From contig BCJC01000006.1 in NCBI GenBank assembly GCA_001600175.1, positions 1,007,968 to 1,071,967 on the forward strand: DNA of 64,000 nt. Reading direction: 5' to 3'. Shown in pieces: positions 1 to 64,000 of this stretch; the stretch's first letter is position 1, and the number at the start of each line of letters is the position of its first letter. The position numbers were made by a program, and so were the translations under genes. The stretch is from Erythrobasidium yunnanense (lineage: Eukaryota > Basidiomycota > Cystobasidiomycetes > Erythrobasidiales > Erythrobasidiaceae). The notes under the pieces were generated by a model. It was not told the origin of the DNA. It saw only the letters and a list, made by a program, of their open reading frames with translations, and did no database searches.

Positions 1-970
1 GGTCTCACTCTTAGCTCAATTTCGCTACTGTGAGAGTTTCGACTTACGGTGAAATAGATCTTGAGCAGCTCGTAAAAGGTCTAGTGACAAGGTCAGCGGA
101 TTTGAGGCGCGAGACAGTTGAAAGGTTCCTACGAAGTTGAATGCAACATAAGGCATAACTCCGGCTGTCGTAGGTCCGATCCCTTTATATAAGGCTCGTA
201 GGCCGCCCTCCTCTTTAAGCACCTTGATGCCCATGCCTAGGACGCCGGGATCTTTCGGTTTGATAAGAGTAGCTGTACCGTCACCTATCTGTGCTGCTGT
301 TAGAGTGAGCATATACATTTCAGCGTCTATACCTACGAGCCCGAGTTCAAGACGATGAGGCCGACTTACCTTCGGCTGAAGCCCCTATTGAAGCTGAGAC
401 TATACTGATTCTACTCCGCACGAGATCGAGTGGATAGGTAGCTACGACTGAGCACATGCCAGCCAGGGCGCCAGCTGTGAGGCGCAGAGGCGTGTCCAGC
501 GGGACGGTCCCGTCTTGAGTGAATGTTTTCTTGAAGAACTCGTAGCTGCTGAACTGCACAGCGCTATACGGCATGATCCTCAAGCAATTGACGCCATTTC
601 CTCTGAACATGCCCTTAATGCCTTCTTCTCTCCATATCTTGGCCAGAGCAGACAGGACGCCTCCATACTGTTTCCCACCACCTTGACACTGGTATATGAT
701 CTTCAACCTGTTCGTCGAGGGAGAGCGTGTCTCAGCCGGACAGTCTCGGATAGGGGTCTTTTGCAGAAAGCCTTACCTTTCTAATGGCGCTACGCTCGTT
801 CTACTCACTGCACCTGCTAATGCACCAGCTAAGAAATACGAAGAGACGAGGTAGGAAGAAGCTGCTGCTCTCTGGCCCTCCGGCGGCTGTATAGGTTCTG
901 CTTTTGCAGCCGGAGGAGGAGTCGCATTCGCAGCGCCAACGGGGATAGATGTAGATTTGGATGAGGACAT
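1..970 (-). CDS. Mitochondrial carrier family protein (partial, C-terminus beyond left edge)
   Basis: Inner-membrane solute carrier of the SLC25 family. The start is the ATG at 970; the upstream in-frame codons do not look coding. Exons run about 970-777, 707-370, 288-133 and 80-48, and a donor at 47 leads out of the window. Two of the three carrier repeats are visible. Their PX[DE]XX[KR] signatures are PLERLK in repeat 1 (split by intron 1) and PLDLVR in repeat 2. Repeat 3 starts near the edge and its signature would lie outside. The wording of the repeats (e.g. FRGNGVNCLRIMPYSAVQF) is closest to the yeast YPR011C / calcium-regulated carrier branch, transporters of nucleotide-type substrates. 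The substrate itself is inferred only. The Pro/Ala-rich N-terminal 45 residues show no EF-hands. Divergent from the next gene. Confidence 0.88.
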
Positions 971-1350
971 TATGCTTGACACTCTTGAAGGTTCAGATTG
1001 TGCCAATCGCTTGCAAGACGGTAATGGATCCCGGCAATTCAACTCGTTCGCATCAAGAGCATATAGATACGATCCATGTAAGGTAGGACTGTGCGTGTAC
1101 TACAGATAGTGCATGGATGTTGTCTTGCGGGTTGTATATCGATTTTGACTGGCAATGGCTCGAAGTCCAAGCTTGCCCTTCGCTCGACTGGTCCACATAC
1201 CAGCAACGACGCGCCGATTTCGATACAATCTACACGCTCCCTGCCTTGAAATTCCTTCAGCGCACTTCTGACTGCCTGGCGCCTGTCATCGTCCAGGCTT
1301 TGCGCTGCTTTGGCCTCCCGATGATCTGATAACTGAAGTCGGTCGCACCC
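971..1350. other. Intergenic, divergent promoter region
   Basis: This stretch lies between two divergently transcribed genes and should hold both promoters. Overlapping open frames occur on both strands (about 1039-1362 and 1117-1329) but neither matches a family nor has supporting splice sites. No RNA gene or repeat was seen. Confidence 0.5.
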
Positions 1351-2447
1351 ATGTCTACACACCAGTGGCCTCTAGATTTGCAACGGAGATCAACTATCGT
1401 ACTTCCTGCGCCTCGCTCGCCATGTCCACCTGCCCAAACAGAACCTGGCTATCGCAAGCACTGGTACAAGGAGCTGGAAGAAATGCGTACACGGGGAAGC
1501 AATTCAGCTGGTTTGAGTCTCACACTCGACTATCCCCTAGCGGATGACCCGCGTAATGAAGGCATAGTCTGGGCATGTTGCCCATCCGAACGTGAAGACA
1601 TCAAGCTCGTCCTCAAGATCTTTGACTATGATGAATTGGTGTATAGTAGGTAAGTCTATAAGTCGTGCAGTGTCCCCTCTTACCGGCTCGCGCTTAAACA
1701 ATGCCTCACGCCTAGTCCGAACGATGGTACTGTCGAGTATCCCGATACTACACTTTGGGCTGGCGAAGAGTTCGCCTTCAACCACGTCAGGAATCAGCAG
1801 GGGAAGCTCCTGCCGTACAGCTACGGCTTCTACGAGGTGAACTGAACAGAGGAACCTGTCGCCGACCCTCAGCTAATCATTGTCCACATACCCATAGCTG
1901 ATCCTCGAAGGTACCATAGTGTGCTGTCACCTAATGGAGGAAATTGACGGCATCCTCGTGGACGAAAATCTGTTCCATGGCTCAGGAGAGCATTGGCAGC
2001 AGAAGCATTGGGACAGCCTTGTCAGTCGATCAAATCTATATGCTGCAGCTCCCGTACATCTACAAGTCCAGGCTGACATTTCATCGTTGAGTATAGGCGG
2101 AAATCTTCCTGCGAGCCGTCTCTTATTTACACAGCGTCGACATACTGCATGGCGATCTGGCTGATCGCAACATCTTCATACTAAATGCCGGTAAAGTGCT
2201 TGAGAGCGATGATATTCCGCAGATCGTACTAATCGACTGGACGCGAGCTGCCAGAATTTCTGAAGCCAGGAACAGTCCAGGAAACGCAGATGGCAAGAAG
2301 TTCTGGCACATCATCTTTCTGAGACATACTTTGGCCCTCTGGACACTCAAGCTAGATCGTTTTCTCACTCGGTCTGTTGACTGGCTCGAGGGACCAGGCC
2401 AAAATCTGTGGCAGCTCTGCTACAACGTAGAGAGCCCGTCAGTGTAG
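1351..2447 (+). CDS. Kinase-fold (APH/protein-kinase-like) orphan protein
   Basis: A protein of kinase fold, not assigned to a known pathway. The start is the ATG at 1351, after an in-frame stop at 1327. The exons I read are 1351-1650, 1717-1841, about 1898 to 2020 or 2050, and 2096-2447. The last intron has two possible donors, at 2021 or 2051, both in phase. The catalytic-loop motif LHGDLADRNIFI lies near 2145-2175. The metal-binding segment is IVLIDWTRA, with DW replacing the DFG of ordinary kinases, as in aminoglycoside phosphotransferase and small fungal kinase-like families. No clear glycine loop is visible in the N-terminal half. Basidiomycetes carry many such lineage-specific genes. 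The gene at 14987-16328 is a second kinase-fold gene but is not obviously a close paralogue. Confidence 0.72.
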
Positions 2448-2784
2448 CTGCAAGTACTAATCATGGACCTCATCCCGACCAATCAACGCACGTCGTCAGC
2501 TTTCAAATCTACCTAAGGATGGTCGAGGAATTTGGCCGAAAGGCTGTCAGGTATCTGGCACATCAGATGTCGGCAATTTTACAGTATAATATCGGTGGAG
2601 TGTTGTATGGGTCCATGTATTCTGATTGAAGTCTTACAAGTGCTTGGCCCAAAATCCCCGCGGCCTGTCAATCGATGTCGTCAGTAGACAGCAGTTGATA
2701 AGCGCTATCAATCTCGCTCTGCTTTGCTTTTCGCTGTTTTCTGACTACCAGATCAAAGACAAGACACATAAAACCTAGACAACC
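2448..2784. other. Intergenic, tandem spacer
   Basis: Spacer between two genes on the same strand. It should hold the 3' end signals of the kinase-like gene and the promoter of the next small gene. An open frame at 2408-2629 overlaps the gene end but looks non-coding. Nothing else was seen. Confidence 0.5.
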
Positions 2785-3480
2785 ATGGCACTAAACGATG
2801 TGAGCTGACTGCGACCGAAGAAAAGGGTGTGCGGAAAAGCTGATAAGAAAATGTCTTTCTCGAATGGCTAGATGAGCATTGATCTGACCAAGGTACTTTT
2901 AACGATGCATATAAGCCTATCAAAAGCTAAAGAAGGCGCTGTTCTTGCTGGCTTCTAGTCGACCGACGATACGGTTGTACCGGGCGTTGCTACTTCGAAG
3001 TGAGCACAAAAGGTAGTTTTTTCGAGTCTTCCTCGACACTGAGCAGTGTATTTGCTACTCTAGAATCACTCCGCCCTCTTCCGGAGACTCTGACAGCTCT
3101 GTACGCGGATGTCTCCTTCTGACAGCTGTCATCAAGCTCATCAGGACATCCAACAGGACACCGCTGTCGATGCATCTCAGCAAGATCAGACTCTCGCCAG
3201 CACAACAGTAGAGCCTCTTGCTCCAGGTAAGTGTAGTCACAGCGGAGAACGCTTTTCTCGACGGACCATGACTGATCCCCGTTTTCGAATGCACAGCTGC
3301 GGGATCAAGTGAGTTGTTCTAGCACGCCTCAATCTACCATAAGCTGATGAAACTGCAAAAGCCGGCGCAACTACATCCACCACTTCAAGCTCTTCGTCAG
3401 AGGACGCTCCTGCTGGATCCAGCCTTGTTCAAGACGCGGTCAACGCGGCAAAGAGCGTTCTGGACAGCTTGCAGAAGTAG
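2785..3480 (+). CDS. Small 117-aa protein encoded by seven short exons
   Basis: Not recognised. I derived the model from splice signals: exons 2785-2799, 2872-2892, 2959-2999, 3047-3110, 3145-3226, 3297-3308 and 3362-3480. They sum to 354 nt, an unbroken frame of 117 codons plus stop. The first exon codes only MALND and the sixth is just 12 nt. The protein starts with about 45 residues that could fold (ATLESLRPLPETLTALYAD). A long Gln/Thr/Ser-rich acidic middle follows, then a final amphipathic helix (SLVQDAVNAAKSVLDSLQK). No signal peptide or membrane segment is visible. The 34-nt intron at 3111-3144 is the weakest part, being shorter than the others and with a poor donor. The small size and layout would suit a subunit of a larger complex, but no function can be claimed. 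Confidence 0.6.
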
Positions 3481-3994
3481 AGGAAGCTATTCTGCATTGT
3501 GTATCCCTGTAACATACAAGAATCTCGCGCTTCGACTCTGCTTACCTAATCACGTGACCCCTATCTCCGGCTGGATGTCTGCCTTTCTGCTTCGCTCCAA
3601 CTCGTCGGACCCCAAATGAAGCTGTAAAGCACAACGAAGACGATGGTGCACGCTGATGCTGACGCGCTGACATTCAAGCTGATTTCAACGAGCGTGACGG
3701 ACCGTCAAACATCATCCGCATTGGCCATGGACGGTACTCGGAGATCACCCTTCATCAGCCCACACGCGACGGCAAACGATGGACAGCGAATGTTTACTGG
3801 AACCGTTGAATGTTTACCGTCACTCGTGATCGGCCTCGTCTTGTCTGGATCCTGCAACCTGCTGCTTCCTCTTTCATCTGCACCAGCTATTGATGTACAC
3901 AGACTGACTCGCTGCGAGAGGAACAACAACGACACCTCTCCAACTCGCCCACACTCCTTTCGCTGGCCTCGCTCTCTAGCGGGCGCTATCGACC
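3481..3994. other. Intergenic, promoter region of protein kinase
   Basis: Spacer between the small seven-exon gene and the kinase gene, both on the plus strand. A 203-codon open frame on the plus strand (3643-4254) and a 114-codon frame on the minus strand (3705-4049) cover it. Neither has family resemblance, and both run into the kinase's first exon in another frame. I read it as promoter and 5' leader. Confidence 0.5.
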
Positions 3995-6900
3995 ATGCAA
4001 GCAGATTTCGCAACTCGGGTCGCGCAGCAGCTCTACGATGTTCGACCATCTCCTACCCTCGAAGTGCACAAGCAGCTCCATCCCACTCCCTCGCCTTCGC
4101 CCGCGCTCGATGCAGTCGCAGGGACAGCTCCTCCAGGCAAACCTTTTGCACCGAGACCCGTCTCGTTCGATGGCGGCTTCTACAATACTTCTACGCCTAT
4201 CAAGAGACAACCTCCGCCTGTCGTCGTCACTTCGTCGCCGAAAGGAACGACTGACATCTTCAGCATGGCTTCAGACAGACAACTTGCTGAAAAGTACAAG
4301 TTTATCGAAGAAGTCGGCTTTGGCAACTGGGTGCGCATCAGACTTGTCGTCAGAACCTAAAATCCAGCTGAAATGCTTGCAAACATCAGGGCTCAGTCTG
4401 GAAGGTGCACACCAAACAAGGCGAACATGCAAATCAGACACAGGCTGTCAAGCTCGTCTTCCGTACAAAAGAGGACAAGACGACTCCTGCACGAGTACGC
4501 AGTATCTGGCAAGAGTTCAAGTGGGTTTCGGAGTTTCGAAGTTCTGCAGCGTAGAAGTTGATTTTGAGGCTCCTTCTTCTTTGATGAACAGAATCATACG
4601 CGCTTTCAAGGCGGATCCGCACCCTAACATCATACGCTTCTACGATTTGTAAGTCATCACAGAAGCCTCTATTATTTTCCTTACTGACTCTCATTTTCGT
4701 TTGCAGTATCATATGCCCGAGCTGTAAGTGTCGATAGCGCGTATGCTAGTATCGCAAGCTTAAAATATCGTTTCTGCGAAAGATGCTCTGGTCGTTATGG
4801 ATGTAAGTGGGAATCCAAAGCGACTTGCGATGAAAACAGGCTGATCTCATCTGGCACGGCAGATCCACTCGAAGCTTATGCCAAGTAGGTGTCTCATACG
4901 TCCTGCATCAGTGCTCAAGCTGATCTGTTCAATGCAGCAAACGTGCCTGAAACGGTCGCTCGTCCATATTTCCAGCAGCTTCTTTCTGGTCTAGACTATC
5001 TTCACGTTCACGGGATAACGCATAACGATATCAAGCCAGGTAGCGCAATCCACAGTAGACAGAAGACGGAGCTGACGTAGGACCCTTGTCCCACAGCAAA
5101 CATCCTCATCTCGAGTGATGATCGTCCAATCATTGTCGACTTTGGGTTCGCGAATAGATGGAGTCTTGAGCCTAATCATGAGACTACAGCTTTCATGTCG
5201 TCTCTCTCATGGTGCGTCGGTTTCAACCCCTACATCCGCATAGGGCAGGAAGTGCTAATGTTCGCTATGTTTTGTTAGGGGAACGCCTGAATACCTGGCT
5301 CCCGAACGTGCGGCTCAGAAGATGCACGACGAGAGAGTGAGCGACATCTGGTCGCTCGGAATCACAATGTACGAGATTGTGATCGGGCGAACACCCTTCG
5401 AGAAAGACACTACCGAAGAGTTTCTATCAAAAGAGTGAGCTCACCTACAACTGACGAAACAGACAATATGTAGCTCAGAACTTTGTGACTACATAGAGCG
5501 TTGGAAGTCTACTACAACCGAACGCTGGCTGGTACCTTCCACGGATCTTACAAGCTTTCACTCGCTTTCGAAGACCTTCTGAGGCAGATGGTCGAGCCTT
5601 CAGTAGCAACTCGACTCGTATCGTGTGGAAAGGGATTGTTACATCCCTTCTTCAGCTTGCGCCCACCGAGCGTCATGCTCAGCGAAGGTAAGCGACCTTC
5701 TCTTAGGCACTTTAGTGAAATGAGCTGATATTGTTGCTCTGACATAGCTCGCTCGGTCTCTGCTATGTTCACCAAAGTGAATGCCGTTCCAAGCGTACCC
5801 TTCACCTACTCGAGTGCCGCTACAACACCTCAAAAGACGGAGACTCAGCGCATCCTATCGCCTACAAGCGAAACACGACGACAGATGGAAGCAGCCAGGC
5901 CTGTTCTATCGCCAGTCCAATCGCCTGCTCAGCCTAAAGCTCCTGCTCCCACGCCCGTCACTTCACCAATGTCCAGCTACACTCGTCCGAAGAGCTTCCA
6001 AGCTGCGAGAAAGGCTGTTCCAGCTGCCAATACGGCTGAGAAGAGTCCAGCTAAGAGAAAAGGCGAAGTCAAGGTATTCAAGGATCCCAAGAGCCCGACA
6101 GGTATGCTACCTCCACCGCTCCTGCATGATATAATGCTAATGAAATGAAAATGCTGTTCTTCAGTCAATACGGGCAGCAACAATGCTTCAGGCAAAGCTG
6201 GTCTTCGACCTCTACTATTGCGAGCTGGTTCTGCATCTTCCGTTAAGCCAGTCAATAGTCCTCAGGAGCTGGCTCCACCAGTTCCCACCTCGAGTACAAG
6301 CACGATTTTGGGTGCTAGCAGTCCTTCCAAAGTCTTCGGCAACCTCACGTCTGCCAACAATACCAACGGGTTAAACCGAAGTGTCTCTACCAAGTCACCA
6401 TCTGGCACTCCCAAGAAGCAGCTGGCTGCAAGTCGAGATTCTAAGGAACTCAGATCGCCTGTTTCCGTCAAGGCTGGAAAACTGCTCGAGGAGAAGGAAA
6501 ACATCTTTGGAAGCTTGAAGCGCGGAAGATCCAACACCACTTCGACTCTCAACACTGTAAAGGGGTCTCCAGCTAAGCTTGGGAGATCGCCATCTAAGAA
6601 GGTTGCGGATATATCTTCCGGTCTTTCAAGTCGTCAGTACCGGCCATATCACCCACAGCTCCAACAGCTGATATATCGTTTTCTGTCAGTCAATACGAAC
6701 GACTCTCGCCCTCTTTCAGCGCAGAGCGTAGTGCCTACCGCAGCTCCGGCTGAAGCGAGGTCCGTATCGGAGCTGTCCAAGCGACGACCTGGTGAGAGCA
6801 AGCTCAGCAAATCCACTTCTTCTATATCCTTTGCATCGCTCTCTTTGTCGTTCCGAAGCAAAAGTCGTCTATCTGGAGACAAGCTTCGCGAATTCGATGC

Positions 6901-8073
6901 TGGGAAGCCTGTACAGGATGATTATGGAATGGTGGAAAGAGACACCAGAATGTCTTCAGATGGCTGTAAGCCAACTCAAATGGCTGATGCGTTCTTTATA
7001 TACTGACTCGTTTATAGCATCGGGCTTAGCCTACCTACGCGAAGACGTAATCCACATTCGCAACCCAGAAGAGAAGCAAGAGGTCATCCAAGAACGCATC
7101 ATCTCACCTCAAGCACAGCGAGAATATGGACAAGCTATCGAGCAGGAAACGCTTCGCAACTCCTTCGCCAGAAGCAAGAGTACCAGTAGCAACAAGCGGC
7201 TACCTCTTACTCCACCTTCTGAAGATGCTCCACCACCTGTGCCGGTCGTCAGCCCCAAGAACAAGATCAGAGTTTCGTTGGCGCCGAGCTTCGCTGCCAG
7301 ATCGGCTTCTGCAGCTTCCAATCGGACTGAGGACCGCTGCGATTCCAGACAGTCCGACATTTCCGATGCAAGCGTTAGAAGCGAGCAGAGCAACGATGGA
7401 GACGCTACAGTCAACCACTCAGAATCCGTCCAATCGCACATTATCAACTATGTCCCATCTATCACTGTCTCTACAAGCGGATCAGTTGCATCCAGCAGAC
7501 AATTCCGCTCGTGCTGGTCACCTGAAACGGTTCCCTCCGAGACAACCAGCGAGTCTGAGTTTGGCGAACGACCAGAAAGCCAGCAGTCCAATCATACGTA
7601 TCGCAGAGATAATGAAGAGGATGAAGAGGAAACCATGCACGCAACGCCTCAGTTCAGACGAACTTCCGCTGTTTTCACCCGCTCTCCTCGAGCTGAGAGT
7701 ATCTATCAAAGGTGAGAACGGCCATTCCTGTTTCTTCGAAGCCTGCTAACGAGGCTTGTGTAGCTTCATCTGCCCTTCACCGCAAATCGAGATACCAGCT
7801 GCGGCCAGACTTTCACCTGCTCCCCGTACAACAAGCTTGAACGCTACATGGGGTCCATCGTCTCGAGGTGTCATGACACCTTCTCCAGAAGCACAAAGGG
7901 AGTACATGGACCTACAGAAGCTCAATCATTCCGACTATACCTTGTTTCCACCTCCTGAGGATTTGAGATCCCTAGCCTCGCCTCCTCCACGCCCCGACAC
8001 TGCAGCATCAAAGCGCACCCTCACGAAGATGAAGAGTTGGCTCGGAAAACTTGGCTTCGGAAGCCGCCACTGA
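3995..8073 (+). CDS. Ser/Thr protein kinase with long disordered C-terminal tail
   Basis: A eukaryotic protein kinase of more than 1,000 residues in about ten exons; the first is 3995-4330 and the last ends at 8073. The glycine loop GFGNWGSVW is assembled across the first intron. The ATP-binding lysine follows in QAVKLVFR. The catalytic loop reads HNDIKPANILI, so the usual HRD is HND. The metal site is DFGFAN, the activation segment ends GTPEYLAPER, and DIWSLGITMYE follows. After the kinase lobe (ending near 5690) come about 700 low-complexity Ser/Pro/Thr/Lys-rich residues with many SP and TP sites. A short motif SP[QE]AQREY occurs twice, near 7105 and 7890. The polybasic end KRTLTKMKSWLGKLGFGSRH could bind membrane or partners. 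Kinase subfamily not assigned; catalysis looks intact apart from the HRD arginine. Confidence 0.88.
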
Positions 8074-8324
8074 ACGAATCCGTGCAAATCGAGTTGGCTA
8101 TACCATTCTTGGAGCACGTATCTCTGTTACCTATAGTTAGCTTTTCCTACCCACTTATGTCTGTCACGATCCGCGCAACGATACGATAGCTGGAAGTCGT
8201 CATGCCTCATAGACTCTTCTGTCTTTACTGAACCTGCTAGCTGTACATGATCTGGGAAACGAGGGGTATGTAATTCTACAAAACGACTTTTATGCAACTT
8301 AGATCACCTTACAACGATATTCGT

Positions 8325-11300
8325 CTACGCTGCTTCGCCGTCTTTCCTTCTTTTCGCTTCTGTATCTCCTGGAGTCTCTTCCTCTCGTGCTCGTTTTGCA
8401 CCTGCTTCGGTCACTGCTGAGAGGGCAGTATTGACTAAAGCTCCTCTTCCTCGGCCGGCAGCACCTGTAACGGCTCCTGGTGCTCCTCTACCACGCCCTC
8501 TCCCTCGACCTCTTCCGACTGCTGCTCCGGCTGCCGCAGCAGGGTCAGGAGACGCTTCAGTACCTGGAGTGGTTGCTGCACTGCCTTGTATGCTAAGGCC
8601 GCCTGCACCGCGGCCAGCGCCAGCTCCTCGCGTCACTGCACCAGTACTTTGACTTCTGCCCGCGATAGATAGACCTTTAACGGGCGACGGAGTCGATGGA
8701 CCGGTTGCACCAGCTACAGCTACTACGGGCTTGTTGGCGGCGGCGGGTGAGGCTGTAGGACTTGGAGCTGGTGCTGTAGCACCTTCGCTTTGTGCTTGAG
8801 CTAATTTCGACTTGAGCGAAGCAGCCTCTTTGCGCAGAGCAGTAATTTGATTCTCTCGCAGCTTGTTCTTCAGCTCGAATTGCTGTTGTAATTTCTTCTC
8901 CAGCTGCTCGGACTGTGCTGTTAAAGCTTGCGTATGCTCCTTCTCTTTGCCCTCGAGAGCCTCTTTGACGGCTTCGTCGACATCCTCTTGGCTAATCCTA
9001 ACCTCGCCAGGTTCAGCATTGTCGCCATTGGCCGTAGCGGTGGCTGCGGCAGACGCCTGTGCTTCGGACACAGCTTTTGCGAGCTTCTCATCGTATTCCT
9101 TCTGTAGATTCTGCAATGCTTCTTGGTGAGACTTTGTGAGGGCCTCGATGCGCGCTTGAGCCTCTTGAAGTAGTTTACGTGCCTCTTGCAGCTCGTCATT
9201 CGTCGCTTGCTGTACTTCTTCCTCCTTCACCTTCACAGCTTCCTCGACCTTGACCGACGCTATCTCCTCTGCACGCCGCTGAACTTCAGCATCATCGACA
9301 GGCGCAGCCTGTGAAGTATTGTCGGTGGAGCCAGACTCTGTCGCCAGACGAGCTTTTTCTTCCTCGAATCCTTTCTGAAGCCTTGCTTTCTCCATTTCGA
9401 ACTCCTCCTGCAAGCGAGATGTAGTCTCTGAGACAGCATGTTGAACAGCTGCCTCTTTCTCTTCAGCCAGGCGGTCTTCCAGCTCTTTCAGCTTTGCAGC
9501 TATTGCTTCGGCGCTATCGCCAGACCCATTTTCTGCAGCGGCACCGTTCGTTGAGGCGGGGAGTTCAGCTATCCTCTGTTTGATCTGCTCTTCCATGCTG
9601 TCGGTCAGATCCTGCTGCGTCTTCCGTAATTCCTTGTTTTGGGCGTGGAAGTTTTTCTGCAGATACGTAAGGTCAAAACAGTCTAGGTGTAGCATAATGA
9701 ACTCACATTATCGGTCAGCAGACGGCCGTTGCGCTGGTTCATAGCCTAGGATCAATTGTCAGATAGCTGGAATGTTGATGCTCAGAATCAGCCTTACTGC
9801 ATTTTCTTCCTCTAGCTTCTTCCGCGCTGCTTCGGTCTCTTCCTGAAGTTGCGTTGTCTGGTCCTTTGCTGCAGACAGCTCCTGTTTTTCAGCCTCCAGT
9901 TTGCTGATGACTTCATCCTTTTCTGTGCGCAACTGAGCTAGCGCTTCGTCGTTGGCGGAAGAGCTCGAAGTTTGCGCTTCTGAAAGCTTCTGCTCAAGTT
10001 CGGCTTTAGCAGCAGTCAGCTGCTCCGCCTCTTGCTCCATTGTGGTCTTGTGTATAGACAGTCAGATTAGGTGTACCTCAACGAAGACATGTCGCTCACG
10101 ATTTTAGCTTTGGCCTCTCTCGCTGCTTCTCGCTGCTCTCTCGCCATACCTTGCAGCTTCTTGAAGCGTTCTAGCGATGCTTCAGCCTGCAGACGCAATG
10201 ATAAGCCTGCTACATTGCTAGTATGGAACACACCTACTCTGGTATTGGCATCGTTGAGGTCGGTAGTGATAGCATTTGCTTTGGCTTCAGCCGCTTCTTT
10301 GGCTTTTTGAGCTTCGTCCAATTGTGCCTTGACCTTTTCGAGCTCCTCCTTCAATTGCGCTAATTCAGCAGGATCGATGCGCTCGTATTTCTGGAGGATC
10401 TGCTGAGTGCGCGTCTTCCAACGTGCGTTGTCCTCCTCAAGCATCTTGATATTGCGATCGCGAGCTTCAACATCGGCAGACAAGATACGGACCTGTTCGC
10501 GAAGAGGGTTGAGCTGCGCTTCGGACTCGGCAAGCTTGTTTTGCAGAGTTTGAGCTCGATTGAGTGCCTGTTGACTGTCTCTGCGCAATGTTTCGTTGCT
10601 CTCGCGGAGCAGATTGAGCGATTGGATCTTCTCCAATAGCTCAGCGTGCTGTGAAGCGATAGAGGATGAATCTGCGCCTCGTTGTCGCTCTTCGCTGAGC
10701 TCGTTGCTCTTCTCGTCAAGTTGCTTATTGGCGTGATCAAGCTCCTGTCGAAGCCGAGCTTCCTGTTGTCGACTAAGCTCGAGGCGGAGTTCCGCAACAT
10801 CCTTTTCTCGGCGAATATAGCGTATGACGGCGTGCAACTCATCGGCACTCTTTGCGTCTGTAGGCAAATTAGACGGAGCTTCGTCTGCGGAGGATGGATG
10901 AGCTTCGGCAGCTGCTTGTATGCGGGCTGCCTGGGCGGAGACGGTTTCAAGGTGATTATGTAGAATAGAGTTTTGGGAGATAAGGTCATCGCAGCTGTTC
11001 ATGATGCACAGTAAGCTTAATTCTAGAACCGGCGAAGATGACATACCGTTTCTTCTGCTCATCAAGCTCTCGCTGTAGAGTGTCTTTCTGCTCAGTCCAG
11101 CTGCCTTTAGAGGCATTAAGTTCCTGCTGAGCATTCTCGGCTAATGAGCGTGCCTGCTGCAGAGCCTTCTGTTCCGTATCAAGCTGAGCCTTCAGAGCAG
11201 TAAGCATCTTGACGTCCTCTGCATGCCCAAGAACCTCGGCTTGGTATTTTTCGTGCGCTTCAGCTGCACGTCGACTTTGTTCTGCCAAGTCGGCTTTTGC

Positions 11301-14300
11301 GGATGCGCGGATGTTGGCGATGTCGGTCTCGATCGATTTCAGGTTCGCGATGGTATCTATATTGGCTTGTTGTTCTTGTTCGAAGGTGACTCGCTGGCTC
11401 TCGAGCTTCTTATGCAGTTCCGAGTTTTCGTCACCAGACGCCGTGAGATCGGCAGTCAAGCCATTGATACGTTCTTGCAGTTCGCCAATCTCGGTCTAGG
11501 AAAGATGTCTCAGCTTACTCATATGAAGACTGCGGCGATTTGACACTTACATCTTTCTCTGCTATTTTGGCGTCCATAGATTGCTTGTATTGGTCGTATG
11601 TTGTGTTGAGCTCCGCCAAAGTCTCTTCATGTGCTTGGCTGATGGCTTTATACTGCTCGGCATGTCCCTTTGCTTGTTCCGCCTCCATCTTAGCAGTGCT
11701 GAGCTCGCCACGAAGGTCCGCAACCTGGCTCTCCAGCTGCTGTTCTCTGCTAAGACTGCTTCCGTCATTATGGCCTTGCGAGCGTCTACCCTCGTATACA
11801 GCCAGCTTCTCTTCGTACGCAGCGACCTGGCGAGCGGCTGCTTCTGCCCTTTCTTCTGATCGCTCGCTCTTGTTCTTCGCGTTTAGCAGAGCCTCTCTAG
11901 CTTCATGATACTCGGTTATCAACTTGTCTATACGCGCTTGCAAATCTCGTGTCTCCAGCTCTTTGCGCTGGTTGATTTGGCGAACATTTTCTGTCTCTTG
12001 GGAGAGACGTTCCTTCAGGGTATCTAGCTCGCTCTGCAAGCGGATCGAATTACTTTCTAGACGAGATCTTGCCTCGCTGCCACTCTTTTCGAGCTCGTTA
12101 TGCATGGCCTGAAGGTTGCGCATGAGATCGCTGAGATGGGTTCGTTCGCGAGATAGGTTGGCGTTGTCCTCAGATAGGCGGGTTTCCACATTCTTCCAGA
12201 CTTCTTTCTCAGCTCGAAGCATTATGCTCTCTCGTTTGGCGCTGTCCAAGCTGGTCTTCAAATCTAGCAGCTCTTCCGTCACACGTCTAGTAGCATCGTC
12301 TTGTCTGCCCAAGCTTCCTTGTAGCTCATAATTGCGCCGTGTCAGGTCTGCCAGCTCTTTATCTTGTCTCGAAAGCGTATCTTGCGTAGTCTTGAAGCGC
12401 TCTTGCAGCAGTTCTCGGTTCGCATTGGATCTCGCCAGCTCGATTTGCAGCTGAGAAGCTTCCCGTCGGGCTGACGTGACATCGTCTCGCAAAGATTGGT
12501 TGTCGATGACCATCTCGCGCTTGTATGCTTCGAAGTTCTTGCTTACTTCGTCGAGGGCGGATTGAGAGGATGCATGGTTTGAGCGTGACGAAGTCTGACC
12601 AGATGAATCGTCTTCATCGGCCGCATTACCTCTGTTCTTGAGAACTTGGCGTAGCATGTCTCGCTCCCGTTGATATGCGCTCATTTGGGCGCGCTGAGAC
12701 TGGACTTCTTCCTTCAGTCTGATTATTAGATCGTGCGCTTCCTCCACGGCAGAGTTTTCAGCTCTATCTACTCTGGCACCTAGAGCTGCTTCCTCCGCTT
12801 CCATCTTTGCACCGAGCTCTCTGACTATCTTGAGCAGCTTCTGGTTCTGTGCTTGTAGCTGGTCGATGGAGCGGTAGGTGACTAGGTGATTCGATATGTA
12901 TTCATTTGCTGTCTCGCTGTCTCCATCCTGCAGCATGTCTTGGTCGATATCGCCGTTGGACCGGTCGGCTATGGTGGGATCTTCCAGGACAGCGATGCGT
13001 CGGATCAACGAGCGGACTTGTCTTGTGCTATCGTCCAGCTGTTGAGATGTAATTAGAGCCTCTCTCGACGTCTGTTCCCCTTGTAAGCGATACTGCTCGA
13101 CATTCCGCTGCAATTCATCCTTTTCTTCAAGGGCCCGGGCGAGTGCTACACTAAGCTCATCGTTCTCTGCAGTTGCTCTTTCGTACTCATTGCGCTGTTC
13201 CTTCAGGAGTGGTGCACGATCGTGGATTTCCTGTAGGATATCGTTCAAGGCTTCCGACAGGCGCTTACTTTCTGCGCGTTCCAGCGTGAGCTCTTCCTGC
13301 ATCTTGATGTACGAGGTGTAGACTTCGGTATAAGAGCGGCCGCCAGCCTTCTGCAGCTTGATAGCCAGAGTCGAGGCAGAGGGTGAGCGAGGTAGCGGTG
13401 TACCAAAGACGTCTGATGTTTCGTTGAAAGACATTGAAGTTGATGCGTTGCCTCCTGCCGCCAGGTTATCTGCAAAGTCCCTCATTTCACGTACTCTCTC
13501 ATCCAAAGCATCGGCTCTTGCTTTCTCGCGATCGACTTCTGCTGCATATGTATCGCGCGTGGTCTGCATCTCGGTTTGCGCAGCTTCCCATTCCTTCTCT
13601 ACCTGATCCAAACGCTCTGTTGTATCTTCCTCGCGCTTCTGTAGTAACTCGTTTAGGCGTTGCGATGTGGAGATTTCGGCCCGGAAAGATGCTTCTGAGT
13701 CTGCCAGTTGGGATGTAAGTTCTGCGACTCTTGTTAAGGATTCGTTGAGACGTGTTTCAAGGGATGCGTGTGACGAGCGTAGCGACGTTAGGGATGAAGT
13801 TGAGGATTCGGCCAGCTGGGTTGCGCTGTCGAGTTGCGTTTGCAGACGTGATAGTTGTGCATTCTGGTGCACAGTTAGATGTGCCAGCTACTGAAGCGAA
13901 GCAAGCCTACCTTTTCCCTGCGGTCTCTGGAGCTTTCCTCCAGGACTCGCTGTAGTTCGCCATGATTCCAATCCCGGTCTTTCTTGACGATACTGAGCTC
14001 TCCTTCTACAGCTTGTAGCTTGAGCTTGAAAGAGCGTTCATTCTCAGTTGCGGCCGAATGTGACGATTCCAAAGACCGGAGTGAAGCCTGAGTTGCAGAG
14101 TGTGCTTCCCGTAGCTCCTTGAGGGAGTCTGGACAGCATTGTGAGCATATACTTCGCCAAATACGATGCCAGCTCACCCTCCAAGCTGGCCTTGTCGCCG
14201 TCGGACCTGGCTAGCGCTTCGAGCAATTCGCGTTTCTCAGTTTCTACCCTCTCGCGATCCTGCCTTGCGTTCTTTCCAGCTTCCTTGTCGTCGCCAGACT

Positions 14301-14481
14301 GCTGCTGAAGTCGTTCATTCTCTATCTTGATATCCTGGAGCTGGCTGTTGGCTGCCTCTTCGCTCTCCCGCAACGCTCGAAGCTCAATCTGGTCGGCCTC
14401 GTGCAATCGCTCAAGCTCGTCGATGCGAGACTGCAGCTCGTGAAGCTGAGACTCCTCCGCAACAGAGGCCTCGACCTCCAT
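8325..14481 (-). CDS. MLP1: Tpr/Mlp1-type nuclear pore basket coiled-coil protein
   Basis: A filament protein of the nuclear basket of the pore complex, involved in mRNA quality control and chromatin tethering in model fungi. The start is MEVEASVAEE at 14481. About seven or eight exons follow, the longest covering 11571-13872, and the stop is at 8325. Nearly the whole product, about 2,000 residues, is heptad coiled coil rich in Glu, Gln, Leu and Lys, matching the size of Mlp1 and Tpr. The segment near 13300 (YTEVYTSYIKMQEELTLE, then LNDILQEIHDRAPLL) matches the conserved Tpr/Mlp core block. The C-terminus switches to Pro/Ala-rich disorder, then repeated RGRGRG tracts (8400-8560). It ends in a bipartite basic cluster (AKRAREEE...EAKRRK) like a nuclear localisation signal. 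Many long antisense open frames here are shadows of the coiled coil. Confidence 0.9.
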
Positions 14482-14986
14482 GCCGGTTGGTGAAGAAAGG
14501 GCAGCTGGTCAATCAGATTCCATTCCACTACATAAGGCTCAGCTTGATGAGCCACACACACTCTGTTTACAGTGAACAATGCCTATGCGAATGGTGGGCT
14601 GCCTGGACATAGCAAGCGTTTCTACAGCGTAGTCCCGGAGGCTTCTGGGAACGCCCTAGCTTGCATAAGGCATTAAGATAACCCCGTCTGTCTAACACAT
14701 TGAATGAACACTTTCTGTGAATCTAGCCCAAGAAACGCTTGCTGTGTCCAGGCAGCCCACCATTCGTCTCGGCACTGTTCACTGTAAACAAGGTGTACGT
14801 GGTCCGTCAAGGTGAGCCATCCATACGACAGAAAGTATACTCTGAATATCCTTTGGTGCTTGTGTGCCCGCTTAGCAGTCGCAAAGCGGGAAAAGCTGTC
14901 TAATCAGGTTTTTGGTGGTAATCATGAAAGGAGCAACTCCTCTAGTGCGATTTTGATAGAACAATCATCTCATGGGTATCTCAATG
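14482..14986. other. Intergenic region holding an inverted-repeat element
   Basis: This stretch separates the 5' end of the Tpr/Mlp gene from the 3' end of the kinase-like gene; both are on the minus strand. It contains the 227-bp inverted repeat listed separately. It also has a short hairpin (CCCGCTT ... AAGCGGG) around 14863-14886. No gene was found. Confidence 0.6.
14564..14790. repeat. Inverted-repeat (MITE-like) element with 60-bp arms
   Basis: The arms are 14564-14623 and 14731-14790. I count 55 of 60 positions complementary, and the mismatches cluster in one short block. The outer end reads TGTTTACAGTGAACA, which is itself a near palindrome, on both sides. The 107-bp centre (14624-14730) has no open frame. 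I see no convincing target-site duplication in the flanks, so a non-autonomous DNA transposon is inferred from shape only. Alternatives are a local inverted duplication or a transcribed hairpin. It lies 83 bp upstream of the Tpr/Mlp start codon and so within its probable promoter. Confidence 0.7.
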
Positions 14987-16328
14987 CTAGAACGATGCCT
15001 TGATCCCCAGACTCAAAGTTACTGCCGACATCCCCTGCCTCAGCCTTTCGATTATCACATATGCTTCGGCCGCCGACAAACGCTCCTGAGGGTCTTTGTT
15101 CGACATCTTCTCCAACAAGACAGCAACCTCAGGAAGAATGGGTAAAGCGTGCTGAATTACCGGACAATTGGGATACCACCTGTGTCTTGATGTATTTGGA
15201 CTCACCTGCAAGAATAGCAGCCATATGCCACCTAGTTGACACACATCACTCTTGAAAGGGCAGTACGGCGTCTCCTGCACCCATTCCGGAGGTAAGATCT
15301 GCTTTGCGTTAGCAGCTGTTCACAATACAACCCAAGACACTTACTTTCCCATATTTTGAGGGGTCAGCGGAGCCTCGAAGTTCGGCATATGGCAAGCCCT
15401 GGACGACCCTCGAAGCTGGATCTGACGATGGGTCGAACTTTCTGGCCATCTCAAAATCGATAAGGTAGTATCGAGGCTTGAATAAGGATCGGAAGGAATT
15501 GTCGAGAGGTTTCTCCTGTGCTTTCTCGAACTCCGCACAGTCAATGGTGCCGCCGTAATTCATCAAGATATCACAGAAGCCCAGATCTAAATGGGCTGTG
15601 AGGTGCGAGTGCAGGAAGTCAAGACACTACAAGAGGCATCGTGAGCTTTCCGTTTTCATTCAGAGGATCGACTAACCTTTGAAGTCTGAGATAGACCGTG
15701 AAGTATTTCTCCGACATCGTGAAACCAAGGAGTCATCAATCCATCGTGTAGCAGAGGCGTAACAGCGAAGCACGCGTTTACATGCTGTATCTCATCCAAT
15801 AGAGGTATGACATGGTTATCAGGATGTGAAGCTAGTTCTGGCTTGCTGAAGTATCGAAGAATCTCTTGTTCTGTCTTGCCTTCTTCACCGGGACCCAATC
15901 GTGTAATGTGGATCATGACATGGGCACCATCCGAGAGTCTGGTAGCAGGACAGCATTTGTTGGACTTTTATGACATCAGCTGGGTTATCTGCTACATACG
16001 CGCGATATCGCCTCACGTTGTTCTCATATCGAACCCGACGTTCAGGCTGAGTTGGATCGATAAGCTGGTGATAGCCGTCTGGAGCTCGACGCTGCGCCTC
16101 GTCTCTGGGTCCATACATGCAATGGAGGAAGCCTGGACCGTCCACGAACAGCTCGTAGCCTCTCTCCAGGAACGCCTTTTCGTACGGGACCCAGAGATGT
16201 CTATAGAGCCATTCAGCACGTTGAAGAGCGCACAGCTTTGGGGCGTACCTAACTGTATCGTACTCGCCAACATCTGCCATGCGCCATTCGAGGAGGGTCC
16301 TAGGATGATCGCCCCTACCTTCGGGCAT
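14987..16328 (-). CDS. Degenerate protein-kinase-like protein
   Basis: The fold of a protein kinase with damaged catalytic motifs. The start used is 16328, the first ATG of the open frame. Introns lie near 15950-16010 and at several points downstream; the stop is at 14987. Normal kinases have HRD...N in the catalytic loop; here it reads HLDLGFCDILMNY, so the loop asparagine is Asp. The DFG is DFE (YYLIDFEMARKFD). The C-lobe is still recognisable: the exon near 15290 carries PPEWVQETPYCPFKSDVCQL, in the place of the APE and DVWSLG segments. The terminal segment SNKDPQERLSAAEA matches the end of kinase domains. The N-terminal 120 residues (WLYRHLWVPYEKAFLERGYE) are unrecognised. Probably a pseudokinase of a basidiomycete-specific family; substrate and pathway unknown. 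Confidence 0.7.
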
Positions 16329-16957
16329 GCTTGCTTGTACAGAGCAATGAGGCTAAGCTGCACAAGTCCCAGGAGCTGTCATATCCTCGTACGAGTGGAG
16401 AGTCTGTTATACTGTCAAATGGGAGGGTCTTTCCTTGTAGAATTGCCAATTTACGCGTCTTTGGGGATACGAACGGACGTGCAGGTTATTAAGCATCTAC
16501 ATCGTTCTTTCAGGGCTAGCGCAGCTCATTCGAATACCATGCAGCTTACTTCCTTGTGTTTGGACGACACTTAGTATCTGACATATAGGGGTAATCACCA
16601 GGCACGCCTTTTCTACTGGCTTCAGGACATGCTCTTCATAATAGAGAGTTCATTGTCAGTAGTAATAAGCATATACGATCCTCAAAGAGCTGAAACAGGC
16701 AAGATTGACTGCAGCGGAAGGGAGCCGAGGAACTTCTCAGCCCATGTGCCTGAGAAGTCGGAGTTGCTCCAACTCGAACAAAAGAGGCCACACAGCTTAA
16801 CTGCACATCAGAGTGTGTGCAGTGCCGTAGTGCTGCATGTATGAGCGAACAGATCCAAGTTTGAGGTCGTTTTGGCCGAGATCGACCGGGCGCCGCTACA
16901 AACATGGATTTTGCAAGTGTGTCTATATGTTTAGACAGGCACAAGCGATATAATGTA
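16329..16957. other. Gene-poor region upstream of the tRNA gene
   Basis: No convincing protein gene on either strand. A 230-codon open frame on the minus strand (16636-17328) runs straight through the tRNA gene and has no family resemblance or good start context. A TATA-like stretch (GATATAATG, 16947-16955) lies a few bases before the tRNA. Confidence 0.5.
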
Positions 16958-16964
16958 GACCGGA

Positions 16965-16975
16965 TGGCGCAATGG
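16965..16975 (+). promoter_or_regulatory. Pol III A box inside the tRNA gene
   Basis: TGGCGCAATGG fits the A-box consensus (TRGCNNARYGG). It lies wholly in the first mature segment and so is untouched by the introns. Confidence 0.75.
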
Positions 16976-17088
16976 CAGCGTATCAGGTTAGTAGGAAAGA
17001 AAAGAAGAAGATTAGGACGATATCTGACCTCCTCTCCCTCACAGACTTCGATTGTCGATGAGAAACAGCAGTTCATCTGGTGGTTGCA

Positions 17089-17099
17089 GGTTCGAGTGA
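17089..17099 (+). promoter_or_regulatory. Pol III B box, cut by intron 3
   Basis: GGTTCGAGTGA matches the first nine positions of the B-box consensus GGTTCGANTCC. The final CC is lost because the GT donor of intron 3 starts after GGTTCGA. The T of the consensus is supplied by the intron itself, so a partial B box remains in the DNA. The start-to-start distance from the A box is 124 bp, long but tolerated in known tRNA genes with introns. Confidence 0.6.
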
Positions 17100-17168
17100 G
17101 TAATACCATGGATCTGTCGCCGTTCCCGAGCTCATAGCTCTTCTCCAGGCCCTGCTTCGGTCGTTCAC

Positions 17169-17173
17169 TTTTT
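17169..17173 (+). terminator. Pol III T-run terminator after the tRNA
   Basis: Five T residues start six bases after the tRNA 3' end, the expected place and form for RNA polymerase III termination. It supports the whole 206-bp unit being one pol III transcript. Confidence 0.7.
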
Positions 17174-18048
17174 GCGGCAAGGCCGAAAGACCGCCTAGCC
17201 CGCGGCGGGATTAGCTTTTTGAATACGTATGCAATGAACTGCTTATAACAATGCTGTAGCTTGAAGCGCAAACTCCTGTCGTACATCGCTGCACGTATGG
17301 CGATTTTTCTTTCTGGCAGAGATTTCACGATTTGCCGGGAAGACGTTCAATGGTTCTTCTTTTGCTACTACGGCTACGCTAGACAGAATGTAGTAACATA
17401 ACACCAATCACCTAGACGGGGTGAGCCTTTCCTTGCGGATGCGAACGAGGAAGACTTCGGAGATTCTCTCGAGCCAGAGTCAACGAATACATGAGATCGG
17501 AAGACGCCGCAGGTGCAGTAAGTGATAGTAAAAACCACACATATCCAGAAAAAGAGGCTTGCGTGCCTGCGGGTCGATACAGGCTTCGGATCAGGCTTCG
17601 TACATCGATCAGCGCGCCGAGAGGGCTGCATCGCTCATGGCCGAGGGCTTCATTCACGTGCACACGTACAGCTTGGTGAGATCGTGCACCATGCTGGATA
17701 AACAGTGTTGAGCCTACGAATACGAAGCATGTGGGAAGGCTGCCTCAACCTCAGTCAGCCGTATTCGCCTGGATCAGTTGAAACCATGTTTATGTATCGT
17801 GAACAGAGTATCCTGGAGTATCCTTGTAAGGATATCTGCCATTGGCTCTGCTGAAAGCTTCATCGGAGTAAGAGGTCAGCCAATCCTAGGATGCTCAATC
17901 GGGCTCTACAGAGACCCTGTATAGGCAAGTACTGTATCATCAGTAACGAAATATCTCATTAGTAGATGACTTGCGTCAGCTTGGCTGAGAATACTAGGTC
18001 AATGTGCAATCACAGTGTATCCAATTGGGGGAGGTTACCAAGTCTGCA
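17174..18048. other. Gene-poor region between tRNA and small membrane-protein gene
   Basis: No gene can be assigned. One exon-like piece on the plus strand (17583-17675, 31 codons) has an AG before it and GTGAGA after it, but I could not connect it to flanking exons. A short perfect hairpin, TATCCTT-GT-AAGGATA, lies at 17819-17834. No second tRNA was found on either strand. Confidence 0.45.
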
Positions 18049-18561
18049 TCATGACAACCTAATCGTCCTCTTACGATCTTGCAGTAACGCTCGTGTATCT
18101 TCCTCCAGTCCCCAGACTATACGCTTGATGTCCAGGTTCGCCAGATGTACCTCATCCTGAAATCCAAGTCAGCGCGGCCGTAGACGCGAGTGAGGGACCC
18201 ACATATAGATTCCTTGCATCTTGTTCTACCCTCTGCAGTTCTGTCTGCTTCGCGCTTGTTGCGGCCAATTGCTTGTACTGCTGTTCTAGCCTCTCTATTC
18301 TTCGGGCGTACGTTTCGAGATGCACGGAATTCGCTTTCAATTCTTCTACAGATTGCAACAATGCGGCGGAAGCCGTGGTGTACTGCGCGAACAATCAGCA
18401 AGAGCAGGCAAGCCGAGATCCAGGCGGACCTTGTCAAAGAGGGTATAGAAGCCGATTGCAGATACTGTGCATACACCAGCGAGGAAACCGAGGACAGAGC
18501 CGCGAAAGGGACCAATAGGACGTTTGGGGATCAGCAAGGAGGAGGCATTGTTGGTCGACAT
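18049..18561 (-). CDS. Small single-pass membrane protein with coiled coil
   Basis: Unrecognised at gene level, though the architecture is familiar from conserved fungal proteins. Exon 1 is 18561-18430 and codes 44 residues. It begins MSTNNASSLLIPKRPIGPFRG, and a membrane helix follows (SVLGFLAGVCTVSAIGFYTL). Exon 2, from about 18382, holds a predicted coiled coil (SVEELKANSVHLETYARRI). A last exon after the intron near 18160-18205 gives DEVHLANLDIKRIVWGLEED and ends at 18049. The total is about 130 residues. The membrane helix near the N-terminus with a coiled coil behind it suggests a mitochondrial or ER anchor protein, but this is inference. Short spacing and opposite orientation put its promoter next to that of cullin-1. 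Confidence 0.72.
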
Positions 18562-18968
18562 GGCATGAGAGAGAGGTAGGGGATGTCGCAGAAGCTTCGA
18601 TTAAGCCTCAAGAGAGCGAGGACGACGATGCGAATGCAATGGATGGTTGTACAAAGCAAAGCTATCCCAATGTGAGTCCGACATTTACGCGTCTACAAGG
18701 TGCCTGACAGATCCAGCGACATCGAACAGGCTACTTCTACATGCTGCCATCTACCATACTGTCATTCTAGCTGTCTATTCTACCTCGTATTATTGCCTCG
18801 AATTGCCCTTTGACAGAGGGCGGCCTTTGCTTCTGCAGCTTAGACTCTCACACCGACTGCATAGCGGCGACGAGCCAGCAGAGCAGAACCAGCGACCAAG
18901 AGACAGCGAGACACAACGACGAGACAGCAGCGAGACCTTGCACGAAACAAGCGACCGCGTCCGACAAG
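18562..18968. other. Intergenic, divergent promoter region
   Basis: Region between the divergent small membrane-protein gene and cullin-1. It should hold both promoters. Open frames on both strands here are short and unsupported. No repeat or RNA gene was seen. Confidence 0.5.
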
Positions 18969-21900
18969 ATGGCCTCGACGAGCAATCTCCCGCCAGCGAC
19001 AGATCTGAAGGGTGATTCCAGCTCAGATAGCGTAGATGTATGCATATACTGACTCTAGGTGTACTCCCACAGCAACATGGACATTCCTGCGCGGTGGTAT
19101 CGAGCAGATCATGGTGAACCTGCAAGTCTGACAGCTCGCGCCAGCATCACAGGCTACATACAGCTAACATGAGACATCTACAGCAAAGAGGGAATGAGCT
19201 ACAGCAAGTACATGGAGCTATACACGCAAGTTTTGGCCCTGTTTCCCAAGCTTCGTAAGACGAAGGTCCCAGGGCTGATTTGATTTCGGGAAACAACAGC
19301 GTCGCTTACAACTACTGCACGAGCAGCAAGATGAGTACTGGTGGTGAACTAGGCGGTTCAATGAAGAGTAGGCTCGAGATGCAAGGCGAGAATCGTGCAT
19401 CATGCTGACCATACAAACCTCAGGTGGAGCAAATTTGATGGGCGCAGACCTGTACAAGAACCTCACAAACTACTTCATTCAGCACTTGACAGAAGTCAGA
19501 GCGGTGAGTGGTGTTTCGAGCATGCCTTGTCGGACAAGCAGCTAATACTGCATACAGGCTGCCGATGAACTTACAGATGAGCCTCTTCTCAAATATTATA
19601 CGGACGAGTGGAGTAGATACACCCAAGGAGCTTCATTCGTTACCCGTCTTTTCGCGTACCTGAATCGGCGTAAGGCACCTGCATCCTCCAGCTTGACAAG
19701 ACTGACCAAGTCTTACACAGACTGGGTGAAACGCGAGAAGGACGAAGGACGCAAGAACATCTATGTCGTCTACACTCTAGCCCTCGTTCAATGGCGAGAC
19801 GTTTTCTACGCACACGTCCAGAAGTCCCAAAAATGCACAAACGCCGTACTTCGCTTAATCGAGCGCCAAAGGAACGGAGAAGCCGTCGACACCGACTTGA
19901 TCAAGAAGTCCATCGAGTCCTTCGTAGCATTAGGACTAGACGAGGCGGAAAATAACCGAACAAACCTGGATGTCTACAAGACTGCGTTCGAAGAACCATT
20001 CTTGGCACAGACGGAGAAATACTATAAAGCGGAGAGCGAGGCATACCTTGCGGAAAACTCGGTCACGGATTATATGAAGAAAGCCGTTGCGAGACTGCAG
20101 GAAGAGGAGGACAGAGTGGACATGTACCTGCATGCATCGACGAAGAAGGCTGTAAGTTATATTCCAACTACTATGCTATTTGAGTATCAACGGCTGACAC
20201 CAAATTACGCTACAGCTCGTAACAGCTTGCGAGACCGTACTCGTCAAGAACCACTCCGAAGTTCTACAAGAAGAATTCCAAAGACTGCTCGATCAAGATA
20301 AAGAAGAAGACCTCAATAGAATGTACAACCTCCTACACCGTATACCGGACGGCCTTGATCCACTGCGTCTGCGCTTCGAAGAGCACGTCAAACGAGTTGG
20401 TCTAAGTACAGTCGAGAGAGTCGTTTCTGGTGATAAGGATGTGGTGAGTCGAGTTAGTACATAGTACGATATGAAGCTGAGCTAACCTTGTCTCTGTACG
20501 ACAGGAACCTAAACCTTACGTCGAAGCCTTGCTGGAAGTGCATACTAAGAACGCAGACATCGTGCAAAAAGCTTTCAGAGGAGATGTGTCTTTCGGTGCA
20601 TCGTTGGACAAGGTAATGCACTTTCTTTACGGTCTCCTGTTCCATTGCTGAAGAGAGGTTGACAGGCCTGCCGAGAGTTCATTAACCGAAACAAAGCTAC
20701 TGGAAATGCTACTACCAAGTCTCCGGAGTTGGTAGCTAAATACGTTGATGGACTGCTGAAGAAGAGCAACAAGGCAGGCGAAGAAGCCGATCTCGAGCTT
20801 GCATTAAAGAACACTGTTAGTCTAGCCATTCTGCTCTTACGTTGCGGAAGCTGACAGCATCGTATTCCCTAGATGACTGTCTTCAAGTATATTGAGGACA
20901 AGGACGTTTTCCAGAAATTCTACAGCAAAATGCTAGCCAAGCGTCTCATCTACGCTTCCTCAGCTTCAGACGACGCAGAAGCCAACATGATATCTCGTCT
21001 CAAAGAAGCATGCGGTACAGACTATACCTCCAAATTGCAGAAGATGTTCTCGGATATGACGCTCTGCAAGGATCTGAATGATGGGTTTAAAGAACATCTA
21101 AACAATATGGCGCAGGATGAAGGCGGTTCGGGCAAGAGCAAAGATGATAGTGAGTGCACTCTTGCACTGCTAAATCAATACACACTGACATACGTCTCGC
21201 CTAGTCGATGCGCAATTCCTTGTTCTGGGGTCTTCGTCGTGGCCGCTCAGTGCAGCTCAGAGTGCAGAGCTCACCCCTCCCGTCGAATTACAAAAGATTC
21301 TCGAGCGTTTCAAGAACTTCTACAGCAAGAAGCACAACGGGCGCAAGATTACGTGGCTATGGAACCAGTCTCGAAACGAGCTTCGCACAACCTATACCGG
21401 GCAGAAATACACTCTCATGGTCTCTTCGTACCAAGCTACTATACTATTACAATTCAACGCGGGATCAGACTCGTTGAGCTATGAAGATATGAAGACGGGA
21501 ACGGGCTTGGCGGATGATATCCTTAAGCCCCAACTCGCTTTCTTAGTAAAGCAGAAGATCCTCACTCAGGAGGATGATCAGTACGATATCAATCTAGACT
21601 TCAAGTCAAAGAAGGTACGTTGCAAGCCTCCCATCTTGACCTTACGAAAGCTGACTGTATGCTCGTCCTGCAGATCCGTGTACCGCTCAACGTGCCTGTC
21701 AGAAGTGAAGCAAAGGCAGAAGCTGCAGATGTGATGAAGACAGTAGACGAGGACCGAAAGCTCGTCATGCAAGCTATCATTGTCAGGATCATGAAGTCGC
21801 GAAGAGTAAGCCTAGTCAGCCCTATCTGTCTTCCGGCATAACTGACACTCTTCATTCATTGTAGACCATGAAGAACCAAGCTCTCATCCAGGAAACTATC

Positions 21901-22088
21901 ACCCAGCTGTCGACTCGATTCACACCCAAGGTCGCAGACATCAAGAAAGCTATAGATAACCTTATCGACAAGGAATACCTTGAGCGACAGGAGGGCAGCA
22001 GAGACACTTTCAACTATCTCGGTGAGTCGGGGTTTGCGCACTTGTAGACATTGACAGAGCCCCTTTGCTGATTTCGCTTACAGCATAA
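18969..22088 (+). CDS. CUL1: Cullin-1, scaffold of SCF ubiquitin ligase
   Basis: The scaffold that joins Skp1/F-box substrate receptors to the Rbx1 RING protein in SCF E3 ligases (yeast Cdc53). The start is [13 protein letters not shown] at 18969 and the last exon codes only the final Ala and stop (TAA at 22086-22088). About a dozen exons give roughly 770 residues, the usual cullin length. N-terminal cullin repeats begin with [18 protein letters not shown] and [13 protein letters not shown]. The cullin-homology domain contains [20 protein letters not shown] and the run to [20 protein letters not shown]. The C-terminal winged helix has IVRIMKSRR, whose lysine is the conserved neddylation site. 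The end [20 protein letters not shown] is typical of the family, whose products finish in -YLA. All key segments are present, so it looks functional. Confidence 0.95.
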
Positions 22089-22589
22089 ACGTCCTTCCAA
22101 GATTCGGAAGTTCTCAATATCTCGCTGTGCAGTACCGCATGCGGAGTCGCATCCACACTTTCATTGCGTTCGGCCCAAAGTGCGGAAAAGCAGCAGCCTT
22201 CGCCTCTCCTTCATACACAAATTATGTCTTCTGTATCATATCTTCGCAGGCTGAGTATTCTCAGCTTCTTCGTTGTGTCGCAAGTAGTCGCAAACAAAGC
22301 AGTCGTTTAGAGGAAAGTTGTAAGAAATGCTACCATGTCGCTCAGCGAGCATCCACCTCAGCGCGACTGGCCTGACTCCGAAAGCTGGAAACGTGATGAC
22401 AGTGGAGACTGGGGCGGTATGCAAAATGCTTGAAATTGGCTTGAACAAAGATAGAATACTACAGCAACATAGTAAAGAAGTTCGAATGGTCCTATCGCCC
22501 TGGAGTGCTCTGTACTGCTCTGCTATTACCTTTGAACATACTGACGTTGTCTGGCCCATCACCCTCATCTGTCCCTCTTTCCATTTCGA
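22089..22589. other. Intergenic, convergent 3' regions
   Basis: Space between the 3' ends of cullin-1 (plus) and the next gene (minus). Open frames of 80-110 codons here overlap on both strands and resemble nothing. I see no RNA gene. Confidence 0.5.
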
Positions 22590-23162
22590 CTAGGCGATGC
22601 TCCGAGCTCTCGTCCTGCTATCGATAAAGAGGTCCTGCACTTCGTCTGCCAGAGCTTGCTGTAATTCAGGATCATCGACAGAAGAGAAGAGCTCTCGAAG
22701 CCATGCAGGCATCTCCTCCATCTCGTATGAGGAGCCAGACGAAGAAGACGATGAAGACGAATATTCGGCGTTAGACGAGTCGATGATCTGCAGAGGGCGG
22801 GAAAGCTCCTTGACTAGCTCTGCTATCCACTTATCTAGGTCCTCTGACTGTAACTCTTCCGGTAGATCGACTTCGCTTGCAGAATTTGCCAATGCGTTGG
22901 GCTCGAAAAGTGTTGGATCATGCCTTGATGACGAGAGAGCCGCCTGTGCTGACGATGATGTCTCTTTGACGGCTTTGCAGAAGACGTAATCGTCTTCAGA
23001 CAAGCTCCGCAAACCACCTTCTGCCCATCTGATTAACAAGCAATCCCGTTCAGCGAATTGGGCTGCCTCTGTTACACTCGGAAAGGTCCTCACCGACATC
23101 CGAAGCATTGCCCTGCGCTGCATGCGATATCGAAATAATGTTTGGACAGCCGAGAGATGCAT
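22590..23162 (-). CDS. Hypothetical 190-aa acidic protein
   Basis: Not recognised. A single open frame of 190 codons; the start could be 23162 or one of the next methionines (e.g. 23123). The N-terminal third is basic and mixed (RYRMQRRAMLRMSVRTFPSV). The middle has AERDCLLIRWAEGGLRSL. The rest is acidic and Ser-rich, with a run of eight serines near 22750 and the helix-like acidic end PAWLRELFSSVDDPELQQAL. No signal peptide or membrane helix. Codon use and the lack of any competing frame make it a plausible gene. Without a homologue I cannot say more, and an additional 5' exon is possible. Confidence 0.5.
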   Translation of the reverse strand: MHLSAVQTLFRYRMQRRAMLRMSVRTFPSVTEAAQFAERDCLLIRWAEGGLRSLSEDDYVFCKAVKETSSSAQAALSSSRHDPTLFEPNALANSASEVDLPEELQSEDLDKWIAELVKELSRPLQIIDSSNAEYSSSSSSSSGSSYEMEEMPAWLRELFSSVDDPELQQALADEVQDLFIDSRTRARSIA

Positions 23163-23992
23163 GCATTTGGGTCACAGCGGAGAGGCGCAGAGTCTGCGAG
23201 TTGCGCGAGCACTATAGCAGTCGCCAAGATGGAAGAAACGACTTGTGCTGTTCGTAACATAGTCGTTTGCTGAGAGAGATAGTTGGGTGTTCCTGAAGTC
23301 CGCTAGACGTGGTGGGAGTAGGAAGAGATAGAGAAGCTTGTGAAGGAGAGGGCAACGACAGTCGTGTTGATACTTGTGTCAGTACTGCATACAAGCTAGC
23401 GGGAGGCGAGCAGCATATCTGCATCTGTCTGCCTCTTGATTTCGGGCATGAGGGCTCATCGCTCATCTGACCAGATCAGTTGTTATGATAATGCATGTGG
23501 TACGGCACTGCTCCCTCGGCAGCTTGTGGGAAGCCCAGACCGGGAGCCCGAAAGGTACTGCAGATATGATAGCCGGTTTGTTGACAGCTCTTGGGTTCTC
23601 TTTAATTCGGCCCATTCCGCACGAAGTCATTGGTCATCGCTTAATGATTGAATTAGCGATCTCCTAAAGGCATGCTGTCAGAGGTCTGTTTGTTGTTTTC
23701 CGAGGCAGGCATGTTGTTTTGATCTCGAGCATGCCTTCATCTCATCTCATCTCATCAAGGTTTGGACGCCAGAAGCTGTAAACAATCCCGTTCATCGAAG
23801 TAGCATCTCTGTTGGCGCACTCCAGCCGTTCTGGGTTTCTGGCAGCTGATCTAGGATATTGGAAGAAAGTAAACAAGGTCGACCTCTTTGATGCAATTCT
23901 CTCGTTATCTCGAATATGACTGTATACTGACACTTCCGATCACTATCTCTCTTCTCTGTACAACTCATCCATGCGGCCTTTCCCTACTCCAG
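23163..23992. other. Intergenic, divergent, with short CATCT repeat
   Basis: An 830-bp region between two divergent unrecognised genes. It holds a microsatellite of four CATCT-type units at about 23737-23757. Small open frames on both strands have no support. Probably promoters, possibly an undetected 5' exon of the gene at 22590-23162. Confidence 0.5.
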
Positions 23993-24268
23993 ATGCCATC
24001 ATTCACTTTCCGGCCCCTCCTTACATGGCTAGCGATCACCTCTATCCTCCTCTCAGTCCTCTACTCCATTGCCTTCCGATACGCGTCCACAAGCGAATGC
24101 GGCCATACCTGTCCGCCCGGATTCTTCGTCGATATCACCAAGATGCCGGAATGCGAGATCGTGTGCAAGAGTTGGTCTGCCGCTCTTGTAGAGGGTGGCA
24201 AAGGAACATTCACAACTGGATTATGGAGCACTCTTCCGCTTCTGCTACTCCTGGGATGGAGAGCCTAG
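23993..24268 (+). CDS. Small cysteine-containing membrane or secreted protein, 91 aa
   Basis: Not recognised. The start chosen is the ATG at 23993 because it puts a signal-anchor first: MPSFTFRPLLTWLAITSIL, then LLSVLYSIAFRY. The same frame is open upstream to 23888, so a longer N-terminus is possible. The outer part has four cysteines in a compact pattern (ECGHTCPPG ... ECEIVCKSW) that could form two disulfides. The C-terminus is hydrophobic (LWSTLPLLLLLGWRA) and could be a second membrane helix or a GPI-attachment tail. Size, cysteines and signal fit the loose class of small secreted fungal proteins. An effector role would be speculation. Confidence 0.5.
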   Translation: MPSFTFRPLLTWLAITSILLSVLYSIAFRYASTSECGHTCPPGFFVDITKMPECEIVCKSWSAALVEGGKGTFTTGLWSTLPLLLLLGWRA

Positions 24269-24575
24269 CGGACAAAGGTCTTTGTGCAGAATTAGGGGGA
24301 GCATAGCCGACGTGGAGGGGTGACAGGGAATAGTGATTTTTGTGAAGTTATTCGTTGCATATTGCTAGTGGATGCGGCATCTAATAAACAATACACAAGA
24401 TGGTATGCTATGCTGACTTCACGGAACTGAGTGATGCTGACAAACAACAGCGTATGTGCGCGACTGACCATAGTGATAGACTGCTGATGTACACTTGCAA
24501 GAACAATTGTTTGAAGCATATGCGAATGCTCGCCCTGCCAGCCCAAGACAGGCAGGCATACCATCAGGGGCACAT
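24269..24575. other. Intergenic, convergent 3' regions
   Basis: Space between two genes that end towards each other. Short open frames here are weak. The minus-strand frame 24419-24676 is an alternative 3' end of the next gene, which I rejected. Nothing else was seen. Confidence 0.5.
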
Positions 24576-27500
24576 CTATGCATCTTCAGCCTGTTCCGGC
24601 GACATGACAGGTGCTCTACGTTCCCTGCAACACTAGTCAGCATGTCCTCCACACACTGCGCGACAATGGCGGACATACCTCAAGATCTTGACGACATCCT
24701 TCAATTCCTGCACCAGTTCCAGCGTAGCTGTCGGCTGCACATCTTCTCCTCCCCTAAGATCCTTCTCATGCGTTGCTTCTCTTTTCGCCTTTGCCAGCGC
24801 GATCCTCTCCTCCCTACTCAGCTTGCCATTATTGCTCCTTACATTCTGCTTGTCCATCGTAACCGGGGGCGATGTATCCGCTTCATACAACTTCTCTTGG
24901 AAGTTCAAGAAGGCAGGTATGTTCTTGGCGTTCATGTTCGACGGATCTAAAAGAAGCTGCGAGATCGTATTTCGCACATCGTGGATCCCAGTTGAAGAGG
25001 AGGTGGATGAAGATAATGAGATTTCGGGATTTGTGCCATGAGAATTGAGAGGCGGAGTAGCAATGAGCTCGTCGTTGGCGCTACTTGATAGAGTGGAAGA
25101 AAGAGAGCCTCGTTTGGCGAGGAAGTCATCGGAGAAGGTAATGTCTGCCGAAACATCTTCTTCATCTTCTTCGACACCTTGGCGAGTATCTGGCATGTGC
25201 GCAGTCTTTGATGCGTTGTTCGACGTACGGCCTGTATCCCTTATGCGCCTGAGCGCAAGTCTCCCGTCATCTAGGTGACTAAGCAGACTCTGCGCGCCTT
25301 TCCTTAGCTCTTCCTGCTTCTCCACCATACCATTCAGGGTATCCTCATCCGTCCGATCCCCACGATACTCCTCAACCCATTCCTCCATCTCAGCTTTATT
25401 AACATGCATATCCATAGCCAAGTCCACAAGCAGTGCTTCTACCTTCTCAGAAGACTCTTTGTACTCCGCGACTGCTTCCCGGATATGTAGAGGCACCGCT
25501 TGTCTCGGTGCGAAATTGTCTTCGTTGTCATCTGAGGTCGATGATGAGGTACTGCGTGATCTTGCTCGTCTAGCTGAGCGAGGAGGCCGGCGTCTAGACG
25601 ATGTACCGTCTCGTCGTGAAGAGAGCGATTTGCCAAGATTCGCAGAAGTGGTAGGAGAGGGCGAAGCGGACTCTACTTCGATCATAGGGCTCGAGGGATA
25701 CTGGCCAGGAAGGCTTGTGAAGTGGGATCTGTCCTGTGATTTTCCGCCATGAATGGGCTTTGAAGGGTTAGGAAGGAGGATTTGAGATAGCGAAGATCCG
25801 AAGTGATCTGTGCATGCCTCCCTTAGACTTCGTGCAGACTTAGACAGGATCGCAGAGAGCTCAGACAGTGACTTCCCAAGAGACTGGCAGGTCGCCGTCA
25901 GGTCGACTGTGTCCTGCTCCTCCTCCTCATCTTCTTCGGTGGATGCATGACGTACAGGGACAGCTCTTAAAGCCAGTATGACACACAATATCTCCTTCCT
26001 CTTCTTATCAAGTCGACAGAGTCGCTCTTGTACTTTCAACCCTTTCGATTCAATATACGAGACAGGTTTTAGAACAGTCTCGTCTTCTTCATCTTCATGA
26101 CCTGAATAAGAGACTTCGAACCGCCCACTCCGAGAAGACGGCGAGAGGAGTTTCGGCGAAGCTTGTAGATACAAGCTACTAGGTCTTGCCTTCCTGTCCG
26201 ACATGTGCTCGCTGTAGCCTGAATACCGCGTAGCGGAGAAGGACGATGAGTGTCTTTTGTGCGCTGGGAGTTCCTTCTGGCCGTCTCTACTGTCATGGCG
26301 GGGTGAAGGCTCCTGATAAGATCGCCAATCTAGGCCGAGTCCATTCGGAGTCGATAGCGGTCTCTGCTTTATCCGAGAAATCGAAGGCGATGCATTCGCC
26401 CATGAAGGCGAGACCGATATCGAGAGGGAAGGAGAAGAAGGATGATGAGCCTGTATCCTCCTATTCTCGTGCATCTGAAGCCGGCCAGAAGCTAGTAGGC
26501 CTCGTGGACTATCTAGGGACGACCTAGCAGGTTCTGGTACATGACCATTGAAGTGAAGATGATGGGTGCCTGTCGTAGCTGCGCGCTGCATAGCTTGCGA
26601 AGCAGAAGCAGCAGCAACAGAAGCAGCAGCAACAGAAAGTGGTGATGGGTTGGTTGGCGAGTGTCCAATATTGGTGTTCTCAAAGGCAGCATGATTGGAT
26701 GATGATGGAGAATGGCCAGGAATGAACTGCTCGCTATATCGCTTTCGCTGGCCTCGGACTTTCGAGGCAGATCCTTGATTCGCACTTCCGCTCGCTTCGG
26801 TCGTTTGGTGCTGTAGATATGCTTGTGGAGTAGCGGAAGTAGATGATCGAGGTGTATGTGCGTGTATGGGAGATGTAGGATAGCGGATCCTCATGGGCGT
26901 GCCAGGAAGCGAATTCGCATCATGGTTCTCTGAAGACCTTGCTCGTGTGATAGGCGAGGATGTCGCTGTTTGCTGGGTATACGAGGATGTAGCAGTAGGG
27001 AAAGCAGCCCAGGACCTTCTCCGAGCTTTTATGAGTTCTTCACGAGTGCTTCGCGTGGAAGGAGAGTGCATCTCTGCTTGTGCCATAAGCGGCGCAGGCA
27101 TGGCGTGCGGGACATACATCTCCAATAACAGCTTGAGCTCTTGCATGTCTATCCCACTGCTTTGTTGCTGAATCCCTTCATTCGCAGTCGCGTATTTCCC
27201 GATGAAGAGCTCACTACACGCTTCTTCGATCTGTGCACATAGTTGGCAGAGTATATCATGTATCTCGCTGTCTCCCTCGGGCAGATCGAGACTATTGCTC
27301 CTGCGCCTCGATTTCGACGAAGTAGCGTGGCGTCTATGTTGTTTTCGCTGGCGCTTTTGCTCGAGCGTATCCAAGACTTCCAGCACTCTTCCAGCTAGTG
27401 TCTCCCACTCAGCCCATTCTTGTACGAATGTTATAGTATGTTTCGTGAGATCCTGGAGTGCCCGGTCCATGCGCGTCGCTGGATCTACGGCATGATGCTG

Positions 27501-27968
27501 CTCGATCTGGCGTGGTATACTGGTAGTAGCGGTAGGATGATGCGACGTCGCCCATAGTGCAACTACGCCAGTCAGGATGACCAGAGGAGGCGTCATGCGC
27601 CAGACTATGGCCCATGTCGAGGTTGCAGCGGTCGCATTGGCTGATGAAGCAGACAGTCCAGGATATGCGATGACTGTCCCGAACAGTGATACGAGGATGA
27701 GCTGTCCTCGTCGACTGAGTGTGATCTGAGTGGACGTTGTGGAATTGGCCGTCTGTCCTTCTGCTTCGACATTCGCTGCTGGTGGATCGGCGTAGTGAGC
27801 GTGTTCTGAAGCTACTGCTACTGCGTATGGTGAGTTTAGATGTGCTACGAGGAGCGCTGCGAGCCTGTCGTGTGCTGGATGTCGCTTGTCGCCGTTGGTT
27901 GTTGTGCTCGTCCTTGCTGGCGGTTGTTCTGTCGCTGTTTCTGGCTCGATGACAGGCTGTATGTGCAT
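24576..27968 (-). CDS. Large membrane protein with two N-terminal helices and disordered middle
   Basis: About 1,120 residues, start at 27968. One long exon ends at 24679 and a short last exon (24624-24576) reads ERRAPVMSPEQAEDA. Two hydrophobic helices lie near residues 90-145 (QLILVSLFGTVIAYPGLSAS and TPPLVILTGVVALWATSHH), a hairpin-type membrane anchor. A helical block follows (ITFVQEWAEWETLAGRVLEV to ELKLLLEMYVPHAMP), then some 350 low-complexity Ser-rich residues. A second helical part starts near VQERLCRLDKKRKEILCVIL. The order (helix hairpin, helical domain, long tail) recalls fungal vezatin/Inp2-like myosin-binding proteins, but I see no decisive motif and give this only as a possibility. 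A plus-strand shadow frame with similar low complexity is not real. Confidence 0.78.
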
Positions 27969-28287
27969 TCATTAGCAGTGTATGAACATATTTCTGACTG
28001 TATTCACCCCATCCACCGGCTCTCCCTCGTCTACGCAGGCCATCTCTTCCAATCCCTGCTCTTCAAGGTATGCGTCCACTGGACTTCCAGCGTAGACGAC
28101 GGCGGCCATCGTTGGATCTCTTTCTCTTCTATCCTGTCAATGGTACTGGCTCTTGTCTGGTCGATGTTCTGTCATGTCGCATGTCGGTCTTCTGCCAAAG
28201 TGCAGCGCGTTGATGGGACAGAGTGGAATGACGCGTCAATATCCGGATTCGAAAGCGATAGCAGGCGCGTGTAACCTACAGCGCTTC

Positions 28288-28299
28288 TGATAAGATAAG
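28288..28299 (+). promoter_or_regulatory. Double GATA-factor site
   Basis: TGATAAGATAAG holds two overlapping GATAAG sites. In fungi such pairs bind GATA factors (AreA/Nit2 or SreA types) that control nitrogen or iron genes. It lies about 380 bp before the lipase-like start codon. Function inferred from motif only. Confidence 0.35.
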
Positions 28300-28353
28300 C
28301 CTTCTCGCAACGGTCTTGTCTTACCTTATAAGAGCCAGTCCTCGGTCTTCTAC

Positions 28354-28365
28354 GATCACGTGATC
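28354..28365 (+). promoter_or_regulatory. Palindromic E-box (CACGTG)
   Basis: GATCACGTGATC is a perfect 12-bp palindrome around the CACGTG core bound by bHLH factors such as Cbf1, Pho4 or sterol-regulated factors. It lies upstream of the lipase-like gene. Motif evidence only. Confidence 0.35.
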
Positions 28366-28680
28366 TGGCATGTTGTTTGGCAGGCCTTCTCCTATTTTCG
28401 GCTCAGGCCCGCCCGTTCCAGCTGGCCCTTGTCAACGGAACAACACAAACTGATCGCAACGGCTCAAGCTTGGCAGACGCAGTCACTGCACTGCAGGGTG
28501 CAAACTTCGGGCAACTGGGCGCTACCTCTCTTCTCTTTGCATCCAACTCTGTCCACTGCCTCCCTGCTGCCTTTTCTGGGATCCCATCTCAATCCATACA
28601 CACTCGTTTCAAGACTCTGTACTCTCTCTTCGTCTCTGGCTGATCCATATCCCGCTCAAACCCCCTTCAAAGTCTGCACC

Positions 28681-30519
28681 ATGATATCCTCACTGGCGCT
28701 GGGCACACTCGCAGCATCACTCGCATCAATAGCAGCAGCTCAAGGACCAGATGGGAACCCGTGGGTCCATATCCAGTCACTCTTGTTCAGATTGTGTCAG
28801 GACTGACCCTCCCATGTTGTCGCAGATGGACCGGAGTCGGTAGGCAGACTCAGCTTTAACAGTGTATTCGATCTATGCTAATAATACTATACTACACGTT
28901 AATCAACGACAGGCGTAAGTTCATCTGCGAACGAGGAATGATCCCCTCGGCCTCACAACCCAAACATAATACTGACTTGATATTCCCTTCCTCTATTACA
29001 TGCAGTCTGCATCCTTCTACTGGCATAACAGATGTACGTATTCTCCCTACTTTCACCGGCCAAGCTTGGCACACCCAAACAAACCTCTGATTTCGAATGG
29101 TATCGACAGACCACGGTCTCTTAGCCATGGCGGCCTATGGCGACTATGAGAACCTGTGCCCTCAGACATTCACATACGACTCATTGCAGCATCAATACCC
29201 AGGAAATACGAATCAGCCCTTCCAAGTCGTGGGCAAATGGGGTCCTACGCCGAAATATAAGAGCGAAGGATACATGGTTCGCGTGCCTGAGATGAACAAG
29301 ATCCTGGCTGTGTTCAAGGGTGGGCCTGCTTTCTCATTCCTGTGCAATTGTGAGAGAGCTAATAATGTTGTGGTGAACGCACGCAGGACAGTACGGCTGG
29401 CAACAGTACCCAGCATACCTATCGCCCTTCACAGGCATCGGATGTGATTCGAGATGTATGGCGCACACTGGTGCTCTCGAAGCATGGAAAGAAGTCCAGG
29501 AGGAGACAAACGATTTCCAAGCTATCAAATCTGCGCAGGGCAACTTGGTATGGAGTATCAGTGGACACGGTGCGCCCTTTTTCTCTCTCCCTTTTTCCTT
29601 CCTTGTTTTGCTTGCTCGGATCGAAAAGCTGATTGTGTGTTTGCCGCCAGGCTTCGGAGGCATGATAGCCCAAGTCGCTGCTCTTGACCTGAAATCCCGC
29701 GGATTGGCCTATTCGATCCACACCTTCGGTTCTCCAGCCGTGCTCAACCAAGCTAGTGTAAATCGCTGGAATGACCTCTTCCACGGGGACGATTCCCAAC
29801 GCACCGTCGCGAACGAAGACTCTATACCCACCGCTATTGGACAGGGCTATAATGTGACGAGTGGGATGACGAGTAACTATACATTCGTCAATACGGGAAT
29901 ACATGTGTTTGGACAGAGCAGTATGTATGGACAGGATTTCTATGTCTGTGTAGATGCGCCGACGGACCCGAGATGCCATGGTGGAAACGTGGAGGCGGAT
30001 CATTGTGAGTTGGGAATCTTCTCCCTTGGTGCAGCATGCTGATTAAGCTTGGGACGGGACGCAGACTTCTACTACACTGAGATCGGCACATGTGGAAGAG
30101 GTTGGGGAGCTTCTTACAATCCTCAAGAGAACGGAAAACAGCTCTGGGAGGCTCAGCACGCGTGAGTCCTGGCCGATCCTCCCTCTTACGCCTTCTAGCC
30201 CGTCTGATCACTCTTCACCTACCATTTCCGCAGCTTCAACGCTACGCACAACGGCACCCATCTTCCTTTCAATCCCTCTACGGATCTACCTGCTCCTCCT
30301 GCGCCTACTACTACCTCCTCCTCCGTCCTCCCTACAGCGACGGCTATCAATTTGACAGACGCATCCATACTCCCCACATCGACGGGCGCGCCTGTCAATA
30401 ACGCAGCTGCGTCCGCTGCGTCTGGGACGGAGAATGTAGCTGCTGGCTCTGCGGGCGTGGGAATGAAGGTTTCTGGAATCGCTATGGTCCTGGCGGGTCT
30501 GGCTGTGCTCTTCGTCTAA
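28681..30519 (+). CDS. Class-3 lipase-like secreted protein, probably GPI-anchored, lacking the nucleophile Ser
   Basis: An alpha/beta-hydrolase of the fungal lipase_3 type. The start at 28681 gives a signal peptide (MISSLALGTLAASLASIAAA). Early exons are 28681-28760, 28826-28839, possibly 28913-28914 (2 nt), 29006-29033, and one from 29110; the stop is at 30517-30519. The family start FYWHNRYHGLLAMAAYGDYE is clear. The nucleophile elbow, expected as GHSxGG, reads SGHGFGG: the intron at 29570-29650 splits the codon as G|GC, giving glycine where the catalytic serine belongs. Asp (NEDSIPTAIGQGY) and His (NVEADHDFYYTEIGTCG) regions are present. A Ser/Thr/Pro stalk and a hydrophobic tail (VSGIAMVLAGLAVLFV) suggest a GPI anchor. 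As read, it would be catalytically dead or use another mechanism. A splice misreading is the main alternative. Confidence 0.85.
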
Positions 30520-31362
30520 ACAGCAACAAGAGCAGTCTTTCTATTCCAGTCCCAATCACTATTATACCCTCCTCGTGTGTCTCTGTCGCAATCTCTCCTC
30601 CTTCGATCTCGATCCATCCCTCTCTTTCCGGGTCTTCAACTTACAGTCCTTCCTTCCTTCTTCCCTCTCCCATACCTTCGTAGCTTCGTAGTGATAATTC
30701 CCCTTGTTAGCCTCACCCCTTATTTATTACCGTAGTATCCTTTGCCAATCCTCCTGCTACGTCTTAGCTATTCTGTGGAGGTAGAGATGATGACTTCCCA
30801 GCAGACTGATTGAACTCGACAAGGACACTGTTCTCTTATCTGATCATATACGGTATGCGCGGGATGCCATTGCCATGCGAAATTGCTCTAGGCACAGTCG
30901 CAGAATGATCTCCTTGAATTTGCCAAATTGCAATTTCCTGACATTGAGAAAGGCTGCGTCTCTTCTTTATCTTCTTTCTCTTCTGTTCCTACAACTTGCT
31001 ATACATCTCTTCCAATGCAGCATATGGACTTGACCACGCTCTTCTGACTCTCAGCTCTCGGCCCACCTGCTCCCGCCTGCGATGACGAGCTTTTTCTGGG
31101 AACTCTTTTTTCTTGCTGATGACGAGTTCACCGCGAAAACGCAGGGAGTTCCTCTGGTGCTGCTGAAGAGGGTGTCTGCACCATGCCTGCTCTGCTCTAC
31201 ACTACTCCATACTACTCTCCTTCGCTTTTCCATCGTTAATATCCCAATTCTGATCTCATCGTCGCATCGGCCTCTGAAATCCTTCTTGACTCTTCCTCTG
31301 TGTCGCTCTCACCCCTCGTCGTTTGCGGTACAAATCAAGATCATAGCTGATCTTCGGCGGCA
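30520..31362. other. Intergenic, tandem spacer
   Basis: 843 bp between two plus-strand genes. It is pyrimidine-rich in its first 200 bp, likely the lipase 3' untranslated region, and before 31363, likely the next promoter. Small open frames near 31050-31490 on both strands have no support. No tRNA or repeat was found. Confidence 0.5.
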
Positions 31363-31986
31363 ATGACTCCTTCGACCTCGAATCCCGATAACTCTGCAGG
31401 CACGCAGGATCCCAGCCATACTCTGAGCACCAATTCGAACGAAACAACGACCTCAACCACTTCTTCATCCTCTGCAACGGGCATGCCACTACCTCCGAAT
31501 GTGCATGCAGTTGTTGCGCGAACGGAAAATGTAGATCAAGTCATTGGGAACCAGCTGGAACATATGGACGCGACCGCGCGCGCACGAGATACAGCGAGAG
31601 ATCCCACGAATGGAGATGGTAGTAGTAGTGAATATGAAGGAGTACATAATGCCTTGTGAGTATTTACGAACGAACAAGAATTCTTCTTTTGCTGAAGCGC
31701 GTCATCGACATGCTTTGTTTTCGCTCGACACTTACAGACGCCGGTATTCTTGTGAGTCCGCGTTAAACTAGAAGTGTGAAAGGACTCCAAGCTGATTGCG
31801 GATTTCTCCTAACCTCCTTCTGTATCTGCCTTCTTTTTTACTTGATTGACACCTACAGCCGACATAGCAGAACTGACGGCCAGACAATACTATACGTTTG
31901 CACAGCAAGCCGAAGCAGCGTATCACAGACGGAATAACGAGGACAAGCTTGACGGAGTGAAAATGAAGAGATCGTCGCAGAAGTAG
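31363..31986 (+). CDS. Hypothetical 144-aa helical protein with a 14-nt exon
   Basis: Not recognised. Exons are 31363-31655, 31738-31751 (14 nt) and 31859-31986. Their sum of 435 nt keeps one frame, 144 codons plus stop, and both introns have good donors (GTGAGT). The first 48 residues are Ser/Thr/Asn-rich. From there the protein is mainly helical: VHAVVARTENVDQVIGNQLE, then ALRRYSSDIAELTARQYYTF and AQQAEAAYHRRNNEDKLD. The end is basic (KMKRSSQK). The size and the amphipathic helices resemble subunits of vesicle-trafficking or kinetochore complexes, but no family can be named. No signal peptide or membrane helix is visible. Confidence 0.65.
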
Positions 31987-32391
31987 AAGTGGACGTAGGA
32001 AGTATAAAAAATACGGACTATGAGGGGTAACTCAAAAGCACATCGACCAGCTGCAATAGTCACCAGCACGATTCTTTCTCATTCGTGGAGCTATGCCACC
32101 CGTCGTTCCTCTTTGTGTATGGCGGCCGCGGCAAGTATATGATGTACATCTTTTAACACATAGCACCTTAGCAGTCATTCTCGTTCTGTCGTATCTGTAT
32201 CCAATAGTCCCTGCTTTCTGTTATCTGTTATTAGAGGAGTTACTCAGCCAGAAAGATGGACAAATGAGCTCGCAAACCTCAAAACTTGAAAACTTGCTCG
32301 AGGTTACAGAACGATTGTCACTGAGTTCGTATGCGATATATGCTGATTTGCTTAGTTTGTGAATGTCTACAACGCTACAGGGTTGCCAGCG
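31987..32391. other. Intergenic, convergent 3' regions
   Basis: Space between the 144-aa protein gene (plus) and ALG5 (minus). A plus-strand open frame (32093-32362) is not supported. Nothing else was seen. Confidence 0.5.
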
Positions 32392-33387
32392 TCACCTCTT
32401 GACCTTCCATCTTCCCGTCGCGTAGCTCCCTCTGATGACCAGCAGATCCGTCGCCATTCTTAAGCTATCCATGACGAGGTCCATCTTGCTTCCCACTACT
32501 TCTCTCCACGTAATAGGCACTTCCCTCATCTGCACATCTCCCAACAGGCTAGCAATGAGGAGGATCTCAATATCGAATATCCAACCTTGGACATGCAAGC
32601 TTGGGAAGATAGCTCTTGCAGCTGAGCGTGTGAAAAGCTTGAAGCCGCATTGCGTGTCTTTGATAGAAGAGATGCCGAGAACGGTAAGGTAAATGTGGAA
32701 GGAGCGCATAAGGAAATTGCGTAGGAAAGAACGCTTCACGACTGCGGGTGAAGTGACCATATGAGCGCGAGAACCCAGTACGATGGCTCGTGGTTGTCCT
32801 GCATGCCCATTCTCTTTGCTGGTTTCCTTCGCACGTTGGAGCACTTTGTCCATCTCGTCTTCTAGTAGTTTAAGATCTGCGAACCTGCTTGCGCCATCTG
32901 CATCTACAAAGAGGATTCTCTCGCCTCGAGCATGCAAGACGCCATGCCTGACAGCTCCTCCTTTGCCTTTGTTCTTGGCGAGTCTGACCACGCGTATACT
33001 CTCTCCTCCACCTCTGTCTTTGCTCTCTTGAGCTACTTTCAACGCGACTTTGACCGTGTCGTCCTTCGAGCCGTCATCCACGACCAGAATCTCGTATTCT
33101 CCGGCTTTGTATGCTGTTTTGAGGTAGTCTATAGCTTCATTGAGCATATCCGGTAAGCGTAGTGCTTCATTGTACGCTGGGACGACTACGCTAAGTCGTA
33201 TTGATGGCTCGTCATTCACAGTCGAAGGCAGCGGTTGGCTTTCTTCTGGATTGTCATAAGTTGTGTATGTGAGTTCTGAAGGGAGTGCTTTACGAGGGAT
33301 GGGATGGACGACGGAGGGCGAGAGAAGGGAGAGAAACAGCAGAGACACGAGGAGCTGCGGGCGCGAATGAAACGACATTTCTTGCAT
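32392..33387 (-). CDS. ALG5: Dolichyl-phosphate beta-glucosyltransferase
   Basis: Makes dolichyl-phosphate-glucose from UDP-glucose on the cytosolic face of the ER, the donor for the three glucoses of the N-glycan precursor. A single 331-residue open frame without introns; yeast Alg5 is almost the same length. The start at 33387 or the next ATG, three codons on, precedes a hydrophobic helix (QLLVSLLFLSLLSPSVV). The GT-2 domain follows: nucleotide site VVPAYNEALRLPDML, DDGSKDDT, the metal DxD as FVDADGASRF, and the acceptor region DTQCGFKLFTR ... WIFDIEILLIA. Its neighbour PUS1 starts 179 bp away in the opposite direction. It works in the same pathway as STT3 at 56356, though the two are not adjacent. 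Confidence 0.95.
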   Translation of the reverse strand: MQEMSFHSRPQLLVSLLFLSLLSPSVVHPIPRKALPSELTYTTYDNPEESQPLPSTVNDEPSIRLSVVVPAYNEALRLPDMLNEAIDYLKTAYKAGEYEILVVDDGSKDDTVKVALKVAQESKDRGGGESIRVVRLAKNKGKGGAVRHGVLHARGERILFVDADGASRFADLKLLEDEMDKVLQRAKETSKENGHAGQPRAIVLGSRAHMVTSPAVVKRSFLRNFLMRSFHIYLTVLGISSIKDTQCGFKLFTRSAARAIFPSLHVQGWIFDIEILLIASLLGDVQMREVPITWREVVGSKMDLVMDSLRMATDLLVIRGSYATGRWKVKR

Positions 33388-33566
33388 CAGCTTCGACTTG
33401 TCAAGCTGTTACGGTGTTGTTGTCGCTGCTCACTGTTGCAGCCAGAAGAAGCACGGCCGTCCATAGAGCCATCACCACCTCAGTCCAAGTCTTCGGTTCA
33501 GCGGTCAAGAGACAACGACGACGACGAGATTCTCTGCTTTCAACGATTGTCCATCATCATCATACA

Positions 33567-35795
33567 ATGAGTACCAGCAACAAGAGAAGCGCAGAGCAAC
33601 AGAATGAGAGTAACAACGCTGCTGCCAACAAACGCGCAAAGGTGAACGATGACGGTCAAGCTCAAGCTTCTGGATCAGCTGGAGCTGCTTCAATAACCAG
33701 CGACGCCAACATCGCAGCACCTTCATCGCCCAGCATAGGACGGGGAGGAGGAGCAGCATCAGCATCTGCGACTGACAACGCCAAAGAGCCAAGTTCCTCA
33801 GGCAAGAATCAAGGCAAAAGACCAGCAGCAGCCAACAAGGCTAAAGGCAAAGGAAGAGGAAGCCAACGAGCATACAAAGGCAAGCATAAAGAGCAGAGAG
33901 AATGGACAGGCAGGGACAACAACGACGAGCAGGACGGAGGTGATGGGAAATCGAAATTGCCAAAGAAGAAGGTCGCTCTCCTCATTGGATACTCTGGACT
34001 GGGTTACTCTGGATCACAGATGTGCGCTTATTCCATCGTCCATCGTCCTTGATCTGGACTGTCGCTGAATATGGTTAATTGGCAGCAACCCCGGCGTCAG
34101 GACCATCGAAGCAGAAGTCTTTGAAGCCTGTGTCAAGGCAGGGTGTATATCTGAAGACAACTCCGATAACGCCAACAAGGTGTGCCTGCAGCCATCTCTG
34201 CGCGATCTTCTAGCTGATGCGCTATTCCTACTAGGTCTCGCTGATGCGAGCAGCACGAACGGACGCCGGCGTCTCAGCAGCCATCAACGTCTTGAACCTC
34301 AAACTCATCTTGAATCCACCCTCTCTACCCGAGAACACTTCCATCGAAGAGCATATCAACAGCTTCCTACCTCCGGCTGTTCAAGTATGGTCCGCCATTC
34401 GCACACAGGGCAGTTTTCACGCACGCACGATGTGCGATTCGAGAATGTACAACTATAGCTTGCCGACGTACTGCTTCTTGGAACCGAAGGAAGGGACGCT
34501 GATGGGGAATAGAGTTGCATGGGCAGAGGGAGAGAAGGAGAAGAGCTATTGGCTGCAGCAACCTCCGCTTCCTGAAGCAGCTGAAAGCTCGGAAGCCAAA
34601 GAAGCAGCAGAGGGAGATGCGCCGATGGACGGCGATAGACACGAAGAAGGCGCAAGTACAGATGCACCGAAGGAGCCCTCCCTCTTCAGACATGATCAGA
34701 GTCATCGTAAGGCATATCGTATCCCACCAGAAGTGCTCGAGCGTGTCCGAAGCACGATCAATCAATTCCTGGGCTCTCACAATTTCTGGAATTTCACCGT
34801 TGGCAAAGAATTTGGTGATCGATCCTGTCAGCGGGTGATGAAGCGCCTCACAGTGACTGATCCATTCATGGTGAACGACAATGAATGGGTTTCCTTGAAA
34901 TTCCACGGACAGTCATTCATGCTTCATCAGATTCGAAAAATGGTAGGATTGTTGATCATGATGGTCCGCACGCGTACACCGCCTTCTTTGATCCCGGAAT
35001 GTTTTGGACCTACAAGACTCAATATCCCAAAAGCACCTGCGTTGGGATTGTTACTTGAACAACCTATATTCGAAAACTATAATAAGAAAGTGGAGGAAAG
35101 TAATAGGAAGGCGGAGGAGAAGAGCTTGCAGAACTTGGGTAGGAAAGCAAGTAAAGAGACGGAGGCGAAGCGGAATGCTGCAGCGAGGACTGGAGCGGGG
35201 GACGAGACTATGTCCGAAGGAGGAGGAGCATCATCCGTTCCTGCCACTCCTACTGCGGGAGAGGCATCCAAGAACCAGCAGCAGCAGGATGATCCGGCAG
35301 ACCTCATTCGCGAGCTGGTTAGTTATGACCATATAGAAGAGAAAGTGGAGCGGTTCAAGAGGGAAATTGTCTTCAAGACGATGCATGGAGAAGAAGAGAA
35401 GGATGATACATATGCCAAGTGGCTAAACCTTCATGACTCGCAACTTGCATCAGACTTTGAGTGCGTCCTTTCTACATTATACTTTTGTTAATGATCCAAG
35501 CTGAACGCTTATCCTTGTAGCTATCTGAATGCGAAAGGCATCATCCGTACGTTATATCACTCCATGAGACAATATACTAGCTGACATTGCGACTCCAGCG
35601 CCATCAGCAGTCATACCGAAAAAGAAGGCTGCACCAGCCGACGCCAATGGCAATACGGCCAAAAGCGAGTCTGCAACGGACAAGAATACGAATGGTTCAA
35701 TTCAAGGTGGTCCAAAAGACGAGGAAGATGAAGATGAAGAAGCTAAGCTTGCGGCACGAAATAGTGGGAAAGGGTCGTTTGACCTGGAAGGCTAG
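33567..35795 (+). CDS. PUS1: tRNA pseudouridine synthase 1 family
   Basis: Converts uridines to pseudouridine at several positions of tRNAs and some other RNAs, including intron-containing pre-tRNAs in yeast. The start at 33567 is followed by about 130 residues that are basic, Ser/Ala-rich and disordered, with likely nuclear localisation signals (KRAKVNDD, KGKGRGSQRAYKGKHKEQRE). The TruA-type fold begins KKKVALLIGYSGLGYSGSQM. The catalytic aspartate is in MRAARTDAGVSAA, assembled after an intron ending near 34233. Later conserved blocks are FHARTMCDSRMYNYSLPTY and FHGQSFMLHQIRKMVGLLI. The C-terminus (35590-35795) is Lys/Glu/Asp-rich disorder. Introns are few compared with neighbours. All catalytic parts are present. 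Confidence 0.95.
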
Positions 35796-36022
35796 ATAGA
35801 GTAGTTTGAAGTAGTATTAACGCAATCGCAAATCGCATCTGTAATGCTTCAGTGGAAATCTCATAGTCGCATCGCAATGTAACGGCATATCGTTCTCAAA
35901 ACTCGCAGAGCAGCACACCGTGCCATTCGGCTGACTTTGCTCTGGTAAGTACGAGCCATACAAGATGACAACAAGCATAATGATACTACGTTAGATGATT
36001 CGTCAATTTTCTCGCATTACAA

Positions 36023-38714
36023 TCAGACTTCGTAGCCGCTCGTACTCGCTGCATGATTCGCGCTCGTTGGCGTGACTTCGCCCGTATCGAACCCTCCACT
36101 CGTTGCGTTCAGCGATCCACTTGCACTAGGCGGCGGTATACCAGCTGTCAAAGGTCCCGCCGCAGCCGCTGAAGTAGGTGTAGACTGCGATGATCCGCCT
36201 GGGACTTTCCCAATAAACCAAGATGGCGCCCAGCCTCTTTCTCCCGTCACTTCTTTGATTACATAACTCCAGTTGTTGTAGCGCTTGAACACCCGTAAAC
36301 GATCTTCTTTCTTCATGTTGATTTCTTCGGGACCGCGAGGCGTGTGATCCATGAGTGACAGCCCAGGTGTAGAGACTGATACGATCGTAAGCGGGTTGAT
36401 GGGCGTTGCGGATGTGATGGGTGTCGCTGCGCCTTTAAAAGGAGGACCAGATGTTTCCAGTAAACAGCCCTGCGGCACCCACCCTGACCGCACGACGTCG
36501 TTCTCGCTGTTGGCTTTCGTGTCACGATGCACGACCCACCAGCCTTTCGTCTGCCGATGGCGATTATCAGCGATATGCCCAGGACAGCTTGCTCGAAACG
36601 CACCTTGTTCAAAATAACGAATGTATCGCCGACACTGACATCAAACTCGTCCTCCCTATCTGCCATGTACGGATATATAGCAAGCGCATATCCCGCAGTG
36701 GTAGATTGTGAATCTTTCGCATCCGTCTTACTATCCTTACTATCTGCCTCTTTGTCTTTCGATGGCGCCGGACTATTCGGCCCACCTTTGACAGGCTGTA
36801 AGACCGCAGGGTGATGTAACCTAGTCGCACGACTGAATTCCCGCTTCGGGCCTTCTTTGCCTTCTCCAGTGATGTTCTTCCCCTCTTTTAGACGCTTGTC
36901 TTTCCGAAGAATATGCTTGGCTTGAGCAGCTGCTATAGGTGACTTGATGTCTTTGATATGCCGGAGCATGAAGACAGGATTCTGATTGGTATCTTTCAGC
37001 TTCTGGAAGAGAATAAGCGGCTTTTCGTCGTAGAACACGCATCGTTCGCCTGTCTCAAATAGATCAGCCACTGAAGCCCGCTTGTACTGCCGACGAGAAG
37101 CCTACCTTGCGAACCATAACAGATGAAAAGAGCGTATTGCCGCCAATCATCGTTGATCTTGTATCGTTTCAACGCCGCCGGCAGCACTTTATAGCATGGA
37201 TCGTCAACGGTTACTTTGAAGCTCTTGTATGGGTTATCGACATTCTTGCTGCTGCTACTACTCTTCTCTACTGCTCCACTGCCATCAGCTGCCGACGTCG
37301 ATGGTCTGCCTGATGATGACTTGGAAGTCTCGCGAGACCCGCTCGATTGGTTTTGCATAGTCGAAGGGCGCCCCAGCGCTTCCGAGAGAATCTGGCTGCC
37401 GGAAGCACTCTCGCTAGCTGAATTGTTGTTATATAGCGGCGCTGAGTCAAGCGGAGGTGCCGACATTTCGAGATTGGGGGTGGTCGCGGCTGTATGAGGC
37501 ATGTTGAGAGCTGTTGGCGTATTTGGCTCTAGGGTCGCTTTCGAGGGCATAAACATTCCCTTCGACAGGGGTGATCCAGGAGATGTTGCTAAGACATCAC
37601 TAGAACTAGCTGGGGCGGTTGTCGCGTCCTGCAGAGCTGAAGCTGCATTTAGAAGACCGTGATTTGAACGCTGCCGCCGGATTGAAGAAGAATGATGTAG
37701 ACCAGACGATCCGTTCACCAAGCCTGATGGAGCGTGAGAAGAGCCATCATCTCTAGCATGCAGCAACCGAGTCGGACTGTTCGCTGGCGATCCTGACGGC
37801 GATACAGCGTCTCCATTCGCTACATTCAGGTTGTCGCGAGGTAAAGAGCCAGACCGCATATGCCTCAAGGAGGAGCTGATGAAATTTGCGGTAGTTGGCG
37901 ATTGCGCTCGAAGCTTGTTTAGCGAGATCGGAGGCTCCTGGGATTGCGATCAGCTAGGCAGTACGGACTTGAAAGGCTCACTGACCTTTGTGTAGAGTGT
38001 CTTTGAGATGACATGCACCTCGTCTCGCATGCCGGAAACATGTTCTTGCAAGCGTGAGATGGATTCTTCCAATGTCCGTATCCGTTCATCTGCAGCAAAA
38101 GGCTTAGCTAGCTCACTGTCCTTGATAAGAAAGACCTACCGCGCTCTCTCAGCAATTCAAACATTCTATCAGGCGGGATCACTCCTGACGGCGAATCCAC
38201 CATGATTTGGTCCATGAAGCCGGCTATGGTAGCACCCTGTTAGTATACATTGAGTATCTGCGAGCTTGAAGTAACATACAAGGCGGCACCCAGTGATCTT
38301 CTTCGACCGGTACATCATGTTGTAACTTGGCCGTGTAAACAGCTTTTAGGATGGCCAGTCTATGGCCCTGCGACAGTCTCATTCAGTAAGCTGTAACAAT
38401 TGCAGGATAGTGGTGATCAGCTGACGACTGAATGGATCCCGACATCCTTGAGGCCTTGATGGTCCAGATGCACCAGGATCTCGCCCGTGATGCCATTTTC
38501 TGAACAGATAACGCGTCAGAAGGTAGAAGTCGGAGCATCTTGCGATTCTAGATGTATTGCATGCCTTTGATTTGCTGTTCGTAGCCCTTGAAACCGAGCG
38601 AGGCCAGAAATGCGTGCACGTCGTCCTCTTGCCAGAGCAGGATGGATTGCTGTGCGGTCATCATGTAAGCTATCTCAATCTTGATGTATTCCTAACATTG
38701 CTGACCTCGTCCAT
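36023..38714 (-). CDS. STE50: Ste50/Ubc2-type MAPK adaptor: SAM, RA and two SH3 domains
   Basis: An adaptor linking small GTPases to the Ste11-type MAPKKK in mating, filamentation and osmotic signalling. The SAM domain runs from QSILLWQEDDVHAFLASLGF to GHRLAILKAVYTAK. Ser-rich linkers follow, then the Ras-association domain (NPYKSFKVTVDDPCYKVLPA to PVFMLRHIK, split by an intron near 37060-37100). There are two C-terminal SH3 domains: ALAIYPYMADREDEFDVSVG...GWWVVHRD, and KKEDRLRVFKRYNNWSYVIK...GWAPSWF. Yeast Ste50 lacks the SH3 domains; two SH3s mark the basidiomycete form. The first coding exon may be only ATGGACGAG (38714-38706), spliced to CAATCC at 38650; an unspliced start (MMTAQQSILL at 38664) is the alternative. 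The intron after EQQIK begins GC rather than GT. Confidence 0.92.
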
Positions 38715-39193
38715 GGCCGTCAATCCAGAGTCTTGAGCTGCCGTCGTCCCTTTCTCTGGCTCTCCTCAGCTCTAACTCATCCAAGATGTCGAATTGCTCG
38801 GTCGCAGCTGTCCGTATGAGATGTCCCAGTAGATGCGAACGTGAAGCAGCGACGTGCGAACCAAGTCCTGCCAATGTCGAGATGAAGCGGTGATAGAGAG
38901 CGACAAGCGCTGTGCGCAATCGTTCAAGAGGCCTACCTTGAGAGGTCTCAGGAAGCAAGCGAAACGGCACCGACAGTTCGCACAACAATCAGGACACACG
39001 GTGCTGAACGGATGCTTTGGGCGAACGGCTTTGGGTGATCTGAACAGCATGGCCATGAGCTTTGGCTCGCAGGCAGACCACACCCCGGCCAAATGTATCA
39101 ACGTAAACATCCGTATCATGCGCATACAGCTACGAACTTATACAACTCTTCGCCCTTTGCTATCAGACGATAACCGTCAGGCAGGTTGGACCA
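38715..39193. other. Intergenic, promoter region of the STE50-type gene
   Basis: 479 bp between the STE50 start and the 3' end of the acyltransferase gene, both on the minus strand. It has open frames in three registers (minus 38692-38988 and 38772-39125, plus 38854-39249). None has family resemblance or coherent splicing. I read it as promoter and leader, with low certainty that nothing is coded here. Confidence 0.4.
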
Positions 39194-40978
39194 TTATGAT
39201 CTGGCAACGATCAGTACCATCTTTTCCAGATCTTGGTAAAAGTCCCTGACATGCCCCTTGGTATAAAGCGTTGATGCATGCTGGCTTGCAATCTGATAGG
39301 ATTGCATTTTAGCCCGCCTGGCACTGCGGCTCATTTCTGTCGCATAACCACTCACACGTAGCTTCTTCTTCCACGAGCTAGCAGTAAAGTTTGGATGGGG
39401 CAGTGTATGATTCAAGGCCCAGCATGCCGGATCTTCCACCTGCAAGGTCCAGTCTTTCGCTTTATATTCGTGCGAGATGAACTTGTCGAATACTCCGAAG
39501 CTCGATAAGAATATATGAGCAGGTGGGAAGAGCCCATAGACATCTGCGGGCGATGAGGACTGGACAACATCGTTGAACATCGCCAGCCCTGTAGAATCGG
39601 TCTGTCATGCATATAGGTTCAACGTTGGCACCTCGAGTCAAGTATGTGCATGTTGAGTTGATGCAGGACGTACGGAAAAGGCCTTCAGGTCGTTTCGCAT
39701 GCTCCTAGCTACTTCCCAAAAGGCGTTCGGTACTCGGCTTTCCTGTAGAAGTACATCTCCCATCTTCTTCAACGTATGCACTTCGTGATGGTAGACAGTC
39801 GTGCTCCAGATTCCAAGACCAAAGAAGTCATTATGCCGCTCGTCAAGCCGCCAGCGTTGATCCGTAGCATGTCCATAGAGCGCGACGGATTTAGCATCCT
39901 CGACAACGTTGTATTTGGCAGAGAGTAGACCGAAGATGGCACTCAAAGCTGCTGTGATTGTGCATCCATTCTTGCGCGAAACCTGGACTAGGCTGTCGTG
40001 CATTGGCCGGTCGAGGGTGATTTCAGTCTCGACAGGTAAACTGTCTGTAGAGAATTGAGGAGACGTGATAGGCCTAAGTAGCTGACAGGTAGGCTCGTGC
40101 AGCTGTTTCTCAAGTCCTAGCTTTGCCTTGTAGTTTTCTAGATCTTCAGGAGGATTATCACCATCTTTTCTCAGGCCTGCTGCATATACCAGCGTGGGAA
40201 TTAGCAGCGTTGCCTCGTTTCCCCATTCTAAAGCTCGGACAGAGCTGAGAAGGTTATCGCTGACAATCAGCTCTCCCAAGCGGTTGAATAGCTATGTAAT
40301 ATGGTCAGGAAGTATCACCTTGGCCGTACAGGCCTGACACATACCCCTAGACTGCCTCTCACGTCGATCATATAGTGTGAAGCCAGCATGTATACGTTCC
40401 ATGCGCCTTCATCTTCCGAATCCTGCGCATAGAACAGATGCATCCGATAGTTGCTTTCGACAGGGATGATGAGGTGTCTCTTCTTGAACACATGCTCGTG
40501 CAACTGTTCTTGAGATAACTTGCCTCCATGGTAATGCAGAGTCTCGTCTGCCCACTTCTCCACCTCGGCCCGGTCAATTACAGGCTTGTAGACCATTTCA
40601 AAGCGGTCTTCCGCTTCAGATATGTAGAGAGAACTTGCAATGAAAGGTTGTATATGTCTTAGGCGGATCCATGCAGCTCTCAGAAGTTCGGGTAGGTCAC
40701 CAGCATCAGTTGCTTGGATCTTCCAGACCAGGCGCGAGATCATGGCGCAGACACCATCGTACTGCGATGGATGGATTATAAGGCGAAACTAGGGGATTGC
40801 ACAGTGTCAAGCTAACTTTAGGTGTGTTCCACGGCACAATTGCTGCTTCCATGCCGTGCAGATCTCGCCTGTACGTCTCGGACGGTGCATCGTAGTGCCA
40901 GCTATACTGATGATTAGAATAGTCCATAGTGATGTTGGAAGCTGGCAGAGTCTCAGAAGCTTCGAAAGGACTCATCAT
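39194..40978 (-). CDS. Acyltransferase of the CAT/condensation-domain superfamily (Tri3/ATF-like)
   Basis: A CoA-dependent O-acyltransferase fold as in trichothecene 15-O-acetyltransferase (Tri3), alcohol acetyltransferases and peptide-synthetase condensation domains. The start is MMSPFEASETLPAS at 40978 and the stop is at 39194, with introns near 40310, 39640 and 40790. About 510 residues. The active-site HxxxD is HYMID in YMLASHYMIDVRGSLGLF; the catalytic His is present but the usual following Gly is Val. Other family features are the RAAWIRLRHIQPFIASSLY block and, in the C-half, GHATDQRWRLDERHNDFFGL and LFPPAHIFLSSFGVFDKFI. No polyketide, terpene or peptide synthase lies in the window, so no metabolite cluster is evident. 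Substrate unknown. Head to head with TAM41 over 144 bp. Confidence 0.8.
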
Positions 40979-41122
40979 TGAACGGCGTTAGTGCTTTCTC
41001 CGATTCTCTGACGTGCAGGATGAAGTGGCCAGGATGACAAGCTTTGCATATGTAGGTACTAGTTCAATGTGCGAATCATCGCTGAGCAGTTTCGGGTCGT
41101 TTGACAGCCCGTTTCGTCTAAG

Positions 41123-42651
41123 ATGGTCCATACAGCTGCAAGGCGATGTTTGACAGCAGCTGGCAGTCTCGAAGCAAGATCCATCAGTCACAGCAGTGCC
41201 TGCTCATCGTATTCCGGATCCAGCTTCAAGTCGCGGGCTTCTGGCAGTCATCGCTTGTTCGCGACAGAAGCAACCGAGTTCCGTCATCAGAATGCAGCAC
41301 CTCCACCACCTCCTCCAATCATTCCACGTCTTCCTGAAGCTACAACTCCATCAAGAGTATCGTCTGCCGTCACATCTTCATCCTCTTTGTCATCTTCACC
41401 GGCAAATATAGATGCAGACCGACAGCAAGACATTACTGAGGCCAGCTATGAGCATGGTCTACCAGCTTCCTTTGGTAGAAATCAGTTAGACACATCGGTG
41501 CGAACCATAGATCCAGAGCTGCAGGCGGACCTGGAGGCTATACTTGCAGAGTTCAAGGCACCTATTCGTTATGCATTCGCATACGGAAGCGGCGTGTTCA
41601 AGCAGGCTGGCTACTCTCAGAAGGTGTGTTATCTATATACGAGTCAGTTCAGACGGTTCTGAGCGAGTCAAGCAGGAAAAGCCGATGCTCGACTTCGTCT
41701 TTGCAGTCTCACATCCGGTGCACTGGCATAGTATGAATGTCAATCAATTCAAGGACCACTATTCACTCATGGCTCGCATATTTGGCTCCCGCATAATCAG
41801 TATTCTACAAGAGAAAGTCGGTGCCGGAGTTTGGTTTAACGTCGAATGTCTGGTTTCAGGAAGGATAGTCAAATATGGTGTAATATCCGTGGACACGCTG
41901 GTACACGATCTACTGGACTGGGAGTCTCTATATATCGCCGGGCGGATGCACAAGCCAGTTCATGTCCTGAAGGACGAGCCGCGAGTCCGTCTGGCAAACC
42001 AAGTCAACCTCTCAAGCGCTGTTCGTGCCGCTTTTCTAGCGCTTCCTGAGACTTTCACCGAGGAGGATCTGTATACCGAAATCACCTCGCTTTCCTACCG
42101 AGGTGACTTTCGCATGCAAGTTGGCGAGAATCCGCGAAAGATCAAGAACATCGTCAGTCAGCAAGGCGAGCAGTTCGCAAAAGTCTACAAACCAATACTC
42201 CAAGCTTTTCATAAGCATATCTCCTTCATGGGTCCCGAAGGTTCAGGCAGCATAAGGCAGGATATCAATCCACGCGCAAAAGCAGAACTCGCAAGGCGGC
42301 TGCCGCTCCGTCTGCGAGAGATGCTCAAAGGCCATTATGAGCGCGAGAGTAACATATTAAGCGCTCTTGGCAAGAAAATCGAGGGAACAGAAGAGCAGAA
42401 ACCCAGCCTGTCCGAAGAGACGGCTCTTTGGCGAACGTTGGTTGCGAAAGGCGACTTCAAGTTGAACCTCAACCAAAGTGAGGAGTCTTGTCTCAATGAC
42501 GTGGTCCTTGCTAACCATTATTGATAGGCATCGATGCGATAGTCGCACGTCCTGCCTTTTCGCAATCGATGAAGGGCATAGCCAGCGTAGGGCCCATACG
42601 TGGAATACGATACGTTTGGCCGAAACTGAAAAAGAAATGGGGATCATCTAG
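41123..42651 (+). CDS. TAM41: Mitochondrial CDP-diacylglycerol synthase Tam41
   Basis: Phosphatidate cytidylyltransferase of the inner mitochondrial membrane, first step of cardiolipin synthesis, which also supports the TIM23 import machinery. The start is at 41123, with an arginine-rich mitochondrial presequence (MVHTAARRCLTAAGSLEARS) and a Pro/Ser-rich linker of about 100 residues. The nucleotidyltransferase core starts FAYGSGVFKQAGY, the family GSGVF motif. The metal-binding MLDFVFAV comes right after the first intron. Further blocks are VNQFKDHYSLMARIFGSRI, GAGVWFN, and YRGDFRMQVGENPRKIKNIV. The last exon, after the intron near 42475, ends VGPIRGIRYVWPKLKKKWG. Complete and likely active. 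The next gene follows 101 bp downstream on the same strand. Confidence 0.95.
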
Positions 42652-42752
42652 TTAGAAAGCAAACATTACACTCGTTATTCAAGAAAGGACCTTGCGCTTG
42701 TAGCAATAAACCAAACGACTTTATAATGGCTTGATCTTCCGCTTTCCTTGCT

Positions 42753-44402
42753 ATGGTGACAGCGCGACCACCTGTGCACTCGAGGCCTACTCAGCCTGCA
42801 GCTCGCAAGACTGGCGGCATCCGCGTCCTGGGCTCGGCAGCTGCAAGCGGTCAGGGCATTGCAGCATCTTTGTCAACTGCGTCAGGAAACAGCAAGGATA
42901 AAGAGAAAGATGTTGCGCTGTACAAGCGGCTGTTCTTCCCATACTCTGCGCACGAGCAAGCGACGTCGACACCAAGTCCGCCTCGACGCATCCTGCAACA
43001 TCCAGCCGCCAGTGCGGCGCTCGACGTCCAGCTGTACAATCTACTAGCGCTCATCATCCGTGGATTCATCAACCCTTGGTTCTCAAAGATATCCAGAGAC
43101 AGAGCCTTTCCTTTGGAGATCCTGCGCGTTGCATCTCACGTGTTTAGGCAGCTCGAAGCCAGGCTGTCGGAAGGGCCAGAGACCTCACAGGCGCACCGTA
43201 TAGACAAGGTCAAGCTGGTATGCGAGAGCTTTCCGAAGGTGTTCGAGCGACATGTCCGAGATATGAGAAGGGCTAGAAGCATGTCGGGGTCCGCATATGC
43301 AGCAGGAGCCAGCATCAACCATGTAGACGGAATCACTCCCTCCGAAGCTCTTTTTCACTCCCTTCAGCCTCACGTAGCTATCTCTGCTACATCCACCTCT
43401 GCCTCTCTGGAAAAGCTACCACCTTACATCGATGCAGACTATCTACGTGCAGCTATCGATGCTCTTCTCAAGAATCTTCTGCCTCCAGAAGACTATCAAG
43501 CAGAGACGGAGCGCAGTGTAGTGCGCGAAGTAGTGCTAGGAATCGTTATCGGCGGCGTGTTCAGCAAGGTCGCACAACCGTGGTTCATCTATGGTCTCAT
43601 AGCAAAGCTTCTCGAGCAATCGCAAGCTAAGCGAAAGTCGGTTCCGGCATACGAGACTGAAGGTGTCAGCAAAGAGCGGTCGACCTGGCACAAAGCCATT
43701 GAGACGCTAGCTTCGCTTCCTCTGCTTTTCTATCGCATCACTGCGTTCTTCACTTATCTTTCACTCCTGGGTACTACCTCTTTGGCTGCTCCAACGCGGG
43801 TTACACGAGCCGGACGAAATCTTGCAAGACCTGGGCACAACCTCGTCTTTACGCTACTACGGTCGGAGGATGAGGGTAGGCAGGTGTTGAAGCAGATTCA
43901 ATGGGTGTCGGATACATCTTCCTCGATAGCTAGTCCGCTGTTGGACAAGTAAGTCTATAATATTCGGCTGCTTCTAGCATTCTGACCCATCTTGATAGGA
44001 TTATCATGCATATATTGCATACAAAAGTCTTCAGTATCAACTCTATATCGATGATTCTGCAGATCGTTGAAGGCGCTCTCTTTCCGGGAGGCTACCCTGC
44101 GCCTTCTGTACCAGACCCGAACGAGGAAGAACAGCTCGTGCTCAAGGAGAGAGCGTATGCAGCTGTAGAGAACGCTATACCCGGTATGTCGAGCCCTGGT
44201 ATGCTTCTACAGGTACTTACGATCTGTACTTTCAGCCTCCATTCTACCTTATATTTTGCCTGGTCTTGCTACAGCAGACGCTCAAAAGCAGCTGGCCAAG
44301 GACTTATTAGACCCGTTCGAAAGTCATTACTGCAACCTGCATCTATTTATGTTCGTTTTAGACCTTGTTGTTGCCAACTTGTGCCCGGAGCTTGTTGTTT
44401 AA
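42753..44402 (+). CDS. PXA-domain protein
   Basis: A protein with a PXA (PX-associated) domain as found in Mdm1/sorting-nexin-13 relatives and fungal Pxa1. These are linked to ER, endosome and lipid-droplet contacts. The start is at 42753 and the main exon ends at 43949. A second exon begins at about 44000 (IIMHILHTKVFSINSISMIL) and the last ends at 44402. Total near 490 residues. The domain core is recognisable: RLFFPYS, AALDVQLYNLLALIIRGFIN, PWFSKISRD, and REVVLGIVIGGVFSKVAQPW. The C-terminal exon gives AQKQLAKDLLDPFESHYCNL, then VLDLVVANLCPELVV. No PX or RGS domain follows, so this is the short fungal form. Weak hydrophobic stretches (LPLLFYRITAFFTYLSLLG) may touch membrane. Confidence 0.88.
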
Positions 44403-44501
44403 TCTGCTGCGCTGTGACGTAACGATATATGCAAGCTGCATTGCAAGATAACAGAGTGGACTATCATACTACACACGCGCACGTACGAAGGCGATCTCTA
44501 T

Positions 44502-46721
44502 TTACATATCGGTGTACTTCTCGACCTTGGCCTTGAGGAGATCGCGGACGTGCGAGATGTACTCGTTGGTAAGGACGTAGTGTTCCTACGAGAGTATTGT
44601 GCGATCAACACGCAATGTGAAATTGAATCGGAAAGTTATACTTACGCGCTTCATGCCCTTGCCGTGGATCAGCAGGGCAAGATCCTTGGTCATAACGGAG
44701 TCGCGCTAAGACATTGAATGTCAGGACAATGTGACGGTTGTTTGTATGCATCAGTACTTACATCGATAGCCTCAACACAGCATGCTTCGAGATCCTGTGC
44801 GAATTTGACGAGCTTGTCATTGCCATCTTTCTTTCCTCGGAAGATCAGACCTCGGGTCCAGGCGTAGATGGAAGCGACAGAGTTTGTAGATGTCTCGTTA
44901 CCCTTCTGCCATTCACGGTAGTGGCGCGTAACTAGAAAATCTCAAGATTTTCAGAATCAGGCCAAGGGATCGCAAATAGAGCTACGGACCTGTTCCGTGT
45001 GCTGCCTCGCTCTCGCAGATTTGTCCTGTACTGTCTAAAAGCTCTGAACTCATCAAACCGAGCGATCCAAAGCCTTGTGCGACGATATCAGACTGGACAT
45101 CCCCATCGTAGTTCTACTCAAATCGACCCCGAATTGATCGTCAGATGACTCTAGTAAGTTGTACAGATGATATTGAACATACCTTGAGCCTGCGCGACCG
45201 AAAACCGAGCGAGAAAGACGGAAGTTAGCAAGAAGGCCAAAGACAGTGACCAGGGCTGGTAGGACACGCACGCCATCAAGTAGCCACCCTCAGACTTGAT
45301 CATATACGCAACCACTGAGCGATTGCAGCGATTTATTAGTCTGGAAGGTCCCGAACCGTATAACCCAAGCGAACGTACTATCGTCAATCAGACGGTGCTC
45401 ATACCACAGGCCAGCAGCCTCGAAGTCCTTCTTGTATGTAGTATCGTAGATCTCTTGGAAGTTGTCCTTCCATTGGCCATCGTAGCCTTTAAGAATGGTG
45501 TTTTTGGTCGACATGAACATAGGGACCTTCTTGCTGAGCGCCATCTGGAAGGATGCATGCGCGAAATCCCTGATGCTCTCTACGGTGTTGTACATGGCCA
45601 GACCTAGACCGGCGGTTGGGAAGTCGAAGACCTCGAGGCGCTGTTCGCCGCTGCCATCCGTAGGAGTGTATACCAACTCCAGCTTTCCGGCCTTTGGAAT
45701 GATAATGTCGGTAGCACGGTACTGATCACCGTGAGCGTGACGTCCAATGATGATTGACTTGGTCCAGCCGGGAACGGACTTGGGGACCTTCTCGACAAGG
45801 ATAGGCTCTCTGAAGACGGTTCCTCCTAGAATGTTACGAATGGTACCGTTGGGAGACTTCCACTGATAGTAAGAATTATAAGTATACTGGGCAGGCTACC
45901 TTGCCCGTCTGCCCGACTTACCATCTTCTTGAGCTTGAACTCTGTAGTCGAGCTTGTCAGCCCATATGTAATGATACATATATAGTGTACCCACCCTTGA
46001 CACGAGCCTCATCGGGAGTGATGGTTGCGCACTTGATACCGACTCCGTACTTCTTAATGGCCTCGGCAGCCTCGAAGGTGACTTTGTCGTCGGTTTGACT
46101 AAACGAGCGAGACACAGTCAGCGTGCGAACTCAATCCATGTCTGTGCGACCCACTCTCTGTACTCCATACCGAGATCGTAGTATTTGATGTCGAGGTCAA
46201 GGAAAGGCGTGATGAGCTGCACCGAGCGTAAGCATGACCACGATGTGATGCCGTAGCTAACTCACCTCATCCTTAATCTGTTTCCAAACTGAAGCAAGCC
46301 AATGGAAGTTTAGCTGTCAGACCCTCCCCTCTTTCGACGGAAGACATACTGATGCGGGTCATCTCGTCACCTAGAGAGGACATAATCAGGTTCGCACATA
46401 CTTGTTACATGCTCAGACTAGCTTACCGTCCATCTCGACGACGGGGTTTTGCACCTTGATGCGCTTATCTGAGCAGACGGTATATCTCGTTAGGCCGGTC
46501 GCATTGGGTCGCAAGCAGGATTGGAGGGCACCTGAAGACGACGACATGGCTCTAGATATCTGGGAAAGGCGTTGGGAAGCCGTGATTGCAGATAAAGAAG
46601 TAGTTTGAAGTGGGGCCGAAACAGCAGAAAGTCTTGAAGAAGCAGCTACGCGGTAATGGGCAGTCGAGAAAGCTCTTGCAGCAACGATGGTTCGACGAGT
46701 CGCAGCGGTAGTAGCTAGCAT
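44502..46721 (-). CDS. IDP1: NADP-dependent isocitrate dehydrogenase, mitochondrial type
   Basis: Oxidises isocitrate to 2-oxoglutarate with NADP, supplying mitochondrial NADPH. The start at 46721 ([20 protein letters not shown]) gives an Arg/Ser/Ala presequence of about 50 residues; the downstream Met in [10 protein letters not shown] could start a cytosolic form. The domain reads [11 protein letters not shown] then [49 protein letters not shown] and [20 protein letters not shown]. It continues to [37 protein letters not shown] and the end [12 protein letters not shown]. Substrate and metal residues are all present. Introns number about ten. A 7-nt exon (45183-45189) is needed to join YLMA to NYDGDVQSD, yielding ALKNYDGD as in yeast Idp1 (AMKNYDGD). 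Confidence 0.95.
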
Positions 46722-47068
46722 CAGCAAAAGCTCGAACAATTGCTCGGATAGTGGGAAATGCTCAAAACGGCTGCTCGCGGATTCTTTCAGCCGGCACGAA
46801 AAAGACGCGGAAGCCGTGAGCAATATACATTCAAGTGCACATACAAAATGGCCTCGGTGATTACCAGAGGCAGTGCTCTTGAAAGTATGCAACAGCCAGC
46901 GAAAGAAGCTGGCGCGGAAAAGCAGTCGTAAATAGCATATAGCTTTCAAGTTGCCGACGATGCATGAAAGATGGAAGACAACAACACCTGCGATGCACTT
47001 ATTCTGCCTGTACTACCAACTGCATCCCCGGTATGCCCATGTACTCGCGAAAGTCAGGTTTGAAAAGA
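46722..47068. other. Intergenic, promoter region of isocitrate dehydrogenase
   Basis: 347 bp between the start of the isocitrate dehydrogenase gene and the stop of BRF1, both on the minus strand. The first part continues the upstream open frame (to 46949) but without any presequence character. No other feature was seen. Confidence 0.5.
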
Positions 47069-49882
47069 CTACCAATCGTCCGCCTCTTCAGATTGTCCTT
47101 GCCTTAGTCTGTTGAAGTCGGCCATCAGATCATCCTCTTCAGCTTCCGGCTGCGCTTCTTCTTCCTCTTCTTCCTCCACTTCCTCCTCGTCAGGCTCTTC
47201 AACTTCGACCGGCATGTCTTCGGCCTGTTCGGCCTCCAAGGCTTCTGCTTCTTCGGCCTCCGGCTCTGGCTCTGCTTCTGCTTCTTCTGGCTCAGCAGCT
47301 CCCTTATCACCCTTGCTGCCACCGAACAAGCCAGCTCCCACTTTGGCCGCGGCGGATCTGACAGCCAAACCAAGATCGGCTTTCGAGCTTGTAGAAGAGG
47401 ACTTCTTGCTAGAGCCATTGCTAGGCAAGTGTTTCAAGCTGCCCTTCTTCTTCTTCGAAGTCAGTTTCTGCTTAAGTTTGCTTGCGACTTCTTCAGTGTT
47501 AACACTGTCTGATCTGGAACGCTTGCGCTTCTTGCTGCCGGTGAGACTGGGTGCAGCACTGCTTGCGCGAGATGAACGGCCATCCTTAGACATCTGCGAC
47601 TGTGTCTCCCACTGATCTTGGGCATCATCGCCGTCAAATAGGTTGTTTCGCTTGCCACTTGAATCGCCATTGTCATCTGCAAGCAGCTCATCAAAGACTG
47701 CATAGTTGATCTTCTTCGAGAACTTCTTCTGCTTAAGTAGCTGTTTGGTAGATTCAGCTGCGGTAGCTCCTGCCGGTGTAGACGAGTCTCTCGGCTTTGC
47801 CTTCTTCTAGACTCGCACTGTTTTAGCTAGATTCCTGTTCACTGATGGACGTGCTTACCTTTCGCTCTTTCCTCACCGGCTTGTCGTCGTGCTCTGCCTG
47901 GATATGCTTCAAGGCGATGTTTTGCAGATAGTCCTTGTTAAACTCCATCCATAGTCTCTCCTTGATCCTGACTTCCTCAGCAGTCAAGATGAAGTTATCA
48001 AGCTCGTCCTCATCAAGATCGTCAAGCGGGTCTACCCCCGTCCAAGTCGGGTGTCCTTCCCTCGCTTCTGGATCATTCGCTACAATCCATCTCTTCTGCT
48101 CTTTCTGACTTAGGACGCCAGAAAGGGCTGTATAGGGCTCCGCCATCAACTCGCCTTGGATATCGTTTCGAATGTCCGCAGCTTCTGCTTCTTCGCGTTC
48201 GCGTTGCTCGGGCGTACGATTGTCCGGCGGTAGGTCTCGTTTGCCTATCAAGCCTTGTTCGCGCAGATGCTTATCCAAAGAAGGCGATTTCGACCGACTC
48301 CGCCGAGGGCCGACTGGTAGCTCTCTGCCTTCTTCAGCTGCAGTCGAGGCAGCGATCGCATCAAGCATGTTCTCTTCCTCTTCTTCATCCATAGTGACAT
48401 CGATATCTTCTGCACCTTCGGCTTCTTCCTCTTCTTCTGCTAGACCATCTCCACCTGCATCCTGCATAGCTGCCATTTCTGCGGCGATCGCATCTAGTCC
48501 CTCGCCATTCGGATTTGATGATTCCGCGTTCGCATCTCGTGCTGAAGCGTCTCCATCTTGTTCTTGCGCATCCTCGTTCTCCTCCTCAATCGGCCCAAGC
48601 TGATCTAATGCCGTTCGTCCTCGCTTTTTTGGTCGCGCATCATCACCTTCTCCATCTTCGTTCTCCTCCTCGATGTCTTCCAGTTCCTCGTCGGAGCCAT
48701 CTTCTGTTGAGAACCTGACGCGCTTCATGTCCATTCTCCGCTGTTTACAAGCCTCCACTCTCTTAGCTGCCTCTTCCTTCTTCTTGTTTTCCGTAAATGC
48801 TGGCGGGTCGTGGTCATCATGTAACCACATTGCTCTGAAATCCGTGACTGTCAATCTGGAAGTAGGGGTCTCGCCGAATTCTTCCAGTCTCTTTTTCAGC
48901 GTAACATCGGCGATTTTGACCACCTGTACCACTTCCTCAATACTCCTTCTGAAGTTGTTCATGCGCGCAGCTAGGATCAGACTTGCACCGCAGATTCCAG
49001 CAGGCCTTCGTCCGGTACTCATCCAGTCACGCGAGAAACGCTGAACCAGACGGACCGCGTCATTCGCGACTTGTTGTGTCTCGTCGCCGAACTCTAGGAG
49101 GGATGCGAAGCGTGAAATAAATAGAGATGGATCGATAGCTGGCATCTCGAGCTTGAAGTCCTTGACCATGCGCAGGTACGTATGGCCTAGCACAAACACG
49201 TTTACCTGGAACTACAGTCAGCTTGCGCTCATGTTGTGTATCTCGCATAGTATATACCTGGATGAGATCCGAGAAGTCAATCAACATGTGACTCGTCTTT
49301 TCAATTCTGCAGACAATATAGAGGCAGGCTGCGATGAGATAGTTGGTTCTTCGTCCTCGGACAAAGTTGGTAGATAGAGCTAGGGAGTAGAAGCGTTGTG
49401 CCATGTCCACGAATCGATCAGGTAATCTGAGTGCATTGACAACTTGCTGGATCTTGCGACGGCCTGCGGACTCACATCAGCTGGAATTTGCAGACGAAGG
49501 ATGTCTAGCTGACCATTCGCCAGCGTCTGTTCTCGAGACTCGACTCCTCCAGCTCCATGAGGTCTTCTACCGCTTAGTCTGGCACGGGCTGTGGATTGCG
49601 CAATTAGCTATGCCCATTGACTGCTCATGAGCTGTATTCACTCTGATCTGATCCGATGTAGGCTCCATTGACGACTGCTGCTCCAGTGCTGTTCTCCCCA
49701 AAAGTGACTTCTGCGACAATCCCGTTCTCTTCGACAACCTGCGGACCAACACAGTCAATATCTGACTGTATACCCTATATGCATTGTAGGCTCACACTCC
49801 CGCACAGCGTACAGTACGAAGTCCCAGAGGCAGCATCGCTTTCGAAGGCCGCCTCTTGGGCGCACGCCATGCAGAACGGCAT
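47069..49882 (-). CDS. BRF1: TFIIIB subunit Brf1 (RNA polymerase III initiation factor)
   Basis: TFIIB-related factor that, with TBP and Bdp1, recruits RNA polymerase III to tRNA and 5S genes. The start ATG at 49882 begins directly with the zinc ribbon: MPFCMAC ... GTSYCTLC, two CxxC pairs, followed across an intron by SVVEENGIVAEVTFGENS. Two cyclin folds follow (RFYSLALSTNFVRGRRTNYL; FASLLEFGDETQQVANDAVR, then WMSTGRRPAGICGASLILAA). The Brf1-specific C-terminal region has a long acidic linker (48300-48700), then WIVANDPEAREGHPTWTGVD and ADEVRIKER-type helices near 48000-47930. A further 250 residues follow: Lys/Ser-rich, then strongly Glu-rich, ending at 47069. The acidic tail creates several antisense shadow frames. 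This gene shares the window with the unusual tRNA gene, which is probably coincidental. Confidence 0.95.
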
Positions 49883-50257
49883 GCTGGGCTATAGTCTCGA
49901 CGAGGGACCAGGGAAAGTTGATGCCTTCTTGTTTTGTTGCTGCTAACGAGCAGGCTGTAACAGCCGCAGCTGCGTCGAGGTCACAGTATGCTCGGATATG
50001 TTGGAAACAAACAGCAAGATTTTCAGAGAAACGTGACTGTTACGACTGAGCATTACGAAGCAGATACAGCATTATACGTGTCCAGAAAATGGGTAGCAGT
50101 ACAGGCTAGCTGTGGGCACGCTAAACGGTACAGAGAGAGACAGAAGTTCAGAAGGGTCGCGCCAATTTTCGCGATGCGTTTTACAGAGGATTAAGTTCGC
50201 GAGATCTGATACTACGTGACTGTCCATTGATTGTCAATCTGTTTGAGGCTTTTTGCG
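49883..50257. other. Intergenic, promoter region of BRF1
   Basis: 375 bp upstream of BRF1 and downstream of the MADS-box gene's stop, both on the minus strand. Short open frames at 49988-50194 and 50231-50530 are not supported. No tRNA or repeat was found. Confidence 0.5.
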
Positions 50258-51816
50258 CTACGTGCTGTCTCCTTGCGGGTGCGAGGGACTCCGCCTGTTC
50301 TCCTCGTTGTTTTGCGGCGTAGCAGTCCCTTCGTTTCCTTGAGTACTACGCATACTTGTTTCTTCGATCTTGGTAGTAGCAGCCGGCGGAGTATTGTTGT
50401 TCGTGAAAGAGGAGTTACTGTTGTTATTGTTTATAGTAGGCCACTTGAATACGCCTGCAGCCGCTTCTTCAGCAGAGTTCATAGCCATAGCAGCTTGGAA
50501 GGCCGCCGAGTCTCCAAAGTGATTCATTGATCGATAGATCTCCGGGAAGAGCGAGCTTGGACTTGGGCCGAAGTTCTCTGATAGATGTAGAAGACTGTCG
50601 GAAGCGTGGAAGATTGAGCGTCTACCATCGTCTGGCTCCCCACGACCGTTCTGCCCATCTCCGCGCCCGTCTAGGCGAAGAGCACTCTCGTTGGGCGCGA
50701 GACCTGGTACCGAGAGATGCAGTTCCGGCCGGGAAGTAGTGGAGCCATGTTCACTGTTCATGCTCTCCTGTCTCTGAGGCTGATGTACTCTGTCCCTTCC
50801 GCCTCCTCCTCCATAATTTGGGCCTTGTAAATGAGTCGGAGCGCTCTCCGGCATCGGCGGGGGCGACTGAATAGGTGTGTATGCGGCAGGGTATTTTCCT
50901 TGATTACCATTATTGTTACCATTGTTATTGATGAGGAAAGAAGGGCCAAAACCGTATGCTGCAGCAGCTTGATAAGCAGCAGCGCGCTGAGCGGCTTCTG
51001 CGGACATGTTGCCGTAGAGCCCGAACGAGTTCTGCAAAGCTTGTTGTTGTGCATTGTATTGCTGATAGCCTGGTATGTTGGGATAGCCGCCGAAATAGGG
51101 TGCGCCATATGGGTTGCCTGGGGGCATTTGCGGGTTTCCCATGTTGCCATTCGCGAAGGCGTCCGAAGAGTCTTGTCGCATCGCATCATCTGCTCCGTTC
51201 TACAACGATCAATTTGTCAGTATTCCGAGTATAGCATTACGGAAGACAAGCCTGTCTTACTGTCTGTGTGCCATTAGCATTATTCTTGCTGTTGCTGCGC
51301 TTCTCCGCCTTGACTGGCATCACAGCCTCTTCCGCATCGTCTTCTCCATCATCATCGTCGTCATCATCGCTATCATCACTGCTTCTTCTTCTCTTCTTGT
51401 TTCCCGATTTTGTCGTGGACAGCTTGACTGCATTGGCGGCAGGTGCCGAGCCATTCGGCGCTGCTGCTCCTCCCTCTGTGTGTCCATACGAGTTTGGTCC
51501 AGAGATGTCTGTCTCGTCTACTGCTTGGTTCTGGTATCGATCGATCATCTTGTGCATTACGCCCTGACTTGAGTAGCTGTGTCCGGGGACACATGAAGAG
51601 TGGTTAGACATGTACTCCAAGTAGCTTGAGACGGTTGAGGCCTGCTCACCAGTGCAGTTTTCCCGTATGGCTCCATACGAGGACAGCGACGTCAACCTGG
51701 CATAGGACGCCCAACTCGAAGGCTTTCTTGAATAGACCATTCCTCCTCTTGCCGAAAGTGACATTACGGTTCCTGTCATCGACGATAGGCGCAATCTGAA
51801 TCTTCCTGCGTCCCAT
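50258..51816 (-). CDS. RLM1: MADS-box transcription factor, MEF2/Rlm1 type
   Basis: A sequence-specific factor; in yeasts this branch (Rlm1/Smp1) acts below the cell-wall-integrity MAP kinase. The start at 51816 ([14 protein letters not shown]) is chosen because MGRRKIQI is the exact family N-terminus; the frame is open further upstream. The MADS domain is [20 protein letters not shown] and [20 protein letters not shown]. After an intron at about 51580-51650 comes the MEF2-like continuation [20 protein letters not shown]. The remainder is disordered. An acidic block with seven aspartates (51340-51365) follows a KKRRR basic patch. Gly/Asn/Pro/Gln-rich stretches come next ([15 protein letters not shown]) and the end is at 50258. 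No canonical MAPK D-site was identified with confidence. Assignment to Rlm1 rests on the MADS domain. Confidence 0.88.
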
Positions 51817-52878
51817 TATGCGAGTGGGCCGAGAGGCAGTAGAACGGCGTAGAAATGTCGCTTGAAGGCCAACAGCTGGTAGAGTATGCATGTAGGATGG
51901 TAAGGCACTGCTTGCGAAGCGCTGCGAATGTCAATTGCTTACAGTTTTTGACAGAAACTCCCGGATTCTATATTAGGATGGCTCGTTGAAGACGGTCGCA
52001 GAAGCTTGTAGGACGCCTACACAGTGTTGTGTAGTGTTCTAAGTGGCTGCCTACTCCAAATGGGACTGCTCCGAGGGCTGCCGCCGGGCGTGAAAGCTTG
52101 CTTTTCTTCTCGGTCGAAGCCAGACTCGCCGCTGTTTCGTAGCAGCTTTCGGTCTAGGGGACAGAGGTTGTATAGCAGATCTTGGCAGTGGTGGTTGCGT
52201 CCAACGATGACGGTGATTGCCGGGCTTGGTGGTTGCTGCAGACGGGAGGGATACGAGCGCCCATCAGCCTTGAATTGGCCCACTTGCATTTTAGGCGTCA
52301 TCCCGCTCATCGTTTGAAGGGAGATGGTAGAAAGGAAAGAGACGACTACTCACAACTGTGTATAGAGATCTCCGGCTTTCTAGCGTTCAAAGGTCAGATA
52401 TAGACACAGTCAACCCAGAAATAAGACAATCTGGTCTTGGCAATTGACAGAAATAGAGAGAGGTATCCTACCGCGCAATATCACTGCTCGCACGCACTTG
52501 ATACGTCGGTGCTTGCTCAAGCCTTTGCTGAAGCCGGAATGGGACGAGTGAGTCGCACGCCGAGAGCGGATCTCAGCCAGGCAGACGAGCCAACTTGTAT
52601 TGCCAGACTTGGCGCGAGCGATACATTGCACTATGCCTTGACTGTTTTAGCATACCACTGACACGATCCTTGGCGCCTGATACACAATCTATGCGATCGA
52701 CTTTGACCGTTGAAGAGCTTATCACCTCCCACTGCTGCTTGCTTGACTATGCTGAGGCGGTACAACTGGACATCACCCGCCCAAAGATAGGGTAACACTA
52801 CTTGCATCCCCGATCCATTGCCTAGGGCGCTCCAATTCCTCTGCCAGAAATAAGTCAGTACATGCCCCAGGATCAGGC
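51817..52878. other. Gene-poor region upstream of the MADS-box gene
   Basis: 1.06 kb between the MADS start and the cytidine deaminase stop, both on the minus strand. Open frames of 70-100 codons occur in all frames (e.g. 52017-52317 on both strands) but none shows family resemblance, splice coherence or biased composition. It probably holds a long 5' leader and promoter of the MADS gene. I searched for A- and B-box motifs and found no tRNA. Confidence 0.5.
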
Positions 52879-53591
<713 letters not shown>

Positions 53592-53778
53592 TATCCACAA
53601 CCGAGCTGGCCTCGACCGCGTAGTAGTAGCAACACAATCCCTATATATCTAGAACACAAGAAACGGCGAACAGCGTACTCCCTTCCTGCAGCTTCTGCAC
53701 AAGAACCAGCCAACGATCGAGGAGAGGGTAGACTGTCGAAGGGAAAGTCGTCAGCTAGTAGAGTCATAGATACAGCCC

Positions 53779-54640
53779 ATGATGGCCCGCTCAACGCAGC
53801 AGTCAGCAGGAGCGAGTTCGTCTTCCCCTCGAAAAGCAGGGGGCAGTACACCCAGGAAGGAGCTCACCGCAAACAGGCCGCAAGTACAGCAGGGCGGGAG
53901 AGCAGCTGGGACATCAGCAGCAGCAGGTGTTAAGAGAAGAGCTACAGATGTCACTGCTTCGCCGGGTGCGTCTATGCCTACATAGGAGGATAATGGGAGA
54001 AGCTAGACTGACGGGCTTGCAATGCAGCTATAGCAAGGAAAACCACTGGACCGGCTCGGCGGCCTGTTCCTAAGAGCAGACGTACGTACACTCTATCTCA
54101 AGCCCTACTTCAGCCTCTAATAGCCTTCTTTCCTGTCGTCTTTCTACCCCTATATCCCCACGTGCTCCGCTGCTTCTTCCTCTCCCTTTGCCTGTGCTTC
54201 GTTAATTGTAGCTGGCGACCCTCTTCCTGCACCTCCTACGCCAGCCAAGAAGCCTCGGAAACCACATCGATATCGACCAGGTGTAAAAGCTCTTAAAGAG
54301 ATCAGGCAGTATCAAAAGACGACGGACCTGCTTCTTCGGAAACTTCCATTCACGCGACTGGTCAGTGCATCTTCCTCATCCTTCTTTAGGCCACATCATG
54401 CTGATGATTTGGAGCGTGCAGGTCCGGGAAATAGCCATGCAATGGGCACCGCAGCATGAAGAACAGATAGGATTACGGTGGCAGTCCAGCGCACTACTAG
54501 CACTTCAAGAAGCTTCAGAAGCTTTTCTCGTCCATCTTTTCGAAGATGCGAACTTGTGTGCGCTACATGCGAAGAGGGTTACGATCATGGATAGGGATAT
54601 GCAGCTGGCGAGACGGATACGTGGGAATTGGGGGATGTAG
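53779..54640 (+). CDS. CSE4: Centromeric histone H3 variant CENP-A
   Basis: Replaces H3 in centromeric nucleosomes and founds the kinetochore. Exons 53779-53965, 54028-54081, 54212-54360 and 54422-54640 sum to 609 nt, 202 residues (201 if the second ATG is used). The N-terminal tail of about 110 residues is long, basic, Ser/Pro/Ala-rich and unlike H3; the H3-like bit [17 protein letters not shown] is embedded in it. The histone fold begins [37 protein letters not shown]. Loop 1 between helices 1 and 2 is longer than in H3 ([20 protein letters not shown], where H3 has about four residues fewer), and Trp replaces the H3 Phe; both mark CENP-A. The end [20 protein letters not shown] has the longer C-terminus that CENP-C binds. 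Confidence 0.95.
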
Positions 54641-54953
54641 ACATTGCAAATAGTGCGGAAGATGAATAATGTGAGTGCCTTGTTGTTGCAGAATAGCATT
54701 TGTCGATAGCTTCAGCTTGAAATGCAACATGACATAGTAAGCGATGGAGCAGAAGGAACATAGAAACCAAGTTTCTAGTTGTTCGTGCGATATTACGCTA
54801 CTTTACTGCGAGCAAAAGTAATGAAGGTCTAAACAACAACAGCCAAAGATCCTGAAAACAGAAGAGAGTAAAGCCTGCTCGAGAAGGGTATGAAGGAGGA
54901 ACGACTTGTCGTGGATGCCGACGCAGATTCTTGAGTTGATAAGCACTGTTATT
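54641..54953. other. Intergenic, convergent 3' regions
   Basis: 313 bp between the stops of CENP-A (plus) and MAK16 (minus). A-rich in part. No feature beyond likely 3' untranslated regions. Confidence 0.5.
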
Positions 54954-56228
54954 CTAGGCAGTGACCCGCTCTCTGATCGGTCCCTCCATCTCATACTCGA
55001 TCTCGACTTGCGGACCTCTTCTCTTCTTCTGCGGCGCCTGTTTCTTGGACGGCTGTACAGCCTTTCTCTTTCCTCTCTTCTTGCTCGACACTTCATCTTC
55101 GCTATCTTCATCGTCTTCCTCGTCATCACTGTCATCATCATCTTCTCCCGAGAAGTCTTCCAGATCTTCGACATCGCTCTCCTCTAGATCCTCCACGAAC
55201 TCTCTCTCGATCTCATCTTCGTCTTCTTCCTCTTCTTCGAAGTCCGAATCTTCATTCTCCAGCTCGTCTTCATCGCTTTCAAGCTCAAGTTCCGCTTCTC
55301 CCTCTTGCTCCGCTACCAATTTCTCTTTCTCAAGAATAGCATTCCATACTTCTTCATTGACGTTGAGCGGCATATCTCCATATGTCCTACTCTTCAATCT
55401 ACTAATGAGTTCCTTTTCAAGGTTCTTCTCAAGCTGAGCTGCGGTCAGAGCTTTTCCTTCTCGTACAGCCTCTCTTCGCTCCAACTTCTTCTTCACAGGT
55501 ACCAGTTTCCCACTCTCCCGAGTCTGGAGTTTCCGGATCTTTATAAGGTATTGTACGATCTTAGTAGTACGCTGCTTGCATTTGTGGATAAGGAAGGAAG
55601 GCCAGTATGCTAGCTCAGTGTCGATTTGTGATAAGGCTTTCGTATAGTCGGAACTGAGCTTGACGCGCTCCCACATCTTGGCGGGCGTATGTGCTCGTTC
55701 GGGCGTCTTCATGAAGAGGTAGAGGGCGCCTGCACACAAATGACTTAGTACAGCGTTTTCACGAAGACGGGAAGTGCTACACACCTTCTTGCTCACGGAC
55801 AGTTGCATACTTCGAGTTTGCGAGCGGACATGCTTGACGTGAGCCTGTGATCTCCAGCTTGATCAGCGTGCGCCAATCCAACACTGCGGCGTAGACATAC
55901 ATAAGCCAGATACGTTATACGCATTCCTGCAGAAGTTCTGTGTGATTGTTCTGTGGAGTGAATGACCAAAATTTTCAGGCGCAGGAAAGTAGGAGAGCAA
56001 CGAGAGTCAGGGAAAGAGGGTGAGATAGCGAGTTAATTAGACGACATCAAAAGCTTTGAGCAAGCTGGTACCACTGACTTTACTTTGAAAGCGCAGAAAG
56101 CGTTGTGACCGCCTGAATTTGACGAAGGCCCGATATTTTGCCAGATGAGCTCGTCTGCTGTGGCCTGGTAGCAGTCATCATGGTCAGTTTCTGTCGTCGT
56201 CGTCATTGTCGCTGTGTTCCCTCACCAT
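54954..56228 (-). CDS. MAK16: Ribosome biogenesis factor Mak16
   Basis: A nucleolar protein needed for early 60S ribosomal subunit assembly. The exon chain is ATG alone (56228-56226), then 56164 to about 56080 giving [12 protein letters not shown] ... [10 protein letters not shown]. The next gives [15 protein letters not shown], then [20 protein letters not shown], then the long last exon from about 55731 ([20 protein letters not shown]). Family landmarks are the four-cysteine N-terminal motif ([33 protein letters not shown]) and [15 protein letters not shown]. The C-terminal third is highly acidic, then basic with nuclear localisation signals ([20 protein letters not shown]). The spliced start gives MATADELIW, close to the family start M-x-DE-IW. 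An unspliced in-frame ATG inside intron 1 ([11 protein letters not shown]) is the alternative. Confidence 0.93.
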
Positions 56229-56355
56229 ATTATCTTGATTCTTGTCTTTGTCGTCTTGCGAATTGGCGAAAGCGAAGGAGAACAGCGCGCAACAATAAGG
56301 ACGAAGAGTCGGGACAGGGCAGAAGCAGAAGTTGTCGGATAGAGGCTAGGCTGCG

Positions 56356-59120
56356 ATGACCGTCGCGACAGCCTACACGATCCCGCGCTGGTCGAAAGAG
56401 ACGTTTGCCAATGTCCGCAGTCTCCTCAAGATCTGTATCCTGGGCTGTATCGCAGCAGCAGCATGCTCGAGCAGGCTGTTTGCTGTCATCAATTTCGAAT
56501 CCATCATCCACGAGTTTGATCCATGGTGAATACGCGACGCCGTTCTACAGTATGCTGCTCAGACTGCCCTGATGCATTTCCACAGGTTCAACTACAGAGC
56601 TACGAGGGTGCTCACCTCTGGAGGGTTCTACGAATTCTGGAACTGGTTCGACAAGACGGCGTGGTATCCTCTAGGCAGAGTAGTCGGAGGCACAGTCTAT
56701 CCAGGCGAGTACCATACTTCATCAAAGTACGGTTCAGCTTGTCTAATGAGTGTACACAGGCATCATGGTCACATCTGGTATCATTTACAACTTCCTACAC
56801 GCCCTGAACATCCCTGTCAATATCCGCGACGTCTGTGTCATGCTAGCACCTGCTTTCTCAGGCTTGACAGCATAGTATGCTTCTACCTCCCGCTCACTCT
56901 GACACATATACTGACACAAGCACGATGCAGCGCGACATACCTACTCGGCCGCGAGCTAGGCCATGATGCTTCCGGCTCAGGCGGCGAGAGCACCGGACTC
57001 TGGGCCGCTCTCTTTATCGGTATCGCACCAGGCTACATCTCACGCTCCGTCGCTGGTTCCTACGACAACGAAGCCATCGCCATCTTCATCCTTATGTTCA
57101 CCTTCTACCTCTGGCTGAAAGCTCTAAAAGATGGATCAGCGCTTTTCGGTGCTTTGACTGCTCTCTTCTACTTCTACATGGTAGCGGCGTGGGGAGGATT
57201 TGCATTCATTACGAACATGCTGCCCATTCATGCTTTCACGCTACTGTGCATGGGGAGATATACATCCAGACTTTACGTAGCTTATAGCACCTGGTATGCC
57301 GTGGGCACGTTGAGTGCTATGCAAGTGCCTTTTGTGGGCTTTCAACCTCTTCGATCGAGCGAACACATGGCAGCTCTGGGTGTCTTCGGGTTGCTTCAAT
57401 TGGTAGCTTTCGCGGAGCTGGTACGGGGACTGGTATCTGGAAAGCAGTTCAGAGTTCTCCTCAGAGCTGCTCTCGTCATCTCTGCTGCTATTGGAACGGG
57501 AGCCATTGTCCTGCTCACAAAGAAAGGTTGGATCGCTCCTTGGACTGGCCGATTCTACTCGCTCTTCGATACCGGATACGCCAAGATCCACATTCCCATA
57601 GTGCGTTACACTCTCTTTCACTTTTAAGGTGTATGTACTAACCTGCCTTCGCGTCGCAGATCGCCTCTGTCTCGGAGCATCAGCCCACAGCCTGGCCTTC
57701 GTTCTTCTTCGATCTGAACCTCCTGATCTGGCTTTTCCCAGCAGGCGTGATACTATGTTTCCGCTCTCTTCGCGAGGAGCATCTCTTCATCATCATCTAC
57801 TCCATCGTAGCCGCCTACTTTGCAGGCGTCATGGTCCGCTTGATGCTCACGCTCACACCTGTAGTGTGCCTCAGCGCAGCTATGGTAGTCAGCAGGCTGT
57901 TTGAGACATATCTAGACCCAGTCCTCCCTGGATCGAGCAGCAGTCCACCTGTTCAGAGCGAGAGCAAGGAAGATGCAGAAGATGCCTCGAATAGTATTCC
58001 AGAGGCACCTCTCGCGACGCCCACCAAGGTCTCGAAGAAGAAGGTCGCTCCAGCTACTTCTACAGAGAGCTATACTGCTCCTCTAGCTTCCACAAGCTCA
58101 ACCAAGACACCCGGCATTCACGGCATCGATCTTCGACTTTCCATAATCGCCTTCTTCACTTCTTTACTCGTCATATTCGTCTTCCACTGTACGTGGGTCA
58201 CCTCTTCTGCATACTCGTCGCCATCTGTAGTGCTGGCGTCTAGAGCGCCGGACGGAAGCCAGAACATCATTGATGATTTTAGAGAGGCATACTATTGGTT
58301 GAGGAGAAACACAGCAGAGGACGCTAAAGTCATGTCGTGGTGGGACTATGGATGTAGGTCGGAATATTACTTTTCTGTGAAGAAAGCTCGCTGACTTTCG
58401 TTCGTTTGCAGACCAAATCGCCGGCTTCTCAGAGCGAGTCACTCTGGTCGACAATAATACGTGGAATAACACACAGTGAGGGATGATTTACGGTATATTG
58501 TTTAGCCGAAGTAGGCTGAATGCTCTGTCCTTGAACAGCATCGCGACTGTCGGCAAAGCCATGTCTACACGAGAAGAGGTCGCCTATCCTATCTTGAAGC
58601 AGCACGATGTGGACTATGTCCTCATTATATTCGGAGGATTGATCGGCTTCTCCGGAGACGACATCAACAAGTTCTTGTGGATGATCCGTATCTCAGGCGG
58701 TAGGCCCTTTTCTTCGTGAGCAATCTTGTACTTCAGCTGATCCAGTGAATCATAGGCATCTGGCCGGACGAGATCAAGGAGAGCAACTACTTCAGCTCTC
58801 GAGGCGAGTACAAGGTCGATGGCGACGCGAGCGCGACTATGCGGGAGAGCTTGATGTACAAGATGTCCTACTATCGCTTCACCGAGTTGTTCGGTGGTCA
58901 AAAAGCCGTCGACAGAGTCCGACAGCAAGAAATCCCTTCACCGGGACCTACGCTCGACACGCTGGAAGAGGCATTCACGTCCGAGAACTGGATCGTGAGG
59001 ATATATAAAGTGAAGAAGGAAGATGTCCTCTCGAGAGACCTGAAAGCGGCGGGCGCTTTCGATGCGGGTAAGAAGAAGAAGAGGGTAAAGAAGGTTGGCA
59101 GTAAGAATGTTAGACAGTAG
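56356..59120 (+). CDS. STT3: Oligosaccharyltransferase catalytic subunit Stt3
   Basis: Transfers the lipid-linked glycan to Asn-X-Ser/Thr of nascent proteins in the ER lumen. The start MTVATAYTIPRWSKE at 56356 is followed by a first membrane helix. The first luminal loop has FAVINFESIIHEFDP then WFNYRATRVLTSGGF, with the conserved D before the W. Many membrane helices follow (e.g. EAIAIFILMFTFYLWLKAL). The catalytic loop motif GYISRSVAGSYDNE, the SVSEHQPTAW loop, the signature AKVMSWWDYG (split at 58351) and the DK motif DINKFLWMI are all present. The basic end GKKKKRVKKVGSKNV is an ER-type cytosolic tail. An insertion of about 60 Ser/Thr/Glu-rich residues near 57930-58100 sits between membrane helices. 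About 750 residues in at least nine exons. Its promoter is shared with MAK16 (127 bp). Confidence 0.96.
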
Positions 59121-59454
59121 TAGACGGCTCACTACTAGATGAAACAAGAAAGCAAAGTAACAATCATTACACCCAAAACAGTGGCTACCTAAGCGCAGAC
59201 TGTTGGACTGATGAGGCTATCGATTCTCAGAAACTGCAGAACTTCAGCAAAGTAAACGGACGGAGGCAAGCAACAACCAACATCTCTATATTGCTAATAG
59301 TACTGCTACCCACCTAAACTTCAACAAACCCAACTCTAATATGACTACAGCTACAGAAACGAAGAACCGTGCTAAAGATGGACTAACGAATGTGCCTGCG
59401 ATATGCGAAGTAACGAACGAAAAGAGTGTGTGCCCAAATAATCTATACCAAAGC
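59121..59454. other. Intergenic, convergent 3' regions
   Basis: 334 bp between the stops of STT3 (plus) and the glycosyltransferase gene (minus). A-rich; no gene, repeat or RNA seen. Confidence 0.5.
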
Positions 59455-61349
59455 TTACTGCGGCTTTGCCCTCTCTATCTCCTCTTTCAGACCCTCTGGT
59501 AATTGGTCGACAACTCCTTTATACCCGCTGTAACCCATCCCGTTCGGCATTCGCGCGGGTTTCTGGATCAAAGACAATCGTTAGCATGAATCAGCTGCAG
59601 ACCAAAGCCACCGACTTACATATGCGTAATCCGCGGCATGCTCAAGCCACGTTGTTTCCAAACTGTTGATATCAAACTTTACATGATACTTCGCTGACAT
59701 CTCCAGTATCTCGTGATCTTGAATGCCGTCCATCGGAAGCTTGAACCATTTCTCCTTCTTGTTCTGCAGGATCACCACATTCAGTCAAGCGTCTTTGTGG
59801 GTACGGCTGCGGCCAGACTCACCCTATGATGGTGGATCAGGAGCTTCTCTTCGATATTCCGGTACCCGTAATCATACACACGCGGAGAAGCTTGTCTGTC
59901 GAAATATTCCAGCAGTTGGCCATTATAGCGCATAATGACTGAGAAGATGAAGTAAGTCAGCTGAACGATACGTGAAATGCAAGACGCAGGCTTACTTGAT
60001 TTGTAGAAGTATGAATCCCTAATGACTGCACATCTCGATGGCGAGAAATTACAGTCATTCCCTAGCGGCTTCCCCCAAAGCGTATCGCCCTCATCCTTCT
60101 CCAGCTCTCTCAGTGGTACGCCGTATTTCTGCGGATCGAAGTCCTCTACCGATGCCAAGATCGGCTGAGTCGGCGGCATGAACCCCTCTTGGAAGAGCAA
60201 AACTATATCGCTCCTCGGCATGTCGAAAGGCACATAAAAGGCTTTCTTCCCATGCATCACAAGCTTGTTCTTCCCGAATCTGTCTGCTCCCAGTACTCGA
60301 CCGACCATCATCCAATTCACTTCTTTCAGAGTATGCATGTATAACGTTGAATAGCCCCATTCGTCGGGAGCGCCGCCTGGTAGGGTGTGGAGAGCTTCGG
60401 GTGTCTTCAGAGGGCTGTACTTAAGCCAGATGTTGTCGAGCTTGTCATTCAGCTTGAAAGCGGTAAACTGGCCGCGAAGATATAGCTGGGAAACGGTAGA
60501 TTCGCTGGAAAAATAGTAAGGATACTGCTCCTATACGTTGGATGGATGTGCTTACGTGATCGTCACCACATCAAAGTTATCGACTGTCTTCCACGGCCAT
60601 AATGCGTTGAAGTCGCCGATGACCTGTAATTCCCAAAGATTAGGTGAGCCTCAGACAGTCTGGCACCTCTAGACATACCTGATCTGGATCCAACCACGCC
60701 CACCACTCTGTCTGTACCCATTTCTTGTAGATCTGCCCTCTCCAGGGCTTAAAATCGACATTGATTCCGTCCCATCTTTCGTTGAGGAGGTGTTTCTCCA
60801 CCACCTGATGCCTTTGCTCTTCCGTACAGTTCCATTTTGAGCAGAAATAGTCTGCAATCATAACTTTCTTCTCGAAATTGGAGATGCAGTACGCATGGAT
60901 GTTTGTAGCGTTGCTAGTCCAGGGTGACACGTCCAAGCACGCGTCTTTTGACTTCTTTACGTTGATCCATAGTAGATCTACTGCGTCTGCCTGTTTTGCT
61001 GCAGATGTGAAGAGTGAAGGGAGGTAGGAAGCCAGATAGTCGTCGTTCCTAATTCAAAGACGCTTTAGACACTGCAGTACATCTACAAGAGATGCTGTGA
61101 TACGCACCACACTGCTATCAGAGTAATTCGCTTCTTTTTAGGGTTGTTCTGCGAGCTCGAGTGTTTCGAGGAGAAGATGTTCTGGAGATTTGTCGACCGG
61201 ACAGCCGCTGATACTGATTCAGGGATGGCGTAAGAGTATGATTTCAAGGGTGATGAGGATCCGGTGAGCGAGTATATAGCCAGAAGTGCGATTGACGCGA
61301 CGATGAGCAGGATTCCTACGCCGTTTCTCCCGTACGAAGGGAGGAGCAT
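59455..61349 (-). CDS. Putative type II membrane glycosyltransferase
   Basis: A Golgi-type protein of about 500 residues. The start at 61349 gives a short basic head and a membrane helix (GVGILLIVASIALLAIYSL), then a Ser-rich stem. After two introns the luminal domain reads DDYLASYLPSLFTSAAKQAD and DLLWINVKKSKDACLDVSPW. Later come RGQIYKKWVQTEWWAWLDPD and, across an intron, VIGDFNALWPWKTVDNFDVV. The DPD in WLDPD is a plausible metal-binding DxD. YLRGQFTAFKLND and PGGAPDEWGYSTLYMHTLKE follow, resembling the acceptor and C-terminal parts of fungal DUF-type glycosyltransferases. The last exons give KARMPNGMG-like sequence and EEIERAKPQ at 59455. No named family can be assigned. Context with ALG5 and STT3 is not enough to infer a pathway. 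Confidence 0.75.
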
Positions 61350-61740
61350 CGTTGCTGGATGTATGTTGATACCTTGTTACGTTGCTGCTTGTGGTAGAGT
61401 AGAGCCGCACTCTGATGGCCGACCCAGAACTCAAGACGCGTCTATTCTTGCGGCTCAGGATCAGAACTGTCAAACTGCAATAATGACCTGTCTCCAACGG
61501 TCACAACGGAAGAGGTCGGAGCTTACAGAAGAAGGTCAGGCAAACAATGGGACTACGATATTTTATGGCGAGAGTACAGGGATGCAGGCAACCTGAAGAG
61601 AAAATGAGGCCAGCCTGGATGGCCGCATGGTCTCAAGGTTGGACTGCATTGGACACCAAGTGAACATAAAGCCGAACGATTTACAGCTCTACCTATGCAC
61701 TGTTAGTGATACTAGTACGACAGGCCAAACCGACCCTCTC
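61350..61740. other. Intergenic, promoter region of the glycosyltransferase
   Basis: 391 bp between the glycosyltransferase start and the stop of the dehydrogenase gene, both on the minus strand. Open frames in it (61219-61497 minus, 61264-61596 plus) are unsupported. Nothing else was seen. Confidence 0.5.
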
Positions 61741-62703
61741 CTAGTACTTCGCAAGAGCTTCCTCCGTCCACGTCCAGAGCTTGCTCGCCAATTCTCCATC
61801 TTTGCTCTGCTTGGACGTGCGTCCTGGTTCTCCTACAGGCTCATAGAATGCTCCGCTTTCTATGCCATCCTTAGCGGTTGTGGCAGCCCACAAAGCGTTC
61901 AGGGCTCCCTTCTCTGGGGTTGTCTGCTCGTGATAGGTTGTGACGTTGATGAAGAGTCTGTTCCAGAATCCTAGATTGTCGACAAGACCCGTCCTAACCA
62001 CTCCAGGATGGGCCGCGGCCGTAGTGAGCTGAGGGTACCTCCTAGCGAGCTCTGCTACGTATAGTATGTTGGCTAGCTTGCTCTGACCGTAGCGAGTCCA
62101 GCCAGAGAAACGCGAGTAGTCCTGGATTGTCTTTAGATCCTCAAAGATGATGCCTTGGCTGGGCGCCAATTGGAATCCAACAGAGGTGAGAGAGACAACC
62201 CGTGCGTCTCCATGCGCTTGCGCAGTAGAAAGGAGGAGCGGAAGGAGGTGCTTCACAACAAGAGCGTGTCCCAGATGGTTCGTCTGGAACTGTATCTCAT
62301 AGCCGTCTTTGCTGAGTTCAGGCGGGACAGCCATGATTCCGGCATTGCATAGCAGTATGTCCATCCTCCTCTCCTCGGATATGACACGCTTCATCGCGCT
62401 ATCTACACTGTCGAGCGATGCAAGATCCATGTCTACAAGCGAGACTTTGACGTTCGGGCGCTTGCTCGCGATCTCTTGGGCGACTTGATCTGCCCGTGCT
62501 GCATTTCGACCACTGATATAGATGTGGGCTGGATGCTGGTCTGCACATAGCTTTGCAGCGACCGCACCCATGCCGGCAGTTCCTGTTTGAGATGGAGCCA
62601 TATCAGATTTCGATTGGCCCATACTCTGTAGATAGTGCATACCTCCAGTAATGAAGATGACCTTGCCAGTCAAATCTGGAAGAACGAAGTCTGCGTGCTT
62701 CAT
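61741..62703 (-). CDS. Short-chain dehydrogenase/reductase (retinol-dehydrogenase-like)
   Basis: An NAD(P)-dependent oxidoreductase. The start at 62703 (MKHADFVLPDLTGKVIFITG) is preferred to the open frame's first Met at 62868, because the cofactor fold starts here. A 60-nt intron (62642-62583) with GTATGC donor and CAG acceptor is stop-free and a multiple of three, so unspliced RNA would still translate. Spliced, the nucleotide loop is ITGGTAGMGAVAAKL, the TGxxxGxG motif; unspliced it is broken by 20 residues. Then VDMDLASLDSVDSAMKRV, the structural NAGIM, the catalytic Ser region VSLTSVGF and YGQSKLANILY (YxxxK). The C-terminus (AAAHPGVVRTGLVDNLGFWN onwards) resembles the WWOX/retinol-dehydrogenase branch. 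300 residues spliced. Substrate unknown. Confidence 0.88.
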   Translation of the reverse strand: MKHADFVLPDLTGKVIFITGGMHYLQSMGQSKSDMAPSQTGTAGMGAVAAKLCADQHPAHIYISGRNAARADQVAQEIASKRPNVKVSLVDMDLASLDSVDSAMKRVISEERRMDILLCNAGIMAVPPELSKDGYEIQFQTNHLGHALVVKHLLPLLLSTAQAHGDARVVSLTSVGFQLAPSQGIIFEDLKTIQDYSRFSGWTRYGQSKLANILYVAELARRYPQLTTAAAHPGVVRTGLVDNLGFWNRLFINVTTYHEQTTPEKGALNALWAATTAKDGIESGAFYEPVGEPGRTSKQSKDGELASKLWTWTEEALAKY

Positions 62704-63080
62704 TCTTGCTACTACTGTGGTAAGGTCTGTTGCCTCAGGATAAGTCAGTGAGAAGGAATGAATGGACAGAGGAGTTATGGCAGTATTAGGAAGGGAGACA
62801 ACCCCAATCAAAGATAATTCTGGATGTTTGATTAGCGCCGTCCCATTAGGACTCACAATACATGGCATTACGGTCCGTCCGGGGTGTGTCTTATCGCCGT
62901 CGCTCTATTCACATCTGATAGCGTCGTCAGCATTCGGCGTCGATGAAGGCAGGAGGAGTATCAATAAGTTGGGCACAGCGCATCTACATGTATCGTAAAT
63001 CATGTTGGCGCTGTCCAGACTGTATCGGACTGCTTCTTATCGCGGTTCTTTCTGTGTTGCTCGATAGCTAGAGTACAGCC
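62704..63080. other. Intergenic, divergent promoter region
   Basis: 377 bp between the dehydrogenase start (minus) and the RAD10 start (plus). The dehydrogenase frame is open upstream to 62868 but without conserved character. No other feature was seen. Confidence 0.5.
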
Positions 63081-64000
63081 ATGGCCGCCAGGCGCAATCT
63101 GCCCATCGTACATCCTGGAGGACCATCTACATCTGTATCGACTTCTGCACCCACGTCCAGCGCGGGAGCTGCTCGTATTGTGATTCCTGGCGCCAACAAC
63201 GCTGCCGCTGGATCTGCTGCTGGTGCTGCCGGCCCATCTGCTGCTCCTGCGCAGCGGCCCACGACGAACAGTATCCTCGTGAACGCTTGCCAGGTGTGAT
63301 GGAGTGTTTCCGCGTTGGTTCGATAGCAAGCTGATGTCCTGCGACAGAAAGGTGCGCTGGAGCTGAACGAGCGATGATGACCGACCGGTTCATCATGGAC
63401 TGAATTCTCCCTTCATCCGTTATTTTATTCCTCCATGCTAGGCAATCCTGTCCTGAACAAGATCTCATCCACCGCTTGGGAGTATGCAGACATCGTGCCC
63501 GACTATCAGGTTCGCTAGCTCAGGCATACTCGCAGTTACTACGAATATTCATGCCTTCCTATCTACAGGTCGGCGCGACAACTGGTGTCCTCTATCTCAG
63601 TCTCCGCTACTGCCGCCTTCACGTAAGTTTCGTCATATCTTCCTACGATTCTCTGGCTCACAGCCTGTTACTCTCCAGCCAGAATACATCCATAACCGTA
63701 TAGCAAAGCTCGGAACTGCCTACTTACTGCGTATCATGCTCGTGCAAGTCGATGTAGATGACCACCAAGACACGCTCAAAGACCTCACGAAGATAGCGAT
63801 CATCAACAACTTGACGATAGTCTGTGCATGGTCAAGTCAGGAAGCGAGTAGATATCTTGAGATCTACAAGTCGTTCGAGAGGAAAGGCCCGGACCTCATT
63901 AAGGAGAGGAAAGATAATGACTATATGTCGAGGATGAACTCACTCCTTACGGAAGTCAGAGGGATCAATAAGACAGACGTTATCACCTTGACCAGTCATA
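63081..64000 (+). CDS. RAD10: DNA repair endonuclease subunit Rad10/ERCC1 (partial, C-terminus beyond right edge)
   Basis: Non-catalytic partner of Rad1/XPF in the structure-specific nuclease that cuts 5' of lesions in nucleotide excision repair and in single-strand annealing. Exons are 63081-63293, 63348-63351 (4 nt, AAAG), 63442-63509, 63569-63622 and 63679 onward. The N-terminus is Ala/Ser/Pro-rich and disordered. The central domain starts NSILVNACQ-KG-NPVLNKI; the 4-nt exon supplies K and part of G and keeps the conserved QKGNPVL. Then AWEYADIVPDYQVGATTGVL, LSLRYCRLHPEYIHNRIAKL, LRIMLVQVDVDDHQDTLKDL and CAWSSQEASRYLEIYKSFER match ERCC1/Rad10 closely. The tandem helix-hairpin-helix domain just begins (GINKTDVITLTSH) when the window ends. 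Confidence 0.94.

Follow-up and report, generated by a model that had tools for sequence, protein, structure and literature searches.

A tRNA-Arg(TCG) gene lies at positions 16958–17163 on the forward strand of the window, by which we mean the whole 64,000-nt stretch of DNA analyzed. When the segments 16987–17044 and 17096–17148 were removed, ARAGORN recognized the remaining sequence as tRNA-Arg(tcg) with a 23-nt intron of the 37/38 type at 17052–17074 (given as i(37,23); its ends may shift by one base). The spliced form has 21 stem pairs with no mismatches, three of them G-U pairs, and contains the conserved bases T8, a D loop that starts with A and includes GG, T33, and the TTCRA sequence of the T loop. 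A previous reading of the sequence alone (the sequence-only reading) had described this gene as a fully paired cloverleaf interrupted by two mRNA-like introns; its coordinates and intron boundaries proved exact, the pairing of all stems was confirmed, and the spliced form was accepted by ARAGORN as a tRNA.

As placed by ARAGORN on the spliced form, the first exon (16958–16986) comprises the 5′ strand of the acceptor stem, the D arm, and the first four bases of the anticodon stem. A 58-nt intron of spliceosomal type (16987–17044; GTTAGT...CTGAC...CACAG, with CTGAC at 17024–17028) follows between tRNA positions 30 and 31. The second exon (17045–17095) contains the remainder of the anticodon stem, the anticodon loop with the anticodon TCG (17048–17050) and the 23-nt intron, the variable loop, the 5′ strand of the T stem, and TTCGA of the T loop. 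T-loop positions 58 and 59 are separated by a 53-nt intron of spliceosomal type (17096–17148; GTGAGT...CTCAT...CCAG, with CTCAT at 17131–17135), and the third exon (17149–17163, again from ARAGORN on the spliced form) provides the end of the T loop, the 3′ strands of the T and acceptor stems, and the discriminator G. All of these features are on the forward strand. In this parse, the 58- and 53-nt introns are neither at 37/38 nor associated with a BHB motif. Judged by position, they fall outside the class removed by the tRNA endonuclease, and the 23-nt intron falls inside it, as one of the ordinary type.

A TATA-like element read from the sequence, TCTATATG (16922–16929, forward strand), is situated 29–36 nt upstream of the gene and is a candidate Pol III upstream element; a second TATA-like site, detected by script, is nearer the gene at −9. 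A TTTTT run at 17169–17173 on the same strand is a likely Pol III terminator. The A box is intact, and the second spliceosomal-type intron cuts the B box after GGTTCGA.

No tRNA was reported by ARAGORN in the raw sequence of 16958–17163 with the intron option either on or off, and Rfam gave no match at gathering score anywhere in the window, nor any tRNA match at E ≤ 10 in the raw region 16800–17400. Removal of the first intron alone did not yield a tRNA in ARAGORN at this locus. When the second intron alone was removed and long introns were allowed (two settings), the result was a tRNA-Thr(agt) with all stems paired and an anticodon-loop intron of 81 nt, inside which the first intron segment would fall. 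In addition, a strict scan of the window (described below) yielded nothing but this locus, which it parsed in five ways on the forward strand. These parses, named Arg, SeC, Ile, Val, and Asn, differ in the choice of splice sites around the anticodon, and all of them remove 17096–17148 together with a segment starting at 16987 or 16991. The genome also contains an Arg(TCT) gene in which CAGACTTC reads unbroken. The Arg(TCG) parse was preferred because its junction CAG|ACTTC and its tRNA body match this Arg(TCT) gene; the four other zero-mismatch cloverleaves and the Thr parse, which match it less well at the junction and in the body, were set aside.

Split tRNA genes in the genome

The genome searched consists of 20.9 Mb in 10 contigs, and the window corresponds to 1007968–1071967 of contig C6. 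In the scan, one or two candidate introns of the form GT[AGT]...YAG (40–95 nt, containing YTNAY) were removed, and ARAGORN was used to find tRNAs spanning the junctions; the strict filter allowed at most one mismatch and demanded conserved tRNA bases. With this filter, no match was found in the reversed window or in five dinucleotide shuffles (14,260–16,400 tests each), and a looser filter gave none in eight further shuffles, so that all 14 control sequences were at zero. When the intron definition was widened and up to three removals were allowed, 16 matches were obtained in the window, all within 16801–17200, and none in three controls (266,295–563,133 combinations). The widest filter gave nine overlapping matches in the reversed window and none in four shuffles. 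Since the scan assumed GT..AG introns, the intron ends are partly chosen.

Loci for examination were drawn from B-box, A-box, split-B-box, and Rfam searches. The uninterrupted B-box word occurs 51 times in the genome versus 153 times for the reversed control, that is, more rarely than the control. All 51 B-box matches were inspected, as were 16 of 16, 5 of 5, 21 of 47 (plus that of the window itself), and 20 of 74 (plus earlier loci) of the other pattern matches. Among 33 loci chosen by A-box-like words, 68,573 combinations yielded a single match, Val(CAC). A genome-wide Rfam search for tRNAs gave at least 17 matches at E ≤ 0.001 and missed genes for Glu(TTC) and Gly(CCC), both unsplit, that ARAGORN found at selected loci. 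Two Glu(TTC) genes (L056, 152–237, and L059, 1270–1355), which were not listed by the Rfam search, have identical near flanks and are close to two contig ends. An unusual telomere-like repeat with TGTAAACCCTC units of approximately 11 nt was seen at contig ends (L048, L050, L051, and L054). By eye, contig C10 (57.9 kb, L057) carries tandem pheromone-like peptides (YPPGGAVSIC...) and a STE3-like frame, and is possibly a mating-type region. Together with the U6 introns described below, these features indicate that the fungus is probably a Pucciniomycotina basidiomycete.

In these targeted searches, the removal of 28 introns, 27 of them distinct in sequence, turned 22 tRNA genes into full cloverleaves; the counts are lower bounds. 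These genes are the Arg(TCG) gene of the window, two Lys(CTT), two Gly(GCC), two Leu(AAG), Gln(CTG), Gln(TTG), Thr(AGT), Arg(TCT), Arg(CCT), a second Arg(CCG), Asn(GTT), Lys(TTT), Pro(CGG), Pro(AGG), Pro(TGG), Tyr(GTA), initiator Met, Ser(TGA), and Val(CAC). Six of the 22 contain two such introns, and the Leu(AAG) pair has the same tRNA and intron sequence on opposite strands. For comparison, 18 genes lacking such introns were listed; since only part of the pattern matches was inspected, the proportion of 22 split to 18 unsplit genes is not a census. The anticodons of Arg(CCG), Pro(AGG), Leu(CAG), Trp (L008), and some unsplit genes were re-read from the loop, and their ARAGORN names differ.

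No mismatch was present among the pairs bracketed by ARAGORN (19–22 per gene) in any of the 22 spliced forms. One or two stem pairs were left unbracketed in seven of them, namely both Gly(GCC), Gln(CTG), Pro(AGG), Pro(TGG), Arg(CCT), and Val(CAC); the first acceptor position of Gly(GCC) and one T-stem position of Pro(AGG) are unpaired. When long introns were allowed, ARAGORN also detected the raw Thr(AGT), Arg(TCT), Lys(TTT), and paired Gly(GCC) genes, partly under other names, and Thr(AGT) was then read with an anticodon-loop intron. The weakest of the 22 is Lys(TTT), whose 55-nt segment at 35/36 could belong to one long 37/38 intron; the raw gene scores 53.9 bits with Rfam. Pro(TGG) was found with the widest filter, and Ser(TGA) and the GC-AG intron of Arg(CCT) were placed by eye before acceptance by ARAGORN; these three genes alone are weakened by the control of the widest filter, which was not clean. 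A scan match at L019 was dropped, as the gene there is unsplit, and the matches of the widest filter at eight loci (L001, L004, L006, L009, L030, L069, L121, and L122) were discarded on account of an unsplit tRNA or a poor product.

In the targeted searches, which give lower bounds since Rfam missed some unsplit genes, all genes found for Asn, Tyr, initiator Met, Gln, and Pro were split, as were those for Lys apart from the ambiguous Lys(TTT). The single pattern match to an initiator-tRNA-like A box is in a split gene. This initiator tRNA gene (L117, from 44 onwards) has an mRNA-type intron in the variable loop and an unusually long 58-nt 37/38 intron without GT-AG ends.

Anatomy and positions of the introns

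The tRNA introns were compared with seven introns of the protein genes STT3 and BRF1 in the window, which were located by joining reading frames between peptide anchors of our choosing; one joint was possible for five of them, two for one, and four for another. For example, an STT3 intron at 56526–56585 on the forward strand (GTGAAT...CTGAT...CACAG; STT3 was identified by Pfam) is the sole joint between its anchors (EFDP-W-FNYR), and a BRF1 intron at 49206–49257 on the reverse strand (GTATAT...CTGAC...CCAG; Pfam TFIIB and BRF1 domains) is the better scored of two joints. A BRF1 intron at 47807–47858, for which 27 joints are possible, and a 39-nt candidate in STT3 were left out of this set.

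The 27 distinct tRNA introns are 51–69 nt long (median, 55), and the seven protein introns are 52–60 nt long (median, 56; p = 0.56). Their donors, in a scan that itself demanded GT, are GT in 26 of 27 cases in a GTRAGY-like context, with G at +5 in 24 of 27. The remaining donor is the GC (GCAAG) of the tRNA-Arg(CCT) intron, which reads GCAAGC...TCCTAAC...TATAG. A GC-AG intron was also found by eye in STT3 (56705–56759, forward strand; TATCCAG|GCGAGT...CTAAT...CACAG|GCATC; outside the set of seven). GC-AG introns are therefore a minor type in both gene classes. A 5′ score built on the seven protein introns was higher for the tRNA introns than for all GT of the window (Mann-Whitney p = 3e-14). 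The acceptors are YAG in 25 introns and AAG in two, most scans having demanded YAG.

A CTRAY sequence, with its A 10–31 nt from the 3′ end, is present in 21 of 27 tRNA introns and in six of the seven protein introns. By comparison, it occurs in 6.7% of 10,253 GT..AG segments of the window and in 23% of 1,115 segments of a filter-matched null (binomial p = 3e-9 for 21 of 27). The branch A lies 12–18 nt from the end in 18 of these 21 tRNA introns and in five of the six protein introns with CTRAY. The branch sites of the tRNA introns are mostly CTGAC or CTAAC; in six of the 27, including the second Arg(TCG) intron with CTCAT, CTRAY is absent from the expected range. In all the features tested, namely donor, branch site, acceptor, and length, the tRNA introns match U2-type spliceosomal introns.

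In our numbering, the introns interrupt the acceptor stem at 5/6 and also occur at 9/10, 11/12, 13/14, 14/15, in the D loop, in the D stem, and at 25/26, 27/28, and 30/31. Further sites are 35/36 inside the anticodon (two genes), the variable loop, 48/49, 53/54, and several positions of the T loop. A BHB motif, by our own definition a 4-bp central helix plus a flanking helix in one register, was present at none of the 28 junctions, and the central helix alone was present at one; BHB introns, so defined, were rejected. A 37/38 intron of 8–58 nt is additionally present in 17 of the 22 split genes, including Arg(TCG).

Transcription, gene products, and processing

A run of at least five T residues within 45 nt downstream was found for 18 of the 22 split genes and 15 of the 18 unsplit genes, compared with 1.0% of random sites; the four split genes without it are both Gly(GCC), Arg(TCT), and Pro(TGG). 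TATA-like sites up to 70 nt upstream were present for nine of 22 split genes, nine of 18 unsplit genes, and 10% of random sites (up to seven loci had less than 60 nt of upstream sequence). On account of these T runs and TATA-like sites, which exceed those at random sites, the split genes are likely transcribed by Pol III. Two features fit Pol III less readily: the B box is broken in the genes with T-arm introns, and a TTTTT run within the first intron of Pro(CGG) could terminate transcription by Pol III prematurely.

The exons of paralogous genes were compared with their introns and flanks, the identity of unrelated intron pairs being 0.53 (s.d. 0.04). The two Gly(GCC) genes are identical at 71 of 71 exon bases, and their introns are inserted at 9/10 in one and 14/15 in the other, with an intron identity of 0.60 and flanking identities of 0.52 upstream and 0.83 downstream. 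Both Lys(CTT) genes have an intron at 5/6, and their exons differ by one base outside the 37/38 intron. Their first introns show an identity of 0.60, and their upstream and downstream flanks 0.44 and 0.53, respectively; one copy is additionally interrupted at 25/26. Where the second Arg(CCG) gene contains two introns, its twin reads on without interruption. These comparisons suggest that the exons are under selection and that the interruptions lie outside the conserved product.

For Arg(TCG), the sequence-only reading had held that intact copies elsewhere, combined with a lack of spliced mature tRNA in RNA data and of conservation of the locus, would mark it as a dead copy. No other match to the 25-nt 5′ part of the gene was found in the assembly, even when up to three mismatches were allowed. 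A DNA similarity search with the spliced Arg(TCG) gave no matches, its own exons included, and is hence uninformative.

Other small RNA genes of the genome were also examined. The sole U6 candidate (L068, 1412–1689, near 382073 of contig C3) is a partial Rfam match of 23.5 bits followed by TTTTT. It contains two firm GT-AG introns, one of 59 nt between GAGAAG and ATTAGC and one of 56 nt between CACAAG and GATGAC, and two probable further introns of 52 and 55 nt (up to four in all). The sole U2 candidate (L146, approximately 1380–1560; C2:2011382–2011540) is a weak Rfam match of 28.3 bits. Comparison by eye with a U2 sequence placed GTAAGT directly after ATCAAGTGTAGTA, with apparently more breaks, and three longer U2 motifs had no unbroken match at this candidate. 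The GTGTAGTA of U2, just before GTAAGT, is the stretch that pairs with branch sites. The U2 snRNA gene thus appears to be split like that of U6. Two 5S rRNA genes are unsplit. A weak partial 5S match (21.6 bits) at C1:4091627–4091701 may represent either a 5S fragment or a 5S gene that is split.

The sequence tests support the proposal of mRNA-like introns in a functional tRNA gene, and a search for the same kind of intron in other tRNA genes, also envisaged in the sequence-only reading, revealed its recurrence in 22 genes. The scope of that reading, a single gene, had to be widened: the architecture is common to 22 tRNA genes, U6, and apparently U2, with the two 5S rRNA genes unsplit. Its suggestion of Pol II transcription is less likely than transcription by Pol III in view of the T runs given above.

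It is very likely that Arg(TCG) is a functional nuclear tRNA gene with two U2-type spliceosomal introns and an ordinary 37/38 intron, and that the genome has at least 22 split tRNA genes of this kind, Arg(TCG) included. The cell probably makes tRNAs with its mRNA-splicing machine. In the processing scheme that we infer from the gene structure, Pol III most likely transcribes Arg(TCG) through to the T5 run, the spliceosome would excise the 58- and 53-nt introns via the lariat pathway, and tRNA endonuclease and ligase would excise the 23-nt intron. The last step would probably come at the end, because these enzymes recognize the 37/38 intron only in a folded tRNA body.

Three other explanations were weighed against this scheme. 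The introns outside 37/38 could be ectopic tRNA introns cut at BHB motifs by a relaxed tRNA-splicing endonuclease, as in Cyanidioschyzon merolae and crenarchaea. Several introns per gene in the D, anticodon, and T arms are described for C. merolae in passages of PMC3978253, and the 37/38 introns in 17 of the 22 split genes indicate that the endonuclease is presumably present. Two introns at 35/36 are in the anticodon loop, and a few loci, Arg(TCG) included, can be read with one long anticodon-loop intron. The absence of a BHB is in itself no proof, because, according to passages of the same review, a defined BHB is often missing from Guillardia nucleomorph introns. However, none of the 28 junctions has the motif under our definition, and endonuclease introns need neither the length of protein introns nor signals of mRNA type at the donor, branch site, and acceptor, all of which the introns here share. 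This explanation is very improbable. Still less credible is the view that the split loci are dead tRNA copies with intron-like insertions, unexpressed or non-functional, although Arg(CCG) does have an uninterrupted twin, and passages of PMC4090602 place most short D- or T-arm insertions of eukaryotic tRNA genes in one of many synonymous genes and in supposed pseudogenes. Against it stand the complete agreement of bracketed stem pairs in all 22 spliced forms and the near-identical exons of Lys(CTT) and Gly(GCC), whose introns drift (the downstream flanks of Gly(GCC) still being 0.83 identical). The uniqueness of the Arg(TCG) 5′ part, the lack of unsplit Asn, Tyr, initiator Met, Gln, and Pro genes, and of Lys genes beyond Lys(TTT), in searches that give lower bounds, and the T5 runs kept after 18 of the 22 genes point in the same direction. 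On the paired stems, the paralogues, and the copy search, the pseudogene reading was rejected.

The spliceosomal part of our explanation would be shared by a third alternative, in which Pol II produces longer RNAs that are spliced co-transcriptionally and from which RNase P and RNase Z cut out the tRNA. Splicing by the spliceosome is normally tied to Pol II, and the broken B boxes, the TTTTT within an intron, and the four genes lacking a nearby T5 run are in keeping with this alternative. On the other hand, T runs follow the split genes about as often as the unsplit ones and far more often than random sites, and in this genome U6, which is transcribed by Pol III in known fungi, is split alike and followed by TTTTT. 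Pol II transcription is accordingly unlikely, if less so than the two preceding alternatives. Transcription by Pol III with removal of the U2-type introns by the spliceosome is the reading that we prefer, and it has a likely wider consequence. In this fungal lineage, a large share of the nuclear tRNAs would need splicing of a Pol III transcript, among them the initiator and the products of all Pro, Lys, Gln, Asn, and Tyr genes found so far, as would U6 and U2, so that the spliceosome would be needed for translation and introns would have invaded small noncoding RNA genes widely.

Comparison with known systems

According to passages of the review PMC3978253, nuclear tRNA introns are found exclusively at 37/38, algal exceptions apart. 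The words spliceosome and spliceosomal are absent from the tRNA-intron review PMC4090602 in a word search. Among the matches listed from the open-access literature without preprints, there was no report of spliceosomal introns in tRNA genes, and a report in a subscription paper is possible; passages of PMC13149111, PMC10484740, PMC3978253, PMC4090602, and PMC11782384 do not describe them. If the proposed reading is true, spliceosome-dependent tRNA genes join two machineries that were thought to be separate, and the substrates of the spliceosome include many transcripts presumably made by Pol III, with internal exons down to 12–20 nt in length. Standard tRNA gene finders would then miss part of the tRNA set of this genome. 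Furthermore, intron gain would become directly testable, with 28 mapped insertions in genes of approximately 72 nt and known structure, some of which are absent from a paralogous twin.

The tRNA genes of C. merolae and crenarchaea resemble those described here in having several introns per tRNA away from 37/38, in the D and T arms (passages of PMC3978253), but their introns have a BHB and are cut by the tRNA endonuclease, whereas the introns here did not pass the BHB test and carry mRNA-type signals instead. The tRNA introns of the Guillardia theta nucleomorph are likewise outside 37/38 and in the D and T arms (passages of PMC4090602); they are 3–24 nt long, in contrast to 51–69 nt here. Canonical nuclear 37/38 introns are present in 17 of the 22 split genes as well. 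The spliceosomal-type introns differ from these in their signals and in their positions, which are close by in two genes (35/36, in the anticodon).

The introns in the U6 snRNA genes of Schizosaccharomyces, Rhodosporidium dacryoidum, and Rhodotorula hasegawae are, as here, mRNA-type introns in the gene of a small Pol III noncoding RNA. Introns in both U6 and U2 were reportedly described earlier in the red yeasts among these (R. dacryoidum and R. hasegawae). In the known U6 cases, a spliceosomal RNA is interrupted, and the introns were proposed to result from reverse splicing near its catalytic site, whereas the hosts here are at least 22 tRNAs, which are outside the spliceosome. Because mRNA-type introns in U6 are already known, the tRNAs would represent a new class of host for a known kind of intron.
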